This document shows positions 1 through 33,506 of a DNA stretch of 33,506 bases, piece by piece. Source of the DNA: Burkholderiales bacterium (GTDB taxonomy: Bacteria; Pseudomonadota; Gammaproteobacteria; Burkholderiales; Usitatibacteraceae). Location: positions 1 through 33,506 of the forward strand of contig JAFMJY010000015.1 in assembly GCA_017853245.1 (NCBI GenBank), read 5' to 3'. The stretch's first letter is position 1. Every line of letters starts with the position of its first letter. Made by a program: the position numbers and the translations under genes. Below the pieces are notes generated by a model. The model saw nothing but the letters and a program-made list of their open reading frames with translations, searched no databases and was not told where the DNA came from.

Positions 1-1022
1 GGCGCATCGATGCGCACGTTGCTATCCGCTTCCTGGGGAGAAATATCGACCTGGATGAACTTCTGGCCGCCCCAATCCTTGTGGCCGGCACCGCCCCAGG
101 TCTTGCCCTTGCCGTGCGAGAGGAGCCAGTTCAGGCGTGCGCCGATCAGCAGCACCACGTCGGCTGAAGGAAGGACGTAGGAGCGCGCCGCCGCGGCCGA
201 TTGAGCATGGTCGTCTGGAAGCAGGCCCTTCGCCATCGACATCGGGAGATAGGGTATGCCCGTTCGCTCGACGAGCGCGCGAATGTCGTCATCGGCCTGC
301 GCGTACGCGGCCCCCTTGCCGAGCAGGATCAGCGGCCGCTTGGCATTGCGCAACAGGGCCAGCGCGCGACTGACTGCCTCGGGCGCCGGGATCTGACGGG
401 GCGCGGGATCGACCACTTCGATCAACGAACGCCGCCCCGCCTCCGCCGGCATCGCCTGGGCGAAGAGCTTGGCGGGCAGGTCGAGGTAAACGCCTCCCGG
501 GCGGCCGGAGACGGCAGCACGAATGGCGCGGGCCACACCGACGCCGATATCCTCGACGTGGAGCACCCGGAATGCCGCCTTGCAGAGCGGCCTGGCAATG
601 GCGAGCTGGTCCATCTCCTCGTAATCGCCCTGCTGGAGGTCGACAATCTCCCGCTCGCTCGACCCGCTGATGAGGATCATCGGAAAGCAATTGGTGGTGG
701 CGTTGGCGAGTGCCGTGAGCCCATTCAGGAACCCCGGCGCCGATACCGTCAGGCAGATGCCGGGCTTCTGGGTGAGGAATCCGGCAATGGCTGCTGCATT
801 ACCCGCGTTCTGCTCGTGGCGGAAGGAAATCATCCGCATGCCCTGGGCCTGGGCGAGACGCGTGAGGTCGGTGATGGGAATGCCCGGGAGCCCGTAAATC
901 GTGGTGATGCCGTTGAGCTTCAGGGCGTCGAGGACCAGATGAAAGCCATCCGTCTCATCCCGGGCGGCGCTGCCCGCCGCAGCTTCCTCACCGGTGACGC
1001 CGGGTTCGTTGACGATTCCCAT
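1..1022 (-). CDS. oxc: Oxalyl-CoA decarboxylase, N-terminal part (runs off left edge)
   Basis: Thiamine diphosphate enzyme that decarboxylates oxalyl-CoA to formyl-CoA and CO2 in cytoplasmic oxalate breakdown. The ATG at 1020-1022 follows a strong GGAGGAGG ribosome site, and 340 codons are present; the family is about 570 residues, so the C-terminal cofactor-binding part lies outside the window. Visible signature: [10 protein letters not shown], where E70 is the expected catalytic glutamate of the cofactor-binding N-terminal domain; then [47 protein letters not shown] and [20 protein letters not shown]. These match oxalyl-CoA decarboxylase as I remember it from Oxalobacter much better than acetolactate synthase. 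It is the last visible gene of a same-strand run tctC-tctB-tctA-oxc, 118 bases after tctA. Its usual partner, formyl-CoA transferase, is not in the window. Confidence 0.9.
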
Positions 1023-1140
1023 GCAAACCTCCTCCGTGGCCGCGCCCGCTCGCCTTCACTTCAGGCGGGGGACAAACGTCGCATTCTAGCCGCGTTCCGC
1101 CTCCGGGAGCCCTCAGGCCCCAGCCGCGTCAAGCCCGGCG

Positions 1141-2658
1141 CTACGTCGCGGCGCGCTTGCGCAACGCCGACCACCCGCCCGAGAGCAGCGGCCAGAACAG
1201 CAGCAGCAGCGCCGCGCCCGTGATGGTGCCGACGAGGGGGTTGGAGAAGAAGACCAACAAGTCGCCCTGGGAGCCCAGCACCGACTGCCGGAACGAATCC
1301 TCCGCCCGGTCCCCGAGAACGAGCGCGAGAACCAGCGGCGCCATCGGGTAGTTGAGCTTCTTGAAGACGTAGCCCAGCACGCCGAAGACCAGCATCAGCC
1401 AGACGTCGAACATTGAGCTGTGCACGGTGTAGGCGCCGATCGCGCAGATCACCAGGATCACGGGCGCGATGATCGAGAATGGCACGCGCAGGATCGAGGC
1501 GAAGAGGGGCACGCAGGTCAGCACGACGATCAGGCCCACGATGTTGCCGAGGTACATGGAGGCGATGAGGCCCCAGACGAAATCCTTCTGCTCGGTGAAC
1601 AGCAGCGGGCCGGGCTGAAGCCCCCAGATCAGCAACCCGCCGAGCAACACCGCCGCGGTGGGAGAACCCGGAACGCCCAGCGTCAGCATCGGCAGCAGCG
1701 CGGAGGTCCCGGCCGCGTGCGCCGCCGTCTCCGGCGCCACCACGCCCTCGACCTTGCCGTTGCCGAATTGTTCGCCGTCTTTCGAGACCCGCTTGGCAAG
1801 GCCGTAAGCCATGAACGATGCGGGCGTCGCGCCGCCGGGCACGATGCCCATGAGGCAGCCCACGGCCGACGAGCGCACCGAGGTGCGCCAATAGCGCGGC
1901 AACTCCTTCCAGGTTTCCAGCACCACCTTCATGTTGAGGCGCGCCTTGGCACCCCGGAACTCGAGGCCTTCCTCGATGGTGAGCAGGATCTCGCCGATGC
2001 CGAAGAGGCCGATCACGGCGATGAGGAAGTCAAACCCCTTGAGGAGCTCCATGAACCCGAACGTCAGGCGCAACTGCCCGGTGACCGTGTCGATGCCGAC
2101 TGCGGCAAGGGCAAACCCCGCCATCATCGCGGCGATGGTCTTGAACGCCGCGCCCTTTGCCATGCCCACGAACGCGCAAAACGTGAGCAGGTACACCGCA
2201 AAGAATTCCGGCGGGCCGAATTTGAGCGCAAAGCGGGCGATGATCGGCGAGATGAACGTGATGAGCAGCACCGCCACCAAGGCACCGATGAACGAGGAAG
2301 TGAATGCGGCCGTCAGTGCCGCGCCGGCGCGCCCCTGTTGCGAGAGGGGGTAGCCATCAAAAGTCGTGGCCACGGACCAGGGCTCGCCCGGAATGTTGAA
2401 GAGGATCGAGGTGATGGCGCCGCCGAACAGTGCCCCCCAGTAAATGCAGGAGAGCAGGATGATGGCCGACGTGGCGCCACCCGGTTGCTGCGCCATGGTG
2501 AAGGTAAGCGGCAGTAGGATCGCCACCCCGTTGGCTCCACCGAGCCCGGGCAATACGCCGATCAGGACGCCCAACGTCACGCCCGCGAACATGAGCGCGA
2601 GGTTGAACCACGACATCGCGATGGCGAAGCCGCCGATCAGGGATTGGATTTCTTGCAT
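1141..2658 (-). CDS. tctA: TctA-family large permease subunit of a tripartite tricarboxylate transporter
   Basis: Large membrane subunit (505 residues, usual family size) of a TTT-type secondary transporter that moves carboxylates handed over by a periplasmic binding protein. The protein is almost wholly hydrophobic with about 12 predicted membrane spans. It carries the family glycine-rich segments GVLPGLGGANGVAILLPLTF near residues 36-55, GIVPGGATPASFMAYGLAKR in the middle, and LTLGVPGSPTAAVLLGGLL. The ATG at 2656-2658 lies 12 bases after the tctB stop, so the two are surely co-transcribed. The substrate cannot be read from the permease; the oxalyl-CoA decarboxylase gene downstream hints at oxalate or a related carboxylate, which is inference only. 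Confidence 0.95.
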   Translation of the reverse strand: MQEIQSLIGGFAIAMSWFNLALMFAGVTLGVLIGVLPGLGGANGVAILLPLTFTMAQQPGGATSAIILLSCIYWGALFGGAITSILFNIPGEPWSVATTFDGYPLSQQGRAGAALTAAFTSSFIGALVAVLLITFISPIIARFALKFGPPEFFAVYLLTFCAFVGMAKGAAFKTIAAMMAGFALAAVGIDTVTGQLRLTFGFMELLKGFDFLIAVIGLFGIGEILLTIEEGLEFRGAKARLNMKVVLETWKELPRYWRTSVRSSAVGCLMGIVPGGATPASFMAYGLAKRVSKDGEQFGNGKVEGVVAPETAAHAAGTSALLPMLTLGVPGSPTAAVLLGGLLIWGLQPGPLLFTEQKDFVWGLIASMYLGNIVGLIVVLTCVPLFASILRVPFSIIAPVILVICAIGAYTVHSSMFDVWLMLVFGVLGYVFKKLNYPMAPLVLALVLGDRAEDSFRQSVLGSQGDLLVFFSNPLVGTITGAALLLLFWPLLSGGWSALRKRAAT

Positions 2659-2670
2659 GGCGGCCCCGGG

Positions 2671-3183
2671 TCAGCTGAACCCGAGCGCTGCCTCGAGGGG
2701 CCCCTTGGGCAGGGGCACCTTGAACCAGATCTCGAACATCAGGAAGAAAAAGATGACCACGCCTAGGCATACCGGCACGATCTTCACGGGACCGTAGCCG
2801 CCGAGGCGCCACATGAACCAGGCAATGTAGAGGGCCGAGGCAACGTAGATACCGAGGCCAAACCAGGGGTTGGCGATCAGCGCCACGTAGACCACCGTCG
2901 GAAACAGCACCGCCAGCACCATTCGCAACTCGCCCCGCTTGACGAAGGCGTGCGCGCCCTTCTCGCCCATGCGAAACGCCTGAAGGAGATTGGCCCCCGA
3001 AGCGATGACGATGAAGAGCCCAATGTAGAACGGAAAGTAGCCCGCCTGCGGGCCGTCCGAGCCCCAGGCAGCGCCGAGGCGTTGGCTATCCCACATCACG
3101 ACGGCGCCGAACACCAGGAACAGCCCTGCCATGACGACCTCCGCCGCGCGCAACGACGTGACGGCCTTGTCTCCTTCCTCCAT
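2671..3183 (-). CDS. tctB: TctB-family small permease subunit
   Basis: Small membrane subunit (170 residues) of the TTT transporter. It shows the four hydrophobic segments typical of TctB: around residues 14-31, 47-65, 85-120 (a split pair) and 132-152. The early sequence VMWDSQRLGAAWGSDGPQAGYFPFYIGL is of the TctB kind, with the usual GPxxGYFPF stretch. The ATG at 3181-3183 follows a GGGGAG ribosome site. The gene lies between tctC (51 bases upstream, with a strong hairpin in the gap) and tctA (12 bases downstream). It is assigned from size, membrane topology and position; TctB proteins are poorly conserved, but the operon leaves little doubt. Confidence 0.92.
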   Translation of the reverse strand: MEEGDKAVTSLRAAEVVMAGLFLVFGAVVMWDSQRLGAAWGSDGPQAGYFPFYIGLFIVIASGANLLQAFRMGEKGAHAFVKRGELRMVLAVLFPTVVYVALIANPWFGLGIYVASALYIAWFMWRLGGYGPVKIVPVCLGVVIFFFLMFEIWFKVPLPKGPLEAALGFS

Positions 3184-3208
3184 CGGCTCCCCTCTTGTCG
3201 TGATAGAC

Positions 3209-3228
3209 GCGGCCCCCGCAGGGGCCGC
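3209..3228 (-). repeat. Hairpin between tctC and tctB
   Basis: Perfect 8-bp inverted repeat: GCGGCCCC at 3209-3216 and GGGGCCGC at 3221-3228, with loop UGCG in the minus-strand RNA. It begins just after the tctC stop and ends 26 bases before the tctB start. No U-tract follows, so full termination is unlikely. Its place between a binding-protein gene and its permease genes fits an mRNA-stabilising or partial-stop hairpin that raises the binding protein over the permease; this role is inferred. Confidence 0.7.
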
Positions 3229-3234
3229 AGCCGG

Positions 3235-4245
3235 TTACTTGCCGGGCGCGAGGAAACCTGCCTCCTTCATGAGCCCATAGTGAAGCTTCTCGGCGCTCGC
3301 GACCCAGTCCGCGTACTCCTTGCCGGTGAGCGCCGTCTGGTTGAAGGCGCCGTCCTCCATGAACTTCTTCCACTCCGGCGTCTGGCGCACCTTCTCCATG
3401 AGGTCGACGTAGTACTTCACCTGGTCGGCGGTGACGCCGCCCGGCATGAAGATGCCCCGCAGCATCAGGTAATCGGTGGTGAGGCCCGATTCCTTGCAGG
3501 TCGGGATATCCGCCCAGCTCATGTCGGCGGTGACCTTGGCCTTGTAAGGCATGCGCGTGTCGTCGAAGACGCAGAGGGGGCGGAGGTTGCCCGCGCGCCA
3601 TTGCGCCACCGCCTCGATGGGGTTGTTCACGGTGGAATCGACATGCTTGCCCACCAGCTGCGTGGCGACCTCGCCGCCGCCCTTGTAGGGAATGTAGGTG
3701 AACTTGACGCCCGCCTGCTTCTCGATCGCAACGGTGATGATCTGGTCTTCCTGCTTGGAGCCGGTGCCGCCCATCTTGGTCTTGCCGGGGCCCGCTTTCT
3801 TCATCTGCTCGAGGAATTCCTTGGGCGTCTTCGCGGGGTTTTCCTTGTTGACCCAGAGCACGAACTGATCGAGCGCCATCATTCGCACGGGCGTGAGGTC
3901 CTTCCAGCTGAAAGGAACGCCGGTGGCCATTGGGGTCGTGAACAGGTTCGACAGCGTGATCACGATCTTGTGCGGGTCGCCCTTCGAGCCCTTCACGTCG
4001 AGGAAGCCCTCGGCGCCGGCGCCACCGCCCTTGTTGATCACCACCATCGACTGCTTCATCAGGTTGTTCTTGGCGATGATCGATTGGATGACGCGCGCCA
4101 TCTGGTCGGCGCCGCCACCCGTTCCGGCTGGAACGATGAATTCAACGTTCTTGGTGGGCTCCCAGGCTAGCGCTGGGGCGGCAAAGGAGAAGGTAGTGGC
4201 AACGGCGGCGGCCAAAAGGCCAGTGCTCAGGATTTGCTTCGTCAT
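3235..4245 (-). CDS. tctC: TctC-family periplasmic substrate-binding protein
   Basis: Periplasmic binding component (336 residues) of the TTT transporter; it captures the carboxylate and delivers it to TctA/TctB. A Sec signal peptide is clear: basic start MTKQ, hydrophobic core, and probable cleavage after APALA near residue 27. Family landmarks are EFIVPAGTGGGADQMARVI near residues 35-53, INKGGGAGAEGFLDVKGSKG, a middle segment FTYIPYKGGGEVATQLVGKH with the conserved Y-K-G-G, and the VADWVASAEK-like end (here EYADWVASAEKL). The ATG at 4243-4245 is preceded by AAGGAG. It is the first gene of the tctCBA-oxc run; a perfect TATAAT on the same strand about 50 bases upstream may be its -10 element. 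Ligand unknown. Confidence 0.95.
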   Translation of the reverse strand: MTKQILSTGLLAAAVATTFSFAAPALAWEPTKNVEFIVPAGTGGGADQMARVIQSIIAKNNLMKQSMVVINKGGGAGAEGFLDVKGSKGDPHKIVITLSNLFTTPMATGVPFSWKDLTPVRMMALDQFVLWVNKENPAKTPKEFLEQMKKAGPGKTKMGGTGSKQEDQIITVAIEKQAGVKFTYIPYKGGGEVATQLVGKHVDSTVNNPIEAVAQWRAGNLRPLCVFDDTRMPYKAKVTADMSWADIPTCKESGLTTDYLMLRGIFMPGGVTADQVKYYVDLMEKVRQTPEWKKFMEDGAFNQTALTGKEYADWVASAEKLHYGLMKEAGFLAPGK

Positions 4246-4267
4246 GTCACGGCTCCTTGTGAAAATG

Positions 4268-4298
4268 CGCTCGCAAGAGCGGTCGGTTGAGGATTATA
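4268..4298 (-). promoter_or_regulatory. Candidate tctC promoter -10 and leader hairpin
   Basis: On the minus strand a perfect TATAAT occupies 4298-4293, which would start transcription near 4286 and give a leader of about 40 bases for tctC. No convincing -35 hexamer is seen 16-18 bases upstream (the sequence there is GC-rich and unlike TTGACA). The leader holds a small perfect hairpin, 5-bp arms 4268-4272 and 4277-4281 around a 4-base loop. The usp gene ends at 4324, so transcription from usp could also read through. Confidence 0.45.
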
Positions 4299-4323
4299 TT
4301 CCCGGGAGGGCGCCCGGCTGCTG

Positions 4324-4749
4324 CTACTTGACCAGCAGGACCGGGATGCCTGTGAGGCTCAGCACATGCGTGGTCACCGACCCCATGACCAGGCCCGCAA
4401 CAGTGCCCAGACCGCGAGTGCCCATCACGATCTGGTCGATGCCCTTTTCTTTGGCGTAGTGGGCAATGACGTGGGCCGGCTCCCCAACGCCAATATGGAT
4501 TGCGTACGGAACCTTGGCCACATCGAGGGCTCGACGGGCGGAGACGACGGCCGCGTCTCCCTGTTCGCGGTGGTAATCGCGCAACTGGTCCTGGGCAACG
4601 AACCGGCCCACGGCTTCGGGCAGCGCATGCTGCACGTTGAGAAGGTGCACTTCGGGCTTCTCCTTGTACCAACCCAACAGGCCCACCAAGTGCGAAACGG
4701 CGCGATCGGATGACTCCGACCCGTCCACAGCGATCAGGATGCGAAACAT
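4324..4749 (-). CDS. Universal stress protein, UspA family, ATP-binding type
   Basis: Single-domain Usp protein of 141 residues, the usual family size. The fold starts with FRILIAVDGSESSDRA and ends with GIPVLLVK. The ATP-binding signature G-2x-G-9x-G-S/T is complete near the C-terminus (GTRGLGTVAGLVMGS), so this should be the nucleotide-binding subclass. I chose the ATG at 4747-4749, which has a GGAGG ribosome site just upstream, over the longer open frame reaching to 4914, because the extra residues are arginine-rich and overlap the terC-like gene. The gene lies 43 bases after the terC-like gene on the same strand, probably one transcript. Its physiological role cannot be told from sequence. 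Confidence 0.93.
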   Translation of the reverse strand: MFRILIAVDGSESSDRAVSHLVGLLGWYKEKPEVHLLNVQHALPEAVGRFVAQDQLRDYHREQGDAAVVSARRALDVAKVPYAIHIGVGEPAHVIAHYAKEKGIDQIVMGTRGLGTVAGLVMGSVTTHVLSLTGIPVLLVK

Positions 4750-4792
4750 GCGCTCCTCCAGGGAAATACGGCGCGGCCGGCGGGCAGGACAA

Positions 4793-5539
4793 TCATTGGC
4801 CGGGCCCCGCCTTCTGGCTGCCCGTCCCGGCAAGGTCCACGGTAGGCGCGGCGTCCTGGCGCTCCTCGGCGCGGGCCGCAAGCCACTTGCCCACTGCCAC
4901 GACTGCGATCGCACCCAGGGCGGGGGCCACGGTGTGGAGCCACGCCGCGTTGGTGTCGACCCAGTCCTTGATCGAGGGGTCGGAAACCGCCATGTCGCCC
5001 GCTACCCAGCCGAGCAAGGCAGCGCCCAGCGTGATGATGATCGGGAAACGGTCCATCACCTTGAGGAGCATGGTGCTGCCGAAGATGACCAGCGGAATGC
5101 TGATCGCCAGCCCGAGCACGAGAAGCAGCATGCTGCCCTTGGCCGCCGCCGCTACGGCAATCACGTTGTCCAAGCTCATCACCAGGTCGGCGATGAGGAT
5201 CGTGCGGATGGCCGCCGCAAGCCCGGTCGACGCTGACGACCCGCCATCGCCCTCGTCTTCCGGAAGCAGCAGCTGTGTGGCAATCCAGAGGAGCAGGGCC
5301 GCGCCCACAAGTTTGAGGTAGGGCAGCCGCAGCAGCTCGACGGCGACAATCGTGAGTACGATGCGCATGGCGATGGCGGCGCCGCTGCCCCAGAAGATCG
5401 CCGCTTTCTGCTGCTGGGGCGGCAGGGAACGGGCCGCCAAAGCAATCACCACGGCGTTGTCTCCCGACAGCACGATGTTCACGCCGATGATCGCGAGGAG
5501 ACTCCCCCAGAACACCGCCGTCATGACTTCGTCGAACAT
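4793..5539 (-). CDS. TerC-family integral membrane protein (YjbE-like)
   Basis: Membrane protein of 248 residues with about seven hydrophobic segments. It has the two internally repeated acidic motifs of the TerC superfamily: VLSGDNAVVIALAAR in the first half and VMSLDNVIAVAAAAKG in the second; the paired aspartate-asparagine residues are thought to bind metal within the membrane. Family members take part in metal-ion export (Mn2+ or Ca2+) or tellurite resistance; the substrate here is unknown. The start chosen is the ATG at 5537-5539 (MFDEVM), which has an AGGAAGG ribosome site; the open frame extends to 5794 but that extension is not protein-like. A charged, disordered tail follows the last span. 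It is followed by the usp gene after 43 bases. Confidence 0.9.
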   Translation of the reverse strand: MFDEVMTAVFWGSLLAIIGVNIVLSGDNAVVIALAARSLPPQQQKAAIFWGSGAAIAMRIVLTIVAVELLRLPYLKLVGAALLLWIATQLLLPEDEGDGGSSASTGLAAAIRTILIADLVMSLDNVIAVAAAAKGSMLLLVLGLAISIPLVIFGSTMLLKVMDRFPIIITLGAALLGWVAGDMAVSDPSIKDWVDTNAAWLHTVAPALGAIAVVAVGKWLAARAEERQDAAPTVDLAGTGSQKAGPGQ

Positions 5540-5637
5540 GCCTTCCTCTCCCCCTTGAAGCGCCGGAGCGTGACCCCGCCTTTGCCATGGTACCCGATGC
5601 GCCACTGCGCCCGCCGGTCGGGCAGCGGGGCAGCTCC

Positions 5638-5661
5638 TATAATGGTCTCGGTTTGAAACCG
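5638..5661 (+). promoter_or_regulatory. Candidate slt promoter (-10) with adjacent 13-base dyad
   Basis: A perfect TATAAT at 5638-5643 is followed at 5649-5661 by the perfect dyad CGGTTTGAAACCG, which would sit over the transcription start. The -35 region is poor. The element lies in the 136-base gap between the divergent terC-like gene and the lytic transglycosylase gene, and would give a leader of only about 25 bases before the TTG at 5676. The dyad could be an operator for an unknown repressor or simply a small hairpin. Confidence 0.5.
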
Positions 5662-5675
5662 AAGCGCAAACCGGA

Positions 5676-7613
5676 TTGTCGTTGACCTCGCTCGTGCTAC
5701 GGTGCCTCGCGCCGGCACTGATCCTTCTCGCGACGTTGGCTCGTGCGGCCGATGCGGACATCGTTGCTGCGCGCGCCGCATGGGAGCGGGGCAATGTCGC
5801 CGCCCTGGCAAAGCTTCGCGACCGGTCGGCCGCCCATCCTCTCGGCGCCTATCCTGCGTTCTGGCATCTGCTCGCCACGCTGGACGTCGCCCCCGAAGCG
5901 GACTTGCGTGCGTTCCTGGACGCGAACCGGGACGGCCCGCTTGCCGACCTCCTCCGGCGGGACTGGCTCAAGCGACTGGGCGCGGCGGGCAAGTGGGGGG
6001 AGTTCCGCCGCGAACACCCCGCGTTGGTAGCTGACGACCCGGAGGTCGCCTGCTACGCCCTGCAGGCACGCCTGGACAGCGGGGACCCTGAGGCCTTGCG
6101 GGAAGCCCGCGGCCGCTTCCTCGGCGGAAAGGAAGCGCCCGCGCCCTGCCAGCCTGTATTCGCCGCGCTGGCCAGCGAGCGCCTGATTGGGTCTCCCGAG
6201 GTGTGGTCCCGAATCCGGCAATTGCTCGCCGCCGGCGCGCTCGGGGACGCCAAGCGCGCCAACCTGTTCCTCCCCAATCGGGAACGCTTCGACGAGCGCG
6301 ACCTGGCGCTCGCCAACGACGACCCCGCCCGCTTTCTCGCTCGCCCGCGGCCGAAGGCACCGCCGAATCGTGCATTTCACGAGCTGTCGCTCCACGCGTT
6401 GGCGCGGCTCGCGCGCAAGAGCCCGGACGAAGCGGCAACACGACTGCAGGAGCTCGCCACGACGCTTGGCCCGGGGGACAGCCGGTATGGCTGGGCGGAG
6501 ATCGCCCAGGCGTCAGCCCGGTCTCACCACTCGCGGGCTGTGGAGTGGTATCGGCTGGCGGGCGAGGGGCCATTCACAGAGCCCCAACTGCAATGGATGG
6601 TGCGCGCCGCCTTGCGCGCGGGCGACTGGCGCCTCGTGCGCGCTGCCGTGAACCAGATGCCGCCGCTGGAAGCGCGCGACCCGGCGTGGCAGTACTGGCT
6701 CGGGCGAGCACTGCGCGCGGAGGGTGCCAACGATGCGGCGCGTGCGGTGCTGCTGCCGCTCGCCCGGGAGCGCCACTTCTACGGGCTGCTCGCGGCGGAA
6801 GACCTGGGCCTTGTACAGCCACCGGACTGGACTCCCCGATCGGTCCCTGAAGAGGATGTTGCGCGCATGCGGTCCGTGTCGGCCGTGGGTCGCGCCATGG
6901 CCCTGTATCGGCTGGGGCTTAGCCAGGAGGCCTTCCGCGAGTGGGTGTTCGGCCTTCGCGCGCGCACCGATGCGGAGTACCTCGCGGCGGCGGAACTCGC
7001 CAGCCGGGAAGGCCTCATCGACCGTTCTATCGGCACCGCCGACCGCACGGTCACGCTGCATGACTTCACGCGCCGCTATCCCACGACACACATCGAGACC
7101 CTCTCGGAATCGGCTCGGCAGTGGAACGTCGCCGAAGCCAAGGTATTCGCCATGATTCGCCAGGAGAGTCGCTTCAACGCCACTATTCGCTCACGCGCCG
7201 GCGCCATCGGCCTCATGCAATTGATGCCTGCCACAGCAAGCTGGGTGGCCAGGCAGATGAGCTTTCCGGACTACCGCATCAGCCTGCTCGACCTGCCGTC
7301 CGTGAACATCGCCATGGGCACGTACTATTACCACCGCGTGCTCGCCGACCTCGGGGACCCGGTGCTCGCCACCGCCGCCTACAACGCGGGCCCCGGGCGC
7401 GCCAAGCGCTGGCGCGACGCGACGCCGCTGGAAGGCGCGATCTACGCCGAGACCATTCCGTTCAACGAGACTCGTGACTACGTGAAAAGGGTGTTCGCGA
7501 ACGCGTGGTTTTACCACCACCGCCTGAACGGCGAGGCGGCGAGCCTGCGCGCAATGCTTGGAAAGGTTCCGGCGCGCCCTGCCGATCCCGGCGCTGCCAG
7601 CGACATTCCTTGA
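5676..7613 (+). CDS. slt: Soluble lytic murein transglycosylase (Slt70 type)
   Basis: Periplasmic enzyme that cleaves the MurNAc-GlcNAc bond of peptidoglycan to form 1,6-anhydro ends. The predicted 645 residues match Slt70-type proteins: signal peptide (hydrophobic core LAPALILLATLARA, cut near residue 24), a long alpha-helical superhelical region to about residue 470, then the C-terminal catalytic domain. That domain contains IRQESRF with catalytic glutamate E497, GAIGLMQLMPATA, and TAAYNAGPGRAKRW, all hallmark SLT motifs, and ends with YVKRVFANAWFY. The start is uncertain: TTG at 5676, TTG at 5682 or GTG at 5694 all leave a workable signal peptide, and none has a clear ribosome site. First gene of a plus-strand set with the NDUFA9-like and cca genes, separated by 9 bases and then a 4-base overlap. 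Confidence 0.92.
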   Translation: MSLTSLVLRCLAPALILLATLARAADADIVAARAAWERGNVAALAKLRDRSAAHPLGAYPAFWHLLATLDVAPEADLRAFLDANRDGPLADLLRRDWLKRLGAAGKWGEFRREHPALVADDPEVACYALQARLDSGDPEALREARGRFLGGKEAPAPCQPVFAALASERLIGSPEVWSRIRQLLAAGALGDAKRANLFLPNRERFDERDLALANDDPARFLARPRPKAPPNRAFHELSLHALARLARKSPDEAATRLQELATTLGPGDSRYGWAEIAQASARSHHSRAVEWYRLAGEGPFTEPQLQWMVRAALRAGDWRLVRAAVNQMPPLEARDPAWQYWLGRALRAEGANDAARAVLLPLARERHFYGLLAAEDLGLVQPPDWTPRSVPEEDVARMRSVSAVGRAMALYRLGLSQEAFREWVFGLRARTDAEYLAAAELASREGLIDRSIGTADRTVTLHDFTRRYPTTHIETLSESARQWNVAEAKVFAMIRQESRFNATIRSRAGAIGLMQLMPATASWVARQMSFPDYRISLLDLPSVNIAMGTYYYHRVLADLGDPVLATAAYNAGPGRAKRWRDATPLEGAIYAETIPFNETRDYVKRVFANAWFYHHRLNGEAASLRAMLGKVPARPADPGAASDIP

Positions 7614-7622
7614 GTTGATGCG

Positions 7623-8588
7623 ATGACGACACGACAGGTTCTTGTTCTTGGCGGCACCGGCTTCGTGGGGCGTGCGGTATGCGCTCAGCTGGCAGCGCGC
7701 CAGGTCCGCATTCGCATCCTCTCGCGCGACGCCGCCAAGGCGCGCCCGCTCACGGTCCTGCCGGCGCTCGAGGCCATGCACGGCTCGCCACACGACGATG
7801 CGACGCTGCGACGCGCCATGGCGGGCGTCGATGCCGTCATCAACCTCGTCGGCATCCTGCACGAGCGAGGTCGCGACACGTTCGAGCGCGCTCACGTCGA
7901 CCTGCCCCGCCGAGTCGCGCAGCTTTGCCGCGAAGCCAACGTCACCCGGCTCGTGCACATGAGCGCGCTGAAGGCTGATACCGAAGGGCCCAGCGCGTAC
8001 CTGCGCTCGCGCGGACGGGGGGAGGCGGCAGCGCGGGCGGCCTTCGGGCACTCCGGCCTCACGATCCTGCGCCCCTCGGTGATCTTCGGGGCAGGCGACC
8101 GCTTCGTGAACCTGTTTGCAGCCATGGCGCAGTGGGCGCCCGTCATCCCGCTGGCAGGGGCGCACGCGCGTTTCCAGCCCGTCTGGGTCGAGGATGTCGC
8201 GCGCGCCCTGGTCGATTGCCTCGAGGGCGAGCGCACGCACGGCCAGGCCTACGAGCTCTGCGGGCCCGACGTGTACACGCTCGCCGAAATCGTGTTGTTC
8301 GCGGCCCGCACGCGCGGGCTGCGTCGAAGGGTGATCCCGCTGCCGGGGCCGGTTGCGGCCCTGCAGGCCTTCGTCATGGAAAGGCTGCCAGGCCCGTTGA
8401 TGACGCGCGACAACCTTCGCTCCATGTCGATCGACAACGTCTGCGAGTGCGGCTGGCCGGGCGTCTTCGCCTTCGCCCCCAGCGCTATGCAGTCGGTGGT
8501 GCCGTCCTACCTGTCCCCGGGCGTGCCAAGAGACCGCTACGCCGGGCGGCGCGACCCCTCGCTTCGACCTTCCAGGCGGCCGCGATGA
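7623..8588 (+). CDS. Atypical short-chain reductase, complex I NDUFA9-like family
   Basis: NAD(P)-binding protein of 321 residues with the Rossmann motif GGTGFVG at residues 10-16 and the extended-SDR pattern seen in the complex I NDUFA9 family: INLVGILHE, LVHMSALKAD, YLRSRGRGEAA and LRPSVIFGAGDRFVNLF. The serine-tyrosine-lysine triad is altered (Y-L-R-S-R where a YxxxK would be expected), as is usual for these atypical members, so a structural or NAD(P)-sensing role is more likely than catalysis. The ATG at 7623 has only a weak ribosome site. It ends in an ATGA overlap with cca (start 8585), implying translational coupling. Bacterial members outside the nuo operon have no settled function. 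Confidence 0.85.
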   Translation: MTTRQVLVLGGTGFVGRAVCAQLAARQVRIRILSRDAAKARPLTVLPALEAMHGSPHDDATLRRAMAGVDAVINLVGILHERGRDTFERAHVDLPRRVAQLCREANVTRLVHMSALKADTEGPSAYLRSRGRGEAAARAAFGHSGLTILRPSVIFGAGDRFVNLFAAMAQWAPVIPLAGAHARFQPVWVEDVARALVDCLEGERTHGQAYELCGPDVYTLAEIVLFAARTRGLRRRVIPLPGPVAALQAFVMERLPGPLMTRDNLRSMSIDNVCECGWPGVFAFAPSAMQSVVPSYLSPGVPRDRYAGRRDPSLRPSRRPR

Positions 8589-9688
8589 AGGTCTACGCCG
8601 TCGGCGGGTCGGTGCGCGACGAGCTGCTGGGAAAGCCGGTGACCGACCGCGACTGGGTCGTGGTCGGCGCCACGCCCGAGGAAATGGCGCGCCTGGGCTT
8701 TCGGCCGGTCGGTGCCGACTTCCCGGTGTTCCTGCACCCCGACACGCAGGAGGAATATGCCCTCGCGCGCACCGAGCGGAAGACCGCTCCGGGCTACCGG
8801 GGCTTCACGTTCCACGCCTCGCCAGATGTGACACTCGAGGAAGACCTTCGCCGGCGCGACCTCACCGTCAACGCCATGGCTCGCGCCGACGATGGCACGC
8901 TGATTGATCCCTTCGGCGGGGAATCGGACCTGCGCCAGGGCCTTCTCCGGCACGTGAGCGAAGCGTTTGCCGAGGACCCGGTGCGAATCCTTCGCGTGAG
9001 CCGCTTTGCCGCCCGCCTGGGATTTCGGATTGCCGACGACACGCTCGCGCTCATGCGGGGGATGGTCGATGCCGGCGAAGCGGACCATCTGGTGGCCGAG
9101 CGTGTCTGGCAGGAGGTGAGCCGCGGATTGCTGGAGCGCAATCCCTCGCGAATGCTCGCATCGTTGGATGCGTGTGGCGCACTGGCGAAAGTGCTGCCGG
9201 AACTCCTGTCGCCACCTGGGGCTGTTGGTTTGGCGCAGCGAGGCCACTGGCTCGATGCGGCCGCGAACGTTCATCTCGCCTTGCCCGAACGGTTCGCGCT
9301 GCTCACCCTGGGGCTGGCGGAGGGCGAGGCCCAGGCGTTGGCGGAACGCCTGCGGGCGCCCGCCGACTGCCGGGACATGGCCCTGCTTGCGGCCCGCGAA
9401 GCCACATCGGCAGGGCAGTTGGCCGAACTGGGGCCCGAGCGCTTGTTGGGGTTCCTGGAGCGATGTGATGCCTTTCGACGACCCGAGCGGGTGCACGGGC
9501 TCCTTCGGGCCCTGGCCTGCGCCTCCGGCACGACCGTGACCTCCGATGCTGCCAGGCAAGTGACGGCCGTGCTCACAGCGGCCAAGTCCGTGGACGCAGC
9601 CGCGATTGCAAGGTCCGAGCCTCGCGACATAGCGGGCGCGCTTCACGCTGCTCGGGTCAAGGCGATTGCCGCACTCGGCAAGCCCTGA
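8585..9688 (+). CDS. cca: tRNA CCA-adding enzyme (bacterial cca type) with degenerate HD region
   Basis: Adds or repairs the 3' CCA end of tRNA. The protein has 367 residues. The nucleotidyltransferase head is intact: GGSVRDELLG at 7-16, catalytic aspartates D21 and D23 in TDRDWVVVG, ALARTERK, and the RRRDLTVNAMA / LIDPFGG segment, followed by DPVRILRVSRFAARLGF of the neck. In E. coli the C-terminal part is an HD phosphohydrolase; here the matching stretch reads ERFALLTLGLAEG (residues 235-247), with leucine and glycine at the expected H-D pair and the nearby histidine cluster missing. So CCA synthesis should be retained while phosphatase activity is probably lost. The ATG at 8585 overlaps the end of the upstream gene. 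Transcription meets a hairpin at 9698-9717. Confidence 0.93.
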   Translation: MKVYAVGGSVRDELLGKPVTDRDWVVVGATPEEMARLGFRPVGADFPVFLHPDTQEEYALARTERKTAPGYRGFTFHASPDVTLEEDLRRRDLTVNAMARADDGTLIDPFGGESDLRQGLLRHVSEAFAEDPVRILRVSRFAARLGFRIADDTLALMRGMVDAGEADHLVAERVWQEVSRGLLERNPSRMLASLDACGALAKVLPELLSPPGAVGLAQRGHWLDAAANVHLALPERFALLTLGLAEGEAQALAERLRAPADCRDMALLAAREATSAGQLAELGPERLLGFLERCDAFRRPERVHGLLRALACASGTTVTSDAARQVTAVLTAAKSVDAAAIARSEPRDIAGALHAARVKAIAALGKP

Positions 9689-9697
9689 AATGCAAAA

Positions 9698-9720
9698 CCC
9701 CCGGCCGAGGCCGGGGGCTT
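9698..9720. terminator. Hairpin terminator between convergent cca and phasin genes
   Basis: Perfect 8-bp stem: CCCCCGGC at 9698-9705 and GCCGGGGG at 9710-9717, loop CGAG. In the minus-strand RNA it is followed by UUUUGCAUUU, so it is a good intrinsic terminator for the phasin gene. In the plus direction the downstream U run is short (CUUACUG), so it should be weaker for cca. It starts 9 bases after the cca stop codon. Confidence 0.8.
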
Positions 9721-9737
9721 ACTGATCGTGGGCAGCG

Positions 9738-9756
9738 CGCGCCCGCGAAGGGCGCG
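9738..9756. repeat. Second hairpin in the cca/phasin convergent gap
   Basis: Perfect 7-bp inverted repeat, CGCGCCC at 9738-9744 and GGGCGCG at 9750-9756, with a 5-base loop. It lies 5 bases beyond the phasin stop codon (9762-9764) and 21 bases from the terminator hairpin. There is no T-tract on either side. It may act with the first hairpin to block read-through or to protect the phasin mRNA 3' end. Confidence 0.5.
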
Positions 9757-9761
9757 AGTGC

Positions 9762-10331
9762 TTAGCGGCGCTTGGCGCCCTTGCGCGGGGCCGCCTTGGG
9801 CGAGGCAGTCTTGGTCGCCGCCTGAACCGTGGCGACGTTCTGCTCGACAGCCTTCTCGACCGTGTCGAAGAGCTGCTTGTTCATGGCCGCCAGGTTCGCG
9901 TAGGCGTTCTGGGCCGCCGCAAAGGCCGACTTCATGTTGGCAACCACTTGCTCCGAGCCTGACGGGGCGAACTTGAAGGCCTCTTCCATCGAGGCGACGG
10001 CGCTGGTGTTCAGCTCCGCGGCTTGGGCTTCCATGACCTTCTTCAGCTCGGCTTGGGTGGCGGCAGCGGCTTCGTACATCGTGCGGGATACGGCGTAGGC
10101 GCGCTTCATGGCCGGCTCGAGGGCTGCGGAGTTGAGCGCGATGACCTGCTGGGGATCCTTGGCGGACACCAGGGCTGCGGCGTGGCGGGTGGCCTGCTCG
10201 ACGGACTCGCGGGCGGCGCCCAGGCTGATTTCAGCGAACTTCTCGACGTTCTCGAGGGAGAGTTGGGCAAGCTGCGCCAACTGGTGCACCGCGGCTTCGT
10301 TGGCGGCGCTGAACTGGTCGACTTTGATCAT
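9762..10331 (-). CDS. phaP: Phasin family protein (polyhydroxyalkanoate granule surface protein)
   Basis: Phasins coat intracellular polyhydroxyalkanoate granules. This 189-residue protein is highly helical and alanine-rich, with the typical start MIKVDQFSAANEAAVHQLAQ and the family stretch ENVEKFAEISLGAARES. Amphipathic repeats such as VIALNSAALEPAMKRAYAVS and ANMKSAFAAAQNAYANLAAM continue to about residue 165. The C-terminal end is a short lysine/arginine/proline/alanine tail (SPKAAPRKGAKRR), unlike the acidic remainder. The ATG at 10329-10331 has a GAAGGA ribosome site. It is a single-gene unit: own near-consensus promoter upstream, terminator downstream. No PHA synthase or depolymerase lies in the window. 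The family assignment is firm; the paralogue number and symbol are generic. Confidence 0.92.
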   Translation of the reverse strand: MIKVDQFSAANEAAVHQLAQLAQLSLENVEKFAEISLGAARESVEQATRHAAALVSAKDPQQVIALNSAALEPAMKRAYAVSRTMYEAAAATQAELKKVMEAQAAELNTSAVASMEEAFKFAPSGSEQVVANMKSAFAAAQNAYANLAAMNKQLFDTVEKAVEQNVATVQAATKTASPKAAPRKGAKRR

Positions 10332-10400
10332 GGCGTTTCCTTCAGTAAATAAGGGGGTGGGAGAGCGGGGGAAGCGGAATTGCTGCGCTGCACAAACCGA

Positions 10401-10442
10401 ATTTTAGGCCTTGCAAGGGCTATGTCAAGAGGCTTTGCAAAG
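10401..10442 (-). promoter_or_regulatory. Phasin promoter with two TTGCAA dyads (candidate PhaR operators)
   Basis: On the minus strand TTGACA (10428-10423) and TAAAAT (10406-10401) are separated by 16 bases, a near-consensus sigma-70 promoter starting transcription near 10394, about 60 bases before the phasin ATG. Two perfect 10-bp dyads lie on it: CCTTGCAAGG at 10409-10418 inside the spacer and CTTTGCAAAG at 10433-10442 just upstream of the -35, centres 24 bases apart. A T/A run follows upstream. Known PhaR repressors bind TGC/GCA-type repeats in front of phasin genes, so these are good operator candidates; that link is inferred. Confidence 0.75.
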
Positions 10443-10497
10443 TTTTTTTGCGCCGCACCATGCCCCTCCGCCCCCCCCATGGCCCGTCCCGGATATG

Positions 10498-10523
10498 AAA
10501 AAAGCCCCTTTCGGGGCTTTTTT
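10498..10523. terminator. Strong bidirectional intrinsic terminator after the TAXI gene
   Basis: Stem GCCCC (10504-10508) with GGGGC (10513-10517) and loop TTTC, flanked by six A at 10498-10503 and six T at 10518-10523. Read on either strand it is a hairpin followed by U6. It lies 47 bases past the end of the minus-strand TAXI gene (10570), so it ends the pnt-TAXI transcript and keeps it out of the phasin promoter at 10401-10442. Confidence 0.92.
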
Positions 10524-10569
10524 CGGGGGCCTCCCCTGCCGGGGCACCCCTCAGCCCGCTGGTCGAGGC

Positions 10570-11541
10570 TCAGTTGGCCTTGAGCCCCCGCTCCCGGAAG
10601 TACTTGAGCGCCCCGGGGTGAAAGGGGATCGGCGAGCCACCCGTGAGCTGATTGCCCAGCTCCAGAAAGGCTGCGTCGCGGTGCACCTTGACCAGCTCGT
10701 CCTTCTTCTCAAACAGGGTCTTGGTGACCTGGTAGACGAGGTTCTCGTCCGCGCTCTCCGGCACCACCAGCAGGTTCCAGACGTCCACGTTGGTCGTGTC
10801 CGTAGCCTGGCCGGGATAAGCGTTGCCGAGGATCTTGTTCTGGACGTAGATCGGCCCGTACTTCTTGCGCAAGGCCTCCGCGCCGGCGCCGTGGTCAAGG
10901 AGCTTCACTTTCCTGCCGGGGGTGGCCGCCAGGTCCGTGATCCCCGGGGTCGGGACTCCGCCCACCCACGTCAGGGCATCGACCTTGCCGTCCTTGAGGG
11001 CATTGACCGACTCGGCCAGGGACAGGCGCTCCCGGGTTACGTCCTTGTTGGGGTCCAGCCCGAAGGACTCCAGCAGGCGCATGGACATCACCTCGGTGCC
11101 GGATGCCGGCGCTCCGGTGGCCACGCGCTTGCCCTTGAGGTCGGCCATCTTCTCGATGCCCTTGCCCTCGAGCGTCACGACCTGCATCCGGTTCGGGTAG
11201 AACACGACGAGCGCCCGGACTGGCACTTTCTTGCCCGAGAACTTGTCCAGGCCGTTGAAGGCGTCCCACGCGGCGTCGGCCATGGTGAAGCCGATGTCCG
11301 ACTTGCCGCCCCCGATGAGCTGCAGGTTGGCGATCGAGCCCGCTGTCACTTCGGCCGTGGCATCCACCCCCGGAACGTACTTGGACAGCACCTGTGCGAG
11401 GCCGCCGCCCAGCGGGTAGTACACGCCTGCCGTGCCGCCCGTGCCGATGGAGAGGCGGGTTGTCTTCTTCTCCTGGGCCGCTGCGGAGCCCATGCCCATC
11501 GCCACGGCGAGCGCCGCGGCCATTGCGATCAGTCTCTTCAT
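10570..11541 (-). CDS. TAXI-family TRAP transporter solute-binding protein (orphan)
   Basis: Periplasmic binding protein of 323 residues. The signal peptide is MKRLIAMAAALAVAMGMGSAAAQ, cut after about residue 22. The TAXI pattern is clear: LSIGTGGTAGVYYPLGGGLA near residues 31-50, VTAGSIANLQLIGGGKSDIGF, LKGKRVATGAPASGTE, and a C-terminal PFHPGALKYFRERG. TAXI proteins normally feed a fused TRAP permease, but no TRAP permease gene is found anywhere in the window. The ATG at 11539-11541 follows GAGGAAA. It lies 56 bases after pntB on the same strand with no terminator seen between, and is followed by a strong terminator, so it probably ends the pnt operon transcript. Ligand unknown; related proteins have been linked to glutamate or other carboxylates. 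Confidence 0.92.
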   Translation of the reverse strand: MKRLIAMAAALAVAMGMGSAAAQEKKTTRLSIGTGGTAGVYYPLGGGLAQVLSKYVPGVDATAEVTAGSIANLQLIGGGKSDIGFTMADAAWDAFNGLDKFSGKKVPVRALVVFYPNRMQVVTLEGKGIEKMADLKGKRVATGAPASGTEVMSMRLLESFGLDPNKDVTRERLSLAESVNALKDGKVDALTWVGGVPTPGITDLAATPGRKVKLLDHGAGAEALRKKYGPIYVQNKILGNAYPGQATDTTNVDVWNLLVVPESADENLVYQVTKTLFEKKDELVKVHRDAAFLELGNQLTGGSPIPFHPGALKYFRERGLKAN

Positions 11542-11597
11542 GGTCGGTTTCCTCTCGTTTCGTTGTTGATAGGGATGAGGCTGCGCCCCTGACTCTG

Positions 11598-13040
11598 TCA
11601 GTCGCCCAGGGCCTTGAGTTCCTGCACCAGCTTGGCCACGGCTTCCTGGCCGCCGCCGTAGTACATGCGGGTGTTGTCCTGGTAGAAGAGCAGGTTCTCG
11701 ATGCCCGAGAAGCCCGCGCCCTTGCCCCGCTTGTTGACGATGACGTGCTTGGCGTAGTCGGCATTGAGGATGGGCATGCCGTAGATCGGCGAGCTCTGGT
11801 CCGTCCGGGCGGCGGGGTTCACGACGTCATTGGCGCCGATCACGAAGGCCACGTCGGTCGTCGCGAACTCCTCGTTGATTTCCTCGATGTCGAAGATGAT
11901 GTCGTAGGGCACCCCAGCCTCGGCCAGCAGCACGTTCATGTGGCCGGGCATGCGGCCCGCAACCGGGTGGATCGCGAACTTCACCTCGACGCCGCGATCC
12001 TTGAGCACCTTGGTGAGCTCCCAGACCTTGTGCTGCGCCTGCGCCACCGCCATGCCGTAGCCCGGGATGATGACCACCTTCTGGGCGTAGGCCATCAGGG
12101 CGGCGACGTCGCCCGCCTCGATGGGCTTTTGGGTGCCCTCCACCTTTTGCGCTGGCCCCCCGGTGCCGGTGGGCGGCGTGAGCAGCTTGGCGATCGGGCG
12201 GTTCATCGCCTTCGCCATCAGCTGCGTGAGCAGCGTGCCGGCAGAACCCACGACGATTCCGGCAACGATCATCGCGGAGTTGTTGAGCACGAAGCCCTCG
12301 AAGCCCACTGCGAGGCCCGTGAAGGCGTTGTACAGGGAGATGATCACCGGCATGTCGGCGCCGCCGATGGGCAGGGTCATCAGCACCCCGAAGAGGAGCG
12401 CGCAGACGAAGAACGCGATGACCAGGCCCGTGCTGCCCGCCGGCTCCATCACGATGTAGATGCCCAGAATCACCGACGCTGCGAGAAGGCCAAAGCTGAT
12501 GAAGTGATGGCCCGGCAGCGAGTAGACCTTGTCCATGATGCCCTGGAGCTTCGCGTAGGCGATGGCGCTACCGGAGAAGGACACCGCGCCGATCAGCGCG
12601 CCCGCAACCGCCAGCGCATTGACGAAAGCGCCGTGGTCATGGGGCGAGGTGCCCGCGGGCGTGCCCGGCAGGATCGCGGCCACCTTGAGCAACTCGATCG
12701 CGGCAATGGCCGCGGCGGCGCCCCCGCCCATGCCGTTGTAGATGGCGATCATCTGTGGCATGTCGGTCATGGCTACGCGCTTGCCCGACACCCACGCGAT
12801 GCCGCCACCCACTGCGATCCCCGCGACCATCAGGCCGTAGACCAGCGGCAGGTTTGCCGCCTTGAGGATCTCGGGGTGCGCGAAGGTCGCGACCGTCGCG
12901 ATGAGCATGCCCCACCCGGCAGTGACAATGCCCCCTTGGGCCGTCACCGGCGAGCTCATGCGCTTGAGGCCCATGATGAAGAGGAACGCGGCAAGAAAGT
13001 ACGTCGCGTTAACGGCGTTCATGAGGAATGCCTGGCTCAT
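11598..13040 (-). CDS. pntB: NAD(P) transhydrogenase, beta subunit
   Basis: Membrane and NADP(H)-binding subunit (480 residues, normal length) of proton-translocating transhydrogenase, which drives hydride transfer between NADH and NADP+ with the proton gradient. The N-terminal half has about eight or nine membrane helices. The C-terminal domain III carries the NADP-binding fingerprint VIIPGYGMAVAQAQHKV, then HPVAGRMPGHMNVLLAEAGV, VAFVIGANDVVNPAA and VIVNKRGKGAGFSGIENLLF, all strongly conserved. The ATG at 13038-13040 forms an ATGA overlap with the end of pntAB, giving translational coupling. It is the third gene of pntAA-pntAB-pntB. Confidence 0.97.
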   Translation of the reverse strand: MSQAFLMNAVNATYFLAAFLFIMGLKRMSSPVTAQGGIVTAGWGMLIATVATFAHPEILKAANLPLVYGLMVAGIAVGGGIAWVSGKRVAMTDMPQMIAIYNGMGGGAAAAIAAIELLKVAAILPGTPAGTSPHDHGAFVNALAVAGALIGAVSFSGSAIAYAKLQGIMDKVYSLPGHHFISFGLLAASVILGIYIVMEPAGSTGLVIAFFVCALLFGVLMTLPIGGADMPVIISLYNAFTGLAVGFEGFVLNNSAMIVAGIVVGSAGTLLTQLMAKAMNRPIAKLLTPPTGTGGPAQKVEGTQKPIEAGDVAALMAYAQKVVIIPGYGMAVAQAQHKVWELTKVLKDRGVEVKFAIHPVAGRMPGHMNVLLAEAGVPYDIIFDIEEINEEFATTDVAFVIGANDVVNPAARTDQSSPIYGMPILNADYAKHVIVNKRGKGAGFSGIENLLFYQDNTRMYYGGGQEAVAKLVQELKALGD

Positions 13041-13333
13041 TTCGCGCCCTCCGCCGGCTTCGATTTCTTGAACATGCCGAGCATGCGCTCCGTCACCACG
13101 TAGCCCCCCACCGCGTTCATGGCGGCCAGAGCAACGGCAAAAAATCCGATGGCGAGCTCAAGCCCGGTCGTGGCCTTGCCAAGCGCCACCATGGCGCCCA
13201 CCAGCACGATGCCGTGCACGAAGTTGGAGCCGGACATGAGCGGGGTGTGCAGGATCACCGGCACGCGCGCGATAACCTCGTAGCCCGTGAAGGCGGCCAG
13301 GAGGAAAACGTAAAGCGGGTTGAAGTCGATCAT
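13037..13333 (-). CDS. pntAB: NAD(P) transhydrogenase, alpha-2 (membrane) subunit
   Basis: Small membrane subunit of 98 residues that corresponds to the C-terminal membrane part of one-piece PntA proteins. Three to four hydrophobic segments are visible, with FLLAAFTGYEVIARVPVILH followed by TPLMSGSNFVHGIVLVGAM, the conserved part of this domain. I chose the ATG at 13331-13333 (MIDFNPLYVF), the usual family start; the longer frame to 13375 would run into the end of pntAA. It starts 10 bases after the pntAA stop and overlaps pntB by 4 bases. Confidence 0.95.
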   Translation of the reverse strand: MIDFNPLYVFLLAAFTGYEVIARVPVILHTPLMSGSNFVHGIVLVGAMVALGKATTGLELAIGFFAVALAAMNAVGGYVVTERMLGMFKKSKPAEGAK

Positions 13334-13343
13334 CGCCTGGCTC

Positions 13344-14468
13344 CTAGAGTCCGAGTGCCTGCTTGGACGGCGCATGCATCACCTCGCCATCCTTGGTGTA
13401 GACGCAGCCCTTGATCACCTCGTCGGCAAAGTCGAGCGTGAGAACGCCGTCCTTCACGAAGGGCGAGACAAGGTTGAACAGGTTCTTGGCGTACATCTCG
13501 GAGGCGTGCACCGGCATGGTCGAGGCAACGTTGAGCGGCCCGTGTATCGTCACCCCGCCCTTGGCCACGGTCTTGCCGGGCTCCGTGAGCTCGCAGTTAC
13601 CGCCCGTCTCCGCCGCCAGGTCGACGATCACCGAGCCGGGGCGCATCGACTGCGCCATGGCGGCGGTGACGATTTTCGGCGCTGGCCGGCCCGGAATGGC
13701 GGCCGTCGAGATCACCACATCGGACTCCGAGACCACCTTGGCGAGCGCCTCGGCCTGCAGGCGCTTCTCTTCCTCGGTGAGCTCGCGCGCGTAGCCGCCG
13801 GAGCCCTCTGCCCCTTGCACCGCCATGACGAACTTGGCGCCCAGGGACTCGATCTGCTCCTTCACGGCCGAGCGCACGTCGTAGGCGGAAACCAGCGCGC
13901 CGAGGCGGCGAGCGGTGGCGATCGCCTGGAGTCCTGCAACGCCAGCGCCGATGACGAGCACCTTGGCGGGACGGAGCGTGCCCGCGGCATACGTCAGCAT
14001 GGGGAAGAACTTCGGGCACAACTGCGCCGCCATGAGCGTCACCTGGTAGCCCGCGATCGCCGCCTGCGATGACAGGGCGTCCATGCTCTGGGCGCGGGTG
14101 ATGCGGGGAATCAGCTCCACCGACAACGAGGTGATTTTCTTGTCGAGGAGCTTGCGCACGCGCTCGGGGTTCTTCCCGGGCTGCATGAAGGCCACCAGCG
14201 TCGCGCCAGGCTTCATCGCATCGATTTCGGCGTCGGTCGGCGCCTGGACCTTGAGCACCAGATCCGCCTTGCCGATCAGCGCAGCGCCGGAGCCCTCGAT
14301 CGAAACCGTGCCCAGCTCCGCGTCGCGAAAGCCGGCCACGTCGCCGAGCCCGGACTCCACCGCGACGGTGGCGCCCAACTTCGCCCATTTCTTCGCGACC
14401 TCGGGGTTCACGGCGACGCGCCGTTCCCCCGGCAAGCTCTCTTTTGGAATCCCGATGAGGACCGGCAT
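13344..14468 (-). CDS. pntAA: NAD(P) transhydrogenase, alpha-1 (NAD-binding) subunit
   Basis: Soluble NAD(H)-binding subunit (374 residues) of the three-gene form of transhydrogenase. It begins MPVLIGIPKESLPGERRVAVNPE, the standard start of the alanine dehydrogenase/PntA family. It carries the Rossmann fingerprint VLVIGAGVAGLQAIATARRLGA near residues 170-191, the mobile-loop region, and VISTAAIPGRPAPKIVTAAM followed by RPGSVIVDLAAETGGN. The ATG at 14466-14468 has a GGGGAG ribosome site; the frame extends to 14525 without protein-like sequence. A TAAAAT on the minus strand at 14512-14507 could be a -10 element about 40 bases upstream, although the MidA-type gene ends only 72 bases away on the same strand and may read through. 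Confidence 0.96.
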   Translation of the reverse strand: MPVLIGIPKESLPGERRVAVNPEVAKKWAKLGATVAVESGLGDVAGFRDAELGTVSIEGSGAALIGKADLVLKVQAPTDAEIDAMKPGATLVAFMQPGKNPERVRKLLDKKITSLSVELIPRITRAQSMDALSSQAAIAGYQVTLMAAQLCPKFFPMLTYAAGTLRPAKVLVIGAGVAGLQAIATARRLGALVSAYDVRSAVKEQIESLGAKFVMAVQGAEGSGGYARELTEEEKRLQAEALAKVVSESDVVISTAAIPGRPAPKIVTAAMAQSMRPGSVIVDLAAETGGNCELTEPGKTVAKGGVTIHGPLNVASTMPVHASEMYAKNLFNLVSPFVKDGVLTLDFADEVIKGCVYTKDGEVMHAPSKQALGL

Positions 14469-14506
14469 GTCCACTCCCCTTGCTGAACGCTGGACGAAAG
14501 GGCCGG

Positions 14507-14512
14507 ATTTTA
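14507..14512 (-). promoter_or_regulatory. Candidate -10 element for the pnt operon
   Basis: TAAAAT on the minus strand in the 72-base gap between the MidA-type methyltransferase gene and pntAA. It would start transcription near 14500, leaving a leader of about 32 bases. No convincing -35 hexamer is visible at 16-18 bases, so this is a weak call made on the AT-rich hexamer and its position alone. Confidence 0.35.
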
Positions 14513-14540
14513 GCCCAACGCGCACCCAGGCGCGGCACCT

Positions 14541-15722
14541 TCAGAGCGCGAGTGGCCGCCCGAGCCGAAAGCCGGCCAGGGGACCCCGCACGCCCCGGCC
14601 GATGGCAAGCACCTTGAAGGACTCGCCCATGGCGCCCGGCCCGACGAGGCGTTGAATCGCCGCAGTCTCCCGTGCTTGATCGAAGGAATCCGACCGGCGC
14701 CCTATGCGCTCGGCCAGGCCGCACGAGAGCAGGAATTGGGCCTGGGTCGCGAAACCCAGCACCTCGGCCCCCACGCTCGCCGCCGCCTGCGCCATGGCGC
14801 TGAAGTCGACGTGTGCGGTGATGTCCTCCAGGCCCGGCAAATGGAAGGGGTCGTCATGAGGGCGGTGACGGTAATGGCAGCGCAGCGTGCCGAGGCGGCG
14901 CTGCGGGTGGTAGTACTCGGCGGCGGCGTACCCGTAGTCCACCCACAGGGCGAGCCCCTCGGCGAGGCTCTCCGCGATGGACCGCACCAATCCCTCGGCA
15001 CCAGGATTGCATTCCGTCACGTAGTCGCCATCGCCGGGGAGGAGGCCCGCGATCTTCGCCGCGCGCTCGGGATCGGTCACGACGCGCGCCGCCCAGCCGA
15101 ACCCGGCTCGCGTTTCGGTGACGCCCCACTCGATGAGCTCGCCCCCCACCCGCCCGACGCGTTCGCAGGGAACCGTGTCGAGCACCTCGTTGGCAACGAT
15201 GAATCCGCGGTGCGCGTTCGGCACTTGGTCGACCCATTCGAAGCGGTGCAGGAATTCCGGGTGGCGGCGCGCCAGGAGGCTTCGCTGGCGCTCACGCAGG
15301 TCGGGGCTCACCTCGAGCATGCGGTAGCGCCCGGGCCTGCAGCCCGACTCCTCGAGGCTCGCGAACAGTTCGGCGGCGAGGGCGCCAGTGCCCGGCCCCA
15401 GCTCGAGAATGTCTCCGCCTGCGCGCAGGACCTCGGCCGCCTGCACCGCGACGCAGCGCGCAAAGTGCGGCGAGATCTCCGGGGCGGTGACAAAATCGCC
15501 AGCCTCGCCGAACTTGCGAGCCCCCGCGACGTAATAGCCCAGCCCCGGCTCGTAGAGTGCCGATTGCATGTAGCTCGAGAAGGGAATCCAGCCGCCCGAC
15601 GCACGGATGCGTTCGCTCAGGCGTGCTCGGAGCTGCTGGCTGTGGGCCAGCGCATCGGCGGGCGGCGCGGGAAGGTGGGCAGCTTCGGTCACGACAGGAC
15701 GACGCAGCGGCGGAAGCAGCAA
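14541..15722 (-). CDS. SAM-dependent methyltransferase, MidA/NDUFAF7 family
   Basis: Class I methyltransferase of the MidA (COG1565) family, whose mitochondrial member NDUFAF7 methylates an arginine of a complex I subunit during assembly. With the TTG at 15720-15722 as start it has 393 residues. Landmarks: WIPFSSYMQSALYEPGLGYY near residues 45-64 and GDFVTAPEISPHFARCVA, both diagnostic of the family; the SAM-binding motif ILELGPGTGALAAEL; FIVANEVLDTVPCERV; and ALWVDYGY. The start is uncertain: a GTG at 15690-15692 is equally possible, and neither has a clear ribosome site. It is divergent from the pteridine reductase gene and 72 bases before pntAA. The bacterial substrate is not established. 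Confidence 0.88.
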   Translation of the reverse strand: MLLPPLRRPVVTEAAHLPAPPADALAHSQQLRARLSERIRASGGWIPFSSYMQSALYEPGLGYYVAGARKFGEAGDFVTAPEISPHFARCVAVQAAEVLRAGGDILELGPGTGALAAELFASLEESGCRPGRYRMLEVSPDLRERQRSLLARRHPEFLHRFEWVDQVPNAHRGFIVANEVLDTVPCERVGRVGGELIEWGVTETRAGFGWAARVVTDPERAAKIAGLLPGDGDYVTECNPGAEGLVRSIAESLAEGLALWVDYGYAAAEYYHPQRRLGTLRCHYRHRPHDDPFHLPGLEDITAHVDFSAMAQAAASVGAEVLGFATQAQFLLSCGLAERIGRRSDSFDQARETAAIQRLVGPGAMGESFKVLAIGRGVRGPLAGFRLGRPLAL

Positions 15723-15783
15723 CGGATTTCGCTACACTTCCGCCTCTCGAAAAAAACCCCTCGGGGCAGGCGGCGAGTGGCAA

Positions 15784-16536
15784 ATGGACTATAGCACCGG
15801 GGCTCCCGTGGTTCTGGTCACCGGCGGCGCACGGCGCGTTGGCGCCGCGATCGCGCGGGCGGCCCACGCTGAGGGCGCGCGCGTGGTGATCCACTGCAAT
15901 CGCTCCCGGGACAGCGCCGCGGCGCTGGTGTCGGAGCTGAACGCGGCGCGAGCCGGCTCTGCAGCGTGGGTGCAAGGAGAGCTCCTGGACTATGCGCGCC
16001 TCCCCGGCTTGGTGGACTCGGCGGCGGAATGCTTCGGCGGTCACCTCGATGCGCTCGTGAACAACGCATCGGCCTTCTATCCCACACCAATCGGCCAACT
16101 GGACGATCGCCAATGGGAGGAGCTTCTTGGTTCCAACCTCAAAGCCCCTGCCTTCCTCGCGCAGGCGGCAGCACCACGATTGCGCGCGTCCCGCGGCGCA
16201 ATCGTGAATATCGTCGACATTCACGCCGAGCGCCCCCTGGCGGGATACCTCGCCTATACCGTCGCCAAGAGCGGCCTCGCCGGCCTCACCCGTGCGCTCG
16301 CCCTGGAGCTGGCGCCCGAGGTTCGGGTCAACGGCGTGTCGCCGGGCGCCATCCTCTGGCCCGAGGGCGACTCCTTCCCGCCCGCCGAGCGCGAGCGCAT
16401 CACGCGCCAGACACCGCTCGCGCGTGTCGGCAGCCCCGAGGACATCGCCTCCGCCGTTGCCTTCTTTCTGTTCCGCGCGCCTTTCGTCACCGGGCAGATC
16501 CTTGCCGTCGACGGCGGGCGTGAACTTGCCCTGTAG
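15784..16536 (+). CDS. Pteridine reductase (short-chain dehydrogenase family)
   Basis: NADPH-dependent reductase of 250 residues. The cofactor loop reads TGGARRVG (13-20), fitting the TGX3RXG form that marks pteridine/dihydropteridine reductases rather than the TGxxxGxG of most short-chain dehydrogenases. The rest is classical: LVNNASAFYPTPIG, catalytic Y158 and K162 in AYTVAKSGLAGL, and VNGVSPGAILWPEG. It most likely reduces dihydrobiopterin- or dihydromonapterin-type pterins or dihydrofolate. The ATG at 15784 is taken as start; the upstream frame is not protein-like. ttcA follows after 6 bases, so the two are an operon. The exact pterin substrate is not readable from sequence. Confidence 0.88.
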   Translation: MDYSTGAPVVLVTGGARRVGAAIARAAHAEGARVVIHCNRSRDSAAALVSELNAARAGSAAWVQGELLDYARLPGLVDSAAECFGGHLDALVNNASAFYPTPIGQLDDRQWEELLGSNLKAPAFLAQAAAPRLRASRGAIVNIVDIHAERPLAGYLAYTVAKSGLAGLTRALALELAPEVRVNGVSPGAILWPEGDSFPPAERERITRQTPLARVGSPEDIASAVAFFLFRAPFVTGQILAVDGGRELAL

Positions 16537-16542
16537 GACGCC

Positions 16543-17454
16543 ATGAACACCCAGACCCCCGCCCGCGACCCGCGCAAGGCCGACTACGAGGCGATCAAGC
16601 GCCGCAAGCGCATACGCCGTTTGGTCGGCGAGGCGATCGCCGATTTCAAGATGATCGAGGCCGGCGACAAGGTCATGGTCTGCCTCTCCGGCGGCAAGGA
16701 CAGCTACGCCCTTCTCGACGTGCTGCTGCACCTGAAGGCCTCCGCGCCGGTGCCTTTCGACGTGGTCGCCATGAACCTGGACCAGCGTCACCCCGGGTTC
16801 CCGGAGCAGGTGCTGCCGGAATACCTTCGCTCGGTGGGAGTGCCGTTTCACATCGAGGTGCAGGACACGCACTCCGTGGTGAAGCGCGTGATCCCGGAAG
16901 GCAAGACGATGTGCAGCCTCTGCTCGCGGCTTCGGCGGGGCGTGATTTACCGCGTGGCGGGCGAGCTTGGCGCCACCAAGATTGCGCTGGGCCACCACCG
17001 GGACGACATCCTCGAGACCTTCTTCCTGAACCTGTTTCACAACGGCAAGGTCAAGGCCATGCCGCCGAAGCTCCTGTCGGACGACGGCCAGCACGTCCTC
17101 ATCCGGCCACTGGCTTACGTGGAGGAATCCGACCTCGAAGCCTATGCCGTCGACCGGGCCTTCCCGATCATTCCCTGCGACCTGTGCGGGTCGCAGGAGA
17201 ACCTGCAGCGCAAACAGGTCAAGGCGATGCTGAGGGAATGGGAGCGGCGGCACCCCGGCAGACTGATCTCGATCTTCAGCGCGCTGGGGCGCGTGACGCC
17301 TTCGCACCTGCTCGACCGGGGGCTCTTCGACTTTCTCGGCCTGGAGCCGGGCGGCGAGCCACCCGCCGAAACGGACCCGGGCATCGACCCGGTGCCACTG
17401 GACACCCCCGCTGCGGCGACCGTGGTGCCGCTCGCGCCAAAGCCCGCGGTCTAA
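16543..17454 (+). CDS. ttcA: tRNA 2-thiocytidine(32) synthetase TtcA
   Basis: ATP-dependent enzyme that thiolates cytidine 32 of some tRNAs, using a [4Fe-4S] cluster. The protein has 303 residues. The PP-loop SGGKDS lies at residues 49-54 with [20 protein letters not shown] around it. Cluster-ligand cysteines are the CSLC pair C124/C127 and the later CDLC pair C212/C215. [20 protein letters not shown] and IRPLAYVEE are typical of TtcA. The proline/alanine-rich tail after about residue 265 looks disordered. The ATG at 16543 follows the reductase stop by 6 bases. The stop overlaps tail-to-tail by 4 bases with the M48 protease gene on the other strand. Confidence 0.96.
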
Positions 17455-18344
17455 CGGGTGTCGCTCGCCGCGCCTCGGAACCTCGCGTCGAGCCTCGGCT
17501 GGGCACCGTAGCGTTCGAGGGCGGCCGAAACCGTCTTCTCAAGCTCGGCGAGGCGTTCCGACGCTGACGGGTGAGTGCTCAGGGTGAGCGAAGCGCCCGC
17601 GTCCTCCGGCTTGAGCTGGGCCAGCATGGACAAGACCGCGACCAGCCCGTTGGGGTCGTAACCCGCGCGGGCCGAGATGATGACGCCCAGCAGGTCTGCC
17701 TCGTGCTCCATGCGCCGGTCCAGCGGGCGAAGGAACAGCCCGTCCCGAACCAGGTCGACTCCCGCGCTCGCCAGCGAAGCCTTGACGTCAACCGCGACGC
17801 CGCCGCGCCGGGAAATCTGCTCCTCGGCGACGATGCGGGTCACGTTGGCCGCCGCGCCCCAGCCCGCAGCGCTCTGGATTGCCGCAAGCTGATGGCGCTG
17901 GAGCACGTGGGCAATCTCGTGCGCGAGCACACCGGCGAGCTCGGATTCGTTCCCGAGCCGTCGCACGAGGCCATGAGAAACGAGCACGGTGCCACCGGGC
18001 ATGGCGAACGCGTTGATCGCATCGTTGTCGATCACGCCGAAAGTCCAGGGAAGTTCCGAGCGCTCGGTTTGGGACGCGAGCCAACGCCCCACGCGGTTCA
18101 CGTAGCGTTGCAGCCGCTCGTCGGGGTGCAAGCGAACCGCGCCCAGAAATCCGGCCGCGATGCCCTCGCCCAGCGAGATCTCCTCCTCGGCCGAATACTC
18201 TCGGTTTGCCTCTCCCGCCTGCCTGCCGATCTCGGCCGCCTTCTTGCCCAGCTCCAGGATCCGCCCCACGTCCCACTGCGCCAGCGCTGGGCGCGCGACG
18301 AGCGCCATGGTGGCCAAGACGGCCAACGCCGCGCGGTGGCTCAC
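17451..18344 (-). CDS. M48-family zinc metalloprotease, exported
   Basis: Periplasmic peptidase of 297 residues related to BepA/LoiP-type M48 proteases. Signal peptide: [23 protein letters not shown]. The zinc motif HEIAH is at residues 142-146 within [17 protein letters not shown], and the third ligand is expected in [10 protein letters not shown]; the preceding [18 protein letters not shown] is the typical M48 segment. There is no TPR region after the protease domain, so it is shorter than BepA. The start is a GTG at 18342-18344 in a GTGA overlap with the upstream SH3 gene, which implies coupled translation. A role in outer-membrane protein quality control is the family expectation, not shown here. 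Confidence 0.92.
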
Positions 18345-18853
18345 GACTTGCCCCTGCCGGGCACGGGCACCGGAACCGCCATCAGCCCGCCCTCCTGGGC
18401 GAACGCCTCTGCCTCCGCCAGGGGCACGCGATACGACTGAAGTTGCCTGAGCGCCGCCGTGTCTGGCGATGCCGACTGGAACTGGTCTCGGGTCAGCCCG
18501 CGAACGCCCAGGGTGGCCACCTTGGATGTCTCGGGCGACTGGCGGCTGCCCATTCCCAGCATCGAGGTGACGCTCAACGCGGAGCTGGGCGAGCTAGTTT
18601 CCAACACGGCCGCAAATCGCAGGTGGAAGGTCGGAAGCCATCCGCGCTGCTCGCGCGCGTCCACTTGCGACCAGCCCCCCTCGCGGCCGAGCAGCTTGAC
18701 GGGCGTTCGCGCCGGCAGGGTTGCGAGCGGGCTGGATTGCGCAGCCGGGCGCTCGCGAAGCTCGGTGGGCCGGTTGGTAGTCGCCTCCTGGGCGGCGACG
18801 CGAGCGGCCGCCAGCAATACGACGAGGCCGAGAATGACGCGCTGGGGTGTCAT
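18341..18853 (-). CDS. Exported SH3-like domain protein
   Basis: Protein of 170 residues with an N-terminal signal peptide (MTPQRVILGLVVLLAAARVAA). It has a bacterial SH3-like fold near residues 28-78: ELRERPAAQSSPLATLPARTP, then VKLLGREGGWSQVDAREQRG and WLPTFHLRF. The C-terminal half is serine/alanine-rich with LTRDQFQSASPDTAALRQLQSYRV and resembles nothing I can name. The ATG at 18851-18853 was chosen because it opens the signal peptide; the longer frame to 18961 overlaps the mgtE end. It overlaps the M48 protease gene by 4 bases, so the pair is co-expressed and both products should be periplasmic; it may help recruit the protease to its substrate or to cell wall (inference). Confidence 0.82.
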   Translation of the reverse strand: MTPQRVILGLVVLLAAARVAAQEATTNRPTELRERPAAQSSPLATLPARTPVKLLGREGGWSQVDAREQRGWLPTFHLRFAAVLETSSPSSALSVTSMLGMGSRQSPETSKVATLGVRGLTRDQFQSASPDTAALRQLQSYRVPLAEAEAFAQEGGLMAVPVPVPGRGKS

Positions 18854-18908
18854 TGCCGAATGATACGGAAGGCCGAAGCTCGGGCGGAAGAGATAAGCCG
18901 CACGGCCC

Positions 18909-20120
18909 TTACAGCACCAGCAGCGTGGCCAACCCCAACAGCAGGCCCATGCTCGCGACATCCGTCGCGGTGGTCACGATGATGCTCGATGCGGTCGCGG
19001 GATCCGCGCCGAGCCGCTTGAGCGCCAGGGGCACGAGCGCGCCGGACACGCCGCTCACGGCACAGCTGCCAGCCATCGCGAGAAAGACGGCCAGCGCAAG
19101 CGGCAAGGCGTGCGACGACCCCTGCGTCGAGGCGAGCCAATACATCGCGACGCCGCACAGCAGGCCGGTGAGGCTGCCATTGGCGAGCCCGAGGGCGAAC
19201 TCCTTCGACACGAGGCGCTTGCCGGCGCCGGCACGGACGTCACCCAGCGTGATGCCACGCACAGTCACGGCAAGGGCCTGGCACCCGGTGTTGCCGGACT
19301 GTCCGGCGAGTATTGGCAGGAAGGTTGCGAGGATGACCAGCTGGTCGACCGTCCCCTGGAAGAGCGCGACCACGCCGCCTGCCGCGAACGCGGTGAGCAG
19401 GTTGAGCTGAAGCCATGGGTGCCGAAAACGGAACGCACGTACGAGGCTCGTGGCGATTCGCTCCTCGCGCTCGACACCCACCATCGCGCCCGGCTGGGCG
19501 GTGATCTCGAAGGCCTCCACCTCGAAGAGGGCCGCCCCCCGCACGAGCCCGACCAGGACGCCGTTGGCGTCGCAGGCCGGGTACACCGGGTAGTGCCGAT
19601 TGGCCGTGCGCCTCATCGCCTCCGTGAAGGGCAGGTCGGGAGAGAGCGAAAAAACGTCGGTGATCATGACCGCATCCAGTCGCGCTGCCCGGTCTCCGAA
19701 CAGCAGGTCCCGCATGGTGACGACGCCGCGGAGCTTGCCCGCCTCATCGGCGACGTAGCAGTACGTGACCGATGCCTCCTCGAGGATGGCGCGCAACGCT
19801 GCGATGGCTTCGCCGATCGTGAAGTGTGGCGCAAAGCAGGCGCGCACAGGCTCCATCAGCCGGCCGACCGTGCCGGGCGCGAAACGCGCATTCACCGCCC
19901 ACTGCCTGCCCGCGGCCGGTGCGGCGTCCTCGAGCGCGCGCCGGGCTGGCTCGGGCAAGAGGTCGACGACATCCTGCGCTGCCGCCGGGTTCAGCCGCAG
20001 CAGCGCCCTGGCGGCATGCAGGGGCTGTGCGCCTTGCACACGGGCAGCCGCAGCCTCGGGGGTCAGGCCGGAGAGGTCCGGCGCCAATGCCTCACGTTGC
20101 AAGGAAGGGAGATCATGCAT
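18909..20120 (-). CDS. mgtE: MgtE-family magnesium transporter with shortened N-domain
   Basis: Mg2+ channel/transporter of 403 residues, against about 450 in well-studied members. The order is: a short helical N-domain (about residues 15-70, roughly half the usual length); two CBS domains (about 84-210, including YCYVADEAGKLRGVVTMRDLL and YPVYPACDANGVLVGLV); a connecting helix; and a five-helix membrane domain from about residue 240. The pore-domain motifs are PILAGQSGNTGCQALAVTVRG and the ion-site aspartate D387 in TTATDVASMGLLLG. The ATG at 20118-20120 has a GGAAGG ribosome site. A TAGAAT on the minus strand at 20157-20152 is a weak -10 candidate. Loss of part of the N-domain could change Mg2+-dependent gating; the metal specificity is inferred from the family. 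Confidence 0.9.
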   Translation of the reverse strand: MHDLPSLQREALAPDLSGLTPEAAAARVQGAQPLHAARALLRLNPAAAQDVVDLLPEPARRALEDAAPAAGRQWAVNARFAPGTVGRLMEPVRACFAPHFTIGEAIAALRAILEEASVTYCYVADEAGKLRGVVTMRDLLFGDRAARLDAVMITDVFSLSPDLPFTEAMRRTANRHYPVYPACDANGVLVGLVRGAALFEVEAFEITAQPGAMVGVEREERIATSLVRAFRFRHPWLQLNLLTAFAAGGVVALFQGTVDQLVILATFLPILAGQSGNTGCQALAVTVRGITLGDVRAGAGKRLVSKEFALGLANGSLTGLLCGVAMYWLASTQGSSHALPLALAVFLAMAGSCAVSGVSGALVPLALKRLGADPATASSIIVTTATDVASMGLLLGLATLLVL

Positions 20121-20202
20121 GGCCGACGCTCGGGTAGTCGCGACCCGGCCGATTCTAACGGCGCCGCAAGGGCGCGACGACGCCGGGCGCGGGAGTGGGG
20201 CA

Positions 20203-21048
20203 TCAGATGCCCAGGCGCTGCCAAATCGTGCAGACGGGGCCCGCCTGGTTGAGCGTGTAGAAGTGCAAGCCCGGCGCGCCCATGGAAAGCAGGCGATCGC
20301 TCAACTGGGTCACCACGTCGAGGCCAAACGCCTTGATGGAGGCGGTGTCGTCGCCGAAGCTCTCCAGGCGCAAGCGCATCCAGCGCGGGATTTCGGCGCC
20401 GCACGCATCGGAGAAGCGGGCGAGCTGGGAGAAATTGGTGACCGGCATGATGCCCGGGACGACGGGCACGCGAACGCCGAGCGCCTCGATCGACTCGATG
20501 AAGCGCTCGTACGCATCAGCGTTGAAGAAATACTGGGTGATGGCGGAGTTGGCGCCCGCGTCGACTTTTTCCTTGAAATGCGCCAGGTCGTCGCCTGGCC
20601 GCCTCGCCTGGGGATGAAACTCGGGATAGGCCGCAACCTCGATGTGGAACCAATCGCCGGTCTCCTCACGAACGAAGCGCACCAGGTCTGCCGCGTAACG
20701 GAACTCCCCCGCCACGGCCATGCCGGACGGCAGGTCGCCACGCAGGCACACGAGCCTGCGCACGCCAGCGGCCTGATATTGCCTGAGCAAATCGGCGATG
20801 GCAGACCGTCGCGATCCCACGCAGGACAGGTGCGCTGCGGCGACTTGCCCTTCGGACTGGATGTCCAGGATGGTCGCCAGCGTCCCTTCCTGGGTGCTGC
20901 CGCCCGCGCCGAAGGTGCACGACATGAAAGCCGGCTTCAGCTGCGCCAGCTGGCGGCGGGTCTCACGCAGCTTGGCGCGGCCCTCGTCCGTTTTCGGAGG
21001 GAAGAATTCAAAACTGAAAAGGCGGGGGTGTCGGCGCTGCGAATCCAT
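20203..21048 (-). CDS. metF: Methylenetetrahydrofolate reductase
   Basis: FAD enzyme that reduces 5,10-methylenetetrahydrofolate to 5-methyltetrahydrofolate, the methyl donor for methionine synthesis. It has 281 residues, normal for bacterial MetF. The start region FSFEFFPPKTDEGRAKL contains the catalytic glutamate E14; MSCTFGAGGSTQEGTL, VCLRGDLPSG, and ITQYFFNADAYERFIE with VPVVPGIMPVTNFSQL are all family landmarks. The ATG at 21046-21048 follows GGGAGC. It lies 80 bases after ahcY on the same strand with a long hairpin in the gap, and both should be under the SAH riboswitch upstream of ahcY. Confidence 0.97.
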   Translation of the reverse strand: MDSQRRHPRLFSFEFFPPKTDEGRAKLRETRRQLAQLKPAFMSCTFGAGGSTQEGTLATILDIQSEGQVAAAHLSCVGSRRSAIADLLRQYQAAGVRRLVCLRGDLPSGMAVAGEFRYAADLVRFVREETGDWFHIEVAAYPEFHPQARRPGDDLAHFKEKVDAGANSAITQYFFNADAYERFIESIEALGVRVPVVPGIMPVTNFSQLARFSDACGAEIPRWMRLRLESFGDDTASIKAFGLDVVTQLSDRLLSMGAPGLHFYTLNQAGPVCTIWQRLGI

Positions 21049-21078
21049 CGTCAGCTCCCGTGTGCGTCAAAGGAGGGG

Positions 21079-21118
21079 TTGCCGCCCGGCTCCCGCCATC
21101 GCGGTGGCCGGGCGGCAA
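21079..21118 (-). repeat. Long hairpin in the ahcY-metF gap
   Basis: Perfect 11-bp inverted repeat TTGCCGCCCGG (21079-21089) and CCGGGCGGCAA (21108-21118), with an inner CCGC/GCGG stem in the 18-base loop. It occupies half of the 80-base space between the ahcY stop and the metF start. No U-tract follows in the minus-strand RNA, so it is more likely an mRNA-stabilising or partial-stop element that sets the ahcY to metF ratio than a full terminator. Confidence 0.65.
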
Positions 21119-21128
21119 GGGGCCGGCG

Positions 21129-22547
21129 CTAGTAGCGGTACATCTCCGGCTTGTACGGGCCTTCCTTGCGCACGCCGATGTAGCGAGCCTGCGCGTCGGA
21201 GAGCTCCGTGAGCTGGGCGCCCAGCTTCTTCAGCTGCAGTCTCGCCACCTTTTCATCGAGGTGCTTGGGCAGCACGTGCACGCCGATCGGGTAACGCTCC
21301 GGATTGTTGAAGAGCTCGATCTGGGCGATCACCTGGTTGGCGAACGAGGAGCTCATCACGTAGCTCGGATGGCCAGTGGCGCAACCCAGGTTCACCAGCC
21401 GGCCCTCGGCGAGCAGGATGATGCGCTTGCCGTCCGGGAAGATCACGTGGTCCACCTGGGGCTTGATGTTCTCCCACTTGCAGTCCTTGAGGGCCGCCAC
21501 GTCGATCTCGTTGTCGAAGTGCCCGATGTTGCACACGATCGCCTGGTCCTTCATGCGCTTCATGTGCTCGCTGGTGATGACGTGGAAGTTGCCCGTGGCA
21601 GTGACGAAGATGTCGGCCTTGTCAGCGGCGTAGTCCATGGTCACGACACGATAGCCTTCCATCGCCGCCTGCAAGGCACAGATGGGGTCGATCTCGGTGA
21701 CCCAGACCTGGGCCGAGAGCGCGCGCAACGCTTGCGCCGAGCCCTTGCCCACGTCGCCGTAGCCCGCCACCACCGCGACCTTGCCGGCGATCATGACGTC
21801 GGTGGCACGCTTGATGCCATCGACGAGGGACTCGCGGCAGCCGTAGAGGTTGTCGAACTTGCTCTTGGTCACCGAGTCGTTCACGTTGATCGCCGGGAAG
21901 TGCAGCAGCCCGTCCTTGGCCATCTGGTAGAGGCGCTTGACGCCGGTGGTGGTTTCCTCCGTCACGCCCTTCACGCGGGCGAGCCGCGTGGAATACCACT
22001 TGGCGTCTCGCGCCAGGGTGGCCTTGATCGACGCGAACAGGAAAGTCTCTTCCTCGCTGCCCGGGTTCTTGAGGACCGACGGGTCGGTTTCAGCGCGCGT
22101 GCCCAGGTGCAGCAGGAGCGTGGCGTCGCCGCCGTCGTCGAGGATCATGTTCGAGTAGCCACCGTCCGGCCACTCGAAGATGCGATGGGTGTAATCCCAG
22201 TACTCCTCCAGGGACTCGCCCTTCTTCGCAAACACCGCCGTGTCGCCAGCGGCGATGGCGGCGGCCGCGTGATCCTGGGTCGAGTAGATGTTGCAGGAGG
22301 CCCACCTCACCTCGGCGCCCAGCGCCTTGAGGGTCTCGATGAGCACGGCCGTCTGGATCGTCATGTGCAGCGATCCCGTGATGCGGGCCCCGCGCAGCGG
22401 CTGGGTGGCGGCGTACTCGTCCCGGATCGCCATCAGGCCGGGCATTTCGGTTTCGGCAATCGCGATTTCCTTGCGGCCCCAGTCGGCGAGCGCAAGGTCG
22501 GCCACGACGTAGTCGGGGCCGGTCTTCAGCTTGGGTACGGCGTTCAT
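21129..22547 (-). CDS. ahcY: S-adenosylhomocysteine hydrolase (adenosylhomocysteinase)
   Basis: NAD-dependent enzyme that splits S-adenosylhomocysteine into adenosine and homocysteine, removing the inhibitor left by methyltransferases. It has 472 residues, normal for the long bacterial form. Landmarks: [33 protein letters not shown], the substrate segment [20 protein letters not shown], the NAD-binding fingerprint [19 protein letters not shown], and the C-terminal KPEMYRY that reaches the NAD site of the neighbouring subunit. The ATG at 22545-22547 ([10 protein letters not shown]) with AAGGAG upstream was chosen; the frame extends to 22703 but that part is the riboswitch leader. First gene of ahcY-metF. 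Confidence 0.97.
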
Positions 22548-22551
22548 GAGC

Positions 22552-22619
22552 GTCACTCCTTGAATGGGTGACACGCCGCGGCAGGAAGATTCGCTCTCGC
22601 TGCCGTGGGCATGCCACGG
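22552..22619 (-). promoter_or_regulatory. ahcY leader: mutually exclusive hairpins and SD hairpin
   Basis: Between the SAH riboswitch and the ahcY ATG the minus-strand RNA can form hairpin A (arms 22619-22614 and 22608-22603, CCGUGG with CCACGG, 5-base loop) or hairpin B (22608-22600 with 22584-22576, CCACGGCAG with CUGCCGCGG, 8 of 9 paired). Both use 22603-22608, so they exclude each other. A third small hairpin (GUCAC/GUGAC arms at 22568-22572 and 22552-22556) holds the AAGGA ribosome site in its loop. The layout suggests an expression switch read out from the riboswitch; unproven, since no folding was computed. Confidence 0.5.
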
Positions 22620-22647
22620 ATCAACGAGCGCAGTTGGGAGGGAATCA

Positions 22648-22716
22648 CCCGAGCCTGGCGGGGAGGCCGGCACAGGCTTGGCTGCGCGGCGCACCCGTTG
22701 CAACGCTCCTCGGGGG
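22648..22716 (-). promoter_or_regulatory. SAH riboswitch upstream of ahcY-metF
   Basis: The minus-strand RNA contains CCCGAGGAGCGUUGCAACGG (22714-22695) and, at the 3' side, CCAGGCUCGGG (22658-22648). These are the two conserved halves of the S-adenosylhomocysteine riboswitch: P1 pairs CCCGAG with CUCGGG, and the GAGGAGCG-UUGCAAC and CCAGGCUCGG cores match the consensus I remember from Ralstonia and other betaproteobacteria. It lies about 100 bases before the ahcY start, exactly the gene it usually controls. Known SAH riboswitches turn expression on when SAH is bound. A candidate -10 (TACCAT) lies just upstream near 22727-22722. Confidence 0.93.
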
Positions 22717-22758
22717 CGCGAATGGTATCACGGCAGCGCGCGGGCCCGCAGTCCCCGC

Positions 22759-24672
22759 TCAGCGCACGTCGCTGGCCGCCACGACCCGGTTGCGCCCTTC
22801 GCGCTTGGCCGCATACAGGGCCTTGTCCGCCTCCTGGAGGACTCGGTCGATGCCCAGCCGGGCCAGCTCATCCGTGGTCGCAACGCCGATGCTCACGGTG
22901 ACGGTGAGGCTCTCCATCACCCCGTCCCGGCTGACCATCACCGGGGCCGCCGAGGCGGCCTCGCGAAGCTTTTCGGCCACATGCGCCCCCTGGCCCGCGC
23001 CGGTGTGGGGTAATACGACGCAGAACTCCTCGCCGCCCAGGCGCGCAAGCATGTCGGAAGCCCGGATCTCCGCAGCCCAGCGCTGGCTCATTTCCCGAAG
23101 GACCTCATCGCCGGCGGCATGCCCGTAGGTGTCGTTGATGCGCTTGAAGAAGTCGATGTCGAGGGACAGGACCGTGAACTTTTGCGGCCGGCCCGCCGCG
23201 CTCACGACCACCCGCTCGACAAAGGCCTCGAAGCCCCGGCGGTTGGCCGCGCGCGTGAGGGGATCCGAGTTCACCGACGTCGTGAGGTCACGGTTCGCCG
23301 TGGCGAGGTCCTCGCGAATCTGGCGCTCGCTCTCGAATTGCTCGGACAGGCGAATCGCCTCCGAGATGTCGGTGTAGTAGCCGACGTAGCGGCTGATGCG
23401 CCCCCAGGCATCCTTGAATGGGACGATGGTGGCGTTGACCCAGTACAGGCCTCCCGACTTGCTGCGGTCGCAAAGCGTGCCCTTCCAGATACGGCCGGCT
23501 CGCAGCGTCTGCCAGAGCTCCTCGTAGAACTCAGGGGGGTGCGCGCCCGAGCTCAACAGGCGATGGTTCCTGCCCACGAGCTCGGCTTCTGAATAGCCGC
23601 TGGCCGCCACGAAGGCGTCATTTACGCGGATGATGGTGCCGTCTGGCGAGGCCTCGCTCACCATCAGGTGAGCGCCGATGGCGCGCGCCTGGTTGGACGC
23701 CTCGATGACGGACTCCTCGTAGCGCAGGTAACCCCGATAGAGCAGGATCACCACGAGGACGATTATCGAGGCCACGCCGGCACAGACGTACAGGATCGTT
23801 CGCATCGACTCGGCGATGGCGGGGCCAACCCGGTCACGGTCGCCCACCACGGTGACGATCACGGGATGGCTGGCGCTCGCCCGATAGGCAACCATGAGGG
23901 AGGGGTGGTCGGCCGAGTTGTAAAACCCGATCGAGCGAGCGCTCGCCTGGCGAAGCAGCTCGGCACTGAACGCCCCTCCGGGTGGCACCACAGCATGGTG
24001 GGAAATGAGACGCCTGCCGCGATAGTCGTACAACCCAATTTCGGTCGCCGGGTCGTTGTCCAGCCGGGCCCAGAAGTTCTCGAACAGGCCCGGGTTGACC
24101 GCCACGACCCAATGGTAGGGTTTGCCCCGGCTCTCAACCCGCAGCGACGCGAGCCAGACCGAGGCGCCGGCGGACTTGCCGGCCCCGAGCTCACGCAGGT
24201 CGCGATAAGGGATGACGGCGCCGAAGGCGATCTCGCCTGCGCGGGCGGGTTGGCCTGGCGGCTGCGGAATCGCGTCGCCCGGTATCAGGGCGCCGATGTT
24301 GGCCGCCGAGGAGCTCGCCAGGACCCGCCCCAGGTCGTCCAGCAACGAGATGCTGCGGATGGCGCTGTCGTTGAGGATCAGGGCCTCGAGCGCCGGCGTC
24401 GTGGCGCTCGCCGCGTGGTTCGAGGGGTCTGCCACGGCAGCAATCGATCGCAGTCGCGCCGCGACGGTGTCGAGGGTGCGGGAGACGTGATCCTCGAGCA
24501 CGAGCGTGTCGACCTCGACCCGCGAGGCAAGCCCTGACTCCGCCCCGCTCACCAGCAGTTGGCGAGCCGCGAAATAGCTCATGACAACGAGCATCAGCGC
24601 GCCAAAAAAGAGGGCTGCGAAAATCAGCCGGAACTTGGCTGGCTCGATACGAAGGTCCAGTCCGACAGCCAC
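22759..24672 (-). CDS. Membrane diguanylate cyclase: periplasmic Cache-like sensor, PAS, GGDEF
   Basis: Protein of 637 residues predicted to make cyclic di-GMP. Order: membrane span about 15-36; a periplasmic Cache-type sensor about 40-285; a second span about 291-313; a PAS domain about 330-445 (RVNDAFVAASGYSEAELVGRNH, then GGLYWVNATIVPFKD); and a GGDEF domain about 470-630. The active-site motif is GGEEF at 546-550, an accepted functional variant, and the product-inhibition I-site RASD (537-540) is five residues before it, so a catalytically active, feedback-inhibited enzyme is likely. FFKRINDTYGHAAGDEVLRE is the substrate-binding segment. No EAL domain. The GTG at 24670-24672 starts only 2 bases after the stop of the periplasmic binding-protein gene, so the two are surely one transcript. 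Confidence 0.93.
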   Translation of the reverse strand: MAVGLDLRIEPAKFRLIFAALFFGALMLVVMSYFAARQLLVSGAESGLASRVEVDTLVLEDHVSRTLDTVAARLRSIAAVADPSNHAASATTPALEALILNDSAIRSISLLDDLGRVLASSSAANIGALIPGDAIPQPPGQPARAGEIAFGAVIPYRDLRELGAGKSAGASVWLASLRVESRGKPYHWVVAVNPGLFENFWARLDNDPATEIGLYDYRGRRLISHHAVVPPGGAFSAELLRQASARSIGFYNSADHPSLMVAYRASASHPVIVTVVGDRDRVGPAIAESMRTILYVCAGVASIIVLVVILLYRGYLRYEESVIEASNQARAIGAHLMVSEASPDGTIIRVNDAFVAASGYSEAELVGRNHRLLSSGAHPPEFYEELWQTLRAGRIWKGTLCDRSKSGGLYWVNATIVPFKDAWGRISRYVGYYTDISEAIRLSEQFESERQIREDLATANRDLTTSVNSDPLTRAANRRGFEAFVERVVVSAAGRPQKFTVLSLDIDFFKRINDTYGHAAGDEVLREMSQRWAAEIRASDMLARLGGEEFCVVLPHTGAGQGAHVAEKLREAASAAPVMVSRDGVMESLTVTVSIGVATTDELARLGIDRVLQEADKALYAAKREGRNRVVAASDVR

Positions 24673-24674
24673 CG

Positions 24675-25451
24675 TCAGTCCCTCACCAGGATGGGCAGGA
24701 GCCCGTGCCGTCGGGCGAAGGACTCCAGCGAGCCGTCACGCTTGGCGCGAGCGAGGAAAGCATCGACGCGTGCAAGCCACTGCGCCTCCCCCTTGCGAAC
24801 CGCGTAGGCAAAATCCATCGGGCGCACCGGCTGCGGCGGATCGATGACGCGCGCCCAGTCCGTGTTGGCGATGATCGCGCGGCTGTCGGAGTAGTCCGTG
24901 AGGAACACGTCGGCACGCCCGGCCTGCACGTCGCGCTCGCGGTCGCGGGCACGCAGCACGACCCGAAGCTCCGCCTGCCTGAAGGTGTCGCGCATGGCTG
25001 CCTCGATGACAGACCCCCTGAGCACCGTCACGACATGGCCTGGCCGGTCGATGTCTTCCCAGCGGCGCACGGAACTGTTGGCCACGGTGGTCACCGCGAA
25101 GACGTCGCTGCGAAGGTGGGGGCGGGTGAAGTCGGCTCGCGCGGCGCGCTGCGGCGTCACGACGAGACCCATCATCACGATGTGGCAGCGCCCGGCATCG
25201 AGGTCGTCCATTGCCCTGTCCAGCGTCGACTCCACAAGCTCGACGCGCACGCCCAATTCGGCCGCCAGTGCCCCCGACATGTCGACATCCAGCCCCTCGA
25301 GCACCCCGGTGCGGGCGTTGCGGTGGCTGATCCCGACATTGTCCGGCCACTGGCAGACGCGCAGCGCGCCGTCCCGACGCACGTGGTCGAGCACGCTTGC
25401 CTCAGCAGGGCCGACCAGCAAGAAACCGGCAATCGCGATGAAAAGGCGCAT
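24675..25451 (-). CDS. Family 3 periplasmic solute-binding protein without ABC transporter
   Basis: Exported protein of 258 residues of the bacterial extracellular solute-binding family 3 (amino-acid-binding type). Signal peptide MRLFIAIAGFLLVGPAEAS, cut near residue 19. Then LRVCQWPDNVGISHRNARTG, LEGLDVDMSGALAAELGVRV, VESTLDRAMDDLDAGRCHIVMMG, and the TPQRAARADFTRPH stretch, which is the typical core; the second lobe contains VLRGSVIEAAM and ADVFLTDYSDSRAI. The ATG at 25449-25451 (signal peptide start) was chosen over the longer frame to 25586, which overlaps the end of metK. No ABC permease or ATPase gene is nearby. It ends 2 bases before the Cache-PAS-GGDEF gene, so it may present a ligand to that sensor rather than to a transporter (inference). 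Confidence 0.88.
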   Translation of the reverse strand: MRLFIAIAGFLLVGPAEASVLDHVRRDGALRVCQWPDNVGISHRNARTGVLEGLDVDMSGALAAELGVRVELVESTLDRAMDDLDAGRCHIVMMGLVVTPQRAARADFTRPHLRSDVFAVTTVANSSVRRWEDIDRPGHVVTVLRGSVIEAAMRDTFRQAELRVVLRARDRERDVQAGRADVFLTDYSDSRAIIANTDWARVIDPPQPVRPMDFAYAVRKGEAQWLARVDAFLARAKRDGSLESFARRHGLLPILVRD

Positions 25452-25478
25452 GGGGCTGGCCCCCTTGGGAAACCCATC

Positions 25479-25498
25479 GGGGCGGCCGCAGCCACCCC
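25479..25498 (-). repeat. Hairpin after metK
   Basis: Inverted repeat with 8-bp arms (25479-25486 and 25491-25498, including one G-U pair in the minus-strand RNA) around a UGCG loop, 6 bases past the metK stop codon and 27 bases before the binding-protein ATG. No U-tract follows, so it may be a weak terminator or mRNA-end protector separating metK from the sensor operon. Confidence 0.5.
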
Positions 25499-25504
25499 AT
25501 CTGC

Positions 25505-26698
25505 TCAAGCCCGGGGCGCAGCGGGCGGCGGCCCCTTCAGGCCGGCGACCTCTCGCAACATGGCAGCCTTGTCCGTCGCTTCCCACAGGAACTCCGGCTC
25601 CTCACGGCCGAAATGCCCGTAGGCCGCGGTCTTCTCGTAGATCGGGCGAAGCAGGTCCAGCATGGTGACGATGCCCTTGGGACGGAGGTCGAAGTGCTCC
25701 TCCACCAGCTTGGCAATCTTTTCATCGGGGATCGCCCCGGTGCCTTCAGTATAGACAGTGACGTTGATCGGACGGGCGACGCCAATGGCATACGAAAGCT
25801 GAATCTGGCACTGCCGAGCGAGCCCCGCGGCCACGACGTTCTTCGCCACGTAGCGGGCGGCGTAGGCTGCCGACCGGTCCACCTTCGACGGGTCCTTGCC
25901 CGAAAATGCGCCGCCACCGTGAGGGCAAGCGCCGCCGTAGGTGTCCACGATGATCTTGCGGCCGGTAAGGCCGCAATCGCCCTGCGGCCCGCCGACGACG
26001 AATCGGCCGCTCGGGTTCACGAGATATTTGGTGCCCTTGAGCATGTCCTTGGGCAGGACCGGCTGGATGACCATTTCGATCACCGCCTCCTTGATCTGCT
26101 CCTGGGACACGTCCGGGGCATGCTGGGTCGACAGGACGACGGTGTCGATGGCGACCGGGCGGCCGCCCTCGTAGCGCATGGTGATCTGGCTCTTCGCATC
26201 GGGGCGCAACCACGGCAGGCGGCCGTCCTTGCGAAGCTGCGACTGGCGCTCCACGAGGCGATGCGAGTAGTAGATCGGCGCCGGCATCAGCACCGGTGTC
26301 TCGTCGCAGGCGTACCCGAACATCAACCCCTGGTCGCCCGCGCCCTGGTTGAGGTATTCGTCTGAGGCGTGGTCGACTGCCGCCTTGATGTCCGGGCTCT
26401 GCTTGTCGTAGCACACCATGACGGCACAACCCTTGTAGTCGATGCCGTACTCGGTATTGTCGTAGCCGATGCGCTTGATGACGTCGCGAGCCACCTGGAT
26501 GTAGTCCACGGTCGCGTGGGTCGTGATCTCGCCCGCCATCACCACGAGGCCGGTGTTGCAGAGCGTTTCGGCAGCGACGCGGGAGCGCGGGTCCTGGGCT
26601 AGAATCGCGTCGAGCACCGCATCCGAGATCTGGTCGGCCACCTTGTCGGGATGGCCCTCGGAAACGGACTCCGACGTAAAGAGGTAATCGGTTTTCAT
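25505..26698 (-). CDS. metK: S-adenosylmethionine synthetase
   Basis: Makes S-adenosylmethionine from methionine and ATP. It has 397 residues, normal for the family. Landmarks: [20 protein letters not shown] at the start with the ATP-site histidine; [16 protein letters not shown]; the [16 protein letters not shown] segment; and [19 protein letters not shown], the phosphate-binding loop. The ATG at 26696-26698 (MKTDYLF) is the usual family start. It is divergent from the lipid A acyltransferase genes across a 77-base gap in which I see no convincing promoter. With ahcY and metF 3-6 kb away it covers three steps of the methyl cycle. Confidence 0.98.
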
Positions 26699-26775
26699 TT
26701 GCGCTGTCTCCCGCCCACGGCCGGTCAAAGCCCGCAAGTGTAGCAACCTTTCGCCGCCGGACTCCCTCTCCTTCC

Positions 26776-27633
26776 GTGAAACCCTTGCTCCGCCTGCTCG
26801 CGTGGCTCAGCCTCGGCGCCAACCAACGGCTTGGCGCCGCAGCGGGACGAATCGCCTTTCTCCTGTCGGCCCGGCTGCGCGCAACGGCAGCCGAGAATCT
26901 CGCCAAAGCCGGGTTCGACAGCCGCGCGCTGCTTCCTCAAAACGCCCGCCACATGGGCATGGGCGCATCCGAACTCGCCTGGGCACTGCTGCGGCCGATC
27001 GATTCCGTCACCGCGCTGGTGAAAGACGTCGACGGCTGGGATGCGGTCGAGCGATTGCGCAGCGCGAACCGGCCCATCCTCTTCATCACCCCACACTTGG
27101 GGGGCTATGACGTGGCGGGCCGCTGGCTGTGGTCTCGGCTGCCCGTGCTCGCGATGTATCGGCCGCACAAGAATGCGCAGCTCGACGAGCTCATCCGCGA
27201 GGGCCGCAACCGTGGCGCAGCGCCGGACGGAACCAATGTCGCCCCGGCCAACCGAGCGGGCGTGCGCATGCTGCTCACTCACCTTCGCCACGGCGGCTGC
27301 TCCATCGTGCTGCCTGACCAGGTTCCTGGCGTCGGCGAGGGCGAGTGGGTGGACTTCTTCGGCCGGCAGGCCTACACGATGACCCTGCCCGGCCGGCTGC
27401 AGCGGGCAACCGGCGCCGTGGTCGTCTTCTGTTTCGCGCAACGCTTGCCTGACGCCGCCGGCTTCCGCATGGTTTTCCGCGTGCGCGAGGAGCCGTTACC
27501 GGAGGACCGCGCGCTCGCCGCCCAAGCGGTCAACGAAGGCGTCGAGGCCCTGGTCCGGATCGCACCCGAGCAGTACCTGTGGGCCTACAACCGTTACAAG
27601 CGCCCCGCGGGCGCCCCGCCTGCGCCCCGATGA
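26776..27633 (+). CDS. Lipid A biosynthesis acyltransferase (LpxL/HtrB family), first copy
   Basis: Inner-membrane late acyltransferase of lipid A synthesis, transferring a secondary acyl chain from acyl-ACP. It has 285 residues. The catalytic HX4D/E motif is HLGGYD (H107 to D112) in [15 protein letters not shown]; the second-domain landmarks are [47 protein letters not shown] and [12 protein letters not shown]. An N-terminal hydrophobic segment anchors it. The GTG at 26776 is the only start that keeps the N-terminus, but no ribosome site precedes it (pyrimidine-rich), so the start is less sure. It ends in an ATGA overlap with a second, diverged acyltransferase gene. Confidence 0.9.
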
Positions 27634-28514
27634 AGGCCCTGTCCATCGCCGGATCCTGTCTCGCGGCAGCCGTGCTGTGGCTGCTGCACTTCTTGCCGCG
27701 CCCGTGGCTGCTCGCCATCGGCCGGGCGGCCGGACGCCTGCTCTACCGATTCGGGCGCGGGCGAGTCACGGATGTCAACTTGCGCCTGTGCTTCCCGGAG
27801 CGGGCCGAGGCCGAGCGCCGCGATCTTGCGCGGCGCCACTTCGAGGCCCTGGGGCAATCGGCGATGGACATGACGCTTGTCTGGTTCGCGAGCAAAAAGC
27901 GCGTCCTCGGCCTGTCCCGCGTTGTTGGGGGAGAGCACATGGACCGCTTGCGGGGCAAGCCGTTCATCGTCTTCGCGCCACACTTCCTCGGGCTGGAGGT
28001 CGGCGGGGCGCGCCTGAGCCACGACTACCCGGGCGGCACGACCATGTACAGCCGGCAACGAAACCCGGTGCTGAACCACTTCATGTTTCGGGGGCGCCAG
28101 CGCTTCGGCAGCCCGCGCTTGCTTTCCCGGCAGGATGGCATCCGCGGCATCGTGCGCGCGCTGCGATCCGGCAGCTGCCTGTACATTCTGCCGGACATGG
28201 ACTTCGGGCCTCGCGACGCGATCTTCTCGCCCTTCTTTGGCGTGCCGGCCGCCACGGTGACGGCGCTGCCCCGCATCGCGAAAATCGCCGGCGTGCCCGT
28301 CCTGCCAGCGGTCTGTCGGCGGGCCGGAAGCCACTACGAGATCACGGTCTACCCGCCCTGGGAGAATTACCCGACGGACGACGTCGAGGCCGATGTTCGA
28401 CGCATGAACGCTTTCATCGAGGACCGCATCCGGGAGACCCCCGAGCAGTACTTCTGGGCGCACAAGCGCTTCAAGACCCGGCCGCCGGGCGAGCCCTCGC
28501 CCTACCGCCGCTGA
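27630..28514 (+). CDS. Lipid A biosynthesis acyltransferase (LpxL/LpxM family), second copy
   Basis: Second late acyltransferase, 294 residues. It has an N-terminal membrane segment ([20 protein letters not shown]), the catalytic HX4E motif HFLGLE (H118 to E123), [40 protein letters not shown] and the closing [14 protein letters not shown]. It is clearly diverged from the first copy, which has HX4D, so the pair probably adds two different secondary acyl chains. Which is LpxL-like and which LpxM-like cannot be decided here. The ATG at 27630 overlaps the stop of the first copy (ATGA), so the two are translationally coupled. dapF follows after 23 bases. Confidence 0.9.
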
Positions 28515-28537
28515 GGCTGCCACCCCCCGGGGAACCC

Positions 28538-29422
28538 ATGCGCATACGCTTTACCAAGATGCACGGCCAGGGCAACGACTTCGTGGTCATCGACGCCGTC
28601 TCGCAATCGGTGGAGCTGAGCCCCGCCCAGGTGCGGGCCCTCGCCAACCGCCACTTCGGCGTCGGCTGTGACCAGGTTCTGGTGGTCGAGCGCGCCGACG
28701 ACCCGGCCAACGACTTCCGCTACCGCATCTGGAACGCCGATGGCGGCGAGGTCGAGCAGTGCGGCAACGGCGCCCGCTGCTTCGCGCGCTTCGTGCGTGA
28801 CGCCGGGCTCACGGCCAAGGACGAGTTGCGAGTGGAAACGCGAGCCGGCCTCATTCGGCCCCGAGTCGAGAAATCCGGGGAGGTGACCGTCGACATGGGT
28901 CCGCCCCGGTTCGAGCCGAAGTCCATCCCTTTTCTCGCGGGCGGGCCCGGGCCGATGCACGAGCTGCTGGTTGCGGGGAAGACCGTCGCCGTCTTCGTTG
29001 TCTCGATGGGCAATCCGCACGCCGTGCAATTCGTGACCGACGTGGATGCCGCGCCCGTAGCGGCTCTGGGGCCGGCCATCGAGGCGCACCCCGCATTCCC
29101 CGCCCGAGTCAATGCGGGCTTCGCACAGGTGGTCAGCCGGAGCCACCTTCGCCTTCGCGTCTGGGAGCGCGGCGCGGGAGAGACGCTCTCCTGCGGCACG
29201 GGCGCGTGCGCCGCCGCCGTGGCGGGCATGCGGCTGGGGCTTCTCGACAACGATGTCACCGTGCAGGCCCGGGGCGGCACGCTGCGCGTGCGCTGGAGCG
29301 GCGACTGCAGCGCCGCAACCCCGTCACAGGCGGCGGTTATGATGACTGGGGACACTGCTCGGGTATTCGATGCGGAAGTCGACCTCGATGCCCTCCACCC
29401 TCCGGAGAACGCCCCTTGTTGA
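28538..29422 (+). CDS. dapF: Diaminopimelate epimerase
   Basis: Converts LL- to meso-diaminopimelate for lysine and peptidoglycan synthesis, with two active-site cysteines and no cofactor. It has 294 residues. It begins [20 protein letters not shown], the usual family start. The two catalytic cysteines are C75 in [13 protein letters not shown] and C219 in [25 protein letters not shown] and [11 protein letters not shown] are further landmarks. The ATG at 28538 has a GGGGAA ribosome site. Gene order dapF - DUF484 - xerC is the same as in many gamma- and betaproteobacteria. Confidence 0.97.
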
Positions 29423-30081
29423 GCCCCCAGTCGGTCGCCGATTTCCTCGAACAGAACCCCGGCTTCTTCGAGCAGCACACGGACCTCCTCACTCGCCTTC
29501 ACCTGCCCCATCCCCACGGGGGACGCACCATCTCGATTGCCGAGCGTCAGCTGTTGGCGCTGCGGGAACAGGTCCGCGCGCTGGAGGAACAGGTGGCGCA
29601 ACTCGTCGGGTTCGGCCGCCAGAACGACGCGCTGGGCGACAAGGTCCATGCCTTGGCGTGTGCGCTGCTTGCGGCTCGGTCCGACGCAAGCGGCACCGTG
29701 GAATCGGCGGCAGCCCTGCTTCGCGACCAGTTCGATGTCCCCAGCGTCGGCGCGCGCGTGTGGCTGGAATCGACACCGGCGGAGGCGGGAATTTTCGAGC
29801 CGGTACCCGAATCGGTCCGCGACGCGATCTCCCGCCTGCCAGGGCCCTGCTGCGGCAGCGATCCCGCCCCCGCGTCGCGAGACTGGTTGGGGCCGAGCGG
29901 GGCTGGGGCGCAGTCCTTCGCGACCGTGCCGCTCACCGCCGCTGGCCGTGTCGTGGGCGCCCTGCTCCTCGGCTCCGAGGACCCGGCTCGCTTCGACGCA
30001 AGCCAGGGAACCCAGCATCTGGCCCGCATCGGCGCAGTGATCGGCTGCGCCCTGGTGGCCTCGGACCAGCGTGGCGACTGA
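29416..30081 (+). CDS. DUF484 family protein (GAF-like), unknown function
   Basis: Protein of 221 residues, the usual size of DUF484 proteins found between dapF and xerC. It begins [20 protein letters not shown] and continues with the family stretch [11 protein letters not shown] followed by [20 protein letters not shown], a likely coiled coil near residues 38-62. The C-terminal part is GAF-like ([27 protein letters not shown]). The start is a TTG at 29416 (or the next codon, TTG at 29419), preceded by GGAG at 29404-29407 and overlapping the dapF stop. The end overlaps the xerC start by 11 bases, so expression is coupled. No biochemical role is known to me; linkage suggests a tie to chromosome-dimer resolution or the cell cycle. 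Confidence 0.85.
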
Positions 30082-30961
30082 TCCCGACCTGAATGGATTC
30101 CTCGACCACCTCCGACACGAGCGGCGGCTAGCCGTCGCGACCGTGGCTGCCTACGGGCGGGATTGCGCCGCGCTCGCGCGGCTGGCTGAGGCAAGGTCGC
30201 TCCGCGAGTTGCGTGGCCCCGACCTGAAGCGTGCGGCGGCCCAGCTCCATGCCGGCGGCCTGTCCCCCCGGTCGCTCGCCCGGATGCTGTCCTCCTGGCG
30301 CGCCCTGTACAGCTGGCTCCTCCGGCGACGGGAAATCGACTGGGATCCGTGCACAGGGCTTCGGTCGCCCAAGGCACCGCGGCGCCTGCCGTCGGTTCTT
30401 TCGCCGGAGGAGGCGGCATCCCTCGTGAGCGTCGAGGCGACAGGCGACGAGGGGCTTGCGAACCGCGCACTCTTCGAGCTTGCTTACGGGTCGGGCCTGC
30501 GAGTTTCTGAGCTAGTCGGCTTGGACCTGCACTCGATCGATACCACCGCGGGCGAAGCGCGCGTGACCGGCAAAGGCGCCAAGACGCGGCTCGTCCCCGT
30601 TGGCAAGGCGGCCCTCGCGGCGCTGGCAGCCTGGTTGCCCGCGCGTGCCCAACTCGCCCGCGCCGAAGAACCCGCGCTCTTCGTCGGCTCGCGGGGCCGC
30701 CGGCTGTCGGCCCGGGATGTGCAGCGGCGCATCAAGCGGCAGGGTCTCGCAGCCGGACTCGCCCTGGACGTGCATCCCCACATGCTCCGTCACTCATTCG
30801 CCTCCCACGTCCTGCAATCGTCGGGCGACCTCCGGGCGGTACAGGAAATGCTGGGACATGCCAGCATCGCGTCCACCCAGGTGTACACGCACCTGGACTT
30901 CCAGCATCTCGCGCGGGTCTACGACGCCGCTCACCCGAGGGCGAAGCGCCGGGCTCGCTAG
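30071..30961 (+). CDS. xerC: Tyrosine site-specific recombinase XerC
   Basis: Chromosome-dimer resolution recombinase that acts with XerD at dif. It has 296 residues, the typical Xer size. The N-terminal SAM-like core-binding domain spans about 1-90 and the catalytic domain follows. All catalytic residues are present: R144 (GSGLRVSEL), K168 (TGKGAKTR), H237 and R240 (HPHMLRHSF), H263 (LGHASI) and nucleophile Y272 (VYTHLDF). The GTG at 30071 overlaps the end of the DUF484 gene. Position after dapF-DUF484 marks it as XerC and not a phage or integron integrase. No dif site was identified in the window. Confidence 0.95.
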   Translation: MATDPDLNGFLDHLRHERRLAVATVAAYGRDCAALARLAEARSLRELRGPDLKRAAAQLHAGGLSPRSLARMLSSWRALYSWLLRRREIDWDPCTGLRSPKAPRRLPSVLSPEEAASLVSVEATGDEGLANRALFELAYGSGLRVSELVGLDLHSIDTTAGEARVTGKGAKTRLVPVGKAALAALAAWLPARAQLARAEEPALFVGSRGRRLSARDVQRRIKRQGLAAGLALDVHPHMLRHSFASHVLQSSGDLRAVQEMLGHASIASTQVYTHLDFQHLARVYDAAHPRAKRRAR

Positions 30962-30966
30962 GGCCA

Positions 30967-30996
30967 TGCAACTGCGTTGCACGGGGGCGCTAGAAT
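30967..30996 (+). promoter_or_regulatory. Candidate operator and promoter of the Fur-family gene (leaderless)
   Basis: Inverted repeat TGCAAC (30967-30972), 3-base spacer, GTTGCA (30976-30981), followed by a good -10 hexamer TAGAAT at 30991-30996. The ATG at 31003 lies 6 bases after the hexamer, so transcription would start at or next to the A of the ATG, giving a leaderless mRNA; no ribosome site is visible. The repeat covers the -35 zone, where a repressor would block polymerase. Self-regulation by the Fur-family product is the natural guess, but the motif is not one I can match to a known Zur or Fur box. Confidence 0.55.
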
Positions 30997-31002
30997 CGCG
31001 CC

Positions 31003-31443
31003 ATGAAGCCTCACCGTTCGCGCGCCGATCCGGAACTCGCCACGGCCGAGGCATTGATCCGAGCGCGCGCGGAGCGATTGACGGTACCCCGCAGCGCCGT
31101 GCTGGCCGCCCTGCTGACGGCCGATGCCGCTCTCACCCACCATGAAGTCGAGGCGGCTCTGCGGCCCCGAGCGCCCGTCGACCGCGTAACCGTCTATCGG
31201 GTGCTGGAATGGCTGGTGGACCGGGATCTCGCGCACCGCATCGCGGGCGACGATCGCACCTGGCGCTTCCGGGCCAACCCGGCGCCCGGGGGCGCTCCCC
31301 ATGCACACTTCACCTGCACGGGCTGCGGGCGGACCGTGTGCCTCGATTCGGTCACGCTTCCCCGACGGGTACGCGTGCCCGAAGGTTTCCGCCCCGACGC
31401 GCTCGAGTTGACGGTTCGGGGACGGTGCGCCAGGTGCCACTAG
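31003..31443 (+). CDS. Fur-family metalloregulator, probably Zur-like
   Basis: DNA-binding metal-sensing repressor of 146 residues. The winged helix is in the N-terminal 80 residues: LTVPRSAVLAALLTADAALT, HHEVEAALRP, and the recognition helix region DRVTVYRVLEWLVDRDLAHR. The dimer domain has HAHFTCTGCGRTVCL with the structural zinc pair C105/C108, plus C113 and the C-terminal pair C142/C145 (CARCH). Two complete CxxC pairs are usual for Zur and Fur. It sits just before two COG0523 GTPases, a family often under Zur control, which favours zinc over iron; this is inference from context. The ATG at 31003 has no ribosome site but lies right behind a -10 hexamer. Confidence 0.85.
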   Translation: MKPHRSRADPELATAEALIRARAERLTVPRSAVLAALLTADAALTHHEVEAALRPRAPVDRVTVYRVLEWLVDRDLAHRIAGDDRTWRFRANPAPGGAPHAHFTCTGCGRTVCLDSVTLPRRVRVPEGFRPDALELTVRGRCARCH

Positions 31444-31474
31444 CGAAAGACAGGCTCGCTGGGGCCCCCACGCG

Positions 31475-32515
31475 GTGACGCTGCCCGGCGTCACGCCCGT
31501 CACGGTCCTCACGGGCTTCCTCGGCAGCGGCAAGTCCACGCTGCTGAACCGGCTCCTGCGCGACCCGGCCATGGAGCCCTGCGCCGTGATCATCAACGAG
31601 TGGGGCAGCGTGCCCATCGACCACGCGCTCGTGCGACCGGCGTCGGGGGAGGTGGCGATCCTGCCGGGTGGCTGCCTGTGCTGCCAGGTGGCAGGCGACC
31701 TGGTGCGCACGCTTCGCGACCTGCATGCGCGCCGAGCTGCGCACGAGATCCCCCCTTTCTCCCGGGTGGTGATCGAGACAACCGGGCTTGCGGACCCGGC
31801 GCCGCTGCTGCGCACGCTCATCGAGCTGCCACTCGTCTCCGCCCGCTATGCGCTGGCGGGCGTCGTGACCACCGTTGACGCGGAACACGGCATGCGTCAG
31901 CTCGACCAGCACCCGGAGTCGGTCAAGCAAGCGGCCATGGCCGACCTGCTGGTGATCACCAAATGCGATCGGTCCGACCGAGCCGGCATCGCGAGCCTCG
32001 CCGCCCGGCTGGCCCGCCTTGCACCCGGCGCGGCGGCCGCGCGCGTCACGGCCGCCGACGGGCTCTCGCCGGCTGCGTTCTTCGCCACGGGCCTCGGGCG
32101 GAGATCGCCGGCGGAGGCTACACGCTGGCTCAACGCAGGGGCCTACCGTCCCGTCGGCGCCACCGCCTCGCAAACGCACGACCCGCGGATCCGAGCCTTC
32201 GCCTGGGCGACGGGCCACGCCGTGGAGCCCACCGTCGCCGAGGATGCCCTGGAGACACTGCTCGACACAGCGGGCGAAAGGCTGCTGCGGCTGAAGGGGC
32301 TCGTCAACGCGCGGGGCCTCGCGGGGCCGCTGGCCGTGCACGCCGTCCAGCACTCGCTCTATCCTCTCGCCCGCCTGCCGGAGTGGCCCGATGCCGACCG
32401 GCGAACCCGGCTGGTGCTGATCACCCGAGACCTCGATGAGCAGGCAGCGACCGGCATACTGGAATCTTTCTTCAACGCCCCAGGTCAGAGCCCAGCGCGC
32501 GCCGCTGGCGCCTGA
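31475..32515 (+). CDS. COG0523/CobW-family GTPase, first copy
   Basis: G3E-type P-loop GTPase of 346 residues, thought to act as a metallochaperone or metal insertase. Walker A is GFLGSGKST (14-22); the metal-binding CxCC motif is C67-L68-C69-C70 in PGGCLCCQ; the Walker B/G3 region is VIETTGLADP; and the nucleotide-specificity motif is TKCD. The segment before CxCC reads INEWGSVPIDHALV, a variant of the usual NEFG(E)xGIDxxL. The C-terminal CobW domain begins near residue 230. The start is a GTG at 31475, 31 bases after the Fur-family gene, without a clear ribosome site, so it is not certain. No histidine-rich stretch, unlike the second copy. Probably co-transcribed with its neighbours; metal not proven, zinc most likely. 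Confidence 0.9.
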   Translation: MTLPGVTPVTVLTGFLGSGKSTLLNRLLRDPAMEPCAVIINEWGSVPIDHALVRPASGEVAILPGGCLCCQVAGDLVRTLRDLHARRAAHEIPPFSRVVIETTGLADPAPLLRTLIELPLVSARYALAGVVTTVDAEHGMRQLDQHPESVKQAAMADLLVITKCDRSDRAGIASLAARLARLAPGAAAARVTAADGLSPAAFFATGLGRRSPAEATRWLNAGAYRPVGATASQTHDPRIRAFAWATGHAVEPTVAEDALETLLDTAGERLLRLKGLVNARGLAGPLAVHAVQHSLYPLARLPEWPDADRRTRLVLITRDLDEQAATGILESFFNAPGQSPARAAGA

Positions 32516-32536
32516 CCCGCCCGAAACGGAACCCCC

Positions 32537-33506
32537 ATGGCCGCCACGCCCGACGACGACAGCAACCTCATTCCCGTGACCATCCTGACCGGGTTCCTCG
32601 GGGCCGGGAAGACCACTTTGCTCAAGCGCATCCTCACGGAACAGCACGGGGAGCGCATCGCCGTGATCGAAAATGAGTTTGGCGAAACCGGCATCGACAA
32701 CGAGATCCTGGTGCGCGACGACCAGGAGCAGATCGTGGAGATGAACAACGGCTGCCTCTGCTGCACGGTGCGGGGCGACCTCGTACGCATCCTCGGCGAG
32801 CTGGCCGACAAGCGCGCGAGCGGAGCCCTCCGGTTCGACCGCGTCATAGTCGAGACGACGGGCCTCGCGAACCCGGGCCCGGTAGCGCAGACCTTTTTCA
32901 TGGACGACGCCATTCACCAACGCTACCTGCTCGACGCGGTGATCACGGTAGTCGACGCCAAGCACGGCCAGCAGACGCTCGACCAGCACGACGAGGCGCG
33001 GGCGCAAGTGGGCTTCGCCGATCGGCTTCTCCTCTCCAAGACGGACCTGGTCGCCGACGCCGAGACCGAGGCCCTGACAGCGCGCCTACGCCAGATGAAC
33101 CCGCGCGCGCAGCAGCGGCGCGTCCACTTCGGCGAGGCCGACATCCGGGAAGTCCTCGACATCCGGGGCTTCAACCTGAACGCGGCCCTCGACGTCGACC
33201 CCGCCTTTCTCGAGGACAAGCACCACCACCACGACGACGACGTGAAGAGCTTTGTCTGGAAGGACCCGAGGCCCCTGCAGATGGAGAAGATCGAGACGTT
33301 CCTCTCGCTCATGGTGCAGAACTACGGGGAAGACCTGCTGCGCTACAAGGGCGTGCTCAATATCGCGGGCGAGCCGCGCCGCATGATCTTCCAGGGCGTT
33401 CACATGCTGATGGGCGGCACGCCCGGCAAGCCCTGGGGCAAGGACGAGCGTCGCGAGAGCGTCATGGTGTTCATCGGGCGCCGTGTCCCGCAGCGGCTGT
33501 TCGAAG
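32537..33506 (+). CDS. COG0523/CobW-family GTPase, second copy (runs off right edge)
   Basis: Second G3E GTPase; 323 codons are present and the frame is open at the window end, so the C-terminus is missing, probably only a short piece. The ATG at 32537 lies 21 bases after the first copy. Walker A is GFLGAGKTT (19-27) in the start [34 protein letters not shown] follows; CxCC is C73-L74-C75-C76 in [14 protein letters not shown]3 is [12 protein letters not shown]; and the specificity motif is SKTDL. A metal-binding His/Asp run HHHHDDD lies at 229-235, between the GTPase and CobW domains. The last part, [16 protein letters not shown] followed by [11 protein letters not shown], is typical of the CobW C-terminal domain. 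It resembles the zinc-related YjiA/ZigA type more than the first copy does. Confidence 0.93.

Follow-up and report, generated by a model that had tools for sequence, protein, structure and literature searches.

LuxP and LuxQ form a pair in which a soluble solute-binding protein (SBP) drives a membrane sensor kinase. NspS and MbaA, described in Vibrio cholerae and Sinorhizobium meliloti, are a pair in which the ligand-loaded SBP acts on the periplasmic domain of a membrane c-di-GMP enzyme (as summarized in PMC8079147 and PMC9993111). In Vibrio parahaemolyticus, ScrB contacts ScrC (PMC11315295), and the suggestion in the first-pass annotation of the locus reported here that similar pairs exist agrees with these published summaries of NspS-MbaA and ScrB-ScrC. 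SBP-driven receptors have been presented as general and widespread (PMC9602780), and of 11 SBP-kinase couples characterised, 10 are encoded by neighbouring genes (as outlined in PMC11113362). The same outline reports a lack of interaction for sbp genes located near the AgtS and AruS kinases, so adjacency is not proof of a link between an SBP and a receptor. Among the titles and abstract openings listed by searches of open-licence papers, none dealt with the SBP-dCache pairing examined here.

The window (the whole 33,506-nucleotide stretch of DNA that was analysed) contains an SBP gene followed by a gene for a dCache-PAS-GGDEF protein (Table 1). A binding protein two bases ahead of a Cache-PAS-GGDEF cyclase had been proposed from the sequence, and the coordinates were found to be right by open reading frames, Pfam and fold matches; the gap between the SBP stop and the GTG of the cyclase is exactly 2 bases. 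The minus-strand order is metK, SBP, cyclase, S-adenosylhomocysteine (SAH) riboswitch, ahcY and metF. A search of 22550-26800 gave no sigma-70-like promoter and one terminator-like site, against 2.3 expected by chance. The lack of transporter genes by the SBP also held for the one transporter family searched, PF00528, with none of the 47 permease matches of the genome falling on the window contig (C194).

Table 1. Features of the SBP-cyclase locus and its surroundings, in window coordinates
Feature	Coordinates	Strand	Remarks
SBP gene P0001 (SBP_bac_3)	25451-24675	minus	258 aa; ATG at 25451, stop 24677-24675
Cyclase gene P0002 (dCache-PAS-GGDEF)	24672-22759	minus	637 aa; GTG at 24672, stop at 22759
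Cyclase N-terminal sensor region, residues 1-335	23668..24672	minus	long helix, dCache domain, long helix; AlphaFold2 model and Foldseek
metK (S-adenosylmethionine synthetase)	25505..26677	minus	start approximate; 53 bases upstream of SBP
SAH riboswitch RF01057	22619..22717	minus	55.6 bits (gathering 37); 41 bases past cyclase stop, ahead of ahcY
ahcY (S-adenosylhomocysteinase)	21129..22547	minus	start chosen by reading
metF (methylenetetrahydrofolate reductase)	20203..21048	minus	

Pfam assigned PAS and GGDEF (142 bits) domains to the cyclase, with no EAL match and, in residues 1-335, no match to a Cache family at E 0.01. An AlphaFold2 model of this sensor region, built from an alignment of 10 sensors (pLDDT 82.4), matched 3lif best in Foldseek (TMt 0.73, TMq 0.55, E about 1e-12), followed by DctB and others; dCache and similar sensor domains make up most of the leading PDB matches, in keeping with a tandem of PAS-like folds in the periplasm flanked by two TM helices, and because of these matches the label "Cache" is right. 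The intact I-site and GGEEF motif noted at first pass are both present, with GGEEF at residue 546 and RASD (an RxxD I-site) 5 residues before it, and from these motifs the protein is predicted to be an active diguanylate cyclase. We consider it likely that the two genes encode one receptor, in which the ligand-loaded SBP docks on the dCache domain and changes c-di-GMP synthesis. The SBP would be exported to the periplasm, bind a small molecule that is probably amino-acid-like, and dock on the dCache domain that the cyclase exposes to the periplasm. The resulting change in dCache would then pass through the membrane helix and PAS to GGDEF, altering c-di-GMP synthesis in one direction or the other, and product inhibition at the I-site would limit the output.

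A profile of 14 aligned SBPs was run against a sample of 399 genomes from the order, taking at most the best seven candidates per genome. The SBP subfamily was found in 19 of these genomes (own included), at 342-415 bits with the next best at 140, and the 19 span 13 genus codes. It was also found in 3 of 369 genomes of a class sample and 6 of 398 of a phylum sample (own included in both; 3 of the 6 were already in the order sample). Judged by these scores, the window SBP is a member of a discrete subfamily. The genome samples, with 14 loci from a genome-contig search, gave 36 related loci besides the window. A membrane signalling gene adjoins the SBP gene in 32 of the 36, downstream on the same strand in 30 and divergent in 2. 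When the start is set at the first ATG, GTG or TTG in a scan that begins 20 bases ahead of the SBP stop, 29 of the 30 downstream partners begin within 30 bases and 12 overlap the SBP gene by 4 bases. Histidine kinases account for 21 of the 32 partners (10 assigned by Pfam, the rest by motif, reading or near-identity), GGDEF-EAL proteins for 6 (L116, L123, L124, L126, L128 and L140, by Pfam) and GGDEF proteins for 3 (L118, L131 and L132, by Pfam); GGDEF-type partners of either kind thus occur at L131 and at eight other loci, in one of which the partner is divergent. The other 2 have no assigned class: the L050 partner has PAS domains only, and that of L117 is cut by a contig end. Counted among the kinases are those of L040 and L045, which by reading have a different multi-helix sensor and no large sensor, respectively, and the loci include two sets of near copies (L042/L043 and L121/L122). 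The four loci with no called partner comprise L047, at a contig end with weak partner matches just past the SBP; L119, at a contig end with a kinase directly upstream; L052, where no partner is adjacent and GGDEF-like matches lie on the opposite strand some 2.7 kb upstream; and L120, where no partner is adjacent and a close sensor with a kinase motif lies on another contig of the genome.

Chance adjacency is ruled out by the partner genes in 32 of 36 loci and by the presence of close sensors in SBP-bearing genomes (below). The partnership of SBP and sensor recurs while the output enzyme varies, which is a new point, and this recurrence, often with a different signalling enzyme, indicates that the SBP is probably the ligand detector of the cyclase. 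A two-protein sensor had been the original interpretation of the locus; its pairing gains support from the conserved neighbourhood, and docking stays a prediction. A gene of HD-GYP type lies just upstream of the SBP gene at eight loci (L039, L044, L045, L046, L048, L050, L115 and L117; 5 of the 8 genes were checked by Pfam as HD_5), with a REC match ahead in six and a kinase as SBP partner in six. Some kinase versions therefore also point to c-di-GMP.

The sensor was searched separately in the order sample, scoring at most the best five candidates per genome. Among these, 19 matches of at least 200 bits were found in 18 of the 399 genomes, all of them within the 19 SBP-bearing genomes; in the nineteenth (G195), the SBP borders a contig end and a fragment of a sensor is on a different contig. 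In G078 the close sensor and the SBP are on different contigs. G157 has a second close sensor of the same dCache type (L188, 3222-5101), which follows a lone REC gene and is truncated at a contig end, with no SBP match beside it in the stretch fetched. Since neighbours of the SBP served to build the sensor model, the co-occurrence is partly circular; for this reason, and given the limit of five candidates per genome, its Fisher value is not an unbiased probability. When each was left out in turn, the tested order-sample partners scored 138-313 bits versus 132 for the best listed sensor in an SBP-less genome; L140 and L142, from outside the order sample, scored 119 and 128, inside the range of SBP-less sensors. 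Distances among SBPs and among sensors correlated with r 0.74 over 30 pairs (L040, L045 and L051 left out), a value inflated by shared ancestry, and the highest of 2000 permutations was 0.27. A separate search gave three plasmid records; in the two from Azospirillum, a dCache hybrid kinase is divergent from the SBP gene, and the sensors score 170 and 156 bits though absent from the sensor model. Of 11 more distant SBPs, which score 109-140 bits, 8 were inspected, and none has a neighbouring sensor of this kind.

These data bear on an alternative in which the two genes are co-transcribed and their products work separately, the SBP serving a distant transporter or buffering ligand and the dCache domain binding a small molecule directly. 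Many of the dCache domains listed by the fold search have directly bound ligands, and more weakly related sensors are widespread, also where the SBP is absent, with a match at E 1e-12 in 126 of 399 genomes. The wider SBP family also includes a transporter SBP: the third plasmid record is a Methylobacterium homologue (35% identical SBP) in an amino acid ABC transporter operon. AgtS and AruS further illustrate that nearby sbp and kinase genes may be unlinked (outline of PMC11113362). Against separate working, no PF00528 permease lies beside the pair, the order sample shows the pairing in 13 genus codes, retained through changes of output enzyme, and close sensors, among the matches listed, occur in that sample only in SBP-bearing genomes. 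We regard separate working as unlikely.

Recurring SBP-cyclase neighbours, which the first-pass annotation named as the thing to look for, do occur. The closest relative of the window pair is L131, in the genome of another family, where the SBP is about 50% identical and separated by a 5-base gap from a dCache-PAS-GGDEF cyclase that is 43.6% identical over window residues 8-632 (the partner was found by tblastn, and its open reading frame starts a long way ahead of the SBP stop). The SBP-cyclase pairs of L131 and the window are orthologous, and the pairing is conserved. In a joined SBP and sensor tree of 31 rows, which left out L040, L045, L051, L117 and the partnerless L047, L052, L119 and L120, L131 is the sister of the window (support 100/100). 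At least 6 changes between kinase and c-di-GMP output are required on this tree, and its starred branches force 4 changes in the kinase label.

The window SBP matches Pfam SBP_bac_3 (PF00497) at 75.9 bits (cut-off 26.4), and its N-terminus reads like a signal peptide without Cys. Its AlphaFold2 model (pLDDT 89.4) matched AncCDT-1 best (5t0w, TMt 0.91), a protein titled ancestral amino acid-binding protein, and among solved structures the nearest are ancestral forms of cyclohexadienyl dehydratase together with the binding protein from which they descend. C33, W35, R44, C89 and R102 are invariant in the alignment of 14 SBPs and in all 35 family rows. The window SBP departs from the family at 23 of 81 conserved columns, the consensus having left out L050, L131 and L200; L050 departs further, at 35 of 81. 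The changes include Y38N and F77L, where Y38 and F77 are each found in 35 of 35 family rows and align with a Tyr and a Trp of AncCDT-1. We take these two to be ligand-stacking residues that likely lie in the cleft, and the departures there mean that a ligand cannot be transferred from relatives, for which none is reported in the portions of the literature searched. R102 and D186 are kept and align with residues that we assume make the usual amino acid contacts, Arg with the alpha-carboxylate and Asp with the alpha-amino group.

The same changes could be read as loss of ligand binding, leaving the SBP as a constitutive periplasmic subunit that fixes the state of the cyclase or reports another cue. 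In addition to the 23 changed columns, with N38 and L77 among them, the SBP branch is long (1.48, exceeded only by L050 in an SBP tree that left out the partial L051). Retention of R102 and D186 argues against such a loss, as does the retention of Y38 and F77 in the sister L131, and we find it improbable. The reading of the SBP as an enzyme like cyclohexadienyl dehydratase, making or removing the signal, was rejected as highly improbable despite the ancestral dehydratases among its closest structures, as the best match is titled an amino acid-binding protein and the position that we take to hold the catalytic Glu is Asp in the window SBP and Tyr in most relatives.

The neighbouring metK and ahcY hint at a methyl-cycle ligand. 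Such a ligand is unsupported: at E 1e-8, tblastn detected neither metK nor ahcY nor metF near the related SBP pairs in the 36 loci, and same-genus metK-ahcY intervals lack the pair. Among SAH riboswitch loci of related genomes (n=30, own included), metK and ahcY were both present in 16, these being short stretches. Nine longer stretches gave no match to the SBP or the cyclase at E 1e-5; seven contain both metK and ahcY, L149 contains the metK end only, and L154 has no metK match. In the genus of the window genome, the interval measures 0.8-3.9 kb with no SBP or cyclase match (G002, G005, G006 and G007; G001 has the metK end only), and SBP matches in the seven same-genus genomes are weak at most (best E 4e-10). 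The methyl-cycle location is therefore, as far as seen, peculiar to the window genome. Across close relatives (L149-L157) the interval differs in gene content as well as in length, which suggests a place that accepts insertions.

The window genome (98.7% complete, 202 contigs) encodes two GGDEF proteins by Pfam, one being the window cyclase, no EAL protein, and two HD_5 proteins above the cut-off. The other GGDEF protein (L201 2228-3229, G000 contig 56) has 333 aa and, by reading, no evident membrane segment; its gene faces one that reads like a LuxR-type regulator. Elsewhere, a 1012-aa open frame (L003, G000 contig 145, 11401-13812) contains four SBP_bac_3 matches in a row, which may form a tandem sensor region in a large receptor. 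Since the c-di-GMP inventory is very small, removal of the SBP should give a readable effect, which makes this genome a tractable test case. More tentatively, and with the balance somewhat against it, SBP-dCache may be a portable input cassette that has been swapped repeatedly (at least 6 changes) between kinases and c-di-GMP enzymes, and 6 of the 21 kinase versions may likewise be directed at c-di-GMP by way of a neighbouring HD-GYP gene; the window version, set between metK and the riboswitch-preceded ahcY, would then be the main envelope input of a two-cyclase network, its cleft altered for a different ligand.

Many c-di-GMP enzymes lack known ligands and partners, and the SBP-dCache family offers a natural comparison. 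Homologous inputs stand before kinases or cyclases, so input and output can be separated for study, and the prevalence of histidine kinases among the partners of the window SBP's relatives goes beyond what a single locus reveals. The best reading, made by analogy, is that the window most likely encodes an SBP-gated cyclase working like NspS-MbaA and ScrB-ScrC. As in NspS-MbaA, the SBP gene lies immediately upstream of that of a membrane c-di-GMP enzyme; compared by description, MbaA is a GGDEF-EAL protein responding to a polyamine, whereas the window has GGDEF only and an SBP_bac_3 protein (PMC8079147 and PMC9993111, in summary). The NspS-MbaA family proper has a GGDEF-EAL partner, and the PAS and GGDEF protein of the window falls outside it. 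The resemblance to ScrABC lies in an operon that combines a periplasmic binding protein with a c-di-GMP enzyme; there, the aminotransferase ScrA makes the signal and, by description, ScrC has both cyclase and phosphodiesterase activity, unlike the window cyclase and its metK and ahcY neighbours (summary of PMC11315295). RmcA of Pseudomonas aeruginosa also feeds a c-di-GMP enzyme from an SBP_bac_3 domain, but within one protein, whereas the window SBP is separate (PMC8846402). LuxP-LuxQ and BctC-BctE (the latter as outlined in PMC9602780) share the soluble SBP driving a membrane receptor. Unlike such SBP-sensor kinase pairs, the window has GGDEF in place of the kinase, so no phosphorelay is needed. 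What is new here is that the known principle of an SBP-gated enzyme appears with an output that varies between GGDEF, GGDEF-EAL and kinase.
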